A stretch of DNA of 64,000 nt from Maribacter sp. 4G9 (lineage in GTDB: Bacteria; Bacteroidota; Bacteroidia; Flavobacteriales; Flavobacteriaceae), in NCBI RefSeq assembly GCF_002742265.1, contig NZ_MDGL01000065.1:1-64000 (forward strand), read 5' to 3'. Every line of letters starts with the position of its first letter. The first letter of the stretch is position 1. Positions 1 through 64,000 of this stretch are shown here, piece after piece. The notes below the pieces were generated by a model, which had not been told where the DNA came from, ran no database searches, and saw nothing but the letters and a program-made list of their open reading frames with translations. Position numbers and translations under genes: made by a program.

Positions 1-2
1 AC

Positions 3-173
3 CTATACGATGAAAGATATGCCGTGGAAAGGGCGAATGCATGGATGGACAGCTACCGTTCCCTGCTCAACAGGTTCGATACGACCACCGAAAGCTGGAA
101 AGGATTCAACTATTTGGCATTCATTGCGATAGCGTTGAAAAAATTCAAGAAAAAGAAAAAAATAAAAGTTTAA
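3..173 (+). CDS. IS5-type transposase, C-terminal end (cut by window edge)
   Basis: The open frame entering from the left edge encodes 56 residues and a TAA stop. It contains ERANAWMDSYRSLLNRFD followed by a W-K-x-F-N-Y-L-A-F segment and a lysine-rich tail. This matches the C-terminal end of IS5-family DDE transposases, in which the last catalytic Glu lies in an E-R-x-x-x-W-[LM] context followed by a short helical tail. Only the end is visible, so the IS subgroup and intactness cannot be judged. The terminal inverted repeat should lie within a few tens of bases downstream of the stop, but without the other end I cannot identify it. Confidence 0.75.
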   Translation, partial: LYDERYAVERANAWMDSYRSLLNRFDTTTESWKGFNYLAFIAIALKKFKKKKKIKV

Positions 174-477
174 ACCACTTCATTACATACTTTAGTTCAT
201 ACACTTTATTGGCTTGCCATACCCAAAAGTTTTCTAAAGTAGCCAAAATTATTCGATGGCTGAACGGCAAAACTTGGTAGTTTTACTTTTGAGTATACAT
301 TAGGAAATTACTTTAACAATTTTGTTATCTAGGCCGTCTTAAAAGAATTACTTTCTAAATTGAATGGGAACCTTAAACCACAGTTCTGGCCTTACTCACT
401 TCCCTTTTGAAGTACTTACCAACATTATTTTTGCTATACCCCTTTCATTTTGGAACTTTAGGGTCGAAAGTACATGC
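174..477. other. Intergenic region downstream of the transposase
   Basis: About 300 AT-rich bases without a convincing gene. An in-frame extension of the next gene reaches back to 364, but those 38 codons precede a standard signal peptide and look like untranslated leader. The right end of the insertion sequence and the promoter of the downstream secreted protein should be here. I see no clear TTG / TAnnTTTG pair. Confidence 0.5.
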
Positions 478-2352
478 ATGCGGAAAATTTTATTAAAAAA
501 GAAACATGATAATCCAAGTAAGCAAAGACATATTTTGTTTTTTGCAAGCTTCCTATTGTTCTTAGGCCAGATAATGGCCCAAACGACCTTTGCAGATAAT
601 TTTTCATCTATATCCTACTCCAACAGTGATGGAAATACCCCTTGGGCGACCGATTGGACCGAATCAGGCGACAGTAATCTTGGTCCAACGGCACAATATA
701 TCCGTATTCAGAGTCAACAACTCTATATGTATTGGCTTTGGACCGAAGAAATTCGGAGAACGGTTAATCTTACGGGAGCTACCTCCGCAATACTGAGCTT
801 TGATTACACCAGCAATAGTTTGGGAGGAACCAGACAACTTGGCGTCTATATTTCCAGTACAGGCGGTGCCCCTTACACCCAAATAGGAACGCTTTCTGGC
901 AATGGTACATTTACCCAAGATATATCGGCCTATATTTCGGCAAATACCGTCATTCGCTTTGCAAAATCTAATGCCAACTGGAATTCCGATGACAACGCCA
1001 GTATTGACAATGTTCTGATAAGTGCTATAATACCTGTGGATACGGACGGTGATGGTATAGAGGATGTGGCCGATCTTGATAATGACAATGATGGTATTTT
1101 GGATTGGGACGAATGTACGTTTGTAGCGACCACCACGCAGAATTTTACAGCTTCGGGTGGGACTTCCGTTACCAATACCGCCACCTCCGGATTCGGTAGT
1201 ATGTACATAGATTTTATCTCCATTGATAATTCCTTTAACCTTACCGTAAACGGAACCAATATTGCCACGGAATTTCAGTTTCAGCCTGGGGCTCCCGGTA
1301 ATTTTGCCCGGTTCGATACGGGTTTTACCTACGGGCAAGCAGGTGTCCCGCAGCTTTGGTCCATGACCGGTACATTAGCCAACCCCATGTTGCGGGTCAT
1401 TGTGGATGCCGATGGCAACTTGAAGCTTTTTGGGGCGCAATCTCCGGGAGGTACATTGCTACCCTTGACCTTGGACACCCCACCAGTAACCGTTCCTTGG
1501 AATCCTTCAGGAACGAATACGATTACCATTGGACAGTTGGTAACCGGTCCTACGAATATGAACGGTCAACTCAGGTTTAGTGGGGAATGTGATACGGATG
1601 GCGATGGTATTTTTAACCGATTTGACTTGGATAGCGATAACGATGGTATCTACGACGCGGTGGAAGCTGGACATGGGCAGGCCCATACTAACGGAGTGGT
1701 CAATGGTGCCATTGGTACGGACGGGATTCCCAACTTGGTTCAGACCGATCCCAACGGAGGAAGTGTTAATTACACCTATAGCGATAGTGATGGCGATGGA
1801 ATTTTGGACTCCATAGCATTGGATTCCGATAACGATGGCTGTAACGATGTCCTGGAAGCCGGATTTACGGATGATAATACGGACGGGCTATTAGGTCCCA
1901 ATCCCGTTACTACAGATGTTAATGGTGTGGTAACATCAGGAACGGACGGTTATACGGTTCCAGCGGATGGTAACTCGGATGCCGTTTTTGATTATAGGCA
2001 GGCCGGAGCACCACCCAGTATAACCACACAACCTACGAATACCATAATTTGTCCCGGATGTAGCGGTAGTTTATCGGTATCGGCCACAAATGCCGACCTC
2101 TATCAATGGCAACGATTTATAGGAGGTGTTTGGACGGATATTAGCGATAATGCCATGTTCAGTGGGGCAAATTCGGCGACCTTAAACATTTCCAACCCTA
2201 CTCCTTCGCAAAACGGGGAACAATACCGTGTGGTCATGGACAACTTGGCGTATACATGTGCACAGACCACTAGTACTATAGCCAACCTACAAATTCAGGT
2301 AAATACCATCATTACCAACAGACGCATAACCTACAGGGTTCAAAAGAACTGA
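478..2352 (+). CDS. Secreted TSP3-repeat surface protein with Ig-like C-terminal domain
   Basis: A 624-residue exported protein. The ATG at 478 is chosen because it starts a normal signal peptide (basic residues 1-17, hydrophobic core about 20-33, cut after AQ near residue 35). Residues about 36-180 form a beta-rich, jelly-roll-like region. Calcium-binding thrombospondin type 3 motifs of the D-x-D-x-D-G-I type lie near residues 187-215, 372-400 and 436-465. An Ig-like domain (about 513-610) with two CxxC-spaced cysteines precedes the end. Such proteins are usually calcium-stabilised surface or adhesin-like proteins of flavobacteria. The C-terminus is a short basic stretch (TNRRITYRVQKN) rather than a recognisable long gliding-type sorting domain, so it may be a truncated copy or use a short type IX signal. 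No function can be assigned beyond surface exposure. Confidence 0.7.
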   Translation: MRKILLKKKHDNPSKQRHILFFASFLLFLGQIMAQTTFADNFSSISYSNSDGNTPWATDWTESGDSNLGPTAQYIRIQSQQLYMYWLWTEEIRRTVNLTGATSAILSFDYTSNSLGGTRQLGVYISSTGGAPYTQIGTLSGNGTFTQDISAYISANTVIRFAKSNANWNSDDNASIDNVLISAIIPVDTDGDGIEDVADLDNDNDGILDWDECTFVATTTQNFTASGGTSVTNTATSGFGSMYIDFISIDNSFNLTVNGTNIATEFQFQPGAPGNFARFDTGFTYGQAGVPQLWSMTGTLANPMLRVIVDADGNLKLFGAQSPGGTLLPLTLDTPPVTVPWNPSGTNTITIGQLVTGPTNMNGQLRFSGECDTDGDGIFNRFDLDSDNDGIYDAVEAGHGQAHTNGVVNGAIGTDGIPNLVQTDPNGGSVNYTYSDSDGDGILDSIALDSDNDGCNDVLEAGFTDDNTDGLLGPNPVTTDVNGVVTSGTDGYTVPADGNSDAVFDYRQAGAPPSITTQPTNTIICPGCSGSLSVSATNADLYQWQRFIGGVWTDISDNAMFSGANSATLNISNPTPSQNGEQYRVVMDNLAYTCAQTTSTIANLQIQVNTIITNRRITYRVQKN

Positions 2353-2473
2353 TCAAGTTAATACCGAACTATCTCGATTTAAATCGCCCTTCTAAGAACT
2401 ATCCGTTCATTTTTTCACCTATTACAGCCCAAAAAGTCAACTTCTTCATCTATTTTTGCCCAAAAATTAACGT

Positions 2474-3340
2474 ATGGCATCTGGATTTTTTGCAGTATTG
2501 GATGATGTAGCTACCCTATTGGATGACGTAGCATCTATGAGTAAAATAGCGACCAAGAAGACTGCGGGAATTTTAGGGGACGATTTGGCCGTAAATGCTG
2601 AAAAGGCTTCAGGATTTGTATCCAAGCGAGAAATACCTGTACTGTGGGCCATTACGAAGGGTTCCCTGCTCAACAAAATTATCATCCTCCCCATAGCCTT
2701 CTTGCTAAGTGCCTTTTTGCCCGTAGCCGTTACGATTATCCTGATACTTGGAGGGCTTTATTTGGCCTACGAAGGTGCCGAGAAAATATATGAGTTCTTT
2801 TTTCCGCATACACATGATGTACCTACCCTAAAAGAGGAGGCACCAAGTAAAAAAGATATCCTGGAGTTGGAAAAGGAGAAAATAAAGTCCGCCATATTAA
2901 CGGATTTTATTTTGTCCGTAGAGATAGTCATTATCGCCTTGGGCACGGTCATCAAAGAGCCGCTTACCACGCAGATTATAGTTGTTTCCGTTGTTGCGCT
3001 TTTAGCTACTGTGGGGGTTTACGGAATCGTAGCCTTGATCGTACGTATGGATGAGTTTGGGGTGCGACTTATCAATTTGAATGAACAGGACAATAGTTTT
3101 TCCGATAAAGTAGGTAGGTTTTTTGTAAACGCCCTTCCAGTAGTCATCAAGTCGCTCGCGGTCATTGGAACGATTGCGCTTTTATTGGTTTCCGGTGGAA
3201 TCTTTGTGCATAACGTCCCTTTTTTACACGACGTGCTGCCCAATGTTCCATCCATATTGTTAGAATTCGCTATGGGACTTGTCGTTGGTTTTATAGTATT
3301 GCTACTGGTCAATGCAATAAAGAAACTTTTTAAAAAGTAG
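2474..3340 (+). CDS. DUF808 family inner-membrane protein (YedI-like)
   Basis: A 288-residue polytopic membrane protein. The N-terminus (MASGFFAVLDDVATLLDDVA, then a K-K-T-A-G-I-L-G-D-D-L-A-V-N segment) is the conserved DUF808/YedI signature. Hydrophobic segments lie near residues 70-100, 138-155, 163-190, 225-250 and 255-282, and the length fits the family (about 300). The biochemical role of DUF808 is unknown. An 8-base TATTTTTG at 2451-2458 fits the Bacteroidetes -7 element and would give a very short leader, but I see no TTG at the right distance upstream. The gene stands alone on its strand and converges with the MORN protein gene 12 bases away. Confidence 0.85.
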   Translation: MASGFFAVLDDVATLLDDVASMSKIATKKTAGILGDDLAVNAEKASGFVSKREIPVLWAITKGSLLNKIIILPIAFLLSAFLPVAVTIILILGGLYLAYEGAEKIYEFFFPHTHDVPTLKEEAPSKKDILELEKEKIKSAILTDFILSVEIVIIALGTVIKEPLTTQIIVVSVVALLATVGVYGIVALIVRMDEFGVRLINLNEQDNSFSDKVGRFFVNALPVVIKSLAVIGTIALLLVSGGIFVHNVPFLHDVLPNVPSILLEFAMGLVVGFIVLLLVNAIKKLFKK

Positions 3341-3352
3341 GTTTATTGCCGC

Positions 3353-4198
3353 TTACCTATCGTTGATTTCCACCAACTTATCCTCATTCCACTCCCCGCT
3401 GGCCACCACATCGCCTTCAGAATCGAAAAATTTACCGGAACCACTTCGTTTGTCCTCCTTCCACTGACCCGCATATTTTTCTCCATTCGGCCAAAAATAG
3501 GTGCCAAAACCGCTACGAAAATCGTTCTCGAACTCGCCGGAATAATATTCACCGTCTGGCCAATAAAAAGTACCCTGTCCATGGCGCTGATTGTTCTTCC
3601 AATTTCCCTCATACCTGCTACCGGTATCCAATAGCGCAATACCATAACCTTGGGCCTTTCCGTCCTTTACCTGACCAATGTAATGTAACTGGTTTCCCTT
3701 CCTGCTCTTAAAGGTTAGGTATTCACCAAAGGATTTTTGCTGGAGCTGCCTTTTGACACGCTCCAGTTGAAGCTTGGTCTTTTGAAGATCAAAGCTGAGG
3801 GAATCGAATTGTCGTATTTGGGCTTCTTCGGATAGGATATCGGTTTTTAGACTGTCGGTATTTAGTTGGCTACTATCCTTTAATAAATTGGGGTTCTTGT
3901 TTTGATTGAGCAGCTTTTCCGCTAGTGCGATACGCAAGGGAATGCCCATTTTAATTTCCTTGTTCCTATTGATGGAATCGCTATAGGATTTAATGGCAGA
4001 CTCATAATCTCCCTGCAACAACAAGGAATCCATTTGGGCCAAGCGCTCAAAATCCTCCAGATTGTCCATAATGACTTCCTTTTCTTCCTGTAATTGGCTG
4101 ATTTGATTATGTAGTTGGACCGATTTATAGAGCAACAGCATAAAACCCAAAAGTGGAAGGGCCATGGCCACGAAAAAGAGTACTTTTTTAGACTTCAT
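3353..4198 (-). CDS. MORN-repeat protein with N-terminal membrane anchor
   Basis: A 281-residue protein from the ATG at 4198; an in-frame TTG six bases earlier is less likely. Residues about 5-24 form one membrane anchor, followed by a coiled-coil-like stretch rich in Q, E and L (about 28-60) and a charged linker. The C-terminal third carries at least three MORN repeats (YEGNWKNNQRHGQG, YSGEFENDFRSGFG, YAGQWKEDKRSGSG). MORN repeats commonly mediate lipid or protein contacts at membranes; no enzymatic motif is present. It is the last gene of a minus-strand group with a DUF2490 barrel and a larger repeat protein, suggesting one envelope-associated complex. The specific role is unknown. Confidence 0.75.
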   Translation of the reverse strand: MKSKKVLFFVAMALPLLGFMLLLYKSVQLHNQISQLQEEKEVIMDNLEDFERLAQMDSLLLQGDYESAIKSYSDSINRNKEIKMGIPLRIALAEKLLNQNKNPNLLKDSSQLNTDSLKTDILSEEAQIRQFDSLSFDLQKTKLQLERVKRQLQQKSFGEYLTFKSRKGNQLHYIGQVKDGKAQGYGIALLDTGSRYEGNWKNNQRHGQGTFYWPDGEYYSGEFENDFRSGFGTYFWPNGEKYAGQWKEDKRSGSGKFFDSEGDVVASGEWNEDKLVEINDR

Positions 4199-4231
4199 AG
4201 TCAATTCGTTTGGTATAAAAGTACTTACGTT

Positions 4232-5062
4232 CTAATCCGTCATATGGATTTCGGGAAGTTTGTTTTTTATACGTCTGAAATCCGGGGAAAAGTACATATG
4301 GAACCGCAAGGTCCAACCTTGTTTATAATCACCGGCGTTTATGCGGTCCTGTCCCTGGGAATACATGAGTCCGGCCGCAAAAGTAAGCCTTGGCGTGGCA
4401 ATGTAGCCCAAGGTAGTGGTCAATCGCAGGTCTTCCATGGGGCTGGCCACAACGGCCTTACCACTTTGCATGATGAGTTCCGCTTCTGGGGAAATGTAAT
4501 AGGTCTTGGGTTTTAATTTTGTATCGTTCAAGGGAATTTTAGCACGGAACATATAACGCCATCGATTCCTGAAAATATAGTCGCTATTTTCCGAAAACCC
4601 TTGGGTCCATCGATGCTCGATCCGTATCCTGTGGTACAGCATCGCCGAATATAAGGGCATGGCAAACTGATATTGATGCCAAATACGCCACTCGGGAACT
4701 ACATTTCTGTCCGTGGATTCCTCATCGGTATTGAAATTGATGCGCACTACCCCACCCAAACTAAAATTGGTTTTCTTATCATAGATATAGCCGATGGCGT
4801 GTCGGTTATAAATTTGTGCCATCTGCCCAATGAAAGGCGTATTCACAGTTTCCTCAAACCTGAAATGGGTCTGTGCGTCCCAGAAAAAACGCTTGCCGAT
4901 CCTAATGTTCCCGTAGGTGTTGAACCACACCTTGGATACGGGCTCCTTATATTTTGACGCTTCGGGAAGTACAACGGGTTCCGATTCCTGTCCGTAGGCA
5001 AAGGAAAACATCGCCAAGACAAAAACAAAATATCCCAAAAAAAAGAAATTACCTTGCCTCAT
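4232..5062 (-). CDS. DUF2490 outer-membrane beta-barrel protein
   Basis: A 276-residue protein with a signal peptide (hydrophobic residues 5-22, cut after YG or similar). The mature part has alternating aromatic strands, with a conserved W-F-N-T-Y-G-N-[IV]-R-[IV] opening and later W-x-x-G-F/R-x-R-x-R-[WY] elements, as in DUF2490 proteins, which are predicted outer-membrane barrels with about 10-12 strands. It starts two bases after the upstream repeat protein ends and is followed 33 bases later by the MORN protein, so the three are very likely one transcript. Substrate or partner is unknown. Confidence 0.75.
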   Translation of the reverse strand: MRQGNFFFLGYFVFVLAMFSFAYGQESEPVVLPEASKYKEPVSKVWFNTYGNIRIGKRFFWDAQTHFRFEETVNTPFIGQMAQIYNRHAIGYIYDKKTNFSLGGVVRINFNTDEESTDRNVVPEWRIWHQYQFAMPLYSAMLYHRIRIEHRWTQGFSENSDYIFRNRWRYMFRAKIPLNDTKLKPKTYYISPEAELIMQSGKAVVASPMEDLRLTTTLGYIATPRLTFAAGLMYSQGQDRINAGDYKQGWTLRFHMYFSPDFRRIKNKLPEIHMTD

Positions 5063-5064
5063 GC

Positions 5065-6978
5065 CTATTCTACTATGGGGATTTGTTGTTGGAACAACTT
5101 CAAGACCTCTTGCGCGGTGCGTGCCCTTTTAAGTTTTCGTTCCAATTTTCGGGTTTCCTCGTTTCTCAAATCGACCAATCTGTTATGGGTGTAGATAATT
5201 TGTTCCCGTATCACAACAAACTGTTCACAATCCTCTGTTTCCGATAAACTCTTGATAAAATGGGGGATTAAAATGCCCGTATAGGCCTCCACGATGCGCT
5301 TTTTAACCTCTTCCTCCATGACCGTCGCCATGAAAGGATTCCAGATATCATCCGTATAGAGCGATTTAACTTCTTCCATCTTATCTGGAAAGTTGGACAC
5401 AAGGGTAATCAGGGAGTTTAGGTCTTCAAGGCAGGATTTTAGATTTTGGCCAAAATCCAATTTTTCACTTGGGTTGGAGATTTCTGCATAGGTGGCCAGT
5501 TTCCGATTGGCGATTTCACCCAAATTTTTGTAGGCCTCCCCATAATCTACCAGAAGCATGGGCGATAGGGTGTCGATTTGTGCTTCGATACCGGTATTTA
5601 TGGAAATAAGGTCGTTTTCCAATTCTTTTAAAGATTGTATCTGGACATCATCCGATAACTTATCGGATAGTTGGGACATGATATATTCCATACTTTCATA
5701 AGCGTAAAGACTTATTTGCTCCAGGGTCGTAAGACTACTCCCCGCAAAGTTGAAACCATCCGCATCGGGTAGTTGAAATGGTTCTTTGTAGCCCATTACT
5801 TGTATGCTTTTATCCGGTTTACCACCCGGAAAAATTCGGCCTTCCAAAGTGGTTGGCTCAACAAACTCAAAAATTTGATTTTGGTAGAGTTTCGCATAAA
5901 TTTTCATCGGATCAAGGAATTCCGATTCAATTTTCTCGGAAACGGAATACAAATAATTTGCATCTGTATCCGTTCTTCTTATAATATTGAGGTGATTATT
6001 GGAACGTATGGTTTTTGATAGTTCAGAGGCCTTTTTTAAATGTATGGATGTCCTTTCCAAGGTCCTTTTTTGTAGGCTGTCCAAGGCAAATAATGGAACC
6101 TTCACCTTTATATTCGTACCAAAGGAGTGAGAACCCAGATTGGTAAGTATGCCATTGATTTTTTGGTATTCTTCCCTGTTTTTGGACAACAAGCTTATGG
6201 TGTTGCCCTGACCCACCTTATCCTGTAAGTTATATCGTAAAAGCAATAGGAATCGGTCGTCCAGGGGAATTGTTTCGTACTGGGTTGCTTCCGTATCAAA
6301 GACCAGGATTTGTTCACCCGTGGTATCAATATCAATTTTTTTCAAAAACCCTTCTTCAAAATGCCAAACTTCATCCACTTCCAAGGCATTGCTTCCATAG
6401 CTAGTCCATGCGTCGTGCGCAAGGCCATTTCTTAAAAACCTACCCACCAGGGCACTACTATCGCTTTCAATCTTGAAGCTTTGTTGGGGAACACCCTTTT
6501 CAAAATTGAATTCACTTATAAAGCGGATCTTTGTTACTTCAGAATTTTCCACTTCCTGAATGCTTATCTCCCAAGCCCCATTGGGCACACCTTCCAATAA
6601 AACGCCACTGGCGGTTTCCTGGGTTCCACTGACCAATATCCGGTATTCAAAGTCCACGACCTCGCTCTTACTGTCCGAAGTGTATTTGCCAAATTGAAAT
6701 TGCCACGGCCCATGCGCCAAAGCTTTATTAAAACTGCCCCGGATCGTAAAGGAAGAGTCTTGCTCTTTCAATAAGGTCTCCAAATTGGACTTTTGAAATA
6801 AAAAGGCGCCGTCCAAGACAGTATCCGTTTCCAAAACAGCATATTGATAACGTGCATTGCCCGTATATCTCCCTATTTGAAACGGGCCTTCATATTCGCT
6901 TCTTTCCTGTGCAAACAGCACCAACTGAAAAAATAATACGAAAAGGAATGTGAACCCTTTGAATCTAAACCTATACAT
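5065..6978 (-). CDS. Large exported protein with MORN/YwqK-like N-terminal repeats
   Basis: A 637-residue protein that I do not recognise by name. It has a signal peptide (hydrophobic residues about 7-22, ending in AQ). The first 220 residues repeat a G-x-[FL]-x-x-G-x-x-x-G-x-W pattern (for example NKALAHGPWQFQFGKY and LEGVPNGAWEIS), resembling MORN or YwqK-type toxin-antitoxin repeats. The remaining 400 residues are charged and helical, with long heptad-like stretches and no catalytic motif. Being first in an operon with a DUF2490 barrel and an inner-membrane MORN protein, it may be the periplasmic part of an envelope-spanning assembly; that is inference from gene order only. Confidence 0.6.
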   Translation of the reverse strand: MYRFRFKGFTFLFVLFFQLVLFAQERSEYEGPFQIGRYTGNARYQYAVLETDTVLDGAFLFQKSNLETLLKEQDSSFTIRGSFNKALAHGPWQFQFGKYTSDSKSEVVDFEYRILVSGTQETASGVLLEGVPNGAWEISIQEVENSEVTKIRFISEFNFEKGVPQQSFKIESDSSALVGRFLRNGLAHDAWTSYGSNALEVDEVWHFEEGFLKKIDIDTTGEQILVFDTEATQYETIPLDDRFLLLLRYNLQDKVGQGNTISLLSKNREEYQKINGILTNLGSHSFGTNIKVKVPLFALDSLQKRTLERTSIHLKKASELSKTIRSNNHLNIIRRTDTDANYLYSVSEKIESEFLDPMKIYAKLYQNQIFEFVEPTTLEGRIFPGGKPDKSIQVMGYKEPFQLPDADGFNFAGSSLTTLEQISLYAYESMEYIMSQLSDKLSDDVQIQSLKELENDLISINTGIEAQIDTLSPMLLVDYGEAYKNLGEIANRKLATYAEISNPSEKLDFGQNLKSCLEDLNSLITLVSNFPDKMEEVKSLYTDDIWNPFMATVMEEEVKKRIVEAYTGILIPHFIKSLSETEDCEQFVVIREQIIYTHNRLVDLRNEETRKLERKLKRARTAQEVLKLFQQQIPIVE

Positions 6979-7072
6979 GCGGCAAAAATAGCATTTAAGA
7001 AAGACTTACGGATTATAAAAAGGTATTGGGTTCAAATTGAGCCTTTTGGGGTCAAAAAATCGTGCGAAAGGA

Positions 7073-8347
7073 TTAGCCTAGGCTTTCCAAAACCTGTAAT
7101 GCACGGTCTATTTCTTCTTTGGAATTATAGATATGGACGGAATGGCGGATCATTTTTTCACCGACCGACCTAGGTTGTAACCGTTCCTGTTCCCACATGG
7201 TTTTTTGCAAATCTGGCCCTGATATTCCAGCAACGCCGTAGGTAGTGATGCCTGCGGCCATTTCTTCGTTGGTAGAGGAATAAATCGTCACATGGGATAG
7301 TTGTTTTAATCCATCACGTAAGTACATGCCCAATTCCTTGATACGCCCCAACCAATTTTCCGCACCAATGGTATTGAAGAAATCGACCGCTGCCTCATAG
7401 CCGGCTAGAAGTCCGGCGTTACCCGTTCCGTTTTGCATCAATCGGAAGCCATGGTCCTCTTGATTGTCCCAGTTGTAACTGGCAATGGTAGACCAAATAT
7501 TTTCGGCCACCTCCTTGTTTATATATAAAAGCCCACTACCAGCAGGGGCCAGCATCCATTTGTGCAAACTGGAATAATAGGCGTCGCAACCAATGTCCTT
7601 GACATCCACGGGAATTTGCCCCACACATTGGGCTCCATCCAAAACCGTGAAAATGCCCCTGTTTTTAGCTTCTTGGCATATATCCTTTACGGGCATGACC
7701 GTACCGAATCCAGATACCATATGGGGAATAGCAATTACCTTGGTTTTTTTGGTTACATGTTTGAATATAGCGTCCACAATTTCTTGTGGGTCGTTTGCAG
7801 GTTCGGGCAAGGTGGCTTGTTTGTAGACACAGCCCTTGCGCTTTGCCAGCAATTGCCAAGCTCCAAAGCCTCCACCGTGTTCCTGATTGGTATTTATGAG
7901 CTCATCCCCTTTTTTGAGGTGTAGCCCCATACCCACGTAGTTCATGCCAAAGGTTGCATTCTGTATCAATGAAATTTCCTTGAATTCACAATGGATGATC
8001 TGCGCCAGTTTGGTTCTCAATTCCTCGTAAGGAAAATAGCCGCTCAAAAGCTTGGGACCGGAATTGTTTTTATAATCGATGGTAGCAGCCTCCACATTAT
8101 AGTGCAACATGTGATGCATCATTTTATCCAAAACGTAACCCGGTGTTGGACCCATGGTACCGTTATTGAAATAGGTCTGACCTTCCTTTAGCGGGAATTG
8201 TTTTCGAATCGATTTCCAATAGGCCTCATCATAAAAATCCGTTTTTAAAACATCAAGTGACCATTCCTTTTTGGAGTCGAACGACATTAGTGGAGCCGAA
8301 AGAACGGCCATGGCCCCCTGCCTGAGAAATTTTCTTCGATGCGACAT
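7073..8347 (-). CDS. Exported class V aminotransferase (isopenicillin N epimerase-like)
   Basis: A 424-residue PLP enzyme of the aminotransferase class V / cysteine desulfurase-like fold. The N-terminus has a basic pair plus hydrophobic stretch (HRRKFLRQGAMAVLSAPL) typical of Tat signals in this family. The cofactor lysine is in SSLHKWMLAPAGSG near residue 270, preceded by the Asp-Gly-Ala-Q segment (VLDGAQCVGQIPVDV) that stacks on PLP. The family includes isopenicillin N epimerase-like and selenocysteine lyase-like proteins, and the substrate cannot be inferred. It sits 31 bases after the BNR propeller gene on the same strand, so co-transcription is likely. Confidence 0.85.
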   Translation of the reverse strand: MSHRRKFLRQGAMAVLSAPLMSFDSKKEWSLDVLKTDFYDEAYWKSIRKQFPLKEGQTYFNNGTMGPTPGYVLDKMMHHMLHYNVEAATIDYKNNSGPKLLSGYFPYEELRTKLAQIIHCEFKEISLIQNATFGMNYVGMGLHLKKGDELINTNQEHGGGFGAWQLLAKRKGCVYKQATLPEPANDPQEIVDAIFKHVTKKTKVIAIPHMVSGFGTVMPVKDICQEAKNRGIFTVLDGAQCVGQIPVDVKDIGCDAYYSSLHKWMLAPAGSGLLYINKEVAENIWSTIASYNWDNQEDHGFRLMQNGTGNAGLLAGYEAAVDFFNTIGAENWLGRIKELGMYLRDGLKQLSHVTIYSSTNEEMAAGITTYGVAGISGPDLQKTMWEQERLQPRSVGEKMIRHSVHIYNSKEEIDRALQVLESLG

Positions 8348-8378
8348 AAAACTTCGGTTGGTTAGTTTTGGTATTCCA

Positions 8379-11372
8379 TTATAAATCGACTTGGCGTTTG
8401 GTCTGATTGAATAGCTCCTGCAATTCCTTAAATCGTTCTATTTCCTCGTTACCGGGTTTTTTATCGGACCCGCCGATGATATTGGAGAGGTAGGAAATTT
8501 GCGCTACCATCATTTGCTGGGGATAGGCTCCTTCATCATTTTTGATTGTTTTCAGTACATTTTCCAATTTTTCCTTTTCTTCCTTGTTCTTGGTTTCCTT
8601 TATTTTCTTCTCTAAGTCCGACTGAAATTTTCTGGCCTCGGATAAAAGCTGATTGACCTGGTTTTGAAGTGCCAATTGTTCCTTTATGGTTTCCAAGGAA
8701 ATACCTTCTTGTTCTAATCTTGGATCCATCAGGATTTGAAAAGGCTGTTCTAAGGTTTTCCCATCAACGGTCAATTTAGCCGTATAGGAACCAGGGGGAA
8801 CCATAGGACCGTTTTTGTAGCTACGGCTCTTGTTGCTGCTCCATGCGCCTTTTTCCCGCAAGTCCCATTCGAAACGGTTGATGCCCTTTTTCGTTTCCAA
8901 CTTGGTATCCACATACACAAATACCATACTTAGCCCCATATCTTCCACCTGTTCCTTGGTCGATTTTAATTGGGTGGAATCGCTGACAATCTTAGAAACC
9001 GATTTCCCTTCGGCATTGAAAATCTCCAAGGAAACCCCACTTTTAAGTTCCTTGGGCAAATAATAGTCGATGCTTACGCTTGTTGAAGGATAATTTGGAA
9101 AATCCCCAGAACCCCAAGGCGTTCTATATCTATAGGTATTTTCTGGTTTAAAAAGTACTGGTTCCTCGGCTAAAGCGTTTATTTTTGAATCCCTGAGGGC
9201 ACTTATATTGTCCAAAATCCAGAATCCACGTCCCATGGTACTTAAAACCAAATCGCCCCGGTTTATAATAATATCCGTTATTGGGGTCACAGGTAAGTTC
9301 TGCTGAAACGCCTTCCAAGTTTCGCCGTCGTTGAAGGATATGAACATGCCAAATTCGGTTCCGGCATACAGTAATCCTTCCGTTTTTGGGTCCTCCCTAA
9401 GGACCCTTGCGCTATAATCCGATGGTATTCCGTTACTTTCCGTACTGATCAAGGTCCAATTTTTACCATAATCATCGGTTTTATATATGTAAGGCGTAGT
9501 ATCGCCCAATAGATGTCGGTCTACCGTAATATAGGCTTTGGCCGGGTCAAATTGCGAAGGTTCTACAGATTCCACCCTACCCCCTTTGGGCATTTTTTTT
9601 GGAGTGACATTGGCCCAGGTCTGTCCGCCATCTTGGGTGACGGAAATAACACCATCATTGGACCCTGTCCAAATAAGACCGGGTTTGATTTTTGATTCCC
9701 TTATAGAATAGAGTGTGCTATAATACTCTTCCCCTGTGATATCACGGGTAATGGGACTACCTGAAATCACTTGCTTATCATCTTCGTTGGCCGTTAGATC
9801 TGGGGAAATGGTTTGCCATATTTGACCGTTGTTCCTTGTTTTATATAGGTACTGGGAACCCATGTAGACTACGTCCGGATCATGGGGAGAGACGTGAATG
9901 GGCGCTACCCGTTGAAACCTGTATTTTAAGTCTTTGGGATTGTGCCCGTAAATGTTTGAGGCCCCAATGGAATACTCCCGATCCGTTCCAGTAATCTTAT
10001 TAAATACGCTAAACCGACCTTTACAGTTGTTATATACCACATTAGGGTCACCCGGTTTTGGGATGGCAGGACCGGTTTCACAGCCGCCCACATCCATCAT
10101 GATCTGTGTACCTTGCGGACCACTGGCTGTCGGTGCCGAACTCGGGATAGCTATGGTGGTGTTATCCTGCTGCGCCCCATAGACCCAATAGGGATATTGG
10201 TCGTCTACGGCCACTTGATAGATTTCCGCCGTGGGCTGATTGAACTGTGTTGACCAAGTCTTTCCACCATTGTGTGATATATTGGCTCCTCCGTCATTAC
10301 ATTGTATGAGCAAATCCGGATTATTGGGATTCAGCCAAATGTCATGGTTATCACCGTGTGGTACGCTCATGCGTTTCCATGTCTTACCGCCATCCGTCGA
10401 TTTTAACAAGGGATTGGCGTTGGAATAAACAATATCCGGATTGGTTGGATCCAATTCTATATTGGTATAGTAAAAGGGCCTATTGACCAAGCCTTCATTA
10501 CTGGAAGTTTGGGTGAAGGTTTTTCCTTGGTCTACCGATTTATAGACGCCACCTTCCTTTCCAGGTGCTTCAATAACAGCGTACAGAATACTGGAGTCCG
10601 TAGGGGAAACGGCCAAGTCTATTTTTCCTATGAGGCCTTTGGGCAACCCGTCTTTCAATTTAACCCAATCCTTGCCGCCGTTGACAGATTTGTAAATACC
10701 TCCTTCTTTATTTTCACCTCCGGAGATAATTGTCCAAGGTGTTCTTTGCGCCTTCCATGCGGCCGCATAGACCACATTGGGATTACCGGGTAAAAGCTCC
10801 AAATCGGCAAAACCTGTTTCATTGGAAATAAAAAGCACCTTTTCCCAAGTGTTTCCACCATCCATAGTTTTATAAATACCACGTTCTTCATTGGGCTTAA
10901 AGGCATTGCCTATCGCCGCGACCCATACAATGTTACTGTTGGCGGGGTCTATTTCAACGGCTCCAATCTGACCTACATTTTCCAACCCGATATGCGTCCA
11001 GGTTTTTCCAGCATCGATGGACTTGTAGACACCTTTTCCACTGATGATATTGCTTCGGATACCATCGGAACCTGTTCCAACATACACAATATTGGGATCG
11101 TTGGAAGCCACCTCTATGGCTCCAATGGAGGGTGTTTTAAAATATCCGTCTGACACATTGTTCCAAGTAGTACCGTAATCATCGGTTTTCCAGACACCGG
11201 CCCCGGAAGCACCAAGATAAAAAGTACCCGGAAGTAAAGGTGTTCCAGTGACAGTTGTTACCCTTCCGCCCCTGTTGGGACCAATGGTACGGTACTGAAA
11301 CGCATCAAAGTCTTGACCTAAAACTGAAAAACCCAGAAGTAGATATATGGTGGATATGAGTAGTTTTTTCAT
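8379..11372 (-). CDS. Secreted VPS10/BNR-repeat beta-propeller protein
   Basis: A 997-residue exported protein. The ATG at 11372 is chosen because it opens a clean signal peptide (MKKLLISTIYLLLGFSVLGQ); the frame extends 20 codons further but that part is not signal-like. At least nine Asp-box motifs of the S-x-D-x-G-x-T-W type are spread over residues about 50-720 (SIDAGKTWTHIG, TMDGGNTWEKV, STDGGKTWKRM, TQDGGQTWANV and others), the signature of sialidase- or sortilin-type propellers. The last 250 residues contain an Ig-like/FlgD-like part and a charged coiled-coil tail. In Bacteroidetes these proteins are annotated as glycosyl hydrolase-like, but the catalytic activity is generally unproven. 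Very frequent family in marine flavobacteria. Confidence 0.85.
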   Translation of the reverse strand: MKKLLISTIYLLLGFSVLGQDFDAFQYRTIGPNRGGRVTTVTGTPLLPGTFYLGASGAGVWKTDDYGTTWNNVSDGYFKTPSIGAIEVASNDPNIVYVGTGSDGIRSNIISGKGVYKSIDAGKTWTHIGLENVGQIGAVEIDPANSNIVWVAAIGNAFKPNEERGIYKTMDGGNTWEKVLFISNETGFADLELLPGNPNVVYAAAWKAQRTPWTIISGGENKEGGIYKSVNGGKDWVKLKDGLPKGLIGKIDLAVSPTDSSILYAVIEAPGKEGGVYKSVDQGKTFTQTSSNEGLVNRPFYYTNIELDPTNPDIVYSNANPLLKSTDGGKTWKRMSVPHGDNHDIWLNPNNPDLLIQCNDGGANISHNGGKTWSTQFNQPTAEIYQVAVDDQYPYWVYGAQQDNTTIAIPSSAPTASGPQGTQIMMDVGGCETGPAIPKPGDPNVVYNNCKGRFSVFNKITGTDREYSIGASNIYGHNPKDLKYRFQRVAPIHVSPHDPDVVYMGSQYLYKTRNNGQIWQTISPDLTANEDDKQVISGSPITRDITGEEYYSTLYSIRESKIKPGLIWTGSNDGVISVTQDGGQTWANVTPKKMPKGGRVESVEPSQFDPAKAYITVDRHLLGDTTPYIYKTDDYGKNWTLISTESNGIPSDYSARVLREDPKTEGLLYAGTEFGMFISFNDGETWKAFQQNLPVTPITDIIINRGDLVLSTMGRGFWILDNISALRDSKINALAEEPVLFKPENTYRYRTPWGSGDFPNYPSTSVSIDYYLPKELKSGVSLEIFNAEGKSVSKIVSDSTQLKSTKEQVEDMGLSMVFVYVDTKLETKKGINRFEWDLREKGAWSSNKSRSYKNGPMVPPGSYTAKLTVDGKTLEQPFQILMDPRLEQEGISLETIKEQLALQNQVNQLLSEARKFQSDLEKKIKETKNKEEKEKLENVLKTIKNDEGAYPQQMMVAQISYLSNIIGGSDKKPGNEEIERFKELQELFNQTKRQVDL

Positions 11373-11521
11373 GAATATTGATAAATGAATGTTGGTTTCT
11401 CTAAAATTAAGCAATACCATAGTTTTACCCATTACCCAAGGCCTATTTTTTGCATTATCGTAATTCTTGGGGTATTGTGATGTAAAGGTCAGGGTAATCT
11501 ACCCTGATTTCCATTATAGTG

Positions 11522-12805
11522 CTATTTATGCTGCTGGGCCAGCCATTCCATAATGGTTAACGGCCTATCATTAATTAATACTGGCCTTCCATTATAATCA
11601 AAATCGGCATCATTGTCATGGGAATAAATCCAGGACCAATGTCCCGGAAAATGATAATCCTCTCCTCCATACATCCCATTCAAGTCAATGACATGGTTGT
11701 AAAGAGAAAGATGAACGTTGGGGGCTCCTACTTCAATTAGTCTTTCGTATAACGGAATTACCGTTTCTTCAGGAATGGTGGTGGTGTCATCTTTGGAATG
11801 TACGAACCATATGGGAATATTTTTAATGCTGTTCAACTGTTCATCGGATATATATTCATTGTGATAGGCCAGAGCACTGATATATCCGGCGGCAAAATAA
11901 TCGGGATGGTTCAATAGGAGTTTAAGGCTCATGTATCCTCCGTTGGAACAGCCTCCAATATATAATCTATCGGAATCTATTTTCGGATTGTTCTTTACAA
12001 ATTCCTTGATCAAGGCCATCAAGGCTTCGTTATAAATATCATTGGTGTCCCCCCGTGTATATTCCCCGGATGCACTTTGCATCCAAAAGGTTGGTGTCTG
12101 TGGAGCCAATACATAAGCTCCCTTGAAAATCTCCTGGATTTCTTTGGAGGCATAATTGGTCGCTTTATTGGCAATTAGTGGAATACTTGGGTCAGTACCT
12201 CCTTCGCCGCCACCATGTAGCCAAATGATCAAGGGAAAACTTCCATCTCCTTCCGGCGTAAAGCTTGCATAGGTTAGATCTATGTTTTTATGGCTGAAGC
12301 TTCCGTTTAATTCGAAAATATCCAAATCGGGGATTATTCTTCTTCCTTCTTTGTTCCATGTAGTTCCCGAAGGCACATAGGTAACATTTAATTCATAGTC
12401 TATCCATTGGTTGCTGGACCTTCCATTACTGCTACGATAGTATTTAATAGGTGAACTTAATGCATCATTGGGCGCCACCAATAAAACAAGGGTGGTAAAT
12501 AATCCATTTTCATCGCGGTCCCCATCTGCATTTGATGGATAGGCATAGAGTACCTTTCTTATTCCTTCGGCCTCACCAGATCGCATTTCTACATTTTCCT
12601 TACTGCGTTCGACCTTTACCTCAAAATCGTTATGGCTCAGCCTATCTTCAGTGTTCGGTTTTGGTACAATAACCTTATTGACACCGGGCCCCCAATCATA
12701 GGCGTCTATAACTACGGTATAGGTACCATCCGCAGTACTTTGTGCAGACGTTGATAAAAATGGTACAATCAGCAGGGCAAAGAGAATAAAGTAAAGTCGT
12801 TTCAT
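11522..12805 (-). CDS. Exported esterase / prolyl-oligopeptidase-family alpha/beta hydrolase
   Basis: A 427-residue secreted serine hydrolase from the ATG at 12805, where a typical signal peptide begins (MKRLYFILFALLIVPFLSTSAQ). Residues about 25-170 form an Ig-like N-terminal domain as in feruloyl esterase-type proteins. The hydrolase domain has the oxyanion segment LIIWLHGGGEGG near residue 195, the nucleophile elbow GGCSNGGYMSL near 290, an acid in HSKDDTT near 340, and a late His in the DYHFPGHWSW region. The fold matches the prolyl oligopeptidase / PHB depolymerase-like esterases; the real substrate (polysaccharide ester or peptide) is not visible. It is 84 bases downstream of the class IV aminotransferase gene, same strand. 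Confidence 0.8.
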   Translation of the reverse strand: MKRLYFILFALLIVPFLSTSAQSTADGTYTVVIDAYDWGPGVNKVIVPKPNTEDRLSHNDFEVKVERSKENVEMRSGEAEGIRKVLYAYPSNADGDRDENGLFTTLVLLVAPNDALSSPIKYYRSSNGRSSNQWIDYELNVTYVPSGTTWNKEGRRIIPDLDIFELNGSFSHKNIDLTYASFTPEGDGSFPLIIWLHGGGEGGTDPSIPLIANKATNYASKEIQEIFKGAYVLAPQTPTFWMQSASGEYTRGDTNDIYNEALMALIKEFVKNNPKIDSDRLYIGGCSNGGYMSLKLLLNHPDYFAAGYISALAYHNEYISDEQLNSIKNIPIWFVHSKDDTTTIPEETVIPLYERLIEVGAPNVHLSLYNHVIDLNGMYGGEDYHFPGHWSWIYSHDNDADFDYNGRPVLINDRPLTIMEWLAQQHK

Positions 12806-12889
12806 ACTAAAGTTGGTTTGATCGTTCAAAGTAATCGATTCTCTCGAATATACAAAACCATTTTGCCAAGCGATCATTGAACGCTTAAT

Positions 12890-13738
12890 TCAATTCCCTT
12901 TTAAGCGATGAAAAGCTTCCTGTAACTTTTTGGTAACGGGACCAACAGTATAATCAGAATAATAAAAATGATCATTGATCTGCTGTATGGAAGCAATTTG
13001 GGTGCTGGTACCTGTGAGAAAGGCCTCGTCCATATTGTAAATTTCATGCTCGGGTATAGCCTCTTCCTTTAGTTCCAAGCCTAGTTCTCCACAAAGTTGA
13101 ATTGCTACCAATCTCGTAATGCCATTTAAAATGAACTCGTTCGCGGGATGTGTATAGACCACATTATCCTTCACAAAAAAAACATTACAATGCGACGCTT
13201 CCGTAATCACACCGTTACGACATAGCACCGTTTCATAACACGCATGCTGCATGGCCTCCTCATTGAGCATAACGTTTCCCAAAAGCGAGGTCATCTTGAT
13301 ATCGCATCGGGACCACCTAAAATCTTCTCGGGTAATTACCTTGGCATGTATCTTATTAATATCTGGTAGCACCTTGGGCAAGGCATACATGAAAACCGTA
13401 GGTTGAATGTCCTTTGGAAATGAATGTTGCCTGGGAGCTACCCCACGCGTGATTTGGATATATAGGAAACAATCCTTTCCTATTAATCCGGTAGCCTGTA
13501 AAAGGTGATTGATTTCCTTTGGAATCTGACTGACGGTATACCGAATTCCGATTTTGGTAAGTCCCTCTTCAAGCCGACTCAGATGCGCCTCTTGATAGAA
13601 AAAGGATCCATTTATTTGTGCCATGGCCTCATAGATACCATCACCAAAAATAAACCCTCTGTCAAAGACCGAAACTTGGGCTTTTTCAGAGGGTAAAATT
13701 TCTCCGTTCAGATAGACTTTATCAGGATAATTCGACAT
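12890..13738 (-). CDS. Class IV aminotransferase (D-amino acid / branched-chain type)
   Basis: A 282-residue fold type IV PLP transaminase. The opening VYLNGEILPSEKAQVSVFDRGFIFGDGIYE is the family N-terminus (only its pattern is needed: N-G, D-R-G, G-D-G-x-Y-E). The cofactor lysine lies in C-D-I-K-M-T-S-L-L-G-N near residue 145, and E-A-x-x-x-N-V-F (about 180) and the late T-G-T-S (about 240) bind the PLP phosphate side. The sequence is closer to D-alanine aminotransferase or 4-amino-4-deoxychorismate lyase-like enzymes than to IlvE (shorter, about 280 residues). It starts four bases after the upstream lipoprotein gene ends, so the two are translationally linked. Exact substrate unresolved. 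Confidence 0.85.
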   Translation of the reverse strand: MSNYPDKVYLNGEILPSEKAQVSVFDRGFIFGDGIYEAMAQINGSFFYQEAHLSRLEEGLTKIGIRYTVSQIPKEINHLLQATGLIGKDCFLYIQITRGVAPRQHSFPKDIQPTVFMYALPKVLPDINKIHAKVITREDFRWSRCDIKMTSLLGNVMLNEEAMQHACYETVLCRNGVITEASHCNVFFVKDNVVYTHPANEFILNGITRLVAIQLCGELGLELKEEAIPEHEIYNMDEAFLTGTSTQIASIQQINDHFYYSDYTVGPVTKKLQEAFHRLKGN

Positions 13739-13742
13739 TTTT

Positions 13743-14930
13743 TTACTTTGAGGCTACTTGAGTATCGGAATAGGTCACCCTATAGATGGCGTCACCATAG
13801 TCATCAGATATCAACAAAGACCCATCTTTCATCCAAAGCAGGTCTACCGGTCTGCCTGTTACTTTCTGGGTCTCGTCATTCAACCAGCCATCAATGAAGG
13901 GCTCCGTACTCTTTACTTCGCCATTTTCTATATCGGCCAGCATTATTCTATAACCTACTTTTTTACTTCGGTTCCATGAACCGTGCTCGGCGATAAATGC
14001 TTTTCCATTATAGGTGGAAGGAAACATATTTCCCGATTTAAATTTAACGGCCAAAGGTGCTACATGTGCTCCCAAAGCTTTTGCCGGTGGCACAAAATCC
14101 GAACAAGGACGTTGATCTCCGAATTCAGGGTCCTTTACGGTTCCTCCATGGCAGAAAGGATAACCAAAATGCTGACCGGCCTCAGTAATATGGTTCAATT
14201 CACAAGGAGGAATATCGTCGCCCAACATATCCCTACCATTGTCCGTAAACCACATTTCGCCATTGTCGTCCCATGTAAAGCCTACTGAATTACGTACGCC
14301 GTGGGCATAAATTTCGCGATTGCTGCCATCTGGATCCATTCTGGTAATCGTTGCAAAACGTTCATCTTGCGTAGGATTACAAATGTTGCATGGTGCACCT
14401 ACAGGTACATATAATTTCTCATCAGGTCCAAAAGCAATATATTTCCATCCGTGATGAAATTCCGTTGGGTAATCGTCGTACACCAATTCCTTGTTTAGTG
14501 AATCCCCTAACTGACCTTCTATATTCGGGTATTTCCATAGACTTCCTACTTGGGCAACATACAGGTCACCGTTCCGCATGGCGATTCCGTTTGGAACTTC
14601 CATCGTATCAAGCACCATGACTGTTTCTGCATTATAATCCCCATCTTTGTCCTGTATGGCGTACACGGTGTTCTCATTTCTTGTGCCCACGAAAAGTGTT
14701 CCACTATCTCCCATGGCCATGGAACGTGCATCATCCACTCCCCTAGCATATACCTTTATGTCAAAACCATCAGGTAGGTTAAGATCCAATAAGGCCAAGT
14801 CCGTACTATCCATGGGTACTTCCTCTTTGACATCAACAGTTTCCTCCTTCTTGGTTTCCTTACAGGAAAATATACTGAGTACGAATATAACAGCACAGGT
14901 AATCTTTAAAATTGATATTTTGTTTTTCAT
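13743..14930 (-). CDS. Sorbosone dehydrogenase-family (PQQ-propeller-like) lipoprotein
   Basis: A 395-residue lipoprotein: hydrophobic N-terminus with a lipobox ending IFSC at Cys23, followed by an acidic linker. The body is a six-bladed soluble glucose/sorbosone dehydrogenase-like propeller, with conserved segments PNGIAMRNGDLYVAQ, an internal Cys pair in PCNICNPTQDERFATI, HGVRNSVGFTWDD, NHITEAGQHFGYPFCHGG and GRPVDLLWMKDGSLLISDDYGDA at the end. The family is called PQQ-dependent sugar dehydrogenase or L-sorbosone dehydrogenase, but cofactor and substrate are rarely tested. It is the first gene of the run that continues with the class IV aminotransferase. Confidence 0.85.
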   Translation of the reverse strand: MKNKISILKITCAVIFVLSIFSCKETKKEETVDVKEEVPMDSTDLALLDLNLPDGFDIKVYARGVDDARSMAMGDSGTLFVGTRNENTVYAIQDKDGDYNAETVMVLDTMEVPNGIAMRNGDLYVAQVGSLWKYPNIEGQLGDSLNKELVYDDYPTEFHHGWKYIAFGPDEKLYVPVGAPCNICNPTQDERFATITRMDPDGSNREIYAHGVRNSVGFTWDDNGEMWFTDNGRDMLGDDIPPCELNHITEAGQHFGYPFCHGGTVKDPEFGDQRPCSDFVPPAKALGAHVAPLAVKFKSGNMFPSTYNGKAFIAEHGSWNRSKKVGYRIMLADIENGEVKSTEPFIDGWLNDETQKVTGRPVDLLWMKDGSLLISDDYGDAIYRVTYSDTQVASK

Positions 14931-15042
14931 TGTTTTTCAGTTTGCAGCTAAGATACTGAAGCATCCTTACAAATTGAAAAATTTTCATCCATTGACATTG
15001 AACTGGAAAAGGAATTAGCTTTCCGGTAAGGGTTTAAAAACC

Positions 15043-15074
15043 AAAAGCTAAAACCTGTATGGATTTTAGCTTTT
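15043..15074 (-). terminator. Hairpin terminator downstream of the flavin reductase gene
   Basis: The arms AAAAGCTAAAA (15043-15053) and TTTTAGCTTTT (15064-15074) are perfectly complementary with a 10-base loop. On the minus strand the stem is followed after two bases by a run of five T. It lies between the flavin reductase gene and the next minus-strand gene, so it probably separates the two transcripts. Confidence 0.5.
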
Positions 15075-15204
15075 AGTATTTGTTTTATGAAATGGCTAAA
15101 CCTTCAAATTGCCTAATTCAAAAAATTATTCATTCTCACCGGTTACTGTTTCCACATGCTATTATTAAAACATGAATTGTTTTTCCGATGCGATTATCCT
15201 GCTT

Positions 15205-15876
15205 TTAATCAAAATCTTCTGTAATAATATCCTTTTTTGGAACATCCAATTCCAACAAGGCATTATATACACTATCCATCATGGGAGGTGGTCCACAGAG
15301 GTAAAACTTTTTATCAAGATTCTCGGTATGGTTTTTTATAAATTCCTTGTCAATATTCCCATGGGGAAACTTGCCGCTATGCTCATCGGAAAGTATATTG
15401 ATAAAATCTTTTCCCAGCCACCTTTCAAAATCTGATTGAAGGATAATGTCCCGTTCACGTTGATTACCAAAAATCAATCTATTGCCCTCTAAATTTCCTT
15501 TTTTGGCCAAATCCTTAATAATCGCAATAAATGGCGTAACTCCTGCCCCACCGGCCAAGAAAACTCCAGGTCCTTGATAGGAAATAGCTCCCCATGAATC
15601 ACTTATCAAAAGTGTGTCCCCTTGTTCTAAAGTTTGTAATTGATCGGTCACCCCATCGTGATTTGGATATACTTTAATGGTGAACTGTAAGAACCCATCA
15701 TCCGGTAAACTGGTAAAGGTAAACGGTCTTTTCTCTTCCTTCCATTTGGGTTGGTCAATAGACATTTCGCAAGCTTGACCTGGGGTAAAATCATAGTCCG
15801 AGGGCCTGTCCGTTTGTATTTGAAGTACATTATGTCTTATGAATCCTATATCTTGAATTTTTATTTTATGTGCCAT
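15205..15876 (-). CDS. FAD-binding flavodoxin/ferredoxin reductase family protein
   Basis: A 223-residue FNR-superfamily flavoprotein. The FAD-binding barrel is in the first half, with K-R-P-F-T-F-T-S-L-P (about residues 54-63) as the R-x-x-[ST]-[ILMF]-[TS] flavin motif. The nucleotide-binding half has FLAGGAGVTPFIAI (about 105-118) and ends with LCGPPPMMDSVYNAL. There is no 2Fe-2S domain or heme domain, so it must pass electrons from NAD(P)H to a separate partner. A conserved palindromic repeat (15921-15945) lies about 45 bases upstream of the start. It stands next to other redox genes (SDR-like, OsmC, old yellow enzyme), which suggests a role in redox or electrophile stress. Confidence 0.8.
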   Translation of the reverse strand: MAHKIKIQDIGFIRHNVLQIQTDRPSDYDFTPGQACEMSIDQPKWKEEKRPFTFTSLPDDGFLQFTIKVYPNHDGVTDQLQTLEQGDTLLISDSWGAISYQGPGVFLAGGAGVTPFIAIIKDLAKKGNLEGNRLIFGNQRERDIILQSDFERWLGKDFINILSDEHSGKFPHGNIDKEFIKNHTENLDKKFYLCGPPPMMDSVYNALLELDVPKKDIITEDFD

Positions 15877-15920
15877 TTCATATTGTCTTTTTCTGTTTGT
15901 TCTATTTTTTTTTATTCTAT

Positions 15921-15945
15921 AAATGAAACCCTCATCGAGGGACTT
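15921..15945 (+). repeat. Dispersed palindromic repeat, copy A
   Basis: AAATGAAACCCTCATCGAGGG contains the hairpin CCCTC-ATC-GAGGG. The same motif recurs at 24193-24213 and, inverted, at 37422-37443. Here it lies upstream of the flavin reductase gene, between divergent regions with no other gene. Confidence 0.6.
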
Positions 15946-16027
15946 GTTATGGTAAATTAAATACCTTTACCAGAGGAAATGTCTAAAAATCAAACTATTG
16001 ACCTAATTTTAAACGTATAAAAATCAT

Positions 16028-16657
16028 TTAAGAAACGGAATCCAAAGCCTTTCCAATCAAGGTCTCACCTTCCAAAATTTCAAACGTTTCGTTAGTTCCT
16101 GCATCTTCATGTAAGGAATGAACTAGGGTTTGGGCAACGTCATCACGGGTAATGGAACCCTGTTCTTCAAAATGCTTTTTTAAGTTGATTTTACCTGTGC
16201 CTTTTTCATTTGTCAATGACCCAGGCCGAACGATCATATACTTTAAATCGCTCTGTTTGAGGTATTCATCCGCATTGTGTTTTGCTTGTAGATACTCTTT
16301 TAGGTCTTCGGCTGCCTCCGGATTGTCAGCTCCCATAGAACTTAGCATCACAAATCTTTTTACGTTCGCTTTTTTGGAAACATCGATTAAGCTTTTAGCG
16401 CCCTCTTGATCCACAGCGACCACTTTTTTTCCACCTGATCCTGCAGCAAATATCACCTTATCAATGTTCTTGACAGTATGCGAAAGATCTTCTTCCAAAT
16501 CGCCTAAAACGGTATCTATTCCTTCATTTTCAAATTGCGCCAATTGTTCTTCCTTTCGAACCATCGCAACGGGATTAAAATATTGAGATGATTTTAATAA
16601 GTGAATCACCTTTTTTCCCGTGGTACCATTAGCGCCTGCTACTAAAATATTTTCCAT
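16028..16657 (-). CDS. NAD(P)-binding SDR-like protein (atypical, NmrA/YwnB type)
   Basis: A 209-residue Rossmann protein from the ATG at 16657 (an in-frame ATG 18 bases earlier is possible). The N-terminus MENILVAGANGTTGKKVIHLL is the G-x-x-G-x-x-G dinucleotide site. A V-I-F-A-A-G-S-G-G-K-K motif follows strand 4, and RFVMLSSMGAD with a later YMIVRPGSLTNEKGTG occupies the position where atypical SDRs keep P-G-x-L. No canonical YxxxK is apparent, so it is either an NAD(P)-sensing or ribityl/flavin-reductase-like atypical SDR. Similar proteins are induced by oxidative stress in other bacteria; here the neighbours are also redox genes. Confidence 0.8.
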   Translation of the reverse strand: MENILVAGANGTTGKKVIHLLKSSQYFNPVAMVRKEEQLAQFENEGIDTVLGDLEEDLSHTVKNIDKVIFAAGSGGKKVVAVDQEGAKSLIDVSKKANVKRFVMLSSMGADNPEAAEDLKEYLQAKHNADEYLKQSDLKYMIVRPGSLTNEKGTGKINLKKHFEEQGSITRDDVAQTLVHSLHEDAGTNETFEILEGETLIGKALDSVS

Positions 16658-16861
16658 AATGTATATCTTTTTCATTTGTAGTAAGATAGTTGGAAAGAAG
16701 GACGAACCTTACCCTATATAGAGTAATTATTAGCTCTAATCCCAATACAATTTAATGCATGCCAGTATTTTGAATACAGCCTATTTATGTTGGATTTAGG
16801 TCAATCCTAGGAGTATAAAACCGCTACCTTATCGGAGCATTATTAATCTAAAATTTAGAAT

Positions 16862-17146
16862 ATGAGTAATCAGAAAGAGAAAACCTATAATTCAGCTATT
16901 ACAAAAGAGGATTTAAACGCTTTGGGAGAAAAAACAAAAAATTCGAGAACCGATCAAGGTGATGACCAACAATTACAGGAAAGAGAAAAAGATGTGGATT
17001 TTGCAGGTTCGGATTTGGATGTTCCGGGACGGAATCTACCAAAAGACAAAACCAAGAAAACGGTTAAGGACGAAGAAAATCAATTGTATAGCCAAGGAGG
17101 TTCAGGTAATGAGGATTTAGAACGGAACAGGGACCATATTAAATAG
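16862..17146 (+). CDS. Small intrinsically disordered hydrophilic protein
   Basis: A 94-residue protein with no hydrophobic segment and very high content of D, E, K, N and Q. It contains the L-D-V-P-G-x-x-L-P element followed by D-E-E-N-Q-L-Y-S-x-G-G and a final N-E-D-L-E stretch. I recall small Bacteroidetes proteins with the same L-D-[IV]-P-G ... D-E-E-N-x-[YL]-Y-S-x-G pattern, all of unknown function. It is transcribed away from the SDR-like gene and ends just before a bidirectional terminator. The stress-type neighbours suggest a desiccation- or stress-related role, which is only a guess. Confidence 0.7.
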   Translation: MSNQKEKTYNSAITKEDLNALGEKTKNSRTDQGDDQQLQEREKDVDFAGSDLDVPGRNLPKDKTKKTVKDEENQLYSQGGSGNEDLERNRDHIK

Positions 17147-17166
17147 GCTTTTGAATTTACCATATA

Positions 17167-17195
17167 AAAAAGCAGCCATCTAGGCTGCTTTTTCT
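17167..17195. terminator. Bidirectional intrinsic terminator
   Basis: The perfect stem AGCAGCC (17171-17177) / GGCTGCT (17183-17189) with a 5-base loop is flanked by an A-run on the left and a T-run on the right. It therefore serves both the small plus-strand gene and the convergent osmC-like gene. Confidence 0.85.
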
Positions 17196-17215
17196 CTATA
17201 ATGTGTTTTTTATTT

Positions 17216-17632
17216 CTACGCTAAACTGGCATTTAGTTCAATTTCTGTATCCAAAAGTTTGGAAATGGGACAAATATCCTTTGCCTTTGTAGCAATCTCT
17301 ATAAATTCCGAAGCTTCAATTTCCGGTACATCACCCTTTAAGTCCAAGGTCACTTTTACAATCTCACCATCCTTAAAAGATACCTTTGCACTAACGTCAA
17401 GCGTATTGGGCGTATAATCCGCTTCCCCGAGCAAAAAACTCAATTGCATGGCAAAGCATCCGGCGTGTGCCGCTCCAATAAGTTCTTCCGGATTAGTACC
17501 TTTTCCATCCTCAAATCTCGTATTGAAGGAATATTGGGTATTTTCCAATACGGTACTATCCGTCGTTAATGTTCCGTGTCCTTCTTTTCCACTTCCTTTC
17601 CATTGTGCTTTCGCATTTCGTGTAAAATTCAT
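17216..17632 (-). CDS. osmC: OsmC-family peroxiredoxin
   Basis: A 138-residue OsmC/Ohr-superfamily protein. The family hallmarks are present: the N-P-E-E-L-I-G-A-A-H-A-G-C-F segment with the peroxidatic Cys near residue 59, and the second Cys in D-I-C-P-I-S-K-L-L near residue 124. Conserved Arg near the N-terminus (T-R-N-A) and Glu48/49 complete the site. These enzymes reduce organic hydroperoxides through a cysteine pair using lipoyl or dithiol donors. The length and the T-Q-Y-S-F-N-T-R-F-E-D opening fit OsmC rather than Ohr. It is 37 bases downstream of the old yellow enzyme gene, so the two probably form an operon. Confidence 0.9.
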   Translation of the reverse strand: MNFTRNAKAQWKGSGKEGHGTLTTDSTVLENTQYSFNTRFEDGKGTNPEELIGAAHAGCFAMQLSFLLGEADYTPNTLDVSAKVSFKDGEIVKVTLDLKGDVPEIEASEFIEIATKAKDICPISKLLDTEIELNASLA

Positions 17633-17669
17633 TCTATCTTTTTTTTATTATCACTAATTAATTAAATCT

Positions 17670-18785
17670 TTACTGAACCGACTCTTCTTGCTTGTGGATT
17701 TCATAGTCTATATAACCCGTTTTACCCGGTGTGTAAAAAGTGTCTGCATCCCAGTCGGCCAGTTCCCAATCATTTTTAAACCGTTCGACTAAATCGGGGT
17801 TGGATACATACAATTTCCCAAAAGAGACCAAGTCTGCATTTCCACTTTCTATGACTTTATTTCCCGATTCCTGGTCAAAACCGCCGTTTATCATTAAAGT
17901 GCCATTATACAATGGTCTAAAATGTTCCGCTATGTTCTCAATTGCATATGGAATTTCTGAAACATCGGTAAAGGGTTCGGAGAGATGTATATAAGCAAGG
18001 TCATATTCATCATCCAATTTTTTAATGATATACTCAAAAGTTGGAATGGTTTCCTCATCCATGGTCATTCCAAACATTCCATTTAACGACGGGTTAAAAC
18101 GTGCGCCAATCTTGGATTCGGGAATAACCTTTTTGACTTCATCCAATAATTCAAAAAAGAATCGCGCCCTTTTCTCGATACTGCCGCCATATTCATCCGT
18201 TCTCGTGTTGGAGGTTGCATTAAAAAATTGATGAAAAAGATACCCGTTTGACGAGTGAATTTCAATTCCATCGAATCCTGCCTTTACAGCATTTTGGGCA
18301 GCATTTTTAAAATCCTGGATTGTTCTGGCAATATCTTCTTTGGTCATGGCCTTAGGGGTTACCGTATCCTTAAAACCTTCAGGAGTATAGGATTGTGCTT
18401 CTGGGTTAATTGCCGAAGGCGCCAGTGGCAAATCTCCATCATGAAAATCAGGATGGGACATTCTACCCACATGCCACAACTGAATGAAGATGGTACCATT
18501 TTTTTCATGAACGGCCCGGGTTACCTGTTTCCAACCCTCTACCTGAGCTTCAGTGTGTATTCCGGGTGTATTTATGTAGCCTACCGCTTCTTCGGAGACT
18601 TGTGATCCTTCGGTAATTATGAGTCCGGACGAAGCTCTTTGCTTATAATAAATATTGTGAAGTCCCTTTTCAGGTTTTTTATTTTCATTGGCGGCCCGGC
18701 TACGGGTCATTGGTGCCATTACTACCCTGTTTCTCAAGGATAGATTTCTTTCTTTATAGGGCTCTAATAGCGCTTGTTTTTTCAT
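17670..18785 (-). CDS. Alkene reductase, old yellow enzyme family
   Basis: A 371-residue FMN-dependent TIM-barrel reductase from the ATG at 18785. Family segments are R-N-R-V-V-M-A-P-M-T-R near residue 22, FIQLWHVGRMSHPDF near 95, the substrate-binding H-S-S-N pair in GIEIHSSNGYLFHQF near 175, and N-x-R-x-D-E-Y-G-G-S near 195. The NemA/GTN reductase type uses NAD(P)H to reduce activated C=C bonds and nitro groups, a detoxification role. It is upstream of osmC in the same direction. The usual His-[GS]-x-[NH] motif is retained, so activity is expected. Confidence 0.9.
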   Translation of the reverse strand: MKKQALLEPYKERNLSLRNRVVMAPMTRSRAANENKKPEKGLHNIYYKQRASSGLIITEGSQVSEEAVGYINTPGIHTEAQVEGWKQVTRAVHEKNGTIFIQLWHVGRMSHPDFHDGDLPLAPSAINPEAQSYTPEGFKDTVTPKAMTKEDIARTIQDFKNAAQNAVKAGFDGIEIHSSNGYLFHQFFNATSNTRTDEYGGSIEKRARFFFELLDEVKKVIPESKIGARFNPSLNGMFGMTMDEETIPTFEYIIKKLDDEYDLAYIHLSEPFTDVSEIPYAIENIAEHFRPLYNGTLMINGGFDQESGNKVIESGNADLVSFGKLYVSNPDLVERFKNDWELADWDADTFYTPGKTGYIDYEIHKQEESVQ

Positions 18786-19059
18786 ACATTTTTTTTGTTT
18801 TAACAAAGTTCCATGGAATAGCGGAATATCCTTAGCTCTTATGGCTAAAATAGTATCTGTAACAAAATCGGTTTTGGGGAATTTCTAGGAAAGACATTTT
18901 CTTTGCGCAGTAGGTATCACCTATTCAAATCTACTATGCTTGTTTCAAAGCTACTTGTAATCACTTGGGAGAAGTTTACATGAATTTTAGCTTATTTTTT
19001 GTCCAATGGAAAAGTATCCTTTAAAAATTTAAGTAAGTTGCAGCTCCAACTTAAACTCA

Positions 19060-21237
19060 ATGAATATTAACATATGCGCTATTGTGTGCTTTCTTTTATG
19101 TGCCCATATTTTGCAAGCACAAAAAAAGAACGGTAATTACCGTTTGCACATTAAAAAGACGAATTTTCCCGTAGAAATTAATGGAATTGGAGATGACAGG
19201 GCCTGGCAGGATGCCGAAGTCGCCAAGGATTTCTACAGGGTGCTCCCCATGGACGATGGTTTGGCCAATGAACAATCTGCCATAAAAATGACCTATGACG
19301 ACAAGCATCTATACCTTTTGGCCACTTTTTACAATGCCACGGAAGCCAAATATTTTGTAGAATCCCTTCGCAGGGATTTTTCCTTTGGGAGGAACGATAA
19401 CTTTTTGCTCTTTTTGGATCCGTTCAACAATCAGACGACAGGGTTTTCATTTGGGTCCAATGCCTATGGCGCACAATGGGACGGCACCATGTTCGATGGT
19501 TCCAGAATCGATTTGAACTGGGACAGCAAATGGATATCCGAGGTCACCCGTGATGACGACAAATGGGTTTTTGAAATGGCGGTTCCCTTTAAATCCATTC
19601 GCTATGAAGCGGGCGTTACCGAGTGGGGCATTAATTTTAGTCGGTTAGATCTAAAATCAAGCGAAAAGTCGAGCTGGACCCCTATTCCAAGACAATTTCC
19701 CACAGCGGCCCTTGCCTATACGGGAACCTTGGTTTGGGATGCCCCACCTCCTGCCCCGGGCACCAACTTTTCCATTATACCCTATGTATTGGGAGAGGTT
19801 AATAGAGATTTGGAGGCCAATGAAGATAGCAAGACCAATGGTAAATTTGGAGGCGATGTAAAGTTTAGCCTCACATCTTCCCTGAATCTAGACCTTACCG
19901 TAAATCCCGATTTTTCACAGGTCGAGGTAGACCGACAGGTGACCAACTTGGACCGATTTGAGCTTTTCTTCCCCGAAAGACGACAGTTTTTTCTGGAGAA
20001 CGGCGACCTTTTTGCAAATTTTGGGTATGAGACCATACGTCCCTTCTTTTCCCGAAGAATCGGACTAGGAGTGCCCATACAGGCCGGGGCCCGTGTCAGC
20101 GGTAACCTAAATGAAAAATGGCGGATGGGGCTCATGGATATGCAGACCGCATCCGTGGATGAAACCGGTTTGCCCAGTCAGAATTTTGGAGTACTTTCCT
20201 TACAGCGCAAAGTCTTTGGACGAAGTAATATAGGGCTTATGGTCGTAAACAAGCAGTCTATTAATTATCCGTCGGAAAACGACTCCATCAATCAGCAATT
20301 TGCAAAATACAATCGGAACTTGGGCATGGAGTACAACTTGGCGTCCTCCAATAACATTTGGAACGGAAAGGCCTTTATCCTAAAGTCCCTTGCCCCAGAT
20401 GAAAGTGGTAGAGGGATTGCCCAAGGGGCCCACCTACAATATAGTAGCAGAAAATGGCTCTGGAGGGTGCAGCAGGAATGGGTAAGTAACGATTATACGG
20501 CAGAGGTTGGATTTGTACCGAGGACAAACTATGTGAATTTTTCCGGTAAACTGGGACACTTGTTCTTTGCAAAAGGCGGACCCTTAGTAAGCCATGGACC
20601 GGAATTGAACGTCACGTGGTTTTTTAATGAAGCATTCAGGGAAACGGACCACCTTGCCTATGTGCTATATCGTTTTGATTTTAGGAACCGAAGCAATGCC
20701 TTCTTCTTTATATCCGATGATTATGTAGAACTATTGGATCCCTTTGACCCCACCCGATTGGGCATTGCAGAATTGGCGCTGGGCACTGAACACCAATGGA
20801 ACGCCTTTGGTTGGGAATACCAATCCAAACCCCAGAGCCTATTTACCTATTCCTTGGGCGGACGTTTGGGGGGCTATTATCAGGATGGTAATCGCACCAG
20901 CTTAACTAGCGAACTTGGATACCGGTTTCAACCTTATGTGAGTTTAAGCGCGAATCTGAACTACAATCACATCGACCTCCCCGCACCTTGGAACACCAAT
21001 GAATTTTGGTTGATCGGAGCTGAAGCGGACATCACTTTTACCAATAAAATCTTTTTTGCAAATTTGGTCCAGTACAATGAACAGACCGGCAATATGAACT
21101 TGAATTCCAGGTTTCAGTGGCGCTATAGTCCGGCTTCAGATTTATTCTTGGTATATACGAACAACTATTTTGTAACCCCTTTTGAAACAAGGAACTGGGG
21201 ATTAACACTAAAGTTTACATACTGGTTGAACAACTGA
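19060..21237 (+). CDS. DUF5916 protein with CBM9-like N-terminal domain
   Basis: A 725-residue exported protein with signal peptide (ending LQAQ at about residue 21). Residues about 35-215 resemble the CBM9-like domain found in this family (D-D-R-A-W-Q-D-A, then a D-x-x-H-L-Y-L-L-A-x-F-Y segment). From about 235 onward come the DUF5916 hallmarks NLDLTVNPDFSQVEVD and F-F-P-E-R-R-Q-F-F-L-E-N, followed by alternating aromatic strands and a C-terminal aromatic residue pattern that suggests an outer-membrane barrel. Function of DUF5916 proteins is unproven; they are often found near peptidases and TonB systems. An AAGTTG-N6-CAACTT hairpin lies just before the start. It ends three bases from the convergent FAD oxidoreductase gene. 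Confidence 0.85.
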   Translation: MNINICAIVCFLLCAHILQAQKKNGNYRLHIKKTNFPVEINGIGDDRAWQDAEVAKDFYRVLPMDDGLANEQSAIKMTYDDKHLYLLATFYNATEAKYFVESLRRDFSFGRNDNFLLFLDPFNNQTTGFSFGSNAYGAQWDGTMFDGSRIDLNWDSKWISEVTRDDDKWVFEMAVPFKSIRYEAGVTEWGINFSRLDLKSSEKSSWTPIPRQFPTAALAYTGTLVWDAPPPAPGTNFSIIPYVLGEVNRDLEANEDSKTNGKFGGDVKFSLTSSLNLDLTVNPDFSQVEVDRQVTNLDRFELFFPERRQFFLENGDLFANFGYETIRPFFSRRIGLGVPIQAGARVSGNLNEKWRMGLMDMQTASVDETGLPSQNFGVLSLQRKVFGRSNIGLMVVNKQSINYPSENDSINQQFAKYNRNLGMEYNLASSNNIWNGKAFILKSLAPDESGRGIAQGAHLQYSSRKWLWRVQQEWVSNDYTAEVGFVPRTNYVNFSGKLGHLFFAKGGPLVSHGPELNVTWFFNEAFRETDHLAYVLYRFDFRNRSNAFFFISDDYVELLDPFDPTRLGIAELALGTEHQWNAFGWEYQSKPQSLFTYSLGGRLGGYYQDGNRTSLTSELGYRFQPYVSLSANLNYNHIDLPAPWNTNEFWLIGAEADITFTNKIFFANLVQYNEQTGNMNLNSRFQWRYSPASDLFLVYTNNYFVTPFETRNWGLTLKFTYWLNN

Positions 21238-21240
21238 TGC

Positions 21241-22488
21241 CTATCGCCTTTCAATAACTTCCAAAACACCTTTAGCCGCCATTTCCCCAGAAATCATAGC
21301 GGCGTTCAAGGAGCCATTTAATAGATAGTCACCCGCTAAAAAGATGTTTTCCGTTATTCGGGTTTCAGAAGGCATTAATGAATACCTAATATCCGCTAAC
21401 TTAGGTAAAGCCTTCTTAATTCTATAGTGTTTTAGATAGCGATCGGTAGTAATTCCACAGAATTTTTCCAAGTCCTCCTTTACCCGCTGTACCAATTGAT
21501 ATTCGGTTAAATCATGCTCTTTTACAACGGTAACGGAAAGTAGTTCCGCTACTCCATTTTGGGCCGTTTCCAGCGCCGTATGGTAAAAGATATTATTTAT
21601 CAATGCCTCTTGGTCTGCAATCAAACCAATGAGTGGTTTATTGATTTTTCTGTGCTTTGTCGTGAAGTATAACGTATCCGATGTATGCCAATCCAAATGC
21701 TGCTTGCGTAAATTTGGCACCAGCGGCGAAGCATCGGTAGCGATAATCTTATAATCGAAAAATGCCGTTTTACCATCGGATAAGGTGATTTTTTCATCCG
21801 TACAACTTTCTACGGGACAATCAAAAATGAATTTTGTGGCCTTTAATTTTTGTTGCAATTGATTGGGTATGGCACCAATACCTGCCTTGGGCAATACGGC
21901 CAGTCCTGCACCGAACATTTTATAAACGAACTGAAACATCCTTGAGGAGGTAGCCAAATGAGGTTCCAAAAAGATACCGGAAAAAAAAGGTTTGAAAAAT
22001 TGGTTGATTATTTCTTCGGAAAAATTAAGGGATTTTAGATACTCAATTGTAGAAGTTTCCGGTTCCTCAAAAATTCCCTCCACCGTTTTTTCCTTTAACA
22101 ATGCATTTAATTTCAACACTTTTAGCTTATCTCCAAAAGTACCGATACCGGAGGCCAGTGTAGGGAACAATAGAATAAGGTTGCGAAGTGGATCACCTAT
22201 AATGGCACTTTTACCCTTATGGAACACTTGGGCTCCCGGCAAAAATTTTTGTAATTCCAGCTGTCCATAATCCAAATACTTTTGGGCCATTGGGTAGGCA
22301 TCCAACAACACCTGAAAACCGTGGTCTAACTGATATCCTTCCAGAATATCCGTTTTTACGCGTCCGCCAATACTATCCGATGCCTCAAAAATTGTAGGAG
22401 CAAATCCCTCCTTTTCCAAGGTAATGGCTGCAACCAAACCGCTGATTCCTGCACCAATTATGGCGATTTTAGTAAATTTCTTTTCCAT
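21241..22488 (-). CDS. FAD-dependent amine-oxidase-type oxidoreductase
   Basis: A 415-residue flavoprotein. The N-terminal A-I-I-G-A-G-I-S-G-L-V-A-A site and E-A-S-D-S-I-G-G-R-V bind FAD, D-H-G-F-Q-V-L-L follows as in amine oxidase or protoporphyrinogen oxidase-like proteins, and the C-terminal N-I-F-L-A-G-D-Y-L-L-N-G-S-L-N-A-A-M closes the FAD site. The architecture is like the NAD(P)/FAD-dependent carotenoid- or chlorophyll-related oxidoreductases, but substrates cannot be predicted. No membrane segment is visible. It is convergent with the DUF5916 gene with no room for a terminator between them. Confidence 0.8.
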   Translation of the reverse strand: MEKKFTKIAIIGAGISGLVAAITLEKEGFAPTIFEASDSIGGRVKTDILEGYQLDHGFQVLLDAYPMAQKYLDYGQLELQKFLPGAQVFHKGKSAIIGDPLRNLILLFPTLASGIGTFGDKLKVLKLNALLKEKTVEGIFEEPETSTIEYLKSLNFSEEIINQFFKPFFSGIFLEPHLATSSRMFQFVYKMFGAGLAVLPKAGIGAIPNQLQQKLKATKFIFDCPVESCTDEKITLSDGKTAFFDYKIIATDASPLVPNLRKQHLDWHTSDTLYFTTKHRKINKPLIGLIADQEALINNIFYHTALETAQNGVAELLSVTVVKEHDLTEYQLVQRVKEDLEKFCGITTDRYLKHYRIKKALPKLADIRYSLMPSETRITENIFLAGDYLLNGSLNAAMISGEMAAKGVLEVIERR

Positions 22489-22551
22489 AGGGTAAAGATA
22501 GGAAACGAAAAGTGCCTACTTAAGAAGCTTATTATAAAAATATATCGATGA

Positions 22552-24105
22552 TTAATCCTCAGGCGGATGCCCGTAAATATCCTCGTAAACGGAATCAAAA
22601 TTTTCCCGTAAATAAGCATTCAATTTCTTTTGATAATCGTCCTTTAACCAGCTTAGGAAATTATGGGTGCTTTTACTGATACACTTCGCATACACATGAA
22701 TGCGGTTGTCTATATCCTCCTTCAACAATTTGGCCAAGGCAAGGGCATCGTAAACATCCTCACTATTTTCAATACAGATATAAGCATGCTGCTCAATCGA
22801 CCTTTCCAAAACAACCTTTGAAGATTCACCCGCAAACGTTGCCTGTTCATAGGTCTCCCTGATATCGAAATAGGTTTCCTTGGAGTTTTTGAACTCCTCC
22901 TTGAGGTCGTCTGACAGGTCATGCTTAAAATCCGCCTCGATGTCCTCATCATCACGGATCCTGTCCATATAATAATTGGGCGATTTAAAAATCGCCTCCC
23001 AATCCAAGTCGGCACCCCAAGGTCCAAATCGGTATATATTGTTACCTAAATCAATGACCGTAAATTTCGATTTGTTGTTCAAAACCCTAGAACCCCTACC
23101 GATCATCTGATAATATAGGGTCAAGGATTTGGTGGCCCGGTTAAGGATAATACTTTCAATGGTGGGTTCGTCAAAACCGGTGGTTAAAATACTTACCGAT
23201 GTCAATATGGCGTTAGGTGTTTCCTTGAACCATTTTAGGATTTGTTTCCGCTGTTTTTTTGTGGCCGTATTATCCAAATGCATGATGGGCAACCCGGCAT
23301 TCCTGAAGGTATAATATACCTGAATGGAAGTTTCGATACCATTATTGAAAATCAGTGTTTTTTTATCTTTTGAGTGCTTGGTATAAGCTTCCAAAAGCTT
23401 GTTGAGCATGGCAGGACTCGTATAGAGGTCTGCCGAGGATTTTACGGTATAATCCCCATTGGATCCGACTTCCAATGAGGTTAGGCCCATATCATATTGA
23501 TAGGTTTCGGCCTTGGCCAAAAAGTCGTTTTCAATAAGGTTTTCAATGGATTCCCCCGGGATGAGCTCATCATAATTCCCGTTCATTGGGGTTTCCTTGT
23601 TGGAGCTCAGAGGTGTCGCAGTTACTCCAAGGATAAAGGAACTTTCAAAAAACTTGAATAACTTGGTAAAGGAATTGTAGTGGGCCTCATCGATAATCAC
23701 CAGCCCCACATCGGAAATATCCAATTTATCATCATTAAGCCTATTGTTCAAGGTTTCCACCATGGCCACATAACAGCTGTACTTTTCCTGATCGTCTAGA
23801 TTGGCCTTGCTGTTCACTACTTTGTTCACCACCCCAAAACTGGTAAGCATGTCCGAAGTTTGGTTGCAAAGCTCCACCCTATGGGTCATGACCAAAACCT
23901 TTTTAGTATGGTTCTTTAGGTACTGACGAACAATTTCGGAGAAAATGACGGTCTTACCGCCTCCTGTAGGTAATTGATATAATAAGTGGTAATCGTCACG
24001 TTCGTTATCAAACTTTTCAAAAATCTGTTGGATGGCACCCTGTTGATAACTATAAAGCTCTTTATCTGTCTTTTTTTCCTGCAGTTCGTATACGGTCTCT
24101 TGCAT
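22552..24105 (-). CDS. SF2 DEAH-box helicase, paralogue 1
   Basis: A 517-residue superfamily 2 helicase. The ATG at 24105 is preferred over one at 24147 because a TACCTTTG -7 element lies between them. Motifs in order are Q-L-P-T-G-G-G-K-T (I), M-T-H-R-V-E-L (Ia), I-I-D-E-A-H-Y (II), T-A-T-P-L-S-S (III), S-I-L-T-T-G-F-D-E-P (V) and Q-M-I-G-R-G-S-R (VI). The last 150 residues form a family-specific helical domain. It resembles the XPB/SSL2-like and UvrB-like group. A second, clearly related gene lies at 45624-47135. No nuclease, methylase or restriction neighbours are visible, so a defence role is not supported here. Confidence 0.85.
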   Translation of the reverse strand: MQETVYELQEKKTDKELYSYQQGAIQQIFEKFDNERDDYHLLYQLPTGGGKTVIFSEIVRQYLKNHTKKVLVMTHRVELCNQTSDMLTSFGVVNKVVNSKANLDDQEKYSCYVAMVETLNNRLNDDKLDISDVGLVIIDEAHYNSFTKLFKFFESSFILGVTATPLSSNKETPMNGNYDELIPGESIENLIENDFLAKAETYQYDMGLTSLEVGSNGDYTVKSSADLYTSPAMLNKLLEAYTKHSKDKKTLIFNNGIETSIQVYYTFRNAGLPIMHLDNTATKKQRKQILKWFKETPNAILTSVSILTTGFDEPTIESIILNRATKSLTLYYQMIGRGSRVLNNKSKFTVIDLGNNIYRFGPWGADLDWEAIFKSPNYYMDRIRDDEDIEADFKHDLSDDLKEEFKNSKETYFDIRETYEQATFAGESSKVVLERSIEQHAYICIENSEDVYDALALAKLLKEDIDNRIHVYAKCISKSTHNFLSWLKDDYQKKLNAYLRENFDSVYEDIYGHPPED

Positions 24106-24117
24106 GTAATCCTTTTT

Positions 24118-24149
24118 CCTTGAAGGGTGCAAAGGTAACACCTTCAAGG
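24118..24149 (-). promoter_or_regulatory. Promoter -7 element inside an inverted repeat, upstream of helicase 1
   Basis: On the minus strand TACCTTTG (24130-24137) matches the Bacteroidetes -7 consensus TAnnTTTG, with a TTA about 21 bases upstream. A perfect 9-base inverted repeat, CCTTGAAGG (24118-24126) and CCTTCAAGG (24141-24149), brackets the -7 element. This is the geometry of a repressor operator, or of a hairpin at the transcript start. The predicted start site is near 24123, which places the first usable ATG at 24105. Confidence 0.5.
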
Positions 24150-24192
24150 GCCTAATACTAATTCATGCGATAAAAAGGGTATCTTTCCGACC

Positions 24193-24213
24193 AATGAAAC
24201 CCTCATAGAGGAT
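24193..24213 (+). repeat. Dispersed palindromic repeat, copy B
   Basis: AATGAAACCCTCATAGAGGAT is the second copy of the GAAACCCTCATCGAGGG motif, with one change that keeps a CCTC-ATA-GAGG hairpin. It lies about 90 bases upstream of helicase 1, comparable to the position of copy A upstream of the flavin reductase gene. Confidence 0.55.
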
Positions 24214-24315
24214 ATTTGTTAGGCAATCTAAAGGCTTCCATAAAAGTGAATTTTCAAATAAAGGACAATTGACCTTAAATTTAATGAATGAACTTATGAA
24301 GCTATCGCATCCCTA

Positions 24316-24924
24316 ATGAAAAACCATACACATTTTAAAATCTTCAAACCTTTTGGAATACTTAGTCAGATGACCTCTGGTGAAGAAAGGCAATTGCGAA
24401 AAAAAAGATTCCTGACAGAACTTTATGACTTTCCCCAAGAAATCATGCCCATTGGTCGTTTGGATGAAAAATCGGAAGGATTGCTTTTGATGACTACCGA
24501 TGGCAAATTGACCGATTATATCAACAATGCGGGGATTGAAAAGGAATATTGGGTACAGCTGGACGGTATCATTGACCAAAAAGCTTTAGAAAAACTTGAA
24601 GCCGGCGTTACTATCGGAATTTTTGGGAAGAATTATATGGCCAAACCCTATATAATCGAAAAAATGGAAGAGGCCCCTACCCTGCCCGAAGCGAGTCCCA
24701 AACTTCGCATCGGACTTCATAGACCAACTTCATGGATCAAGATTGTTTTAACCGAGGGCAAATTTCGACAGATACGCAAAATGACCGCAGCCGTTGGATA
24801 TCCTACGGTTAGATTGGTACGGGTGCGTGTTGGCCCTATTGCAATAAAGGGGTTAAAAGAAGGCTCCGTACAAGAGCTACCTGATTTACCTACTCTATTG
24901 TTTGGAGGTGAATCTAGAAAATAG
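24316..24924 (+). CDS. rluE: 23S rRNA pseudouridine synthase, RluE/RsuA type
   Basis: A 202-residue pseudouridine synthase of the RsuA/RluB/E/F group. The catalytic Asp is in P-I-G-R-L-D-E-K-S-E-G-L-L-L-M-T-T near residue 51. The N-terminus begins directly with the F-K-P-F-G-[IV]-L-S-Q motif, so there is no S4 RNA-binding domain, as in RluE. The C-terminal part has the K-F-R-Q-I-R-K-M and V-R-L-V-R-[VI]-R-[IV]-G motifs. RluE modifies U2457 of 23S rRNA (E. coli numbering). The 3' end overlaps the convergent EamA gene by 30 bases. A start at 24316 fits the family length. Confidence 0.85.
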   Translation: MKNHTHFKIFKPFGILSQMTSGEERQLRKKRFLTELYDFPQEIMPIGRLDEKSEGLLLMTTDGKLTDYINNAGIEKEYWVQLDGIIDQKALEKLEAGVTIGIFGKNYMAKPYIIEKMEEAPTLPEASPKLRIGLHRPTSWIKIVLTEGKFRQIRKMTAAVGYPTVRLVRVRVGPIAIKGLKEGSVQELPDLPTLLFGGESRK

Positions 24925-25821
24925 TGTCAGCCTTTTCTTCGTATTGATAAAATACACGCCCGTGAGCAGCACCAGAGCGGCAATAGCGGATTGAAAGGTT
25001 ATTTGCTCGTTTAAAAAATACCATCCTAAAACCATGGCGATTACGGGATTTACATAGGAAGAGGTAGCTACCTTTTCTGGGGATACCACTTTTAGCAAAT
25101 AATTAAATGCAGTGAAGGCGACAATACTCCCAAATAAGACCAAAAGTATCATGGACCATAGTACGGGCACCGTCCAATTTAAGGGCGAAATCCACTCCTC
25201 GCCTATAACAGCACTGATTACAAAAAGTAAAATACCCCCGGTAACCATCTGATACCCCGTATTTACGAAGTAATTGGGCGGTAAGTCCGCCTTGCCAACG
25301 AAAAGACTTCCATAGGCCCAACTGAGCATGCAAAAGAAAATAAGGACCATTCCAAGAAATGCTCCTTCTTGGGAAATAATCTGTTTCTGACTCACCAAAA
25401 GATAGATTCCTATCATACCCAGTCCCACACCTACCAAGGACATGGGTTGTATGCGCTTACCTTGAAGTATCCTCATTAGTAGTAGTACCACAAGGGGTTG
25501 TGCTGAAATTTCAAGTGCGGCAAATCCACTATCAACGTATTTTAGAGCCCATACCACCACGCCATTTCCAAATGTAAGAAAGAGAAAACCGGCTATTACG
25601 GCGTTGAAAAGCTGTTTTCTGGTAACTCTAAGGGGTATTTTTAAAAATTTGGCAATCAAGAAAATAAGACAACCCGCAGTAACAAACCGAATACCGGCCA
25701 ACATAAAAGCCGGCAACTCGGTTACCGCAATCTTGTTTAATAAATAGGTAGAACCCCAGATGACATAGATAGAGAAGAACGCCAATAGTATGAGAAGTGT
25801 ATTACGTTTTGCCAAGGTCAT
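24895..25821 (-). CDS. EamA-family (DMT) transporter
   Basis: A 308-residue membrane protein with ten hydrophobic segments in two EamA halves. The N-terminal F-F-S-I-Y-V-I-W-G-S-T-Y-L-L-N-K-I-A-V and the second-half Y-L-L-K-V-V-S-P-E-K-V-A-T-S-S-Y-V-N-P-V-I-A motifs are diagnostic of the RhtA/YdcZ-like drug/metabolite transporter superfamily. It is predicted to export small metabolites such as amino acids or toxins; the substrate is unknown. It sits 18 bases downstream of the cold-shock-domain gene on the same strand and may be co-transcribed with it. The 3' end overlaps the convergent rluE gene. Confidence 0.85.
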   Translation of the reverse strand: MTLAKRNTLLILLAFFSIYVIWGSTYLLNKIAVTELPAFMLAGIRFVTAGCLIFLIAKFLKIPLRVTRKQLFNAVIAGFLFLTFGNGVVVWALKYVDSGFAALEISAQPLVVLLLMRILQGKRIQPMSLVGVGLGMIGIYLLVSQKQIISQEGAFLGMVLIFFCMLSWAYGSLFVGKADLPPNYFVNTGYQMVTGGILLFVISAVIGEEWISPLNWTVPVLWSMILLVLFGSIVAFTAFNYLLKVVSPEKVATSSYVNPVIAMVLGWYFLNEQITFQSAIAALVLLTGVYFINTKKRLTLFSRFTSKQ

Positions 25822-25839
25822 CTGAAGAAATAAGCCATA

Positions 25840-26298
25840 TTAAAGCCTCTTGACCCTTACTGCGTTCATTCCCTTCATTCCCTTTTCAAGCTCGAAGGAA
25901 ACCTTATCGTTTTCAAAAATCTCATCGATCAGCCCGCTTACATGCACGAAGTACTTCTCATTATTTTCGGAATCAATGATAAATCCAAACCCTTTTGAAG
26001 AATCAAAGAAAGAAACCTTACCATTTCTAACGGGATCAAATTCCTCTTCATCGCCTTCCTCTTTTTTGGGAATTCCCAATATAATGTCCTCTACCTCAAT
26101 TTCCACCTTCATTGAAGGATCTGGTGGAGAATCGACCAGGTTCCCATTATAGTCAACATAGGCGAGCGGAATACCAGTAGATCCCTTTTCCTTGGAAGCT
26201 TGTTTCCGTGCGTCTTTCTTCTTTTGCTTATCTTCCCGTTTCTTTAGTCTTTTTTTTACTTTCTCAGTTTTATTAAAAGTTTGCTGTGATTTTGCCAT
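25840..26298 (-). CDS. Cold-shock-domain protein with basic N-terminal extension
   Basis: A 152-residue protein. The C-terminal 65 residues are a cold-shock domain with RNP1-like S-K-G-F-G-F-I-I and RNP2-like Y-F-V-H-V-S. Residues 1-40 are strongly basic (clusters K-K-R-L-K-K-R and K-Q-K-K-K-D-A-R-K) and are followed by a linker. The layout matches the cold-shock proteins with lysine-rich extensions of Bacteroidetes, presumed RNA chaperones. A long AT-rich leader precedes it, as is common for cold-shock genes. It is divergent from the tandem small-gene array. Confidence 0.85.
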   Translation of the reverse strand: MAKSQQTFNKTEKVKKRLKKREDKQKKKDARKQASKEKGSTGIPLAYVDYNGNLVDSPPDPSMKVEIEVEDIILGIPKKEEGDEEEFDPVRNGKVSFFDSSKGFGFIIDSENNEKYFVHVSGLIDEIFENDKVSFELEKGMKGMNAVRVKRL

Positions 26299-26683
26299 TC
26301 GTAATTTTAATGTTTCTAATTTATTTTAAATACATAAAGAACAGATGTTCAAGTTTGACTTTTACGAAATGACATGGACGAGGGCTAGCACAAAAGATTC
26401 GTTTTTGTCGGAGCAAGATTCTACTCTTTTCTTTATGTAAAGGACAAAGATACTGTATGTTTAATAAAGTACGATTTGCTTTCCAAATTATTTGATAATT
26501 GCCGATAAAAATTGATTTAGGAAATTATATTAATTTTAACATTTTTATAAATAACTCATAATCAAATAGTTATTGATTATTATTTTATATTTAGTACCTT
26601 TTATTACATAGTACTGTAACAAATAGAATGCCTTATCGTCTTCTAGATATAACAATTACTTGTTAATAGTTAGAATTTAAATC
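26299..26683. promoter_or_regulatory. AT-rich intergenic region with likely cold-shock gene leader
   Basis: About 385 bases between the divergent cold-shock gene and the small-gene array. On the minus strand TATCTTTG (26445-26452) fits the -7 element TAnnTTTG; no TTG is found at the expected distance upstream. If used, it gives a leader of about 140 bases for the cold-shock gene, in the range known for cspA-type mRNAs. The right half is very AT-rich and presumably holds the promoter of the small-gene array, but I cannot place it. Confidence 0.35.
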
Positions 26684-26699
26684 ATCATCAATCAATCAA

Positions 26700-26715
26700 C
26701 CCGATGCATATCGGG
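26700..26715 (+). promoter_or_regulatory. Leader hairpin of small gene 1
   Basis: CCCGAT-GCAT-ATCGGG forms a six-pair stem with a four-base loop, 16 bases before the ATG. The spacer (ACAAAAAACGAACAAC) is A-rich and has no Shine-Dalgarno site. The hairpin is conserved in all three units. Confidence 0.7.
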
Positions 26716-26731
26716 ACAAAAAACGAACAAC

Positions 26732-26845
26732 ATGAGAACTTTTATCAGACAATCACCCACGGAAGCCAGAAGACATTCATTCTTCAGCAATTTCAGAAAC
26801 AGTAAACGCGTGCAATGGGCCGAAGTTAGAAACCACACGTATTAA
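26732..26845 (+). CDS. Small basic protein 1 of the tandem array (37 aa)
   Basis: A 37-codon ORF starting MRTFIRQSPTEARRHS and ending VQWAEVRNHTY. I do not recognise the family. The product is strongly basic (about eleven R/K/H residues), without a hydrophobic segment or Cys, so it is probably cytoplasmic and could contact RNA or another acidic partner. The support for translation is the comparison with the second copy: of five base differences in 114, four are synonymous third-position changes and one changes the last residue. A conserved hairpin lies 16 bases before the ATG. The stop codon overlaps TAAGGAG. Confidence 0.65.
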   Translation: MRTFIRQSPTEARRHSFFSNFRNSKRVQWAEVRNHTY

Positions 26846-26857
26846 GGAGCTAGTAAC

Positions 26858-26899
26858 TAGTAGTTAGTAGTTAGTAGTTAGTAGTTAGTAGTTAGTAGT
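26858..26899 (+). repeat. Heptanucleotide repeat TAGTAGT, six units
   Basis: Six perfect copies of TAGTAGT follow small gene 1, preceded by a degenerate unit TAGTAAC and followed by TAGAAAT. The equivalent position after small gene 2 has only two units, so the tract has changed in number since the duplication. Confidence 0.9.
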
Positions 26900-26936
26900 T
26901 AGAAATTAATTCATCAATTCATCATCAATTAATCAA

Positions 26937-26952
26937 CCCGATGCATATCGGG
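26937..26952 (+). promoter_or_regulatory. Leader hairpin of small gene 2
   Basis: Identical to the hairpin of unit 1 (CCCGAT-GCAT-ATCGGG), again exactly 16 bases before the ATG. Confidence 0.7.
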
Positions 26953-26968
26953 ACAAAAAACGAACAAC

Positions 26969-27082
26969 ATGAGAACTTTTATCAGACAATCACCAACGGA
27001 AGCCAGAAGACATTCATTCTTCAGCAATTTCAGAAACAGTAAACGAGTGCAGTGGGCCGAGGTTAGAAACCACACGCATTAA
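26969..27082 (+). CDS. Small basic protein 2 of the tandem array (37 aa)
   Basis: The second 37-codon copy, identical in protein sequence to copy 1 except for the last residue (His instead of Tyr). The synonymous differences are CCC/CCA (Pro9), CGC/CGA (Arg26), CAA/CAG (Gln28) and GAA/GAG (Glu31). Such a pattern is expected when a duplicated gene is kept under selection for its protein product. Function unknown. As in copy 1, the stop codon overlaps TAAGGAG and is followed by TAGTAGT heptamers. Confidence 0.65.
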   Translation: MRTFIRQSPTEARRHSFFSNFRNSKRVQWAEVRNHTH

Positions 27083-27094
27083 GGAGCTAGCAAC

Positions 27095-27108
27095 TAGTAG
27101 TTAGTAGT
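27095..27108 (+). repeat. Heptanucleotide repeat TAGTAGT, two units
   Basis: Two copies of TAGTAGT after small gene 2, flanked by the degenerate unit TAGCAAC on the left and TAGAAAT on the right, exactly parallel to the six-unit tract after small gene 1. Confidence 0.85.
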
Positions 27109-27142
27109 TAGAAATTCATTCAATTCATCATCAATTAATCAA

Positions 27143-27158
27143 CCCGATGCATTTCGGG
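27143..27158 (+). promoter_or_regulatory. Leader hairpin of small gene 3
   Basis: CCCGA-TGCATT-TCGGG keeps the five outer pairs of the stem although one inner base has changed. It lies 18 bases before the ATG of unit 3. Confidence 0.65.
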
Positions 27159-27176
27159 ACAATAAAAACGAACAAC

Positions 27177-27275
27177 ATGAGAACTTTTATCAAACATTCA
27201 ATAACCGAAGCAAAAGGACTGACCAAAGGTAAAGTACGTTGGGTAGCTGCCAAGGAGGTAATGGCCTTGATATAG
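27177..27275 (+). CDS. Small basic protein 3 of the tandem array, diverged (32 aa)
   Basis: A 32-codon ORF. It keeps the N-terminus of the family (MRTFI-K-H-S-I-T-E-A-K versus MRTFI-R-Q-S-P-T-E-A-R) and a K-x-V-x-W core, but has a different C-terminal half ending in A-K-E-V-M-A-L-I. The K-E-V codons contain AAGGAGGT, a perfect anti-16S match that occupies the place of the AAGGAG after the stops of copies 1 and 2. Function unknown; followed directly by a terminator, so the three genes probably form one transcript. Confidence 0.6.
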   Translation: MRTFIKHSITEAKGLTKGKVRWVAAKEVMALI

Positions 27276-27292
27276 GGAAATCAAGAAAACAA

Positions 27293-27325
27293 AAAAGGAT
27301 AAGACCTCATCAATCTTATCCTTTT
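27293..27325. terminator. Bidirectional intrinsic terminator after the small-gene array
   Basis: The arms AAAAGGATAAG (27293-27303) and CTTATCCTTTT (27315-27325) are perfectly complementary, with A- and T-rich flanks on both sides. It lies between the small-gene array and the convergent lipoprotein gene. Confidence 0.8.
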
Positions 27326-27355
27326 CTATTATATCAAGTTCTGTTGTAAGCTACC

Positions 27356-28147
27356 TTAATCACGCAAGGTAATCTCCTCTTCTACTCCATTCGGATAGGT
27401 TATAGTAGCAACATTATCACACGTACTATCGCCAAAGTCAACATTTACGGTAAGACCATTTTTGGAAACCGACATGTCCCCAGCGGCTATATATCCACAG
27501 GAAACACTGCTGGTCAAGGGAGCGTTCACGGTTACGTTATACGTATTTCCATCATAAACAACGGTCCAGGTTCCAGCAATACTGTAAGTTGTCGAATCAA
27601 GTGAATCACCAAAAGTCAGGGTAAATGACCTGGTACCTGCGTCGGAAATTTCGGAGCCATCCGCCATTTCAACCGTAAGATCACTTGTTACCTCAAAAGA
27701 GACGCTACCCGTCTCACCATTGGTACTTAACTGATAAGATCTAGTGCCGTTGATTTTGATTTCGCCTACGTAAAAATCGACATAGCTAGCGGAAAATGAA
27801 CCTTGCTCGCCGTCGGTGTCATAGGTTACCGTCAAGGTGCCGTTAATGTTCTCGGTACCATTCAGGACACAATTGTTAAATGTGGCCACATATCCCGTAT
27901 CCGTATACTGGGCACTATAACACTCGTTCACCATGGTTTTCCCCGTGCTACTTCCATTGTTGTAAAGTTCGAACAGGGCGACATCGATTCCGCCAGTAAT
28001 TTCGTCTGTTTCCAGTACGGCCTCAATTTCCGCTTGGGAAAGGACAATGTTGGTATCTTTATCGGTATCCTTGCTACAGCTATAGGCAAAGACCATTACA
28101 GTGGCCATAAGGCTTACATTTTTTATTGTGCTTTTCAAAATATTCAT
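27356..28147 (-). CDS. Beta-rich lipoprotein of unknown function
   Basis: A 263-residue lipoprotein: signal peptide with lipobox F-A-Y-S-C at Cys24, followed by an acidic S-K-D-T-D-K-D-T linker. The rest is rich in T, G, S, N and D and alternates hydrophobic residues, as in all-beta domains; there are repeated G-T/S-x-[SF]-[FV]-x-[VY] strands. Four further cysteines could form disulfides. No family assigned with confidence. It is divergent from the GntR regulator gene, which may control it. Confidence 0.65.
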   Translation of the reverse strand: MNILKSTIKNVSLMATVMVFAYSCSKDTDKDTNIVLSQAEIEAVLETDEITGGIDVALFELYNNGSSTGKTMVNECYSAQYTDTGYVATFNNCVLNGTENINGTLTVTYDTDGEQGSFSASYVDFYVGEIKINGTRSYQLSTNGETGSVSFEVTSDLTVEMADGSEISDAGTRSFTLTFGDSLDSTTYSIAGTWTVVYDGNTYNVTVNAPLTSSVSCGYIAAGDMSVSKNGLTVNVDFGDSTCDNVATITYPNGVEEEITLRD

Positions 28148-28310
28148 ATATCTATGATTGTGGGTTACAGCATTAAAACGTGAATCCGCACTAATTATTT
28201 TGGCTACCGTGGATTTGAAGGATGCATTTCAGCGAATTTTTGGCAAGTACGGCACAATATTGAATCCCTCTTCATAGTTAAAATCATATACGATATATTA
28301 TATTTGAAAA

Positions 28311-28940
28311 ATGATCCAAAAAATCAATCTTAGGGACCAGGTGAGGGATTATCTTCTTTCCGAAATGAAACAAGGGAAGCTGACCATTGGTAAAACCATC
28401 AACCTGGCGTCACTTTCAAGGGAATTGGGAGTAAGTGTGACCCCAATCCGAGAGGCTTTGACCCAATTGCAACAATCGCATATCATCAAGGCCGTACCCA
28501 ATAGAGGCTTTATCATAGCGGAATTGGACGTAAAGGAGGCCGAAGACCTTTATGGACTTGTGGCCAGCCTGGAGGTGATGGCCATTGAGAATTCCGAATT
28601 CAATGAAGACCATATAGAAGCGCTTAAGAATCAGCAACATGTTTTTGAAAACGCCCAAGATGCCATAAGCCGTATTCAGGCCGATTTGGAGTTCCATCAC
28701 CTTTTGACAAAAGGCTATGAAAACGATTTGGCCTTAAAAATCCTGCAAGACCTACGAACCCGAATTTTCTTTTACGAACGTGCCTTTACGGCAGATGATT
28801 CCTTTTACAATAAATCAGACAATCAACATGATGCCATCATCTCAGCCATTGAAGAGGATAACGTTCCCACCGCCTCCCTCCTATTGAAGATGAACTGGAT
28901 GTTGATCCTGAACTATATCCAAAAAAAGCTTACGGAGTAA
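28311..28940 (+). CDS. GntR-family transcriptional regulator (FCD type)
   Basis: A 209-residue regulator. The winged helix covers residues about 5-70: L-R-D-Q-V-R-D-Y-L, then the recognition region L-A-S-L-S-R-E-L-G-V-S-V-T-P-I-R-E-A-L-T-Q-L and N-R-G-F-I-I-A. Residues about 75-200 form an all-helical FCD-like effector domain (E-V-M-A-I-E near 90, the H-H-L-L region near 130, H-D-A-I-I-S-A-I near 183). FCD regulators bind small organic acids. The upstream gap of 163 bases to the divergent lipoprotein gene should hold the operator, probably around the AT-rich imperfect palindrome just before the start. Confidence 0.85.
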   Translation: MIQKINLRDQVRDYLLSEMKQGKLTIGKTINLASLSRELGVSVTPIREALTQLQQSHIIKAVPNRGFIIAELDVKEAEDLYGLVASLEVMAIENSEFNEDHIEALKNQQHVFENAQDAISRIQADLEFHHLLTKGYENDLALKILQDLRTRIFFYERAFTADDSFYNKSDNQHDAIISAIEEDNVPTASLLLKMNWMLILNYIQKKLTE

Positions 28941-28944
28941 ACTA

Positions 28945-29006
28945 CCTCGGGGCAAGCCCACGAGGCATTCGCAGGAAACAAATTTTTAATTTCGAGGCAA
29001 GCCTCG
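28945..29006. repeat. Paired GGCAAGCC palindromes between convergent genes
   Basis: Two hairpins built around GGC-AA-GCC: CCTCGGGGC-AA-GCCCACGAGG (28945-28965, one bulge) and CGAGGC-AA-GCCTCG (28993-29006, perfect). They fill the space between the ends of the GntR gene and the convergent membrane-protein gene. They look like members of a repetitive extragenic palindrome family and may also stop transcription from both sides. Confidence 0.55.
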
Positions 29007-29037
29007 GAGTATTAAACCCTTTGGCGGTGCCAATAAA

Positions 29038-29640
29038 TCATTCCTCCAAGTCCCTCAAAAGCGTTTCGGCAGAATTTGTTAGTTTTTTATAGCTTCTGTA
29101 ACCCCAGCGGCTTACGAATACCATTAGAAGTAATACAAATACTATGGCCATTCCCTGTTCAGGTCTAAGTTGCGAAAGAATCAAAGTCTTGTCCCTGAGT
29201 AGCTTTAAGGCAAGGGCCGGCGTGAACAGTACGGATAAAAAGCTAACAAAAATCGCAATTTGTTGCAGTTGTAATAGCCTGTTTTTTTCCTTGGTATATC
29301 TGATTAGGTTTTCCTTATAAGATCCCTGCAGAATATCCAAGTTTCTTATCCTTTTCAGGGCACGCAATACCAAAGTAGGGAGCACTGTTAAAAAAGCGAT
29401 GGTTAAAACACCGGAAAGCTTAAGATACAATGTATCCAATTTCCCAAAATTAAGCACTATAAAACCTGTCAGGATATAACATATGACAGCCCCTACGGTC
29501 TCGTAATTAGTGAGTTTACTGAATTTGTTCCGATAATTGTTCCGGGTCATTTTTACAATGATTTCGTTCGTTAATTTTTTTTGATTTTCCAATTCCTGGC
29601 TCATGGCCACCCAATTGGCCTGTAGTTCCTCTAATTCCAT
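29038..29640 (-). CDS. Membrane partner protein of the ECF sigma factor
   Basis: A 200-residue protein from the ATG at 29640, four bases after the sigma factor gene ends. The first 60 residues are cytosolic and helical, followed by four hydrophobic segments (about 65-85, 90-110, 140-158 and 165-185) and a short charged tail. Position and layout fit an anti-sigma factor, but there is no zinc-finger (HxxxCxxC) anti-sigma motif; it is unlike the FecR group too. I regard it as a probable membrane regulator of the adjacent sigma factor, unproven. Confidence 0.6.
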   Translation of the reverse strand: MELEELQANWVAMSQELENQKKLTNEIIVKMTRNNYRNKFSKLTNYETVGAVICYILTGFIVLNFGKLDTLYLKLSGVLTIAFLTVLPTLVLRALKRIRNLDILQGSYKENLIRYTKEKNRLLQLQQIAIFVSFLSVLFTPALALKLLRDKTLILSQLRPEQGMAIVFVLLLMVFVSRWGYRSYKKLTNSAETLLRDLEE

Positions 29641-29644
29641 CTTC

Positions 29645-30133
29645 CTAAGATTTAACCATGTTCTTTCTAAGTTTTTCCTTGATGCGGGATATCCTGGTTC
29701 CAACATTGGACGGATTTAAACCAGTGATTTCAGCAATTTCCTGATAGGGTTTTTCCTCGAGAAGCAAAAGCATGATGCCCCGTTCCAAAGTGTTCAGTTG
29801 TTTTATATGCCGATGAAGTAACCGGAGTCGTTCCTCCAAAACCTCGTCCTTATTTTCCGAAGCGTGTAATAGGGAGTCCGAAATAGGTTCGGTATGGGGA
29901 TTCCGTTTTGACTTTTTTAAATGGGTTATGGCCGTATTCATCGCTACCCTATACATCCAGGTCGTGATTTTGGATTCATTTCTAAATGTGTCAAAATACT
30001 TCCATAATTGATACACCACATCCTGAAACAAATCCTCCCGATCTTGTTCGTTATTGGTGTAGATAGCGGTGACCTTGTAGAGAAGTCCCTGGTGTTCCCG
30101 TATCAAATCCGCAAATTCGTCACTATTCCGCAT
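29645..30133 (-). CDS. ECF-type RNA polymerase sigma factor
   Basis: A 162-residue sigma-70 family protein with regions 2 and 4 only. Region 2 contains D-L-F-Q-D-V-V-Y-Q-L-W-K and T-W-M-Y-R-V-A-M-N-T-A; region 4 contains Y-Q-E-I-A-E-I-T-G-L-N-P-S-N-V-G-T-R-I-S-R-I-K-E-K-L. The product would direct RNA polymerase to a dedicated promoter set. It is followed immediately by a membrane protein that may act as its regulator. The regulon is unknown. Confidence 0.9.
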   Translation of the reverse strand: MRNSDEFADLIREHQGLLYKVTAIYTNNEQDREDLFQDVVYQLWKYFDTFRNESKITTWMYRVAMNTAITHLKKSKRNPHTEPISDSLLHASENKDEVLEERLRLLHRHIKQLNTLERGIMLLLLEEKPYQEIAEITGLNPSNVGTRISRIKEKLRKNMVKS

Positions 30134-30273
30134 GCAAGTTTCGATTCATTTTCCTATAAGTACCCACAGTGTCAAAAAAATCACATGAAACGGTAAATTT
30201 TTTTTTTACAATAGATTTAAATTGCTGGTCCGCAACAAATAATAGCTGCTGCCGTTTATTAAAAAAACTAGCC

Positions 30274-30411
30274 ATGCAGTATTTGAACAAAGAAATAGAG
30301 GCCCTGACAAAAAAAAAGAAATCGGCCTCCTTGGTAAAAAGGGAAATATCCTGTGGTGTTTTTCAAGATGTGGAAAATCTGCCACAAAAAGACCTTGAAG
30401 CCCATCCTTAG
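30274..30411 (+). CDS. Possible small protein of 45 residues
   Basis: A short ORF from the ATG at 30274, starting MQYLNKEIEALTKKKKSA and ending in a hydrophilic tail. It is antisense to nothing, lies between the divergent sigma factor gene and the convergent amidohydrolase gene, and ends six bases from the latter. The sequence is charged, with one Cys and no membrane segment. The only support is its position and plausible composition, so it may be non-coding. Confidence 0.3.
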   Translation: MQYLNKEIEALTKKKKSASLVKREISCGVFQDVENLPQKDLEAHP

Positions 30412-30416
30412 CAGAC

Positions 30417-31508
30417 CTATTTGAATAAGGACCTGTCCAAACCTGGTATAAGGTTCAGGGCATTTTCATAATAAACTTTCCTAAGCACTTCATCCGGAAG
30501 GTCAAGACCGTACATGGCCCAAAAGGCATGGTACTTTTTATAATACGGAAAATATTCGTCGTTACTTTCCAGCACTCTAAAATACGTGGGGAATTCATCC
30601 GGGTTCCAACTGTCCTTTCCAAAAAGTATCCTATCCTGATATTTTATAAAGAACTCCCTGGCATGCTGCGGTTGCCGGCCTAATTCCGCTATCACGGCCG
30701 ATATTCCCACGTTCATATTGGGCATTTCATCTAACAATTCGCTCAGTTTCCCCAAATTGTTCGCGTGCCATCCCATATGGGCATTGATGAATTTTGTCTT
30801 GGGATGCTTTTTAAATACATTGTGCTGTTCCTGAATGATCTGTTCCCAAGGAGCGGGATCGGTATAGGACCTTTTTCTTCTGGGATGCGTTTTTAATTCC
30901 AGCCATCGTTCGTTGTCACTGTCCATATCGTCCCAAAATGATTTGGGGTCCGCAGCATGTATCAAGACCGGTACGCCCATTTCCGCACATTTGGCCCAGA
31001 TAGGGTCCAAACGCGGGTCATCAATGGCCAATCGCTTTCCGGAAGCATCGGCATTGCGAAGGCCAAGACTTTTAAAGACTTTGAGTCCCTTTGCGCCATT
31101 CCGTATATCCTGTTCCAATTGTGCAGCGGCCTTTTTACCCCAATCATTGCCATCAACGCCCTCAAAGTCTACATTGGCGAACACCACAAACCTATTGGGA
31201 TGGCTTTTTTGGATATTCTCCACTTTTTCCCTGAGACTTTCACCGGAACCTCCACTAAGATTCACCATAATCCCCTCGTTCAAGGACTCCATATCCTTTA
31301 ACAGGCTGCCAAGTTTTTGAACGGACATGTCTCTTTGGTGGCTATGTACATCGATGAATTTGAATTTGGCCCGTTTTATTTCCTTTCCTGGAACGACTAA
31401 GGTCGATTTGGGGTTGTACTCCTCAAAGCTCATATCTTGCCCATAAAATTCTTGGGGCAGGGCACTACAGAAAATTGCGATTGCAACGAATGTATACTGG
31501 ATTTTCAT
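30417..31508 (-). CDS. Exported amidohydrolase-family TIM-barrel hydrolase
   Basis: A 363-residue protein from the ATG at 31508, which opens a signal peptide (MKIQYTFVAIAIFCSALP). Metal-site candidates are H-S-H in F-I-D-V-H-S-H near residue 55, a later V-L-I-H-A-A-D near 180, H-M-G-W-H in F-I-N-A-H-M-G-W-H near 240, and I-L-F-G-K-D-S-W near 305, as in amidohydrolase_2 (ACMSD-like) enzymes. The reaction is probably hydrolytic or decarboxylating on a small carbonyl compound in the periplasm; substrate unknown. It starts 10 bases after the MobA-like gene, giving a three-gene operon with XdhC. Confidence 0.8.
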   Translation of the reverse strand: MKIQYTFVAIAIFCSALPQEFYGQDMSFEEYNPKSTLVVPGKEIKRAKFKFIDVHSHQRDMSVQKLGSLLKDMESLNEGIMVNLSGGSGESLREKVENIQKSHPNRFVVFANVDFEGVDGNDWGKKAAAQLEQDIRNGAKGLKVFKSLGLRNADASGKRLAIDDPRLDPIWAKCAEMGVPVLIHAADPKSFWDDMDSDNERWLELKTHPRRKRSYTDPAPWEQIIQEQHNVFKKHPKTKFINAHMGWHANNLGKLSELLDEMPNMNVGISAVIAELGRQPQHAREFFIKYQDRILFGKDSWNPDEFPTYFRVLESNDEYFPYYKKYHAFWAMYGLDLPDEVLRKVYYENALNLIPGLDRSLFK

Positions 31509-31518
31509 AAAATTCTCT

Positions 31519-32136
31519 TTATTGGTGGTGGTTTTGATTGTAAATGTCTTCATAATCTTCGGGGGTATCAATATCGGCTAAAAAACCTTTGGCCTCCATA
31601 CCCAAGATAGAGGTCTTATACTTTTCAAGTATTACCCTGGCACCAAAATCGGAATTCAAATTCAAAAGTTCCGGATATATGCTTGGGCTAAAAACAGCGG
31701 GTACCCCCATTCGTTTCTCGTACTTGCTGGCAACAATGGCGACGTCCTGAGTGGTAAATTCCAGCAACAATCGGCCTAAATACTCCTTTGTGACCAAGGG
31801 CTGATCGGCAAGACAGATAAGGATGCCCTTTGGTGGGACATCGGACGCTAGAATATGGCGGACTCCAACCGAAATACTGTTTCCCAATCCGTTTTTCCAA
31901 GTTGGGTTTTCGAAGATTTCCGTACTATTTGCATCAATCTGCAATCGTTCTTTTATTTTTGATGCGTTGGCTCCCAATACTACACTAATTTTTGTTGGCT
32001 TTATTTCCTCTAGGGTACTCAGTACATGTTGCAAGAGAAAAGATCCTTTCCAGGGCAACAGTAGTTTTATATCCTTCATTCGGCTGGATTGCCCCGCTGC
32101 CAAAACTACGACCGCTATTTCTTTGGGATGTGTCAA
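31519..32136 (-). CDS. MobA/CoxI-like nucleotidyltransferase
   Basis: A 205-residue nucleotidyltransferase fold protein. The N-terminal V-V-L-A-A-G-Q-S-S-R-M-K-D-I-K-L-L-L-P-W is the L-A-A-G-x-S-x-R-M-G-x-x-K nucleotide-binding motif; the metal Asp is in L-I-C-L-A-D-Q-P-L-V near residue 100. The family adds CMP or GMP to molybdopterin for molybdenum hydroxylases. The gene overlaps xdhC by four bases, a pairing typical of molybdenum hydroxylase maturation. No hydroxylase subunit gene is present in this window, so the target enzyme must be encoded elsewhere or the pair has another use. Confidence 0.85.
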   Translation of the reverse strand: MTHPKEIAVVVLAAGQSSRMKDIKLLLPWKGSFLLQHVLSTLEEIKPTKISVVLGANASKIKERLQIDANSTEIFENPTWKNGLGNSISVGVRHILASDVPPKGILICLADQPLVTKEYLGRLLLEFTTQDVAIVASKYEKRMGVPAVFSPSIYPELLNLNSDFGARVILEKYKTSILGMEAKGFLADIDTPEDYEDIYNQNHHQ

Positions 32137-33140
32137 TTATGGATGCCTTCTTTCTTGTTCTTTAACATCATAGGCTCCTGATTGCGAATAACGGCAAGAA
32201 TCTCGGAAAGTATGGCAATTGCGATTTCTTCCGGTGCTTCGGCACCAATATTGATTCCTGCCGGACCGTGTATATTTTCGAAAAAGCCGTAATCCTCATC
32301 GGGATATAAATCGATATACTCATTGAACAATTTTTCGCGTCTTTTGGAAGGTCCCAATAGTCCAAAATACATGGGCTTGCAATTTTTGACGGCATGCAGG
32401 TACTTTAAATCGTTCACATAACTATGGGTCATTAGCACCAAGGCGGTTTGTTCGTCAATTTTTTGAACGGGCAGATCCATGGGTTCCACGTTCCAAAGTT
32501 CATCGATACCGGGGAAATCGGCTAAGGTCTTCTCCTCGGCCGGCACCACGCTGACCGATACCTCCCACCCCATCTCCAGGGCGATTTTAGATAGTTTTAC
32601 CGCATCGTGCTCACCGCCCACAATGGCCAATTTATAACAAGGTGCCAAGTTCTGTTCGTATTTTGAAAGTCCCGAATCCTTCACTGTAGTACCTAAGGGT
32701 ATAGCCTTTCCATCGAATAAGAATACAGAACCTATGTTGGCGTATTCGCCATATTCCTTGATGAAGTAGGAAACAATTTTAAACGGCGCCCTTGATTTTA
32801 TCGCCGTGTCAAAATCCTCCAAAAGTGCCGCGTTGGGTTGGAATGGCTCTATTAAAATATACAGGATACCCTCACATCCCAAACGAAACCTACCGTCATA
32901 GGTCATCATTTTGGGCACCCCAGTTTTAAAAACGCTCGCTGCCTGAAAAAGCACTTCCTTCTCCACACATCCACCACTGACCGCTCCTACCATGCTACCG
33001 CTCTCACTGATCAGCATACGCACCCCGGGTCTTCTATACGAAGATCCATCCAAGGCAACCACACTTGCCAATACCGTTTTAAGGCCCTGTGCCCGTAAGT
33101 GGTGATACTCCCGGAATATTTTTTTCAGCTCGTGCGTCAT
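32133..33140 (-). CDS. xdhC: XdhC-family molybdenum cofactor insertion protein
   Basis: A 335-residue protein. The N-terminal XdhC/CoxI domain has G-S-S-Y-R-R-P-G-V-R-M-L-I and G-A-V-S-G-G-C-V-E near residues 30-60, with the conserved Cys. The C-terminal Rossmann domain begins near residue 175 (L-A-I-V-G-G-E-H-D-A-V-K-L). XdhC proteins receive sulfurated molybdenum cofactor and pass it to xanthine dehydrogenase-type enzymes. The first GxGxxx of the usual Rossmann motif reads G-G-E-H-D. It is first in the operon with the MobA-like and amidohydrolase genes. Confidence 0.85.
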   Translation of the reverse strand: MTHELKKIFREYHHLRAQGLKTVLASVVALDGSSYRRPGVRMLISESGSMVGAVSGGCVEKEVLFQAASVFKTGVPKMMTYDGRFRLGCEGILYILIEPFQPNAALLEDFDTAIKSRAPFKIVSYFIKEYGEYANIGSVFLFDGKAIPLGTTVKDSGLSKYEQNLAPCYKLAIVGGEHDAVKLSKIALEMGWEVSVSVVPAEEKTLADFPGIDELWNVEPMDLPVQKIDEQTALVLMTHSYVNDLKYLHAVKNCKPMYFGLLGPSKRREKLFNEYIDLYPDEDYGFFENIHGPAGINIGAEAPEEIAIAILSEILAVIRNQEPMMLKNKKEGIHN

Positions 33141-33303
33141 CCTAAGGTTTTTGTGGGTATACTTTTACCCACATATTAGTGAAAATTACCTATTCCCTTC
33201 TGTTTTTTAAAGGCTTCCTAGTTTCTTTAACAATCTTTAACATAATTTTTTTAGTCACTCATAATTTATAGACGGAAAGACCGTTCTGCTTGTTGAACTC
33301 AAA

Positions 33304-34407
33304 ATGTACAACTATATGAATTTGTTCTTTAGAATCTTTGGAATTTTATGCGCGATTTTCCTTTTTGTTTCCTGCGGAAATGCCGATGATGATGTAAACC
33401 TGGACCTAAATTTTGGCGATGGCCTTGGAAAAGGAGTACCTGTAGATGATTGTTTAGGATTGGATGAAGGCGAATTGGTGTTATCCATCCAGGATCAATA
33501 TACGACCCTACCCGGTAAGGTCTCCATCTTTTTTAGGGTTTCTGACACCAACGGAAATCCAGTGCCCGGTTTAACGGCAGAGCAATTTACCATTTACGAG
33601 CAAGGTAGGAACGACGATTGTTTCAATACGATTTCCACGTCGGAATCCTTTGCGCGAATTTCCCCAAATTCACAGATTTTCTCCAATAACGCCCTTTTGG
33701 TGCTGGATTTGAGCAACAGTGTTTTGGAGAGCAGTCTACAAGAGCTTAAAATGGCCAGTGCCAGTTTTGTGGACAACGTTATGCCCGATGCCGAATCGGA
33801 TTCTTTTAAAATGGCGATTTATTGGTTCGATGGTGAAAACGAACTTCACCTGTTGAACGAACTTACTTCCTCCAAGAATGAATTGATCACTTCCATCAAT
33901 GGAATTACCGATGACATTAGTACTGATCCTTCCACGGATTTGTACGGAGCGGTAATCAAATCTACCGATATCGCTACGGACATCGTCAATAAAACAACGG
34001 CAGGAGAAAAAATTGGTGCCGCTTCCGTAGTTATTTTTACGGATGGTACGGATCAAGCCTCCAGATTTACCGAAGAGGCCGCGCTTAAAAAAGTGAACGA
34101 TGCCAATTCCAACATTTCTTTTTTCAGTATTGGATTAGGTAGTGAAATAGACACCCAAGTCCTTATGGACATAGGGAAGACTTCCAGCGTATTTGCGAGT
34201 AACAAGGACGATTTGGAAGATACCTTTAACGAGATTTCCGAAAAGGTTTCGGAGCGGGCGAACAGCTTCTATCTTTTCGAATACTGTAGCCCAAAACGGG
34301 ATGGTAGTGGTGAAAACAACTTGGCCATTGAGGTGAATACAGGTACCAGGCAAGGTGCTGTACAGACCAAGTTCAACGCCAATGGATTTACCGGCGGTTG
34401 CGAGTAA
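33304..34407 (+). CDS. VWA-domain lipoprotein
   Basis: A 367-residue lipoprotein; the alternative ATG at 33316 gives a more compact signal peptide, and either start leads to the lipobox F-V-S-C. After an acidic linker and a beta-rich domain (residues about 50-120) comes a von Willebrand A domain with the MIDAS motif D-L-S-N-S near residue 143 and D-x-x-x-F-K-M-A-I-Y-W-F-D-G near 165, then V-V-I-F-T-D-G-T-D near 245. VWA domains bind metal-dependent protein ligands at the cell surface. It ends just before a strong terminator and appears monocistronic. Confidence 0.8.
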   Translation: MYNYMNLFFRIFGILCAIFLFVSCGNADDDVNLDLNFGDGLGKGVPVDDCLGLDEGELVLSIQDQYTTLPGKVSIFFRVSDTNGNPVPGLTAEQFTIYEQGRNDDCFNTISTSESFARISPNSQIFSNNALLVLDLSNSVLESSLQELKMASASFVDNVMPDAESDSFKMAIYWFDGENELHLLNELTSSKNELITSINGITDDISTDPSTDLYGAVIKSTDIATDIVNKTTAGEKIGAASVVIFTDGTDQASRFTEEAALKKVNDANSNISFFSIGLGSEIDTQVLMDIGKTSSVFASNKDDLEDTFNEISEKVSERANSFYLFEYCSPKRDGSGENNLAIEVNTGTRQGAVQTKFNANGFTGGCE

Positions 34408-34425
34408 AAAATATACCGATTGATT

Positions 34426-34457
34426 TAAAAAGAGGCATTTATTGCCTCTTTTTTTTT
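34426..34457 (+). terminator. Intrinsic terminator of the VWA lipoprotein gene
   Basis: The stem AGAGGCA (34431-34437) / TGCCTCT (34443-34449), extended by an A/T pairing, is followed by a run of eight T. Confidence 0.85.
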
Positions 34458-34609
34458 ACCCAATTATATCGCCCTAAACCTTTTTATATCAACAATTTAA
34501 AGCCTCTATAGAAGTGTTGACTTCCAAAACAATGCTATTCCAAAAAATCCATTCCAGAAAAATTCCCGTAGATGTTAGTGAAAGATTATTAACTAAATAT
34601 ACGCTTGAA

Positions 34610-35446
34610 ATGAAAAAATTATCAATAATCGGAGTAGCATCCATCGTACTTTTATCTTCTTGTGTTTCTAAAAAGAAATATGTGGCATTAGAGGACAACT
34701 TGGCGCAGACCCAAAGTAGGCTGACCAAGACTCAAGTCGAAAAAGAGGAGTTGGAAACAAAAATGTCCAAAATTGAGGCCCGTGTAGAAGAGTACAATTC
34801 CAAAATAAATTCCCTAAAGGAAATCAACGATAGTCAATATACCACTGTAGACGATGTTGCCGTAATGAGCAACAATACCAAGGCGAACATGAGAAAGACA
34901 CTGGAAAATGTTGACCCCGCCAAACTTGCCGAGGCAAAGACCTTACAGGATTCCATGAACCTAGCGGTTTCGTATAAATTGAAACAATCCATTGCGGACG
35001 AAGGGGAAGATGTGGATGTGAGTATAGACAAGACCGTAGTAATGATTAATATTTCGGACGAATTGTTGTTCAATACGGCTGGATATAGGGTTAGTAGCAA
35101 AGCGGACAATGTTCTTAAAAAATTGGCCGATGTCATAAATTCCGAACCCAGCATGGAGGTCATGGTAGAAGGCCATACGGATTCCAGAACCATCAACACT
35201 CCCTTGTTTGAGGACAACTGGGACCTTAGTGTCAAGAGGGCGACTTCCATTGTTCGTGAACTACAGAACGAATACAATGTAAATCCAAAACAGTTGATCG
35301 CTGCCGGTAGAAGTAGCTATCTTCCTTTGGTAGAAAACGATAGTAAGGAAAATATGGCCAAAAACAGAAGGACAAAAATCGTTATCCTTCCTAATTTGGA
35401 CAAATTCTTCGCTTTGATGGATGCCGATACGGCCAGCATTGACTAA
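34610..35446 (+). CDS. OmpA-family lipoprotein
   Basis: A 278-residue lipoprotein from the ATG at 34610 (signal M-K-K-L-S-I-I-G-V-A ending in L-S-S-C). Residues about 25-110 form a coiled coil. The C-terminal OmpA/MotB domain (about 150-270) has V-M-V-E-G-H-T-D-S near 185, followed by N-W-D-L-S-V-K-R-A-T-S-I and a late N-R-R-T-K-I-V-I-L, the conserved meso-diaminopimelate-binding positions. It should tether the outer membrane to peptidoglycan. An in-frame upstream extension lacks a signal peptide and is not adopted. Confidence 0.9.
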   Translation: MKKLSIIGVASIVLLSSCVSKKKYVALEDNLAQTQSRLTKTQVEKEELETKMSKIEARVEEYNSKINSLKEINDSQYTTVDDVAVMSNNTKANMRKTLENVDPAKLAEAKTLQDSMNLAVSYKLKQSIADEGEDVDVSIDKTVVMINISDELLFNTAGYRVSSKADNVLKKLADVINSEPSMEVMVEGHTDSRTINTPLFEDNWDLSVKRATSIVRELQNEYNVNPKQLIAAGRSSYLPLVENDSKENMAKNRRTKIVILPNLDKFFALMDADTASID

Positions 35447-35469
35447 AAAATGTTAGAATGCATTTTATT

Positions 35470-35496
35470 AAGGGTGGCTTTGGCCACCCTTTTTTA
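35470..35496 (+). terminator. Intrinsic terminator of the OmpA lipoprotein gene
   Basis: AGGGTGGC (35471-35478) pairs perfectly with GCCACCCT (35483-35490) across a four-base loop and is followed by TTTTTATTT. Confidence 0.85.
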
Positions 35497-35619
35497 TTTC
35501 AATAAAGTAAAGTAGGGTTTTGTGGTCTAATAATTGTTTATATATTATAACGACCCCAAAGTTTACAATACTTATCATCCTAAAGGCTATGCGAAAGTTT
35601 AATTCAAAAAATAAAAGTC

Positions 35620-35787
35620 ATGGATGTACTCAAAGAAATTTATTTGAAAAGTGCCTTGGGCATTTTACCAAACCCTGTTAAAAGCCTGGTTTTACTAATC
35701 TTTACGGTAATTGTAGCCATTTTGTTCACCATGTTATATTTCTTGTTGAAACACGGACACTATTTAAATGTACAATTTGGTTATTAG
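35620..35787 (+). CDS. Small single-span membrane protein (55 aa)
   Basis: A 55-codon ORF that begins MDVLKEIYLKSALGILPNPV and continues with one strong hydrophobic segment (about residues 22-44) and a polar C-terminal end (K-H-G-H-Y-L-N-V-Q-F-G-Y). The topology suggests an amphipathic or surface helix followed by a single inner-membrane span. It follows the OmpA gene terminator, so it has its own promoter, and it converges with the M14 peptidase gene four bases away. I do not recognise a family. Confidence 0.55.
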   Translation: MDVLKEIYLKSALGILPNPVKSLVLLIFTVIVAILFTMLYFLLKHGHYLNVQFGY

Positions 35788-35791
35788 ATTC

Positions 35792-37258
35792 CTATCTAAA
35801 AATCATGGCATTGGGAATACTGATGTCCTCGGCGTTTAGGTCAATCAAAAAGCCGTTGATGATCGCATAGGCATACTTTCCATCCTTTCTAAGAAAAAAA
35901 GTGGGATTGATACCCGGTTGTAGTTGTAAATCCGGTGCCTTAAAATTCTCGCCCACCAAATGTAAGGGCATAGGCGAATTCAATTGTTTCAACGGAATAT
36001 TGGAAACCTTTACGTACCCAAAACCTTCGGATAACAATTTTTTGGCATCCAACTTTTTCGCCTCCTCCAAGTTGGCAAACGTTTGACCATACACCTTAGC
36101 AGCAACAATTTCATGCCCTGTGGCATCCAAGGTCTCGTAAGCATAATAGGTAGATAAATCGCCTTGATCCCAAATCCTGCTGCTATACCAAAAATTCTCA
36201 TGGTCCTCATAATCCACCTCCACCTGATTGATGCCCACATCCAAAATATAGGACTCACTCATCAGGTTATAGGTCGCCCCAACAATCTTTAGGTCGAACA
36301 GCATCCGGTCGTTTTCAGGTATTTTTTCATATTCCGAGATTTCAATTTCCTTAAAATTTTCCTTGGCAATGGTATATATGGCCGACAAAATGGAGACATA
36401 GTTCAATTTTCGGATTTCCTGCTTTTCCGGGTCTTCAGGATACCCACCCGATTCAATCAAAATAGTGCTGGTACCCCATTTTTGGATGTTGTCGCCAAAA
36501 GCCCTAGGTTCAAAAGCATCGTTATATCGTCCTACTTGTCCTGGAGCATATTTTTGAAGGATGTTGTTCATGAAAACGATGATTTTCATGGCATTTCCAC
36601 GCACCTCGTTAATATCCTTTTCATAATTGAAAGCTGGTGCGAGATAGGAAATGGTTGCGGGCTTGTCCGTCCGTTCTGCATTGTAATAGGTGCTTTGATC
36701 GTGCAGATTGAACCCAAAATCCGCCTCCAAACTATCCCGTACCCTTTTCAATGTCTGACTTTCTGGAGACTGTAAGCGCAGGGCATCCCTATTGATATCG
36801 ATTCCCAAAAGGTTACGACGTTGAAAGAGTTCCGCCCCATCGGGATTGAGCATGGGCAAAAAATGGATGGTCAGGTTGGAAAGCATAGCTTCCTTTTCTT
36901 CCTGAAAATCGGGACTATTCAAAAAATTGAGAATATCAAAGATTGCCTGGGTTGCCGTGGGCTCGTCCCCATGCATCTGGGACCACAAAAAAACATCGGT
37001 TTCACCGCTACCAATACTGACCAAGGAAAGCGATTTTCCACCTATGGAGGTTCCGACCCTATTCACCTTGAACTTTGGATTCCTTCTGAATTTCTCCAAC
37101 AAAGGCTGTAAATCGGCATGCTTTATTCTCCTTTTCCCAAGCGTTGGCTCCTTATATTTTTCATAGGTCTCGTACAATTGTTCGGTAATATCCTGCGCAT
37201 GGCTGGTAAAAATTGTCAGGATTAAGAAAGCAATGATCACACAATGAAATCTTTTCAT
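35792..37258 (-). CDS. M14-family zinc carboxypeptidase, exported
   Basis: A 488-residue exported peptidase from the ATG at 37258, which begins a signal peptide (MKRFHCVIIAFLILTIFTSHAQ). The M14 zinc site is complete: H and E in W-S-Q-M-H-G-D-E-P-T-A near residue 90, then N-P-D-G-A near 145 with R-N near 155, H in G-F-N-L-H-D-Q-S near 190, and the catalytic Glu in T-I-L-I-E-S-G-G-Y near 285. The C-terminal 170 residues form an extra domain. It probably trims peptides or peptidoglycan stems in the periplasm. Its upstream region contains the inverted copy C of a palindromic repeat. Confidence 0.85.
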   Translation of the reverse strand: MKRFHCVIIAFLILTIFTSHAQDITEQLYETYEKYKEPTLGKRRIKHADLQPLLEKFRRNPKFKVNRVGTSIGGKSLSLVSIGSGETDVFLWSQMHGDEPTATQAIFDILNFLNSPDFQEEKEAMLSNLTIHFLPMLNPDGAELFQRRNLLGIDINRDALRLQSPESQTLKRVRDSLEADFGFNLHDQSTYYNAERTDKPATISYLAPAFNYEKDINEVRGNAMKIIVFMNNILQKYAPGQVGRYNDAFEPRAFGDNIQKWGTSTILIESGGYPEDPEKQEIRKLNYVSILSAIYTIAKENFKEIEISEYEKIPENDRMLFDLKIVGATYNLMSESYILDVGINQVEVDYEDHENFWYSSRIWDQGDLSTYYAYETLDATGHEIVAAKVYGQTFANLEEAKKLDAKKLLSEGFGYVKVSNIPLKQLNSPMPLHLVGENFKAPDLQLQPGINPTFFLRKDGKYAYAIINGFLIDLNAEDISIPNAMIFR

Positions 37259-37421
37259 CTGTTTAATTCTATAGTTTTTCATAGGTCAGCTGTAATTCGC
37301 CAATATCTATCTCGGTGGGTATCAAGATTTGTACTGGCTCATTTCATTCGTTTGAAATTAGGTTAATAGCTTGGTTTTTAAATATTTCCTTTTGTAGAGG
37401 TATTTAACTTTCCATATAAAA

Positions 37422-37443
37422 CCCCTCGATGAGGGTTTCATTT
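37422..37443 (-). repeat. Dispersed palindromic repeat, copy C (inverted)
   Basis: On the minus strand the sequence reads AAATGAAACCCTCATCGAGGGG, the same core as copies A and B in opposite orientation. It overlaps the stop codon of the amidase gene, whose TGA is part of the repeat. Confidence 0.6.
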
Positions 37444-38091
37444 GGGGATGGATTTAAAGTTCAGGTCCTTAACGGCATTTCTAACGTTTTGCATAAAATC
37501 GGTTCCCGGGTCGGTCTTTTGGGTTCTATAACCTTCATCCTGCTCCAACCATAGGGGATGGTCCTCAAATTTTGTGTACTCGTAATGACCTATCAAATAG
37601 TCGATATCATACTTATCGGCCAAATAACGGACCAGCCAAATATTGGATTTTAACTGTGCCTTGGTCAAGGGTTGGCCGGTATCCCCGCCCACATTTTCCA
37701 CGCCAATAGCGCAATGGTTCAATCCTATGACATGTCTGGCCATGGTAGTTTCCGGCATCAATCTAAAAATGGTACCATCTCGGTCCACCATAAATTGAGA
37801 GGAGACGTTTAGGGCTCCGGCAGCGTTAATATCGGGTCTGGAATTGGGCAAGGTTGGAGGGTCAAAAGCGTTGAAGGACGCTTCAAAAGTGGGAATCACG
37901 GTCCAATGCAGCACGATCATTTTCGGAACAATATCCGGGGTATCCTTTTCCAAACCATAACGGTCCTTCATATAATCCAAAGTCAATATCCGTCGCTCGG
38001 TATCAAAGGTAATAGGTTTATCCACTATTGTGCGGGTCACTGCACAGGATGCAAGGCATACAAAAATGGCAACTGTTTTTATAAACTTCAT
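37438..38091 (-). CDS. N-acetylmuramoyl-L-alanine amidase (amidase_2) lipoprotein
   Basis: A 217-residue lipoprotein from the ATG at 38091 (signal MKFIKTVAIFVCLASC, Cys16). Zinc ligands of the amidase_2/PGRP fold are visible: M-I-V-L-H-W-T near residue 58, a central N-H-C-A-I-G-V-E-N-V-G-G near 130, and H-Y-E-Y-T-K-F near 170 with K-T-D-P-G-T-D-F near 197. It should cleave the amide between muramic acid and the stem peptide. It overlaps the 3D-domain gene by four bases (ATGA), so both cell-wall proteins are produced together. Confidence 0.85.
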   Translation of the reverse strand: MKFIKTVAIFVCLASCAVTRTIVDKPITFDTERRILTLDYMKDRYGLEKDTPDIVPKMIVLHWTVIPTFEASFNAFDPPTLPNSRPDINAAGALNVSSQFMVDRDGTIFRLMPETTMARHVIGLNHCAIGVENVGGDTGQPLTKAQLKSNIWLVRYLADKYDIDYLIGHYEYTKFEDHPLWLEQDEGYRTQKTDPGTDFMQNVRNAVKDLNFKSIPK

Positions 38092-38528
38092 TTTTGATTT
38101 TCGTTTAGGGTTTCCTTTACTTTTTTTACCGCATATTGAATTTCTACCTTTCGTCGTCCCCACTCCTTGGCCTTTTTACGGTCCTCCCCCATGTAAATAT
38201 CGATTCTATTGCGCCATCTGGGATGCATTTTATCCTTTACGATATAGATACCCTCAAAAGTATCGATTTTCACCAAGGTATTATGCCTCAATCCTTTTCT
38301 TAAAAGATCCCGTGATACGGCAATCCACTTCACCCCGGGTTTAATGGAGTCGCCCCAGGCCGTTATCTCTGGATGCTCAAAAGATGTCTGTCCAGGGAAG
38401 GAATTATAGGCCGTGGCCGTGACCGTCAAGGGCATCCAATCATAACTGTCTTCAATCCTAGATCGCTCCTCGCAACCGATGATAGAAAAAATCACCAATA
38501 TCCCCAGAATTCGATACATGACCTTCAA
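38088..38528 (-). CDS. 3D-domain lipoprotein (predicted peptidoglycan-active)
   Basis: A 146-residue lipoprotein (signal with lipobox I-I-G-C). Residues about 30-120 are a 3D domain, named for its three conserved aspartates, visible here as the V-K-D-K-M, N-R-I-D-I-Y and K-I-D-T-F-E-G positions, with the opening V-T-A-T-A-Y-N-S. The 3D fold is the double-psi barrel of MltA-type lytic transglycosylases. The pairing with an amidase in overlapping genes points to coordinated peptidoglycan cleavage. Confidence 0.75.
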   Translation of the reverse strand: MKVMYRILGILVIFSIIGCEERSRIEDSYDWMPLTVTATAYNSFPGQTSFEHPEITAWGDSIKPGVKWIAVSRDLLRKGLRHNTLVKIDTFEGIYIVKDKMHPRWRNRIDIYMGEDRKKAKEWGRRKVEIQYAVKKVKETLNENQK

Positions 38529-38616
38529 TTAAAAAATGGAATATACTAATAATCCCTTTTTGTCAATATATATGATATCATCCTTTTTCTCTAAATTAGA
38601 AGCCAATAGATTCCGT

Positions 38617-39951
38617 ATGAAGAAACTTACCTGGGCCTTTGCCCTCGTGTTGGTGGTACTTTTGGTGTTCGGCTACCTTAACTACCCCAAACTGAACCTT
38701 ATCTCTGGATACGCCTCAAAAAACTTGGCTTCCAATGTCTTTCTTGCCCAAAGGGACGCCTATTTCGTGAATGTGGTAGACCACGATATGCCACTGATAA
38801 ATCTGGCAACTGCGGAAGCCGATTCGGAAAACAAATCCGCCAGTGCTTCCGTATACGGACTCATGGAACGGATATCGGTCTACAAAGAAGGGCTGGGGGC
38901 CGTTCTGACCAATACCGAGCATCAAAAACACAACTTTTCCATAGTTCCGGAACGACACCAAAAAAGGGACACCTTACCATTTCCATACGGAAATCAGGGG
39001 GTCAAGGATACGCTGATGGCCAATGTGGATTATGATGCGCTGGAATTTACCTTAACTAGGGCCATGCAGGATTCCGTTCAAAAGACCAGAAGTTTACTGG
39101 TGGTCTATAAAAACCAAATTATTGGGGAAAAATATACTGACGAATTTAACAAGGACACTAAAATTTTGGGCTGGTCAATGACCAAAAGTATTCTGGGAAC
39201 CCTGTACGGTATTTTGGAATTTGAAAATGGGGTTTCTTTGGAGTATCGCCCTTTTGAAGTGCTTTATAATACAGATGGGCCAAAATCCAAGATAACATTG
39301 AACCATTTACTGCGGATGCAAAGCGGATTGGCCTGGGACGAGGATTACTTTAAAATTTCCGACGTGACCAAAATGTTGTTCCTTGATTCCGATATGACCC
39401 TGGCACAAGCCAATAATGTGGTCATCGCCCCACCCACGGAAATATGGAACTATTCCTCAGGCACCAGTAACCTGCTTTCGGGAATTTTGAGAAAACAGTT
39501 CGCAACGCATCAGGAATACTTGAATTTTCCCTACGCCAAACTGATTGATAGAATTGGCATGCACTCCATGCTGATAGAAACCGATTTAGAAGGAAATTTT
39601 GTAGGTTCCTCCTACGGATGGGCAACCACGCGGGATTGGGCCAAATTTGGACTGCTCTACCTACACAGAGGCGATTGGAACGGTGACCGAATTTTTTCCG
39701 ACAGTTGGGTGGACTACATCACCAAACCCACTGAACATTCGAACGGTACCTACGGCGCGCACTTTTGGTTGAATGCGGAAGGAAAATATCCCGATCTGCC
39801 CCGGGATCTCTATTCCGCCAATGGATTCCAAGGGCAACGTGTGTTTATCATTCCCTCTAAAGACATGGTAATCGTACGGACCGGACTCGAGGAACAAACG
39901 GACGAGCAGTTCAATACCTTGATTTCCGATATCCTAAAAACTATCCGATAG
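38617..39951 (+). CDS. Class C beta-lactamase-like serine hydrolase
   Basis: A 444-residue protein from the ATG at 38617, with one N-terminal membrane segment (residues about 4-24). The serine beta-lactamase/esterase fold shows S-x-x-K as G-W-S-M-T-K near residue 190, the Y-x-[SN] motif in N-Y-S-S-G-T-S-N near 280, and G-A-H-F-W-L-N near 385 in the place of K-T-G/H-x-G. The family (EstB or 6-aminohexanoate dimer hydrolase-like) hydrolyses esters or amides; true beta-lactamase activity is not implied. The start is set by the signal-anchor; the frame extends 27 codons upstream without one. Confidence 0.8.
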   Translation: MKKLTWAFALVLVVLLVFGYLNYPKLNLISGYASKNLASNVFLAQRDAYFVNVVDHDMPLINLATAEADSENKSASASVYGLMERISVYKEGLGAVLTNTEHQKHNFSIVPERHQKRDTLPFPYGNQGVKDTLMANVDYDALEFTLTRAMQDSVQKTRSLLVVYKNQIIGEKYTDEFNKDTKILGWSMTKSILGTLYGILEFENGVSLEYRPFEVLYNTDGPKSKITLNHLLRMQSGLAWDEDYFKISDVTKMLFLDSDMTLAQANNVVIAPPTEIWNYSSGTSNLLSGILRKQFATHQEYLNFPYAKLIDRIGMHSMLIETDLEGNFVGSSYGWATTRDWAKFGLLYLHRGDWNGDRIFSDSWVDYITKPTEHSNGTYGAHFWLNAEGKYPDLPRDLYSANGFQGQRVFIIPSKDMVIVRTGLEEQTDEQFNTLISDILKTIR

Positions 39952-40125
39952 GCCTAATTTTCAAAACTAATTGTACGATTTTTCGACCAAACTACAATTT
40001 GTAAGCGGTTGACCACAAATTTGCCTTGGGAGACAACAATAGTTTCCCCAAACCCACCTTCCTAACTACTTTTACAGTGTTACAAAAACGAATAAATTTT
40101 TTTCATTTTCATATAGTGTTCTCGT

Positions 40126-40159
40126 AAAAGAGTCCGGTCTTTGTTGATCGGGCTCTTTT
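40126..40159. terminator. Bidirectional terminator between the hydrolase and menB
   Basis: AAAAGAGTCCG (40126-40136) pairs with CGGGCTCTTTT (40149-40159) with one G-T pair. A- and T-runs on both flanks suit the two convergent genes. Confidence 0.8.
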
Positions 40160-40189
40160 TAGTTTGCGGCAATTTGCTCAAAAAGTCAA

Positions 40190-41032
40190 TCAAGGCAGCC
40201 AATTGTTCTTCCCAAAGTTGGGCTTTCTTTTTTCCAAAAAGGCGTTCCTGCCTTCTTTCGCTTCTTCGGTCATATAGGCCAGACGGGTAGCTTCACCTGC
40301 AAATACCTGTTGTCCTACCATGCCGTCATCCGTAAGGTTCATGGCGAATTTGAGCATTTTGATGGACGTAGGTGATTTTTGTAAAATCTCCTGTGCCCAT
40401 TCATAGGCCGTATCTTCAAGCTTTGAATGGGTTACCACCGCATTGACCATACCCATTTCAAAAGCTTCTTGCGCGGAATAGTTCCTTCCTAAAAAGAATA
40501 TCTCACGGGCCTTTTTTTGACCTACCATCTTGGCCAAATAAGCGGAACCATATCCGGCATCAAAACTGGTAACATCCGCATCGGTCTGCTTGAAAATGGC
40601 GTGTTCTTTACTGGCCAAGGTCATATCGCAGACCACATGTAGGCTATGTCCACCGCCCACGGCCCAACCGGGAACTACCGCAATGACCACTTTTGGCATA
40701 AACCGGATCATGCGCTGTACTTCCAGAATATTGAGTCGGTGTTGGCCGTCTTCGCCTACATAGCCCTTTTCGCCCCTGGCCTTTTGGTCGCCGCCGCTAC
40801 AAAAGGACCAAATACCATCCTTGGTAGAAGGACCTTCCGCAGAAAGCAATACTACCCCAATGGAAGTGTCCTCCTGGGCATCGTAAAAAGCTTTGATCAA
40901 TTCACTGGTGGTATGGGGCCTAAAGGCATTTCTAACATTGGGTCGGTTGAACGCAATGCGTGCCACCCCATCGCTTTTTTTATAGGTAATATCCTCAAAT
41001 TCCAGAGCGGTTTTCCACTGGGCTACTTGCAT
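40190..41032 (-). CDS. menB: 1,4-dihydroxy-2-naphthoyl-CoA synthase
   Basis: A 280-residue crotonase-fold enzyme of menaquinone biosynthesis. It converts o-succinylbenzoyl-CoA to 1,4-dihydroxy-2-naphthoyl-CoA. Family hallmarks are N-R-P-x-V-R-N-A-F-R-P near residue 30, the F-C-S-G-G-D-Q oxyanion loop near 80, G-W-A-V-G-G-G-H-S-L near 125, T-S-F-D-A-G-Y-G-S near 155 with the active-site Ser, and the C-terminal K-P-N-F. Menaquinone is the normal quinone of flavobacteria. Other men genes are not in the window. A well-matched promoter lies upstream. Confidence 0.95.
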   Translation of the reverse strand: MQVAQWKTALEFEDITYKKSDGVARIAFNRPNVRNAFRPHTTSELIKAFYDAQEDTSIGVVLLSAEGPSTKDGIWSFCSGGDQKARGEKGYVGEDGQHRLNILEVQRMIRFMPKVVIAVVPGWAVGGGHSLHVVCDMTLASKEHAIFKQTDADVTSFDAGYGSAYLAKMVGQKKAREIFFLGRNYSAQEAFEMGMVNAVVTHSKLEDTAYEWAQEILQKSPTSIKMLKFAMNLTDDGMVGQQVFAGEATRLAYMTEEAKEGRNAFLEKRKPNFGKNNWLP

Positions 41033-41057
41033 TTCTAATCAATTTAATTTATAGGTA

Positions 41058-41089
41058 TAAAGATAGCTGTTCCTAGGGAAGTGTACCAA
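41058..41089 (-). promoter_or_regulatory. Promoter of menB (TTG-N21-TATCTTTA)
   Basis: On the minus strand TTG (41087-41089) and TATCTTTA (41058-41065) are separated by 21 bases, a good match to the Bacteroidetes -33 TTG / -7 TAnnTTTG promoter. The predicted start site lies about 20 bases before the ATG. Confidence 0.6.
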
Positions 41090-41179
41090 AAGGAAATGAA
41101 ATGAGTTAGAAACCTTGCCATCATTGCCCTTCAAAATCCATTTTAAAACTTAAATTTAGGGTATATTACAAAATTGCCT

Positions 41180-41908
41180 ATGAAGAAAGCGGTTTATAGC
41201 ATTATAAAGTTCATACGGACGTTCCTATCCGAAAAATTTCATAATGAGGACTCCCGTTTGCCCTATTTCATTACCGTTTTCATTTCACTGGCCATCGTGG
41301 TAGGCGGAATCAATCTGTTCATAGAACTTACGGAAACCCTAAAAACCGAGACCCTTGCCCGATACGACACGGCCATTACCGATTATATCATCTCTTTCCG
41401 GAATCCTTCGTTAACCACATTTTTCAAGTTCGTAACGGATATTGGGGATGTCACCGGATATTTGATCGTTTTGGTTCTTTTTGTCATTATTTCCTGGCGC
41501 ATTATCAAAAGCTGGAAATATGTGCTTCAATCCGTTATAGTTTTATTGCTTGCTACCCTTTCCAATATGGCACTTAAGCGGTTTGTGGACCGTGCCAGGC
41601 CGGGCATAGAACATTTGGTCACCGTAGAAAGCTTGAGCTATCCTAGTGGCCATGCCATGGGCGCCATGGCCTTTTTTGGGTTTTTGATTTACCTGATATC
41701 CAAATTAAGGATTCATAAGGGCTTACGGTATTTTATAATGTTCCTGTTTGCCTTGTTGATTATTATCATTGGCATCAGTAGGATATATCTTGGGGTCCAT
41801 TATCCCTCGGATGTGGTGGGCGGCTTTATCGCCGGATTTATCTGGGTGGTTTTCTGTGTCCTGATCTTTGATGTGATACAGATTTTTAGAAGGGACCCGG
41901 AAGTTTAA
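41180..41908 (+). CDS. PAP2-family membrane phosphatase
   Basis: A 242-residue membrane protein with six hydrophobic segments. The three-part PAP2 signature is complete: K-R-F-V-D-R-A-R-P-G near residue 135, S-Y-P-S-G-H-A-M-G near 153, and S-R-I-Y-L-G-V-H-Y-P-S-D-V near 200 with the catalytic His. Such enzymes dephosphorylate undecaprenyl pyrophosphate or lipid phosphates. The ATG at 41180 is used; an in-frame TTG two codons earlier is unlikely. Its last four bases overlap the convergent glycosyltransferase gene. Confidence 0.85.
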   Translation: MKKAVYSIIKFIRTFLSEKFHNEDSRLPYFITVFISLAIVVGGINLFIELTETLKTETLARYDTAITDYIISFRNPSLTTFFKFVTDIGDVTGYLIVLVLFVIISWRIIKSWKYVLQSVIVLLLATLSNMALKRFVDRARPGIEHLVTVESLSYPSGHAMGAMAFFGFLIYLISKLRIHKGLRYFIMFLFALLIIIIGISRIYLGVHYPSDVVGGFIAGFIWVVFCVLIFDVIQIFRRDPEV

Positions 41909-43155
41909 GATTTTGAATTCCTATTCTTCTCCTCGATCCATTTGGACAAGTACTTGGTACTTTGTACCGTATGGTGCTCCAGGATCCTGCCCATAATATT
42001 TTGGGCGCGATGGGTTTCCAAATCTAATAACAATTGGGTAATCCTATCCATAACTCCTTTTTCCAAAGAGAACCGATTATAAAGTGCATCAATGATTTTT
42101 AGACCATTCTCCTGTGCCTTTTGCCACATCGTTTTGTCAGAATATAGTTCGATGGCCTGCCTGACAAAATCCTCTTTGTCATCACAAATAAAACCGTTCC
42201 AGTCCATAGCTCCGTGCATGCCTTCCGCTCCTATCGCCGTGGTAATACTTGGTGTGCCGTTCAGCATGGCATCCATCAATTTGCCCTTGATGCCTGCACC
42301 AAATCGGAGCGGGGCCAGACAGACCCGTGCCAGTTTCATTACTTCCGATACACTGCTGGCCCTTCCCCGCACATAAAATCCCTTTTTTGGATTGTGAAGT
42401 TTGTGTATGGCATCGGGGAGGTACGCTCCGTACACATAACATTTCGCGTCCGAAATTCGCTCCCGGATTTTCGGCCAGATATCCTGTTCCAAATACGCTA
42501 TGGCGTCCACATTGGGCGAATGCCTACCCCCACCAATGAACATAAAGTCCCTACGTTCCTCAAATTGGGGCCAATCCGGTTGTTGGGAAATTTTATCGTA
42601 CATAAAGGGTAGATGCCATACGATAGAGGTGTCAAGCCCCACCGATTTTCGTAAAAGCTCCATTTCAAAGCTGGAGATGACCAAGCTAAGGTCGCTGCGC
42701 AACATACTCGCCAGTTCCCTTTTGGTCTTATCGTCTGCCAGCCAACGTGCTTCGGTGAAGGGAATACCCTTTTTAAAACAACGTTCCCTAACATGCCGCA
42801 ACGAATGTAAGTCCTCGGAATCCAAAATTCGTAAAGCATTTGGACACTGCTCGGCCACACGCCACCCAAACTGTTCCTGGGTGAGAAAACGGTCGAACAA
42901 AACGATATTTGGATCTAGGTTTTTGATGAAGGTATCAAAGGAAGAACTGTTCAATTGTACGGAATGGACGGCAATCCCCATAGCCTCCAAATCTGTCGAA
43001 TGTTCCATTTTAGTAGCCGATGAGACGAAAATAGTCTCATATTCATACCTAATGAACATTTCAAGCAATTGCATCATACGGACTCCGGCAGCCGTAGCCG
43101 TGGGCTCTGGCCATGTGAGCCCGATTACCAATAATTTTTTGGATTTCAGTTCCAT
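41905..43155 (-). CDS. GT4-type glycosyltransferase
   Basis: A 416-residue GT-B glycosyltransferase. The start at 43155 is chosen because it puts L-L-V-I-G-L-T-W-P-E-P at the N-terminus, as expected for the first Rossmann strand. The donor-binding region has F-I-G-G-G-R-H-S-P-N near residue 215, F-Y-V-R-G-R-A-S near 270, L-A-P-L-R-F-G-A-G-I-K-G-K-L-M-D-A near 300 and G-T-P-S-I-T-T-A-I-G-A-E-G near 315, the GT4 pattern. The sugar and acceptor are unknown; lipopolysaccharide or capsule is likely. It lies 22 bases downstream of the membrane hydrolase gene. Confidence 0.8.
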   Translation of the reverse strand: MELKSKKLLVIGLTWPEPTATAAGVRMMQLLEMFIRYEYETIFVSSATKMEHSTDLEAMGIAVHSVQLNSSSFDTFIKNLDPNIVLFDRFLTQEQFGWRVAEQCPNALRILDSEDLHSLRHVRERCFKKGIPFTEARWLADDKTKRELASMLRSDLSLVISSFEMELLRKSVGLDTSIVWHLPFMYDKISQQPDWPQFEERRDFMFIGGGRHSPNVDAIAYLEQDIWPKIRERISDAKCYVYGAYLPDAIHKLHNPKKGFYVRGRASSVSEVMKLARVCLAPLRFGAGIKGKLMDAMLNGTPSITTAIGAEGMHGAMDWNGFICDDKEDFVRQAIELYSDKTMWQKAQENGLKIIDALYNRFSLEKGVMDRITQLLLDLETHRAQNIMGRILEHHTVQSTKYLSKWIEEKNRNSKS

Positions 43156-43177
43156 TGATATCCTAGAGAGTTTCCCT

Positions 43178-45379
43178 TCAATACAAGGGGTTGTACCCAA
43201 TATCGTCCACCACTACGACACCTTTGGGACTTTGGTCAAATAGCAAACGAATTCTGTTTACGGCTTTCGGGTCAAACCCCGATGCTTTTTTTTCAAACTT
43301 CGTTATCGGGATATGAAAGGTTTGTAATTGCACTTCCCAAGCGTCGCCGATCATATCCTTATCCAAAAACTCGAACTTGGTGAATTTCGATTTTAGCGGG
43401 GGCATGATATTTTTGACATCACTTATTTTAATGGTGGCCGTGTGGCCCATACTATCCTCCAACACCAGGCTGAAATCATAACCAAATTTTTTGTCCCCAA
43501 CAATATCGGTAGCTTCCTTGGTTTCTTCGGTATCGGATTTCAACCATTTTGGGTCGTCACTACCAATGGTAAGCTGTAGGCTTTGTATGGTATCCCTCCA
43601 GAATAAGGAAGCCGACTTTATTTCATAGGATGGCCTTGTATCGGCCAAGGCACTGTCGGCCACATTCCAACCCAATAGCACTGCATTATTGTCCTGTTCC
43701 CCCTTATCTCTTGTCACCAGACCTTGCTCCTTCCAAAGGTCTAGCAGATGGCCTTCCACCGTAATACTATCGGATACGGTCGTAATATCGATATCCTCTT
43801 CAAAATCGACCAGCTTTACAAAATCAGAAGTTTCAAAATGGGTCATTACATATTCATCGGGCAACCAATCCTTGGCGAATGCCGAGTTTTTAAAAATGGG
43901 CAGGTAGGTGTCGTTCCCTTTTACGACGGACTCCGCAAAGGCACTGATGTACACTTGGGCCACCTGCTGCTGTTCTTCAGCCTTCAAAAGCGGTTTTAGG
44001 TTCAACAACCACTTCATGGGCGCACCAAAATCAGATTTTCCCCATGTGGAATTGAACTGCCCGTGATTGGCATGGTGGACATATACCCCGGCTTTAAACC
44101 GACTCACGGAATCCGTAAACTGCAACCTCCGATACGGCCGTAGACCCCAAAAACTGGCTTCATCCGAATCATAGGAACCCTGTAGGCTCAGATAGTTGAC
44201 ATCCTTTAAAACTATCTTACGATCATACCTATAGTCCGTAGGCGCAATGGATACAATGCCCTTGATGTTGAAATTAAAATCGAAGGGCACCTTGGCATTG
44301 TCTGGAAAAAAGGGGAGTCGGTTATAACCCCCTGCTATGGTTACGGCCTCCCCTCCCCTGGAGTGCCCCATAAGGATGATCTGGTCCATATCGACTTTGC
44401 CAGAAAGCGGGTGTTCCACCGCTCCGTTCCATGCTTGCCATTGTTCCAAATGCTTTAATAGCAACCAGGCCCTAACGGGCATTTCCTTGCCCCTAAAATC
44501 GCCGGACCAATGCCCGTTGACAAAGTTCTCATCGATAGAGATGGTAATTATGCCCCTACTGGCCAAAAGGTTGCCCAGATAGCCATAGCCATCGTCTGAA
44601 TAATCGATCATGCTATGATTGCCATGAACAATCAGTGCCAATGGAAAAGGGCCATCGCCCTTGGGCATATATACCCTCCCGTTTAACGGAAACTCCGTAA
44701 CGCCAAAGCCCCAAAATTGCTCCCGCCATTCTTTCTTTTTCCCTTTCCATTCCGGCAATAAAAGGGAAGCGTCCACGGTTACCGTCTTAAACCTGACACC
44801 GCCTCCATATTCCTTTCGTTTTGTATCGTTGCCACTGCCGTAGGTAAAGGCATCTACTTGGAAATTACCTTCGGATGCCGGATTTTCAACACCAACTTCT
44901 TTTAAGGTTTGATCCCCTTTTCCCATGGAAAACTTGGGGAAATCATTTTGGTAAGGTTCCGTTCCCGTATTTGCCAAAAAATAAACACCATAGCCCAGAC
45001 CTATAATACCCATGGAAACCATCAAAAGGGAGAACAAGGATTTCGTCCTTAAAAACCACCAAAGGCAAACTACCGCAAGTAAGGCGGTACCTGCAAGGGC
45101 GTAATACAGGACATTTGGCCAGCCAAAACCGAACAATTTGAGGGAAACCAGGGTGGAAAGCCCACTGAGAACGGCCACTATATAAAAGGCATCCACACCC
45201 TTGAACAGAAACCGTATCAGTTGGAACAACAGATAGAAGAGTATCTGAACCACAATTCCGGTAAAAATGGCCAAGAACATCATCAATATGGGTGAAAGAC
45301 CGGTTAAAAAATGGTAGCCATAAATCCCGGTGAGAATTATGGTGGGGATAAAAGTGAGGAGAAGCTGACGGTTTTTCAT
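43178..45379 (-). CDS. Membrane-anchored alpha/beta hydrolase
   Basis: A 733-residue protein. The first 150 residues hold five hydrophobic segments. The alpha/beta hydrolase domain covers about residues 230-480: oxyanion loop A-L-I-V-H-G-N-H near 250, nucleophile elbow I-L-M-G-H-S-R-G-G-E-A near 345, and H-H-A-N-H-G-Q-F near 440 as the catalytic His. This is the chlorophyllase/PET-hydrolase-like layout. A beta-rich C-terminal domain (about 500-733) may bind carbohydrate or the membrane. The substrate is unknown. It is the upstream neighbour of the glycosyltransferase on the same strand. Confidence 0.75.
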   Translation of the reverse strand: MKNRQLLLTFIPTIILTGIYGYHFLTGLSPILMMFLAIFTGIVVQILFYLLFQLIRFLFKGVDAFYIVAVLSGLSTLVSLKLFGFGWPNVLYYALAGTALLAVVCLWWFLRTKSLFSLLMVSMGIIGLGYGVYFLANTGTEPYQNDFPKFSMGKGDQTLKEVGVENPASEGNFQVDAFTYGSGNDTKRKEYGGGVRFKTVTVDASLLLPEWKGKKKEWREQFWGFGVTEFPLNGRVYMPKGDGPFPLALIVHGNHSMIDYSDDGYGYLGNLLASRGIITISIDENFVNGHWSGDFRGKEMPVRAWLLLKHLEQWQAWNGAVEHPLSGKVDMDQIILMGHSRGGEAVTIAGGYNRLPFFPDNAKVPFDFNFNIKGIVSIAPTDYRYDRKIVLKDVNYLSLQGSYDSDEASFWGLRPYRRLQFTDSVSRFKAGVYVHHANHGQFNSTWGKSDFGAPMKWLLNLKPLLKAEEQQQVAQVYISAFAESVVKGNDTYLPIFKNSAFAKDWLPDEYVMTHFETSDFVKLVDFEEDIDITTVSDSITVEGHLLDLWKEQGLVTRDKGEQDNNAVLLGWNVADSALADTRPSYEIKSASLFWRDTIQSLQLTIGSDDPKWLKSDTEETKEATDIVGDKKFGYDFSLVLEDSMGHTATIKISDVKNIMPPLKSKFTKFEFLDKDMIGDAWEVQLQTFHIPITKFEKKASGFDPKAVNRIRLLFDQSPKGVVVVDDIGYNPLY

Positions 45380-45623
45380 TCTAATTGGTTGGAGTTTCTT
45401 TACACCCTTAAATTAACCAACTCCCTTCAATTATGAACTGTTTTGGGCGATTTTTAGGAATACCCTAAATTCTTTGTCCTTTTACAATAGCATATCAATA
45501 ATTTAAAGCTGAAAAACCTAGGAATACAACAGGTTCGTTTAGAAATCCTAAACTTTGAAATGTAGGAAACAAGCCCATTAAACGACCAAAGGAAAGCCGA
45601 GATAAATGCTGTAACTAGTGGGA

Positions 45624-47135
45624 TTACATTTTGGCGGCGAACATCTTGGATATTTTTGACCGAAGCTTGCGTTCGTAGTCCTCCTCCAACCACTCTTTGT
45701 AATTCTTGGTATTGTTCATAATGCAATAGGAATATTGCCGCACCCGATACCGGATTTCCTCCTTCAATTTTTTGGCAAGGATACGGGCATCAAAAACGTC
45801 CTCCGCATTTTCAACACAGATCTTGGCATGCTGCTCAATACTTTTTTCCAGCACCAATTTGGATTTTTCGCCATTGGCAAAACTCTTCTTGTATTCTTCC
45901 TTAATGTCGAATTCGATATTTTCGGATTTTGAAAATTCGTCCCTCAGTTCCTGCGGCATTTCATAAACGAACTCCCGCTCGATTTCCTCATCGTTTTTGA
46001 TATTCTCGAGAAAGAAATCCGGGAAATGGAAAATTTCCTGCCAATCTATCTTGGCGTCCCACATACCAAAACGGGCAATATTGTTACCCATATCTATAAC
46101 ATTGAACTCTTCTTTATGCGGCAAATATCTGGAGCCCCTACCGATCATTTGAAAATAAAGGGTCAACGAGCGGGTTGCCCTGTTCAATATGATGGTCTCA
46201 ACGGATGGCTCATCAAAACCCGTAGTAAGAATACTCACGGAGGTTAGTATGGCATCTGGGGTTTCCCGGAACCATTTAAGGATTTCCCTCCGCTCCGAAG
46301 CATTGTTCTTATTGTCCAAATGCATGATGTTGTAACCGGCCTTTTTAAAGAGGTCGTACACATATCTGGACGTGTTGATGCCATTGTTGAAAATCAGTGT
46401 TTTGGTCCCTTTTGCAATCTCTTGGTAGGCATTCATCAGTTTGCCCAGCATACTATGGTTGCCATAAAGCTCGTCCGAGGACTTTACAGTATAATCCCCA
46501 TTGATACCCAACTTTAAGCTTTGGAGGCTCACGTCATAATTGAACATATTGGCCTTTGCCAAAAACTTCTTACCGATCAGGGATTCTATGGACTCCCCAA
46601 TGATCAACTTTTTGTAGTTGTCTTTCATGGGAAGTTTAATATTGGAGCTCAAAGGGGTGGCGGTGACACCAAGAATTACGGATTTATCAAAGTATTTGAA
46701 TAGTTTTCTAAAGGAATTGTAATGGGCCTCGTCAATAATGACCAGCCCTATATTATTGATTTCTACCTTATCCTCCTGTAGCCGGTTGTTCAAGGTCTCC
46801 ACCATCGCCACAAAACACTTGAAATCGTCTTGGTCCCTTAACTCCTTTACATCGCAATTGATGATTTTATTGTGTACACCAAAACCGCTCAGCATTTTCG
46901 AAGTTTGGTGGCTAAGTTCTATGCGATGCGTAAGCACAACGACCTTTTTCCCTGTTTTTTCTATGTACCTTCTAGCTATTTCTGAAAAAATGACGGTCTT
47001 GCCTCCACCGGTTGGCAACTGGTACAAGAGATTGGAATTGTCAGGATTATCCTCAAGATATTCGAATATTTTCTTAAGGTCTTCCTCCTGATAACCGTAC
47101 AATGTTTTTTCAGTTGTGTCTTTTGCGGATTTCAA
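45624..47135 (-). CDS. SF2 DEAH-box helicase, paralogue 2
   Basis: A 503-residue helicase closely related to that at 22552-24105. Motifs are Q-L-P-T-G-G-G-K-T, L-T-H-R-I-E-L, I-I-D-E-A-H-Y, T-A-T-P-L-S-S, S-I-L-T-T-G-F-D-E-P and Q-M-I-G-R-G-S-R, then the same C-terminal helical domain. The first methionine codon in frame is far inside, so translation must begin at a TTG at 47135 (next to K-S-A-K-D) or another non-ATG codon. The region upstream of 47151 is closed by a stop. No linked nuclease or modification gene is visible. Confidence 0.8.
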   Translation of the reverse strand: MKSAKDTTEKTLYGYQEEDLKKIFEYLEDNPDNSNLLYQLPTGGGKTVIFSEIARRYIEKTGKKVVVLTHRIELSHQTSKMLSGFGVHNKIINCDVKELRDQDDFKCFVAMVETLNNRLQEDKVEINNIGLVIIDEAHYNSFRKLFKYFDKSVILGVTATPLSSNIKLPMKDNYKKLIIGESIESLIGKKFLAKANMFNYDVSLQSLKLGINGDYTVKSSDELYGNHSMLGKLMNAYQEIAKGTKTLIFNNGINTSRYVYDLFKKAGYNIMHLDNKNNASERREILKWFRETPDAILTSVSILTTGFDEPSVETIILNRATRSLTLYFQMIGRGSRYLPHKEEFNVIDMGNNIARFGMWDAKIDWQEIFHFPDFFLENIKNDEEIEREFVYEMPQELRDEFSKSENIEFDIKEEYKKSFANGEKSKLVLEKSIEQHAKICVENAEDVFDARILAKKLKEEIRYRVRQYSYCIMNNTKNYKEWLEEDYERKLRSKISKMFAAKM

Positions 47136-47260
47136 AAAGGCAAGAAAATTTTAGTTAGGTTAAAATTTCGAAACCTTAAAATTAGAGGATTTTTATCGGT
47201 AATTAAAATATAAATTCCGCACGGGCCTTTATTCCATAAAGAATTTATGAACGATACATG

Positions 47261-48190
47261 TTAATAGCCTTTCTTTCTATTTACAGTGTTTATGAGTTCC
47301 TTTCCTTTTCTAAGTCGCTCATAATTTTCCAGAATTTGGGGCACTACGGAATCGGTATCGGATACGCTTGCATAATGCGGGGTCATGAATATTTTAGGGT
47401 GCGTCCAAAAGGGATGATCCTTGGGCAGTGGTTCTTGGTGGTAAACATCCAGACAAGCACCGGAAATATGTTCCTTGTCCAAAGCTTCCAGCAAATCGCG
47501 GTCTACTACATGTCCGCCCCTGGCCACATTGATTACATAGGCATTCTTTGGTAATTTTGAAAACACATCATTGTTGAGGATTCCTTCCGTTTCTGGGGTC
47601 AAGGGCAACAGACAGACCAATATTTCCGTGATTGAAAGAAAGGCTTCCAGTTCACTTTGCCCCGCGAACGTTTCCACATTTTCCAAATTCTTTTTGCTTC
47701 TGGACCATCCCTGAACGGTAAACCCGAATTTTACCAAATCATTTGCCGTCAATGCACCCAATTCCCCAAGGCCCATGATTCCTACCCTTACATCCTTAAT
47801 CCTTCTATAAATCCTGGGGTTCCATTCGCTCGCTACCTGTTGCAGTTTATAGGTATTGAAATTTTTTAGCTCCGCAAGGATTACGGCAAGTACATGTTCA
47901 GACATGTCGCTGGCCAAATACGGGTCAACTACCCTGGTAATGGGAACAGTGGATGGGGCCATCGCATCCTCGAAAATATAATCCACCCCGGCCCCGGCTG
48001 AGGCAATGCATTTTAAATTGCGGTATGGGGCCAAACTTCCTTGGGGATGTTTCCAAATTAGGGCCATGGATATTTTTTCCTTGGGATGGTCTTCCAAATA
48101 ACTATACACTTCGATCGATGGATTCCGTTCCTTTAGGGCCTTTTTCCAAGCCTCAATTTTTGCGTCCTGTCTAATGATTACTATCGCCAT
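47261..48190 (-). CDS. ghrA: Glyoxylate/hydroxypyruvate reductase A-like dehydrogenase
   Basis: A 309-residue D-2-hydroxyacid dehydrogenase from the ATG at 48190. The NAD(P) site is V-G-I-M-G-L-G-E-L-G near residue 142. Catalytic residues are the Arg in N-V-A-R-G-G near 230, a Glu in C-L-D-V-Y-H-Q-E-P-L near 258 and the His in M-T-P-H-Y-A-S near 280. It probably reduces glyoxylate or hydroxypyruvate; the GhrA group is the closest I recognise. It follows the DUF6155-like gene by 11 bases. Confidence 0.85.
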   Translation of the reverse strand: MAIVIIRQDAKIEAWKKALKERNPSIEVYSYLEDHPKEKISMALIWKHPQGSLAPYRNLKCIASAGAGVDYIFEDAMAPSTVPITRVVDPYLASDMSEHVLAVILAELKNFNTYKLQQVASEWNPRIYRRIKDVRVGIMGLGELGALTANDLVKFGFTVQGWSRSKKNLENVETFAGQSELEAFLSITEILVCLLPLTPETEGILNNDVFSKLPKNAYVINVARGGHVVDRDLLEALDKEHISGACLDVYHQEPLPKDHPFWTHPKIFMTPHYASVSDTDSVVPQILENYERLRKGKELINTVNRKKGY

Positions 48191-48201
48191 AATGTTTTGA
48201 T

Positions 48202-48711
48202 TTAGTCCAATATATCCAAGGCCTTTGAAAATTCTTCCCCATAGAGCCAATTCTTGGCCTGTGTATGATTATAAATCGTAATGATTCGCTCCTTAAATTC
48301 CTCCAAAATACCATGTTGGGAAATAAAAGTAGTCATCTCCGAAAAGGAATTCAGCATACTTTTATAAAAGGCGTCCGGAACGTTGCGCTCCATTGAAAAC
48401 GATTGCGCAATTTCCAGGTTAAAGCACATTAGATCCGCTACCATGGCACTGTCCACGCCCAGTTTTATAAAATGTTTGATATACTTTTGGGCGACCGACC
48501 GCCTAGCCTTGGGACGTTTTCTTTTGACAGGAAAATACTCGTTGGAAATTTTGGTCCTGGCCTCCTGTATCAACTTGTCCTCCTTGGGGTTAAAGGCAAA
48601 ATCGTAGTAGGTCTTTACCGAAGGAAACTTGTCATACAGTTCCATGATCTGCCCCTCAAGCTCCTTTTTCTTTAATCCGGACAAATACGTTTTCAACGCC
48701 CTTTTGCTCAT
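48202..48711 (-). CDS. DUF6155-like conserved protein
   Basis: A 169-residue soluble helical protein starting MSKRALKTYLSGLKKKELEG, with a conserved-looking F-N-P-K-E-D-K-L and K-R-K-R-P-K-A-R-R segment. It resembles what I recall as DUF6155, a family of unknown function in flavobacteria; the assignment is from memory. It is rich in K, E and F/Y and lacks a signal peptide or membrane segment. It is likely co-transcribed with the ghrA-like gene and is divergent from rpoD. Confidence 0.55.
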   Translation of the reverse strand: MSKRALKTYLSGLKKKELEGQIMELYDKFPSVKTYYDFAFNPKEDKLIQEARTKISNEYFPVKRKRPKARRSVAQKYIKHFIKLGVDSAMVADLMCFNLEIAQSFSMERNVPDAFYKSMLNSFSEMTTFISQHGILEEFKERIITIYNHTQAKNWLYGEEFSKALDILD

Positions 48712-48885
48712 AATAGGTCAATTACATCAAAAATAAGCTTTGTTGGAACAACGACCTAAATCCTTGATAATTTACGGTATAGCTAACAAATTTTGGAAAA
48801 CATTATAGGTTTCCCTTTGGAAAAGACGTAATAAAAATGTATAATGAGAACTTGGACAAAAATTAAATAATAAATACACACATAT

Positions 48886-49749
48886 ATGAGGCAACTAAAG
48901 ATTATCAAGCAAGTAACCAATCGCGAATCAAAATCATTGGACAAATACTTGCAGGATATCAGTAAGATTGATTTAATAACAGCCAACGAGGAGGTAGAAC
49001 TTGCCCAAAGAATACGTGAAGGCGATCAGGTGGCACTTGAGAAATTGACGACCGCAAACCTACGTTTTGTGGTATCCGTAGCAAAACAATACCAGAACCA
49101 AGGTTTAAAATTGCCCGATTTGATCAACGAAGGAAACTTAGGCTTGGTTAAAGCCGCCAAGCGATTTGACGAAACCCGTGGGTTCAAATTTATTTCCTAT
49201 GCCGTTTGGTGGATCAGACAATCAATTTTACAGGCCTTGGCGGAACAGTCCAGGGTGGTTAGGTTGCCTTTGAACAAAATAGGTTCCATCAATAAGATAA
49301 AAAAGACCTTTTCCTATTTGGAACAGACGCATGAGCGCCCACCTTCTGCAGAGGAAATCGCCAAGGAATTAGAGATGACCGTAACGGAGGTCAAACAATC
49401 CTTAAAGAATTCCGGAAGACATGTATCCATGGATGCCCCGTTACGTGAAGGTGAGGATTCCAACCTGTATGACGTGCTAAGATCCGGGGAGTCCCCAAGA
49501 CCGGACAACCATTTATTACAACAATCCTTAAATACGGAAATCAATAGGGCCTTGGAAACCCTTTCCCCCAGGGAGGCTGACGTTGTCAAACTCTATTACG
49601 GTATTGGCGACCAACAATCCATGACACTTGCCGAGATTGGTCATACGTTTGATTTGACCAGGGAACGCGTACGACAAATCAGGGAAAAAGCAATCAGAAA
49701 ATTACGCCATAATTCAAGAAGCAAACTTTTAAAGACCTATCTGGGGTAA
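48886..49749 (+). CDS. rpoD: Primary RNA polymerase sigma factor
   Basis: A 287-residue sigma-70, the normal short form of Bacteroidetes. Region 1.2 is [14 protein letters not shown] near residue 20, region 2 has [12 protein letters not shown] and [12 protein letters not shown] then [10 protein letters not shown], region 3 has R-L-P-L-N-K-I, and region 4 ends with [19 protein letters not shown]. It recognises the TTG / TAnnTTTG promoters seen in this window. It is preceded by a 174-base divergent region and closed by a bidirectional terminator. Confidence 0.95.
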
Positions 49750-49867
49750 ATCTCCAAAATAGTCTCATGCCCCATGGGCCATGGGAAAAGTACCCGTCAT
49801 ATGCCTATGCAATATAGTTATGACCCTGCAGTAGTGCATTATAGTTTACCCTTGGTTTATGACAATA

Positions 49868-49902
49868 AAAAAACGCCCTTAAAAAATAAAGGCGCTTTTT
49901 TT
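49868..49902. terminator. Bidirectional terminator between rpoD and the small-peptide operon
   Basis: A hairpin around CGCCCTT (49874-49880) and AAAGGCG (49888-49894), one mismatch, with seven A before and seven T after. It suits both rpoD and the convergent small genes. Confidence 0.75.
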
Positions 49903-49919
49903 ATAGTACACAATATACA

Positions 49920-50021
49920 CTAAGAATATGTTAGCTTGTTGATGTTAGAGTCTACAAGAATATTGTTTAAACTTTCAATAAAATTATGATAGGACGCATT
50001 GTCGTTGCCTTGATTTGCCAT
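49920..50021 (-). CDS. Small peptide gene B of the twin operon (33 aa)
   Basis: A 33-codon ORF starting MANQGNDNASYHNFIESLNN and ending in N-K-L-T-Y-S. The core F-I-E-S-L-N-N-I-L is close to F-L-Q-E-L-N-E-I-L in the preceding gene. The peptide is mildly acidic, has no Cys or membrane span, and the first ten residues are polar. It is the second gene after a clear promoter and before a bidirectional terminator. I do not recognise a family; the similarity of the two core motifs is the main sign that it is real. Confidence 0.55.
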   Translation of the reverse strand: MANQGNDNASYHNFIESLNNILVDSNINKLTYS

Positions 50022-50053
50022 ACTGTTTTATTTTAAGGTTAAGGGGTTTTCAA

Positions 50054-50152
50054 TTACATATAATCCAATTCCGCTAATTCATTAAGGCTAAGAATTTCAT
50101 TTAGTTCCTGAAGAAAAACCAAGTATTCTTCACCGTAGGTATCGTAAAGCAT
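50054..50152 (-). CDS. Small peptide gene A of the twin operon (32 aa)
   Basis: A 32-codon ORF beginning MLYDTYGEEYLVFLQELNEI and ending E-L-D-Y-M. It is acidic, with a regular pattern of Leu and Ile every three to four residues, as in an amphipathic helix. It shares F-x-x-x-L-N-x-I-L with the next gene, which starts 32 bases downstream. A TTG / TACTTTTA promoter lies about 55 bases before the ATG. It has no signal peptide. Possible roles include a helical regulatory peptide, a peptide modulator of a protein complex or a RiPP-like precursor; none is supported by the neighbourhood. Confidence 0.55.
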   Translation of the reverse strand: MLYDTYGEEYLVFLQELNEILSLNELAELDYM

Positions 50153-50206
50153 GTTTGGGGTTTTTTAGGTTTATAATTTCGATTTGGTTACTCTTTAAGT
50201 ATGGTC

Positions 50207-50237
50207 TAAAAGTAGCTGCTACTCCCTTTTTTGACAA
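50207..50237 (-). promoter_or_regulatory. Promoter of the small-peptide operon (TTG-N20-TACTTTTA)
   Basis: On the minus strand TTG (50235-50237) and TACTTTTA (50207-50214) are 20 bases apart, one mismatch from the Bacteroidetes consensus. The predicted start near 50200 leaves a leader of about 50 bases before the first ATG at 50152. This is one of the two best promoter matches in the window. Confidence 0.65.
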
Positions 50238-50369
50238 TTAATTGTGGTAAACCCGTCCATTTATGTTGTAAAAAATACTGTTGCTATAGGTCTGTTGTTT
50301 TTATGTTGTCGCAAACCCCCATTCTACTTGGGCTGGAACACATTCCGTTCGTCGATTATTTATAATGGT

Positions 50370-51587
50370 TCAACGGAATTTCACCTGATATGCGATCCCT
50401 GCGGTAACCGATACAAAGAAATTTCCAGAGCTAAAGGCCAATTCTTGTCGGTTTACTCCCAGATTGGCCTTGTATTGATTATTCCCCTTTTTGTTAGTAA
50501 ACTGATATTCCAATCGTAGCCTTTGCGATTCCAGGTACAGCAACGTTTCCGCCAATAACTGTCCGTTGACGATGAATTGGTTCAATTCCGTATCAAAGCC
50601 ATATACCAGGTTTACGCCCCAATAATTGTTTCCATCCTTCAGGTATTTACGAACCAACAAATTTCCGGAAATACCAAGGCCTTTTCTGGCATCGGGCACC
50701 ATATAAGGTCTAAGGACGGCATAATAATTCCCCCGATACAGTCCAAACGTTCCCGTAAGGATGGTGGCCGCATCATTTTCGAAAACCAAATGCCGGAAAC
50801 CTAAAGAAGCTTCCATGGCCTTAGGCAACTCTTTTACCAACTCCCCTCCCATTCTGTGTTTCGGAAAAATAGGGTCCCCGGAATATCCATAGTTCAAGTA
50901 GCCGCTCAAGGATTTTGAAAATCTAGGATAGGCATCCACTTCTGCCTGTACTCCATTGATGTTAAACCTACGGTTATAATTAAGCCTAGGTATAAGAACC
51001 CCCCATTTCGTCTTTTTTTGATATTCCAAGGCACCGTAGTACATTGGGTCCAATTCCCTGTCAAAGACCTCGGCCTCTGTATAGAAGGTGAAGGCTTGGG
51101 TACTTTCATCTTCCAGTTTTGTGTCCTTTAGCCTATTCTGTAAAAGTTGTTGGTCCCCTATTTGTTGCTCGATCTCCTGCTTGAGTACCGCCAGTTCTTG
51201 GTTTTCTGGCAAATACATTAAGGCTTTGTTTGCCAGGCCCAAGGCGATAAGGTAGTTTTTGGCATACTGCTCGTTCTTAATGGAACCGATCCAAGCCTCT
51301 GAATTTTTTCGTTCCTTACTCGTAACCCTGTTGAATTCCAATCTAGCAGCATCGTATTCTTCGTCCCAACTGTAGGTTTTTGCCAGTAAGTTCCGAACAT
51401 CAGCATAATCCGGATATTTGGCAAGGATCCTTTTTAGGGTATCCCTAGCCGATGCCCTATTGCCTGCAAAGGCCAAATCCCTGGCCGTAAAGAAGGACGC
51501 ATCCGGATCGCCGGAATAGCTGGTTTCCTGCCCTATGGAATGAAGGGAAATCAACACTAGAAATATTAGAAGTAGCTTTTGTATCAT
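50370..51587 (-). CDS. yaiO: YaiO-family outer-membrane beta-barrel protein with TPR domain
   Basis: A 405-residue exported protein (signal M-I-Q-K-L-L-L-I-F-L ending near residue 19). Residues about 30-160 form TPR-like helices (A-R-D-L-A-F-A-G-N-R-A and L-A-K-T-Y-S-W-D-E-E-Y-D-A-A repeats), followed by a 220-residue YaiO barrel with alternating aromatic strands and a terminal aromatic-basic pair (V-K-F-R). The ATGA overlap with the sulfatase-like gene shows tight coupling. YaiO proteins are thought to work in export of polysaccharide through the outer membrane, and the TPR domain could dock on the synthase complex. Confidence 0.8.
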   Translation of the reverse strand: MIQKLLLIFLVLISLHSIGQETSYSGDPDASFFTARDLAFAGNRASARDTLKRILAKYPDYADVRNLLAKTYSWDEEYDAARLEFNRVTSKERKNSEAWIGSIKNEQYAKNYLIALGLANKALMYLPENQELAVLKQEIEQQIGDQQLLQNRLKDTKLEDESTQAFTFYTEAEVFDRELDPMYYGALEYQKKTKWGVLIPRLNYNRRFNINGVQAEVDAYPRFSKSLSGYLNYGYSGDPIFPKHRMGGELVKELPKAMEASLGFRHLVFENDAATILTGTFGLYRGNYYAVLRPYMVPDARKGLGISGNLLVRKYLKDGNNYWGVNLVYGFDTELNQFIVNGQLLAETLLYLESQRLRLEYQFTNKKGNNQYKANLGVNRQELAFSSGNFFVSVTAGIAYQVKFR

Positions 51588-53968
51588 TTTCTTTTAGAAC
51601 CTATTTCTACGGTTTTTTGCTGCATGGACTGGCCTCCTTCCTCCTCTTCCTTATTAACGATCAGCGCAATGGACCTTTTGAATTTTTCGTCCAAAATTTT
51701 ATCCTGTACCCCGTTTTTCCGCGATAATCGTTGAATTTCATATGTGCCGCCATTTTGCCCGGACCAGAAATAAGCATCCATTAGGGCACAATAGCCATCC
51801 CCGTATTTGGGATACTTTTTAATTACCCGGTTCAGTATTTCTATAGCCTTATCATAGTTACCCTTCCATGCATGTATTCTACCAACAAGAATTTCAGTAT
51901 CTGCGTGCCTGGGAATTTCGCTCAGAATATATTCACATAACAATAAGGCCCTACCATAATCCTTTTGGAACGCCAAGCGCTTTGCGTTTGAATAGGCATT
52001 GTCAAAATCCTTTCCGTTAAAGACACTTTCTATCCAAATCATTTCTTCCTTTGAAAATTTGGGTTTTCTATCCTCGATCAGCGACAAGGATCGTGGTATG
52101 ATCCTGTTCTTTGTGGTAACATAACGATTGATGGATTTAAAGTTTTCAAACTTTTGTTCGATGGCTTCCACATCGGTCTTATTCCCATCCTCCAATTCCT
52201 TTAGGTTCAAATCTTGGTCCAATTGATACATTTCTCCATCTGAATAGAAAAAATCGTCCACGATAAAATCATGCATTTTGTAGGCACTCCTCAATAAGGG
52301 TATCTGTCTATCGCCCTTCTTGATGAACTGTTTTACCAAATCGCCTCCTAGGAAACCCAATTGACCCGGAACCTTAACGGGTCGATTTGCCGAAAGCAAA
52401 GCGAGCAGGCTGGGCGCTATATCCGCATGGGAAGCCACTTTTTCAATCTCGCCAGGCGATTTCAATAAGGGACTGAAAATCAACAAAGGAACCCGATATT
52501 TGGCCAAGGGGTTGTCCTGTGAAATTTCAGAGAGCTGGTGGCTTCCAGTTAATATATAGATGGTATTGGAAAAATGTGGAGACGAACGCTCCATTTCCAT
52601 GAATTCAGCCAAAGCTTCATCGGCATAGACAAAACTGGAAAATAATGCTTCATTACGTCTTACAAATCTTTGGGCCGAACCATCCAAATTGGATTTTTCC
52701 GCAATTTGGGCCACCCTATCCCTGTATTTGTCAAAATTAGGTATGTGGAAGGGGGCTTTGGTGCTCAAGGTCATAAATACATCGAGCTTTGGTCCATGGA
52801 ACTCCTTTGCATTTTTATGGAAATTGGAAAACAACGCACCATCTGGGTATCCTAGCGTAATACCTGCCGCGTCCTCCTCCTGTAGGCTGAATTCATTTCC
52901 GAAGTTGTTTCGGTCAAAAATCAGGTCCACTTTTTCCTCTTCCAAAAACCGATCCATATTGAACAATGCCGTATTTCCCCCATAACTAAAACTTGTTGCA
53001 TAGCCATTGTCCTTTAAAACACTGTACAAGGTGTTTCTGTAGGTGAAATCTGGAAGTGTCGTAAATCCGGATTCCCCAAAGGGCAAAGAACCAATGACCG
53101 TTGGAAAGGAGGCATGACTTTCACCTGTATTGCTCAAAAAATTCTTCCAGCTCAACGACCGTAGTTTCAATTCCTGTAAATGGGGCATAAAATTCGTGAA
53201 GCGTCCGTTTACAAAATCATTTCCCAAACCGTCTACCAGGATAATCTTAATATGCGGTAGGGAATCCATGGTACGAAAATAGGCGGAGAGCCCTGTTTCC
53301 TTTTGAAATGGCCTTAACAACGGATATTCCTCCGCACCTTCGTAACTGTTCCATTGCAGGAGGCGCTCGGTAAGGTGTTCTGCCAAATACTGGGTCTTGT
53401 TTTCGTTGACTGGCTTTTTATCTGAATATAAGGTGGCAAGGAAAATACTGAAAAACACTATTGTAAGCGGATACATTCTACTGATAACCGTGTACAGGGA
53501 CGCAATGTATTTGTAACAAATAAAGCAGACGGCCCCTGTAATGAGGGATGCCATGGAAGCCTGCAATAGGGAAAAGCGTATTTCCTTAGTGCTAAACAAT
53601 CCAAAAATATCCGAACCCAAAGGTTCAAAATTCTGAATGTAATAGGTAATGAGAACGGCCTCCAGTACCAACAAAAAGGGTATGGTGATTTTAACTGTGC
53701 TAAGACCAAGGCCCGGTTTTTTGTTCTCCAGGAGATTGAAAATAAAAGCCAAAAAAAGTGAAATGACCGAAGCAAACCCCAAATGGTGCAATAGGTATAG
53801 GAAGAAACTACTATTGAAAATACTGTCCAATACACCCATAGAGTATAGCATCGTGTTTTGGTAGATGGAAAGAACGGCCAAACCAACAAAGAAGGTCAGT
53901 ACCACAGGAATAAAATCCCGCAGTTTACGCTCTTTACTTTCGATATGTTCATCCCTGTATTCCAACAT
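51584..53968 (-). CDS. LtaS-like alkaline-phosphatase-superfamily membrane protein with TPR tail
   Basis: A 794-residue inner-membrane protein; the ATG at 53968 is preferred over a TTG at 53974. Five membrane segments lie in residues about 15-185. The extracellular domain (about 240-550) has an alkaline-phosphatase-superfamily fold: I-I-L-V-D-G-L-G-N-D near 245, S-N-T-G-E-S-H-A-S-F near 285 where LtaS has its catalytic Thr, and H-A-D-I-A-P-S-L near 513. At the site where LtaS has G-D-H, the sequence is T-G-S-H-Q, so one metal ligand looks changed. Residues about 650-760 are TPR repeats. It may add phosphoglycerol, phosphoethanolamine or sulfate to the polymer, or be a degenerate partner. Confidence 0.75.
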   Translation of the reverse strand: MLEYRDEHIESKERKLRDFIPVVLTFFVGLAVLSIYQNTMLYSMGVLDSIFNSSFFLYLLHHLGFASVISLFLAFIFNLLENKKPGLGLSTVKITIPFLLVLEAVLITYYIQNFEPLGSDIFGLFSTKEIRFSLLQASMASLITGAVCFICYKYIASLYTVISRMYPLTIVFFSIFLATLYSDKKPVNENKTQYLAEHLTERLLQWNSYEGAEEYPLLRPFQKETGLSAYFRTMDSLPHIKIILVDGLGNDFVNGRFTNFMPHLQELKLRSLSWKNFLSNTGESHASFPTVIGSLPFGESGFTTLPDFTYRNTLYSVLKDNGYATSFSYGGNTALFNMDRFLEEEKVDLIFDRNNFGNEFSLQEEDAAGITLGYPDGALFSNFHKNAKEFHGPKLDVFMTLSTKAPFHIPNFDKYRDRVAQIAEKSNLDGSAQRFVRRNEALFSSFVYADEALAEFMEMERSSPHFSNTIYILTGSHQLSEISQDNPLAKYRVPLLIFSPLLKSPGEIEKVASHADIAPSLLALLSANRPVKVPGQLGFLGGDLVKQFIKKGDRQIPLLRSAYKMHDFIVDDFFYSDGEMYQLDQDLNLKELEDGNKTDVEAIEQKFENFKSINRYVTTKNRIIPRSLSLIEDRKPKFSKEEMIWIESVFNGKDFDNAYSNAKRLAFQKDYGRALLLCEYILSEIPRHADTEILVGRIHAWKGNYDKAIEILNRVIKKYPKYGDGYCALMDAYFWSGQNGGTYEIQRLSRKNGVQDKILDEKFKRSIALIVNKEEEEGGQSMQQKTVEIGSKRK

Positions 53969-53970
53969 GG

Positions 53971-55401
53971 TCAACTAGCTTTTGCAAATCCTTTTCGGAC
54001 CTGGGATCCCCAACCCGACTTGATCTTGAACAATTTTTTATAATTACCCCGTACCGCGGACCATACCACCAATGGATGAAAGGTTACAGGTTCTATGATG
54101 GCACAAAACATCAAAATGAGGATATCCTTTGTTTTCTTATACTCATTATAGGAATACACGTCCCAAAGTATGGCGTAAAAGGAAAACATAATTGAAAAAA
54201 CGTAAACGGCCGCAGTAATTGCCAAGAAGAAATCCCAATTCAAAATGCCCAACCAATAAAAAAGTATAATGGTAAAAAAGCCGAAAAACTCCAGTAGCGG
54301 GGCCATCCATTCGTAAAAGAACCAATAGGGGTAACTGAGCATACCCAACCTACCAAACTTAGGATTGAAGAACATGTCCTTATGTTTGAAAAGTGTCTCG
54401 AGGTTTCCCCTTGCCCACCGGTCTCTCTGATTGACTAGGATTTTTGGGTCCTCAGGCACTTCAGTCCAACATAAGGGGTCTGGGATATATTCCACCGTGT
54501 AAGGCAATTTACGCTCATGCATATAGCGACGCATCTTAAATACGATTTCCATATCCTCGCCAACGGTATTGGTATCATACCCACCAACTTCCAAGGCAAT
54601 TTCACGGTCAAAAAAACCAAAGGCCCCGGAGATGATCAACAAACTGTCTATACGTCCCCATGCCATTCTTCCTAAAATGAAGGAGCGCGTGTATTCCAAC
54701 AATTGAAAACGGGCAAGCCAATTGGTGGGCAAGCGAATTTCCTCCAATTGCCCCCCTTGGATGATACAGGAATTTGCCACCCTTATGACACCCCCAACGG
54801 CAATTACCTGTTTTTCCGACCGTTGGTAGAAAGACTTCACGACATGCAACAACGCATCCGGTAATAATAGACAGTCCACATCGATGCAGCCCACATATTG
54901 ATTGGTGGAAAGGGCCATCCCCGTGTTCAAGGCATCGGATTTTCCGCCGTTCTCCTTATCAATGACCGTTAACTTTGAAAAGGCCTTATGGGGGGATTTA
55001 TAGATACCCCTAATAGGCTTGTTCTTCCAATCCGGGTCTATTTCCTGATCTATTTTATAGAGATCATAAGCGTCGATCATTTTTTGCAAGGTATCGTCCT
55101 TACTTCCATCGTTGACCACCATTACTTCGTAGTTCACATACCGCAAGGACATGAGCGAGCGTATATTTTCCACAATGGTAAGTCCTTCATTGTAGGCGGG
55201 CGCTATAATGGTGATGCTCGGGGCTAAGGGGGAAGCCATCAGCTTGGACATGTCCCCAAAACTATTTTTGTTCCTATAGTGAATGGAGTTTCTGGTGGAC
55301 AAATATCCCATGATGGAAAACATGGAGAACAGGACCACCGTAAACACGAAGAAAACGATGTTGATATACTCCATCAATATGTCCAGAAACCCGTTAGCCA
55401 T
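53971..55401 (-). CDS. Processive GT2 glycosyltransferase (PgaC/BcsA-like synthase)
   Basis: A 476-residue membrane glycosyltransferase. One N-terminal membrane segment (about residues 10-32) precedes the GT-A domain: I-I-A-P-A-Y-N-E-G near 62, V-V-N-D-G-S-K-D-D near 95, the D-x-D-like I-D-V-D-C near 172, the acceptor site T-V-G-E-D-M-E near 278 and the processivity motif Q-R-D-R-W-A-R-G near 325. Three to four further membrane segments follow. This arrangement is typical of poly-N-acetylglucosamine, hyaluronan or cellulose-type synthases. The polymer identity is not visible. Overlaps the upstream HEAT-repeat gene by eight bases. Confidence 0.9.
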   Translation of the reverse strand: MANGFLDILMEYINIVFFVFTVVLFSMFSIMGYLSTRNSIHYRNKNSFGDMSKLMASPLAPSITIIAPAYNEGLTIVENIRSLMSLRYVNYEVMVVNDGSKDDTLQKMIDAYDLYKIDQEIDPDWKNKPIRGIYKSPHKAFSKLTVIDKENGGKSDALNTGMALSTNQYVGCIDVDCLLLPDALLHVVKSFYQRSEKQVIAVGGVIRVANSCIIQGGQLEEIRLPTNWLARFQLLEYTRSFILGRMAWGRIDSLLIISGAFGFFDREIALEVGGYDTNTVGEDMEIVFKMRRYMHERKLPYTVEYIPDPLCWTEVPEDPKILVNQRDRWARGNLETLFKHKDMFFNPKFGRLGMLSYPYWFFYEWMAPLLEFFGFFTIILFYWLGILNWDFFLAITAAVYVFSIMFSFYAILWDVYSYNEYKKTKDILILMFCAIIEPVTFHPLVVWSAVRGNYKKLFKIKSGWGSQVRKGFAKAS

Positions 55402-57937
55402 TCCTTTTGTTATAAAATTTGGTGGACATAGAGCAAAGATGATCGAAGAGGGTATTCCGATCCCCGGTATTTGAAGGCCCCTTGTATTTTCTTTCCTTCG
55501 TTTTTTCTATCGTTTCCGTTGGTTCAAAGTTCAATTTGAAGAAATCTGGGTCGTCCTTTTTTATGATTTCCTCAATGGAAATGGAAGCATGATCATCTTG
55601 AATCCCGAATGCCAAAGCATCTTCCTCCAAGCGATTCTGCAATGCATGGAGAACCTTCAGCGCGGTCTCCCTTATAAGTTTGTTTTCATCAGAAACCAGG
55701 GTATGGAGCAAAGGCAGCTCCTTGGCATCCCCCAATTGTGCTATTTCGTTCAATAAAAATAACCTTGTCTCTAAATCCCCTTTGTATATCAATTCCTCAA
55801 AAACACTGTATTCCTTTTCGGATTCTGAAGTATTTGACACCTCCTGCTTTTTGTAAACGGAAACAAAATGGTCCAAAATACTTCCAATTCTCTCTAGAAC
55901 AGTGGGGGAGCTTTCGGTTTCCATTAAGGATTTCAGGAATGGGATTTCCCTTTCATCGCCCAGTTCCTCAATATTTTCGAGAAGTGCCATTGTTTCCAAT
56001 TCCTCATGGAATTTTGGTTTGGGGATTATTGCGTCAAGGGATACCCTATTTTCGTTGACTTCCTGCTCCTCAAATTCCACCTTATGGTCCCATGTTTGCT
56101 CTTGGAACAGTAGTTCGAAATCCACGGGCCAGTCTATATAATCCAATACTGAATCCTTTTGCCCTTCTACGTGCTCCGAGCTTTTTTCTTCCGATAGGCT
56201 CAAATCCGAAAAATCGAGCAAATCCACTGGAGACGCTTCGGAGGTCTTAGCATCTTCTGGAGCAAATACCTCTTCATATTCAACATGCAGGGATAGGATG
56301 TCTACAGGCTTCTGCTCTTGAAAGGCTACGACCTGCTCATATTCCACATGCAGCGATGCGATATCCCGGGTCCTTTCTTCCTCCATGGCAAACACCTCTT
56401 CAAATACCACGGGTATCGTTGCAATATTCCTTATTGGTTCCCTTTGGGGCTCTACGACGAATGGCAAAAAACTGTAATCAAAGTCCACGGGAATTCTTTC
56501 AGGTTTCAATTCCTCAAAGACTACCTTTATATCCACTAAGGATTTCCCATTGGCTTTGGTGGAGACTGACAACGTTTCCGTTTCCGTGTCGATAATCAAG
56601 GGTAAAAATGCAATTTCTTCGTCGGTCAGTTCCAAAGCATTGTTGGTATCCAAAATATCAACTCCATCCAGTTCAATCGCTTCCACCCTAAGCTCCAAAG
56701 TTTGCTTCTCCAACGGATTTGCATCGGACTTGTGAGATACACCCGATGCTGTATCGGTCAATTCCTGATTGGGCTCCAAAGCGTTCATATTGGATTCTGG
56801 GGTATCCTTTTCTTTATGGGATACCTCTGGTACATCGGTTTCAACAACCTCTAGCGTGTTTTGCTCCAATGTTTTTTCAGCTTCCAATATATCGGCTCCG
56901 CTTTCAATGTCCTTGGTTGGAAGAATAGCTTCCGGTTTTATGGTGTTTATGGCCCTAACGGCCTTGTTCTTCACCATGAAACTATAGTTTTGGTCTTCTA
57001 TATTTTCCAAAAATGGAAGGTCGGCCTCACTTCCAATTTCCGCTATGGTATCCAGAATATGCATCCGTATATCCGTACTATTTTTATCAAAAACCGATTT
57101 CAACACGGGCAGAGCCTCTGTAAGATTGAATTCCTTGATGCAGTGAATGGCCTCTCGCTTGATATAATTACTTTTATGATTCACCAAAGTAATCAATGAG
57201 CTGTTGGCGTCATTTTGGTGGTAATGTTTTATAAGCCTTAGGGCCAAAAGCACTACATGGTTGTTTTTTGAGGTCAACCAAAGCCTAAATGGCGGCGCAA
57301 TATAATCCTCCTTGTTTCTAACCACATCCAGAAGCTTCAATTGTTGCCATTCTGATATTTTGTATTTGGTATGGTCCAAAAAGAAAGTGATACCCTCCCT
57401 TTTAAGGCTTACTACCGCTATTTCGGCTTGTTTTCTTACCGTAGGACGCCTGTCGTTGATAAAACTGGTAATGGGCTTGTAGGCCTCTTCCACGTGCATT
57501 TGGGTCAACTCGAATATTCCCTTGGATACGATTTCCCAACGCCAACTTTTTAAGTTTTTAAAGGCATCTTCATGTAATCCCAAATCCTGATAAATATGGA
57601 ATAATTCCTTTCGCGTAGATCCAGAAACATCTTTTCGTAAATCCATCAGGATTTCGGTAAGTACCTTGCGGTCAAAGGGATGTTTGATCAGTTCCCTTAC
57701 TTCAATTTTTAGCCCTATATAGTTTATCTTCTCGATCTTGTCCCCATTTTCGTCATAGAACAAAAACTCACTGACTATAGGTGAAAGTTCCTTTTTCTTC
57801 TCCCTGATTTTTTGGGCCTCCCTCGTAATCTTGTTCCTAAAGTAGAACACGGAAATTAGGTATACCACCGCCAGCCCCATAAAAAAAGAGGATAAACCCC
57901 ATAGCAAATCCGTCGGGATTTTGGGGCTTGTGATCAA
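55394..57937 (-). CDS. Membrane-anchored HEAT-repeat protein with internal acidic repeats
   Basis: An 847-residue protein. A single membrane segment (about residues 10-32) leads into a cytosolic body. HEAT-like helical repeats cover about residues 100-340 and again about 650-790. Between them is a long acidic, low-complexity linker with a degenerate repeat of about 26 residues, core x-V-x-[FY]-E-[EQ]-V-[FV]-A-x-[EQ]-E, present at least three to four times at about 465-565. HEAT repeats usually scaffold other proteins. The position between the phosphorelay and the synthase, with tight overlaps, suggests it connects the signal to the enzyme. Confidence 0.75.
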   Translation of the reverse strand: MITSPKIPTDLLWGLSSFFMGLAVVYLISVFYFRNKITREAQKIREKKKELSPIVSEFLFYDENGDKIEKINYIGLKIEVRELIKHPFDRKVLTEILMDLRKDVSGSTRKELFHIYQDLGLHEDAFKNLKSWRWEIVSKGIFELTQMHVEEAYKPITSFINDRRPTVRKQAEIAVVSLKREGITFFLDHTKYKISEWQQLKLLDVVRNKEDYIAPPFRLWLTSKNNHVVLLALRLIKHYHQNDANSSLITLVNHKSNYIKREAIHCIKEFNLTEALPVLKSVFDKNSTDIRMHILDTIAEIGSEADLPFLENIEDQNYSFMVKNKAVRAINTIKPEAILPTKDIESGADILEAEKTLEQNTLEVVETDVPEVSHKEKDTPESNMNALEPNQELTDTASGVSHKSDANPLEKQTLELRVEAIELDGVDILDTNNALELTDEEIAFLPLIIDTETETLSVSTKANGKSLVDIKVVFEELKPERIPVDFDYSFLPFVVEPQREPIRNIATIPVVFEEVFAMEEERTRDIASLHVEYEQVVAFQEQKPVDILSLHVEYEEVFAPEDAKTSEASPVDLLDFSDLSLSEEKSSEHVEGQKDSVLDYIDWPVDFELLFQEQTWDHKVEFEEQEVNENRVSLDAIIPKPKFHEELETMALLENIEELGDEREIPFLKSLMETESSPTVLERIGSILDHFVSVYKKQEVSNTSESEKEYSVFEELIYKGDLETRLFLLNEIAQLGDAKELPLLHTLVSDENKLIRETALKVLHALQNRLEEDALAFGIQDDHASISIEEIIKKDDPDFFKLNFEPTETIEKTKERKYKGPSNTGDRNTLFDHLCSMSTKFYNKRNG

Positions 57938-57977
57938 GGTCGTTATTTTATATGTCTGGGGGACTATGACTATATTA

Positions 57978-58343
57978 TTAAGTTTTTTTCAGTTCACGTG
58001 CCAGACGGACCATAAGCTCCGTCGGACTAAAGGGCTTCGAGATAAAATCGTTAGCACCCAGTTCAAAGGCACTTAATACATTTTCTTCATTTCCTGCTGA
58101 GGAAATAATGATTATTGGCGTATCCAGGGAAAGATCTTTTCGTACATAATTGATCAATTCGATTCCGGAGAAATAGGGCATCATGATATCGCTCACGATG
58201 ATATCGGGTCTATTGGTTTTTAAATATTCCTTTACCTCCTTGCCATTGGAGGAATGGTGTACGCAATACCCACCTTTTTTTAGTCTAAACCCTAAAAGGG
58301 ATGCCAATAAATCATCGTCATCCGCCAATAATACATTCATCAT
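57978..58343 (-). CDS. Stand-alone receiver-domain response regulator
   Basis: A 121-residue CheY-like receiver without an output domain. The acidic pocket is L-L-A-D-D-D near residue 8, the phosphoacceptor Asp52 is in I-I-V-S-D-I-M-M-P, the Thr/Ser position is I-I-S-S-A near 81, and the Lys is in F-I-S-K-P-F near 104. It overlaps the kinase gene by one base (TGATG). With no DNA-binding domain it should act by protein contact, plausibly with the HEAT-repeat protein encoded next. Confidence 0.9.
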   Translation of the reverse strand: MMNVLLADDDDLLASLLGFRLKKGGYCVHHSSNGKEVKEYLKTNRPDIIVSDIMMPYFSGIELINYVRKDLSLDTPIIIISSAGNEENVLSAFELGANDFISKPFSPTELMVRLARELKKT

Positions 58344-60118
58344 CAGTCTTCCTTTTGCGTTTTTAGTATGGAAAGGGATGTATCGATCTCTTTTTCATAC
58401 TCCGGATACCGTATGAGGAAATCCTCGAAGAGGGCACGAACCTTTATCTCGTTGCCTTCCTCACTATTTGTCTGCATATCCATCATAATGTTCACCAGAT
58501 TTTCCAGTTGCAGCATTTTGATACCTGCCTTTAATTTATGGGCCGCAAAGCCTATTTCCTTGAGGTTGTTCTGTTTGAGATTGATTTTTACCGTACCAAT
58601 AAACTCGTATACATTTTGTTTGAACAAGCGTATGAGTTCTTCCAGAACGCTGATTTCGCCACAACAATCTTCCAAAACTCCTAGTAGGTCGACTGCGGCA
58701 GAAGCCTTTCCCGTAATTATGCTCTTACGCAACAGGTCCTTGCTATTTTTTGAAAGATCGGTTTGGTTTTTGGCCTTTAAGAGCTTTTTCAGCAATTCGT
58801 CCAAGGTATAGGGTTTCAATAAAAAGTCATCGATACCGGAAGCAATGCATTTCTCTTCATCCGTAGCGGTATAATCCGCACTTACGGCAATGATGGGCAC
58901 TTGTTCTATATACGCATCGCCCCTAATGATTTCGGATATTTGAAAACCGTTAAGGCCGGGCATCTTCAGGTCCATCAAAATCAAGTCTATTTGCTGGGTC
59001 CTCAATATCCCTAAACCGTTGTCCACATTGGAGGTTACATAAACCTTGCAACCCCATTTATCCAATTGCTCCTTAATCAAATGTTGGTTCATTGTATTGT
59101 CCTCAAACACCAATATTTTGGTGCCGCCCAACATTTCCTTTCCTTTTGAGCGATCAATGGTGTTTAAGGATTGCTTTGGTATATGCTTGGAACTTCCTTT
59201 TTTATATGGGATGGTAAACCTAAAAGTAGCACCTTCGCCAAATTGGCTTTCTGCGGATATTTCACCTCCCTGTCTTTCCACCAATTCCTTTACGATACAG
59301 AGTCCAAGGCCCGTGCCCCCATATTTTGGGTAAATGTCACTACTCGCCTGTTTAAAGCAATCAAAAACATGCTCTAACTGCTCCGCTGACATACCAATAC
59401 CTGAATCAGCTACAACAAACCGAAGCCTACAATCGTCATTGCCTAGGTCCAATAGGGAAACTTCCAGCTTAATGAAGCCCTTCTCCACGAATTTTATGGC
59501 ATTGCCCAATACATTCAAAAGTATTTGCGACAGTTTGGAGGGGTCGCCCATTAAGGTTCCCGGTATTTTTTCATCTATTTTTAGCCGTAGGTCTATGTTA
59601 CGGTCCATCAACAACGTCTGGCAAAGGAAAATGACATCATTGATTAATCCGCGGAAGTTAAAATTGACGGATACAAAATCCTCCATCCCTGAGGTAAGTT
59701 TGGAGTATTCCAAAACCTCATTGATGATTTCCATTAAATTCTGGGAGGCCATATGAATGGCGTCCACTTTTTTGGATTGGCTTTCGTTCAGGTTATCCTC
59801 GCGCAAAAGATTGGTAAAGCCAATGATTCCATTCAATGGCGTTCGTATTTCGTGGCTGATATGCGCTATGAACTTCGTTTCCTTGACTCGACTATCCACC
59901 GCTATTATTTCATCCTTGGGGTTCTTGGCCATCCCAACCACTGATACGTGGCTATTGGGATTTTGAATTTTTTGCTCCAAAAGATCTGAAAATGCTCTAA
60001 AGGAACTTTTAAGCGAAGCTGCCTCCGAGACATTTAACGATTCAAATGAAAAGCTGGATAAGCTTGATTCCAAATGTTTTAACTGATTCAGTAAATTTTC
60101 TGTTTGTATACCGTCCAT
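58343..60118 (-). CDS. Cytosolic hybrid histidine kinase with receiver and Hpt domains
   Basis: A 591-residue multidomain kinase with no membrane segment. Residues about 20-60 look coiled-coil. The HisKA domain has the phosphoacceptor His89 in H-I-S-H-E-I-R-T-P-L-N-G, followed by an HATPase_c domain (N box L-L-N-V-L-G-N-A-I-K, G1 D-S-G-I-G-M, G2 G-G-T-G-L-G-L). A receiver (about 335-450) carries Asp in I-L-M-D-L-K-M-P, and an Hpt domain (about 490-580) carries F-A-A-H-K-L-K-A-G. The chain kinase to receiver to Hpt to the separate receiver encoded next is a complete phosphorelay. The input is unknown. Confidence 0.9.
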   Translation of the reverse strand: MDGIQTENLLNQLKHLESSLSSFSFESLNVSEAASLKSSFRAFSDLLEQKIQNPNSHVSVVGMAKNPKDEIIAVDSRVKETKFIAHISHEIRTPLNGIIGFTNLLREDNLNESQSKKVDAIHMASQNLMEIINEVLEYSKLTSGMEDFVSVNFNFRGLINDVIFLCQTLLMDRNIDLRLKIDEKIPGTLMGDPSKLSQILLNVLGNAIKFVEKGFIKLEVSLLDLGNDDCRLRFVVADSGIGMSAEQLEHVFDCFKQASSDIYPKYGGTGLGLCIVKELVERQGGEISAESQFGEGATFRFTIPYKKGSSKHIPKQSLNTIDRSKGKEMLGGTKILVFEDNTMNQHLIKEQLDKWGCKVYVTSNVDNGLGILRTQQIDLILMDLKMPGLNGFQISEIIRGDAYIEQVPIIAVSADYTATDEEKCIASGIDDFLLKPYTLDELLKKLLKAKNQTDLSKNSKDLLRKSIITGKASAAVDLLGVLEDCCGEISVLEELIRLFKQNVYEFIGTVKINLKQNNLKEIGFAAHKLKAGIKMLQLENLVNIMMDMQTNSEEGNEIKVRALFEDFLIRYPEYEKEIDTSLSILKTQKED

Positions 60119-60257
60119 GTATGGATTGTAGTTTTGGGGTGCATTATGTTACAGGAAATAAAATTGGCCCTTTCACGCCCCTTGCACAATTAAATGTTCC
60201 CTAGGCTTCCTTTTTTGTTGTGAATGACCTTTATTTGTAGGTATAAAATCTTACAAA

Positions 60258-61541
60258 ATGAAGCGATATATTTATATTTTGGGCGTTTTGGCCGTGTTCG
60301 CCTGCAAAGAGGAAAAACCTCAGGACACGGAATCCTTGGAGGAAAAAGCATTGAGGATCCATGAAAAGGTAATTACCTTGGACACGCATGACGATATCAA
60401 TGTGGCGAACTTTACGGATAGCATCAACTATACCCAACGACTTAACACACAGATAAATCTGCCCAAAATGGAGGAAGGCGCCCTGGATGTTGCTTGGTTG
60501 ATCGTGTACACAGGCCAGGATACATTAACCCCGGAAGGGTACGCAAAGGGCAAGGAAAATGCCATGGCCAAATTTGAAGCTATCCATAGGCTGTGCGAAG
60601 AAATTGCACCGGATAAAATTAACTTGGCATTGACCTCGGAAGATGTACGGCGTATCTATGCCGAAGGAAAAAAAGTGGCCATGATCGGGGTTGAGAACGC
60701 CTATCCCGTGGGCGAGGATCTAACTGAATTTGAACGCTACCATGAACTTGGGGCCAGATACGTTTCACTGGCCCACAACGGGCATAGTCAATTTAGTGAT
60801 TCCAATACGGGAGAACAGGATTCCGTATGGTTACATAACGGTTTAAGTGAATTAGGTAAAAAGGCTGTTAATGAGATGAATAGGTTAGGTATTATGGTAG
60901 ACGTTTCACATCCATCAAAGGAAGCCATGAAGCAGATGATTGCCTTATCCAAGGCACCGATAATCGCATCCCATTCCTCGGCAAGGGCACTTTGTGATCA
61001 CAGTCGAAATCTGGATGATGAACAGTTGATGCTGATGAAGGAAAATGGCGGGGTGGTGCAAACCGTTGCGTTCAGTTCCTATCTGAATACCCAAAAGCAT
61101 GAGGCCCGGGCCGCTTATATGAAAGAAGTGTATGAGCAGATTGCCGACTCACTGGATATTGAATGGTACGAACGCTCCCAATTCAGAAGCCTTACGGACG
61201 AACAAAGAGCGACTTTCATGGAGAATTACCCCAAGGTTACCCAAATGGGACAAGAACTGGTCAAAAGTCGGAAGGATGCCCCTGAAGCTGTAAATGTTGC
61301 CGACTTTGTGGACCATATCGATTACATGGTGAAATTGATAGGTATAGACCACGTGGGTATTAGCTCCGATTTTGACGGTGGCGGGGGAATCGATGGGTGG
61401 TCAGATGCTTCGGAAACCTTCAATGTTACCTTGGAACTTGTAAAACGTGGATACACCGAAGAAGAAATCGCCAAACTATGGAGCGGTAATCTACTTCGGG
61501 TATTGGACGAAGTACAGGCTGTCGCCAAAACCATGTCCTAG
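60258..61541 (+). CDS. M19 family membrane dipeptidase lipoprotein
   Basis: A 427-residue lipoprotein (signal MKRYIYILGVLAVFAC, Cys16). Zinc-site motifs of the renal dipeptidase family are D-T-H-D-D near residue 40, M-I-G-V-E-N-A near 142, V-D-V-S-H-P-S near 217 and I-A-S-H-S-S-A-R near 240, followed by Y-M-V-K-L-I-G-I-D-H-V-G-I-S-S-D-F-D near 365. The enzyme hydrolyses dipeptides in the periplasm, probably with relaxed specificity. It converges with the thioesterase gene four bases away. Confidence 0.9.
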   Translation: MKRYIYILGVLAVFACKEEKPQDTESLEEKALRIHEKVITLDTHDDINVANFTDSINYTQRLNTQINLPKMEEGALDVAWLIVYTGQDTLTPEGYAKGKENAMAKFEAIHRLCEEIAPDKINLALTSEDVRRIYAEGKKVAMIGVENAYPVGEDLTEFERYHELGARYVSLAHNGHSQFSDSNTGEQDSVWLHNGLSELGKKAVNEMNRLGIMVDVSHPSKEAMKQMIALSKAPIIASHSSARALCDHSRNLDDEQLMLMKENGGVVQTVAFSSYLNTQKHEARAAYMKEVYEQIADSLDIEWYERSQFRSLTDEQRATFMENYPKVTQMGQELVKSRKDAPEAVNVADFVDHIDYMVKLIGIDHVGISSDFDGGGGIDGWSDASETFNVTLELVKRGYTEEEIAKLWSGNLLRVLDEVQAVAKTMS

Positions 61542-61545
61542 TCTT

Positions 61546-61947
61546 TTAGGAAGTCTCCGAAGCTGCCAATCGGTCTTTCACGAATTCAATCTTTGTTTTG
61601 CCATGAGGGGCGGGTTTTCCATCATCCCCAAGGTTTACCATGATGATATTGTCCACTGTAACAATGGTCTCGTGGTTCATTTTATTCCGAACTTCACAGT
61701 TCAAGGTTAGCGAGGTTTTTCCAAACTTTACGACCTGTACGCCAATCTCAACGATGTCGCCCTGTTTGGCAGCGCTCATGAAATTGATTTCAGACATATA
61801 TTTGGTGACTATCTTACTGTTTTCTAGTTGTATAATACTATATAGGGCGGCTTCTTCATCGATCCAAGCCAATACTTTTCCACCAAATAACGTTCCGTTG
61901 GAATTCAGGTCTTCCGGCTTTACCAATTTTCTAGTATGGAATCTCAT
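61546..61947 (-). CDS. Hotdog-fold acyl-CoA thioesterase
   Basis: A 133-residue single hotdog domain. The catalytic region L-N-S-N-G-T-L-F-G-G-K-V-L-A-W-I-D-E-E-A lies near residues 14-33, with Asp in place for the nucleophile-activating residue. Family members (YciA/BFIT type) hydrolyse acyl-CoA. Length and the F-G-G-x-[LV]-[LM]-x-[WL]-[IM]-D motif fit well. Monocistronic by position. Confidence 0.9.
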   Translation of the reverse strand: MRFHTRKLVKPEDLNSNGTLFGGKVLAWIDEEAALYSIIQLENSKIVTKYMSEINFMSAAKQGDIVEIGVQVVKFGKTSLTLNCEVRNKMNHETIVTVDNIIMVNLGDDGKPAPHGKTKIEFVKDRLAASETS

Positions 61948-62320
61948 ATCGTATTGTTTTATAGTACAAAATTAGTACGAAAAAACAAGGCGATTATGAG
62001 CCTTTACCATATTTAACAGATGGAATTATGAAGATGAAAAATGTAGTGGCGGGCAAGTTGATTATCGTCAATAAACGAGGGGAGAATTTAGGATAATCGC
62101 TATTTTAAAAGCCCTTCCGCCTACTTTTTTAACACTTAATTAGGGTGGATTTTGAACTTTTAAAATCTTTATGGGCACACTTAAAACTATTTGGGTATAT
62201 AAATACAGTAAAACCATTAACGCGCAAAAAACAAGTATTGTTTATAACCCCGTTAAAAACTAATAGTGGGGCCCAAAAAGACGCGGATTATAATGGCTAC
62301 CTTTATAAAAACCGCACAAG
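61948..62320. other. Intergenic region without a convincing gene
   Basis: About 370 bases between the divergent thioesterase gene and the next plus-strand gene. A 22-codon ORF (62028-62096) has no supporting features. An AT-rich stretch around 62195-62215 could hold a promoter, but no clear TTG / TAnnTTTG pair is seen. I found no RNA gene or repeat. Confidence 0.4.
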
Positions 62321-62728
62321 ATGAACGACAGGTCCCAAAAGTTGCTTCAAATTCGTCCCGAAATTCCTTCCGCAAAAATTCTTCCCGACATGAGCGACGA
62401 AGAACGCTTTCAAAATGAAACCTTGCGGCCCATAATCAAGCTTCAAAACGATTTATTGCTGGCCTCTTTTCAGAATTACATTGTCAAGGGAAAAAACTCC
62501 TTCTACAATTTGGATTTGGAGAATCGGTTAAACTTTATTTTGAATGCCATTCAGAAGGATGTTAAATTCAGGAATTCGCTAAAGGGCATGATCATAGGTC
62601 AATTTACCTGGGAAGAATACGAGGGGTATATCAAAAATTCATCGGCCCTGAACAAAAGAATGATGAACATGGTTATCAAAAGACTTCAAGACCAGATCCA
62701 ATATTTTGAGGACAAGGTACTAGTCTAA
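62321..62728 (+). CDS. Conserved-looking soluble protein of unknown function
   Basis: A 135-residue helical protein starting MNDRSQKLLQIRPEIPSA, with L-R-P-I-I-K-L-Q-N-D-L-L-L near residue 36 and F-T-W-E-E-Y-E-G-Y near 97. Similar flavobacterial proteins are, from memory, often labelled glyoxalase although no glyoxalase motif is visible here. No signal peptide or membrane span. The last nine bases overlap the convergent DUF2461 gene. Function unknown. Confidence 0.65.
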   Translation: MNDRSQKLLQIRPEIPSAKILPDMSDEERFQNETLRPIIKLQNDLLLASFQNYIVKGKNSFYNLDLENRLNFILNAIQKDVKFRNSLKGMIIGQFTWEEYEGYIKNSSALNKRMMNMVIKRLQDQIQYFEDKVLV

Positions 62729-63400
62729 CAAGGATTCCCCATTTAAATCGGTCGTCAGGATGTTGCTCATCAAATCAAAAAAAGGACGGATGGCCATAAA
62801 GGATTCGTTGATGGCATCCAGAAAATTGGGTGACAGTACCTCCTGATCCGTAAACTTTCTCATGAATATGTACTGTTTCCTTCTGATAAGGTCTATGTTA
62901 GGGTCTTCCTTATCAAAACCCTTTGGCGCTGTTTTAAGCTCCTCGCCTTCCAGACTTCCCCATATTTTTTGAAAATCGTGATTTTCCATTATACTCCTGA
63001 ATTCAATGGCATCTACCTCCAACTCTTTTCGTATCCTATGCAAATCCTCCTTTTCAGGATTCCAGAACCCTGTGGCTATAAAGCTGCCTTCAGGTTGGAT
63101 ATGCACATAATAACCGCCCCTTCTTTCGGCGCCCATTCTGGTATAGGAGGCTGAGAAATTGAACTTATACGGTGTTTTGTCCTTTGAAAACCGGATATCC
63201 CTATAAATCCTGAACATCTTCATCCGCTCTATTTTGTCGTGCGTGTTCAGTTTTTCCATAACCTCCTGAAAAAACTTCTTGACCCCTCCCTGTTGCTCCT
63301 TGAACCGCTTTTTGTTATCCTCGAACCAATCCCTATTGTTGTTCTTCCTCAGCTGGTTCAAAAAATCGAGGGTATTTTTAGTAATTACGGTTTGTGACAT
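62720..63400 (-). CDS. DUF2461 family protein
   Basis: A 226-residue soluble protein from the ATG at 63400. The signature elements are L-D-F-L-N-Q-L-R-K-N-N-N-R-D-W-F near residue 9, F-R-I-Y-R-D-I-R-F-S-K-D-K-T-P-Y-K near 65, G-G-Y-Y-V-H-I-Q-P near 96 and G-F-W-N-P near 112. DUF2461 has no established biochemical function. It is divergent from the serine acetyltransferase gene. Confidence 0.85.
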   Translation of the reverse strand: MSQTVITKNTLDFLNQLRKNNNRDWFEDNKKRFKEQQGGVKKFFQEVMEKLNTHDKIERMKMFRIYRDIRFSKDKTPYKFNFSASYTRMGAERRGGYYVHIQPEGSFIATGFWNPEKEDLHRIRKELEVDAIEFRSIMENHDFQKIWGSLEGEELKTAPKGFDKEDPNIDLIRRKQYIFMRKFTDQEVLSPNFLDAINESFMAIRPFFDLMSNILTTDLNGESLLD

Positions 63401-63493
63401 ACGACTACAGTATTGTGATTTTAAGCTAAAGTTAACCATTTGCAGGGAAGACCTTTTGAATTAATGGTTAATTTTGATAGATAAACCAAGCTG

Positions 63494-64000
63494 ATGAGCC
63501 ACCCATCCATCGTTGAGAAGATAAACCTTCATAAGAAGCAACCCAATTTACGTTTTCGTCTGAAAAAGGATACCGAAACCTTTACGGACCTGCTGTTCTA
63601 CACCTTGTTCGACATAGAAACCCCTGTTTCGGAAAATTTGGACAAACTTGAGGCGCAATTCGATAATCTGGTCGATTTGGCCTGTTGGGAATGTCAAAAA
63701 CCGTGTAAAAAAATTTGGGGCAATTACGTACAAAAGCTTCCGGCCATTCTGGAGAAATTGAATCTTGATGCGGAAGCCACCGTAAATTGCGATCCAGCTT
63801 CCCTATCCATTGAGGAAGTCTATATGGCCTACCCTGGATTTTATGCCATTGCCATCTACAGGCTAGCCCATGAGCTCTATACCATTGGTTTTCCCTTGGT
63901 ACCCCGATTAATGACGGAATATGCACATCGCCAAACCGGTGTGGATATCAATCCCGGGGCCCAAATTGGGGATTCCTTCCATATAGACCATGGTACGGGC
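63494..64000 (+). CDS. cysE: Serine O-acetyltransferase, N-terminal part (cut by window edge)
   Basis: The open frame from the ATG at 63494 runs to the right edge (169 codons); an in-frame stop lies four codons upstream, so this is the only start. The N-terminal half is helical, with a cluster of cysteines in L-A-C-W-E-C-Q-K-P-C. It leads into Y-A-H-R-Q-T-G-V-D-I-N-P-G-A-Q-I-G and F-H-I-D-H-G-T-G, the first left-handed beta-helix coils and active-site His of CysE/EpsC. The enzyme makes O-acetylserine for cysteine synthesis. The substrate-binding second half is outside the window. Confidence 0.9.
   Translation, partial: MSHPSIVEKINLHKKQPNLRFRLKKDTETFTDLLFYTLFDIETPVSENLDKLEAQFDNLVDLACWECQKPCKKIWGNYVQKLPAILEKLNLDAEATVNCDPASLSIEEVYMAYPGFYAIAIYRLAHELYTIGFPLVPRLMTEYAHRQTGVDINPGAQIGDSFHIDHGTG

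What the first reader, a model, noticed from the sequence alone, without database searches (positions are those of the whole stretch)
26684..27275. Tandem array of three hairpin-led micro-genes under coding selection
Three units repeat the same architecture: CCCGA/TCGGG hairpin, A-rich 16-18 base spacer, ATG, 32-37 codon ORF. ORFs 1 and 2 differ at five of 114 bases; four changes are synonymous and one changes only the last residue, which is what purifying selection on a protein gives and not what a neutral duplicate gives. ORF 3 keeps the first twelve positions and a K-x-V-x-W core. The product is a strongly basic peptide of unknown type. A conserved hairpin at a fixed distance before each start suggests shared post-transcriptional control. 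Basis: the repeats and substitutions are read directly; function is inference.
Basis: partly seen in the sequence, partly recalled or inferred. Interest (0 to 1): 0.8.

Follow-up and report, generated by a model that had tools for sequence, protein, structure and literature searches.

The report
Tandem basic microprotein operon in flavobacteria
A stretch of marine-bacterium DNA carries three back-to-back genes for tiny, positively charged proteins behind a very specific on-switch; versions of the same set-up turn up across much of the flavobacterial family, fit no known protein family we could find, and have an unknown job.

Summary
The three micro-genes are real. The genome belongs with Maribacter. 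The peptide (37, 37, 32 aa) has relatives in 35 of 36 genomes of the genus, own included, and in 62 of 397 Flavobacteriaceae genomes (54 below E 1e-5); 87 of 106 arrays hold two or more copies. Coding selection is strong: pN/pS 0.12 over 109 close within-array pairs, ML omega 0.08. No Pfam, NCBIfam, PHROG, PADLOC, Rfam or PDB family fits.

AGTACTGTAAC-N16-CGTC, ECF-sigma-like, occurs once in this genome (26610-26640), before 79 of 102 arrays and in 160 of 397 family genomes. Where I sampled other genera, it mostly precedes 28-aa basic peptides (35 of 41 sites, two or more copies at 24), often with a ~44-aa last peptide. The types share a C-terminal W-x3-[RK]-[RN]-aromatic signature; 17 of 40 such loci keep the window's helicase neighbour.

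The hairpin is lineage-specific and resembles a palindrome dispersed in the genome, though a sister clade shows a covarying one.

Best reading: a stand-alone, alternative-sigma-type operon giving high doses of basic microproteins, perhaps RNA- or ribosome-binding. That last step is inference.

The parts
26592..26640 (+). Conserved promoter: upstream element TAGTACC..CATAGTACT, -35-like GTAAC (26616-26620), 16-nt spacer, -10-like CGTC (26637-26640)
   Evidence: Only match of GTACTGTAACN{14,18}CGTCT in the 4.6-Mb genome, reversed control 0; found (up to 2 mismatches in AGTACTGTAAC) within 450 nt upstream of 79 of 102 arrays of the 37-aa family, spacer 16 in 79 of 79
26700..26715 (+). Hairpin CCCGATGCATATCGGG before unit 1
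   Evidence: resembles a palindrome dispersed in the genome
26732..26845 (+). Unit 1: 37-aa basic microprotein MRTFIRQSPTEARRHSFFSNFRNSKRVQWAEVRNHTY
26859..26902 (+). Head-to-tail AGTAGTT heptamers (six and a part) in the spacer between units 1 and 2; two copies at 27096-27109
26937..26952 (+). Hairpin CCCGATGCATATCGGG before unit 2
26969..27082 (+). Unit 2: 37-aa basic microprotein, identical to unit 1 except Y37H
27143..27158 (+). Hairpin CCCGATGCATTTCGGG before unit 3
27177..27275 (+). Unit 3: divergent terminal paralogue, 32 aa (MRTFIKHSITEAKGLTKGKVRWVAAKEVMALI)
   Evidence: the last unit is the odd one out in 36 of 56 arrays of three or more units
27293..27325 (.). Terminator-like stem-loop between the array and the convergent gene 27356-28147
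   Evidence: -13.5 kcal/mol, z -2.9, 3 of 200 shuffles fold as well; the scan lists it on the minus strand only

Best explanation
26592-27325 is a stand-alone operon of tandem genes for small basic proteins. SHOWN by sequence: (1) the ORFs are under purifying selection as proteins; (2) an almost invariant element with the form of an ECF-sigma promoter (GTAAC, exactly 16 nt, CGTC) precedes this and most other arrays examined; (3) start sites carry the A-rich context that goes with efficient initiation in Flavobacterium johnsoniae; (4) arrays hold 1-5 detected cistrons, and the last is often divergent; (5) in other genera the same element, at 17 of 40 loci near the same helicase gene, mostly precedes 28-aa basic peptides, often two or more, followed in many by a ~44-aa peptide, with a common C-terminal W-x3-[RK]-[RN]-aromatic signature. 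INFERRED: an alternative sigma factor switches the operon on under a stress or starvation signal; tandem cistrons and strong starts give many copies of the peptide; and the peptide (net charge mostly +5 to +7, Trp/Tyr/Phe set among Arg/Lys) binds an anionic target, most likely the ribosome or another RNA.
For: Homologues in 35 of 36 genomes of the genus, own included, and 62 of 397 family genomes at E<=0.01, of which 54 are below 1e-5. pN/pS 0.12 over 109 within-array pairs less than 15% different; ML omega 0.081 at the last fit (0.11 at the first) on 104 distinct sequences (fit, log read); 28-aa peptides pN/pS 0.22 over 36 pairs. Promoter: one site in the own genome; 160 of 397 family genomes, against 9 reversed-control hits in all by my count of the table; 79 of 102 arrays against 2 of 2330 random 450-nt windows away from the arrays, both with spacer 15 (the control, 74 of 2040, included the arrays' own promoters). 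45 of the 62 genomes are promoter-positive, against 115 of the other 335 (my tally). Of 41 sites in 40 loci that I picked from the listed sites of other genera, 35 have a 28-aa-type peptide within 750 nt and 24 have two or more, against 4 of 1723 random windows (one search had counted 25 because it counted nested starts). Window neighbours recur there: helicase in 17 of 40, CSD gene in 9, EamA transporter in 5. Start context of 273 units: A at -11/-12/-13 in 95/94/89%, purine at -3 in 98%; passages of PMC6847099 name A at -3, -6, -12 and -13 as positive determinants. A CGT box at -10 is read as ECF-type in F. psychrophilum, with low-nutrient induction of that promoter class (PMC9723704).
Against: No expression or translation data. 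The sigma factor is not identified: the ECF gene about 2.4 kb downstream (29645-30133) recurs mainly as local synteny, and only 2 of 40 promoter loci hold a relative, at 22% identity. 23 of 102 arrays lack the promoter, 11 of them at a locus with an AraC-type neighbour. Six of 41 promoter sites have no 28-aa-type peptide by the motif: one has four 29-aa copies of another peptide, one a single 48-aa ORF, two sites of one locus a longer secreted-looking protein, one an RNA-like stretch with a terminator, one a longer reading frame that looks like an ABC ATPase. A few sites have spacer 15 or 17 and look like chance. The ~44-aa peptide is met by the motif at only 14 of 41 sites. The downstream neighbours of the window's array (27356-28147, GntR gene) gave no hit in the 40 loci, and the pseudouridine-synthase-like gene only 2. 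Homology between the 37-, 28- and 44-aa types is only suggestive by profile (P 0.0006-0.012, probability 4-29%). The AlphaFold model is low-confidence (pLDDT 65). RNA or ribosome binding is argued from composition alone; an ExbD-like gene lies on the same strand in 19 of 40 loci of the 28-aa type, which could point to the envelope instead.
Confidence: 0.48

Rival explanations
1. The transcript acts as regulatory RNA; the ORFs are secondary (dual-function RNA).
For: Stand-alone short transcription unit; one promoter site (L322) is followed by a terminator-like stretch without an ORF of the family; in F. psychrophilum an sRNA, Rfp11, is listed among the ECF-like SM6 promoters (PMC9723704 section 15); a covarying hairpin exists in one sub-clade.
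Against: Omega 0.08 and few stops show that the protein is selected. Spacers differ between genera, and many fold weakly or not at all (output partly cut). No Rfam match in the window.
Confidence: 0.12
2. Type I toxin-like genes: multi-copy small toxic peptides repressed by antisense RNA, as in the ldr or ibs repeats of E. coli (recalled).
For: Small size, tandem copies, stand-alone units.
Against: Two tested 37-aa members are hydrophilic (GRAVY -1.29, -1.26; unit 3 is +0.13); 6 of 278 units have a primary-sigma-like site on the opposite strand (no control run); no plasmid or phage match of a composed family peptide; gene neighbourhood partly kept between genera.
Confidence: 0.08
3. Exported or envelope-acting peptides (antimicrobial, signal, or linked to ExbD-type machinery).
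For: Cationic, aromatic-rich short peptides in several copies resemble antimicrobial peptides in composition. An ExbD-like gene lies on the same strand in 19 of 40 loci of the 28-aa type, mostly 320-560 nt after the promoter.
Against: No signal or double-glycine leader by eye. No exporter or immunity gene was seen recurring beside the 37-aa arrays (read by eye; one search was cut). The ExbD gene is not among the recurrent neighbours shown for the 37-aa arrays. Present in 35 of 36 genomes of a genus, unlike typical bacteriocins (recalled).
Confidence: 0.15
4. Neutral tandem duplicates with chance ORFs.
For: Copies are close repeats, and arrays partly homogenise: the nearest copy is in the same array for 41 of 79 units, 7 ties, 31 nearer in another genome.
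Against: The frame and peptide persist through large nucleotide divergence with omega 0.08 and across many genera.
Confidence: 0.01

Closest known systems
SM6 (ECF-sigma type) promoters of Flavobacterium psychrophilum, including sRNA Rfp11 (PMC9723704; abstract, section 15 part 1 and passages seen)
   Same: CGT box at -10 read as ECF-type; one target is a small stand-alone transcript conserved in other species
   Different: The SM6 list is a broad regulon (T9SS genes, Band-7 proteins). Here the fuller motif with the AGTACT extension is rare (0-3 per genome) and, where looked at, mostly precedes microgenes. Rfp11 was listed as a putative regulatory RNA; its sequence could not be read here, so identity is untested.
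Multi-copy small-protein repeats of E. coli (ldr/rdl, ibs/sib; recalled)
   Same: Short ORFs in tandem or multi-copy units
   Different: Those are hydrophobic toxins with antisense RNAs (recalled); the two 37-aa members tested are hydrophilic and basic, and the arrays share a dedicated promoter.
Small basic ribosome-associated or ribosomal proteins (such as Sra or bL34; recalled)
   Same: Size, charge and Arg/Lys/aromatic make-up
   Different: No convincing sequence match in the PDB set (best E 0.03, to unrelated proteins).
Dispersed palindrome CCCGATAGCTATCGGG of the same genome (REP-like, label mine)
   Same: Same stem as the hairpin before each unit
   Different: Different loop; the array copies sit at a fixed place before ATG and appear to have multiplied with the units.

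Membership tests
Protein-coding gene under selection | Ratio of amino-acid-changing to silent change well below 1 | tested here: met
   pN/pS 0.12, omega 0.081
Protein-coding gene under selection | Observed translation | not testable with these tools
   no ribosome profiling or proteomics at hand
ECF-sigma-dependent promoter | -35 GTAAC-type and -10 CGTC-type boxes at fixed spacing | tested here: met
   spacer 16 in 79 of 79 arrays with the motif and 41 of 41 sites in the loci picked, though a few listed sites have 15 or 17; that such boxes mean ECF is recalled and, for the CGT box, from PMC9723704
ECF-sigma-dependent promoter | Cognate sigma factor known or linked | tested here: inconclusive
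   ECF gene near the array in Maribacter, but only 2 relatives at 22% identity in 40 promoter loci
Type I toxin-antitoxin | Hydrophobic toxin peptide | tested here: not met
   GRAVY -1.29 and -1.26 for two 37-aa members; unit 3 is +0.13
Type I toxin-antitoxin | Antisense RNA promoter | tested here: inconclusive
   6 of 278 units with a primary-sigma-like site on the opposite strand; consensus scan, no control
Bacteriocin or exported peptide | Linked exporter, processing or immunity genes | tested here: inconclusive
   none seen recurring by eye beside the 37-aa arrays (the latter cut); ExbD-like gene near 19 of 40 28-aa loci
Regulatory RNA family in Rfam | Match to a covariance model | tested here: not met
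   (window only)
Conserved hairpin as shared control element | Present before every unit across relatives | tested here: not met
   lineage-specific
Conserved hairpin as shared control element | Compensatory change in the stem | tested here: met
   sister Maribacter clade only: 23 distinct cores, 17 double-change cells against 4.6 shuffled, 0 of 500 shuffles. Cores were picked by a TAATCA-type loop, found in 36 of 37 internal units
Known protein family | Match in Pfam, NCBIfam, PHROGs, PADLOC or PDB | tested here: not met
   only isolated hits with E 0.03 or above. Not every library was run on every peptide type

The most novel reading that the evidence does not exclude
A family-wide flavobacterial stress system: one to a few dedicated alternative-sigma-type promoters per genome drive a dosage cassette of nearly identical microproteins plus a divergent last one. 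The peptide type turns over between genera (28, 29, 37 aa) while promoter, tandem layout, often the locus, and (for the 28-, 37- and 44-aa types) the C-terminal W-x3-[RK]-[RN]-aromatic signature stay. It would be a new class of abundant RNA- or ribosome-binding microproteins missing from the family libraries.
Probability: 0.35. Interest if true: 0.88.

Novelty: new variant of a known kind. Interest (0 to 1): 0.74.

Why it matters
If right, a large family of marine bacteria carries a strongly conserved, strongly selected and probably well-expressed protein system absent from the protein-family libraries searched. The rare promoter makes it directly testable: in a genome with a single site, one deletion removes the whole cassette, and the promoter gives a handle for finding the sigma factor and the inducing signal. 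It also shows how small tandem genes can be found by their promoter when sequence similarity fails.

Tried and rejected
Hairpin as the key element: rejected as the shared feature, kept as a lineage-specific structure. The neighbouring ECF gene as cognate regulator: not supported outside the Maribacter-type locus. Cold-shock link through the CSD gene: of 80 named loci around that gene, 20 have units within 4 kb and 60 do not, among them several labelled Maribacter (some at contig ends); many arrays lie elsewhere. Mobile element: no phage or plasmid match. Spread beyond Flavobacteriaceae: phylum draw 7 of 395 and order draw 10 of 296 genomes at E<=0.01; the two and four genomes outside the family have E above 0.001. 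The promoter pattern gave 10 of 226 in an order draw, 1 of the 190 genomes outside the family, at spacer 17, read as chance. Primary-sigma TAnnTTTG box upstream of units: 3 of 275 against 66 of 1390 random windows. Structure: AF2 two helices, pLDDT 65, not used for a fold search. Prior description: none recognised in the listings of paper searches.

Full report
Observation. The three ORFs, their spacing, the three palindromes and the five substitutions are as described, apart from two small misreadings in ORF 3 (9 of the first 12 residues kept; the core is GKVRW). The window has no tRNA gene and no Rfam match.

Identity of the genome. Named contigs closest to the window's cold-shock-domain (CSD) gene are mostly Maribacter; 20 of the 80 named loci fetched around that gene have units of the peptide within 4 kb, 60 do not.

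Family. One window peptide finds homologues in 35 of 36 genomes of the genus (own included); among 24 genomes outside the genus it finds two chance-level hits, E 0.59 and 0.95. A profile of 31 members finds 62 of 397 Flavobacteriaceae genomes, 40 of 237 genera, at E<=0.01; 54 genomes are below 1e-5, and five of the rest (E 0.003-0.01) are what chance could give. In 110 loci fetched from these two lists there are 278 units, in 106 arrays of 1 to 5 detected cistrons; 87 arrays have two or more. In 36 of the 56 arrays with three or more units the last unit is under 60% identical to every other and less alike than any other pair, as in the window. Length is 37 aa in 218 of 273 units, net charge +5 to +7 in 244 of 273. 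Profile consensus: MKxxxxxTPTESRxxxxFSNFKxSKRVRWxExRNYxx.

Selection. Within arrays, 109 pairs less than 15% different give pS 0.196 and pN 0.024; ML omega on 104 distinct sequences is 0.081 at the last fit. Pairs are not independent, and gene conversion may shrink both values.

Expression signals. Start sites show A at -13 to -11 in 89-95% and purine at -3 in 98% of 273 units, the pattern that PMC6847099 reports as promoting initiation in F. johnsoniae (passages seen). A terminator-like stem lies after ORF 3. Reading upstream of first units showed a nearly invariant element, TAGTACCTTTTTATACATAGTACTGTAACA-N-CGTCT. It is unique in the window's genome and precedes 79 of 102 arrays with a spacer of exactly 16 although 14 to 18 was allowed; 48 of 60 arrays outside the GTDB genus have it. 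Away from arrays it is met in 2 of 2330 random 450-nt windows of the same loci, both with spacer 15. PMC9723704 (abstract, section 15 part 1 and passages seen) describes a promoter class with a CGT box, read as ECF-type and induced under low nutrients, in a related fish pathogen.

The wider system. The strict motif occurs in 160 of 397 family genomes and 111 of 237 genera; the reversed control has 9 hits in all by my count. In loci of other genera that I picked from the listed sites, the motif precedes copies of a 28-aa peptide MRTLNxNQLTxxxxxSKSYxWNxKRRYR and in many a ~44-aa peptide ending IWxGTKRYAH. By a motif count, 35 of 41 promoters in 40 loci have a 28-aa-type peptide, 24 have at least two, 14 have the longer type; 4 of 1723 random windows have a 28-aa-type match. 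The six others are described under evidence against. The window's helicase, CSD and EamA transporter relatives recur there in 17, 9 and 5 of 40 loci, 60-75% identical, while its downstream neighbours do not; so the 28-aa and 37-aa arrays may descend from one ancestral locus. An ExbD-like gene follows on the same strand in 19 of 40 loci. The C-termini align without gaps around one Trp (W, +4 R/K, +5 R/N, +6 aromatic or His), but profile comparison gives only suggestive values.

Hairpins. CCCGA-N6-TCGGG occurs at 15 places in the genome, 3 in the array; the reversed control gives 0. In a sister Maribacter clade the same place holds a stem of changing sequence around a nearly constant loop: TCGG/CCGA, ACGG/CCGT, AGGG/CCCT, GGAG/CTCC, CTG/CAG. 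On 23 distinct cores, picked by the loop, 85.9% of cells pair (69.3% shuffled), 17 cells have double changes (4.6 shuffled), and slid structures fall to 20-54%. In another unit type the same CTAATCA loop sits on the stop codon. So a hairpin between cistrons is sometimes selected, possibly for processing or insulation, but it is not universal.

Mechanism. The best reading is a dosage cassette: an alternative-sigma-type promoter switches on an mRNA that carries several copies of one strongly initiated microprotein. The peptide's composition points to an anionic partner; ribosome or RNA is my guess. AlphaFold gives two helices at low confidence. No convincing match in Pfam, NCBIfam, PHROGs, PADLOC or the PDB helps.

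Limits. No expression data, unknown sigma factor, genomes unnamed, motif counts partly by simple rules, loci picked from capped lists. GMSC (PMC11364881; start of abstract and two passages seen) may already contain these ORFs as anonymous entries; not tested.

Counts were recomputed. Confidence in the best explanation was lowered from 0.50 to 0.48 and that of the envelope rival raised from 0.12 to 0.15 because of the ExbD neighbour.

Noticed in passing
L295 and L305 downstream of the promoter; upstream of several other arrays: A second microprotein type in the same operons, e.g. METLPQYLQRPRIHFRIGFGWNTDRLYDLKIKNRKTIKN, with an RP-[RK]-I-x-F then GW-x-TDR core.
   Followed up: partly
L069-L076, L125, L150, L171: A second array locus lacks the ECF-like promoter and has a divergent gene for a protein that looks like an AraC-type regulator with a TPR-like part, at a constant 234-237 nt.
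   Followed up: partly
L067, L077, L113, L135, L141, L162 and others: Hairpin aatcgCTAATCAcgatt or accgCTAATCAcggt has the stop codon of the unit in its loop; the loop equals that of the intergenic hairpin of a Maribacter sub-clade.
   Followed up: partly
L307-L346 (19 of 40 loci): An ExbD-family gene lies on the same strand, mostly 320-560 nt after the promoter of 28-aa arrays; a minus-strand gene of no Pfam family lies about 200 nt upstream in most of the 25 loci that have it.
   Followed up: partly
L322 (promoter site at G158:C1:1180468): The ECF-like promoter is followed by roughly 110 nt with no family ORF that end in a terminator-like stem and T run: an sRNA-like unit.
   Followed up: no
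L138 and L139, last units: An in-frame insertion (TGQAGQ) near the start of the peptide, looking like a short repeat inserted in the ORF.
   Followed up: no
window 29038-30133, minus strand: ECF sigma factor gene (Sigma70_r2 and r4_2) overlapping a gene for a membrane-protein-like product with no Pfam match, a possible anti-sigma partner.
   Followed up: partly
G004, G015, G018, G031 contig ends: Several draft assemblies break inside these arrays, so copy numbers in drafts are lower bounds.
   Followed up: no
L333: Four copies of another peptide, MRTSSETKNRKQFMNSEATSLGYFKRRIA (one residue differs in the fourth), behind the same promoter: a further peptide type.
   Followed up: no
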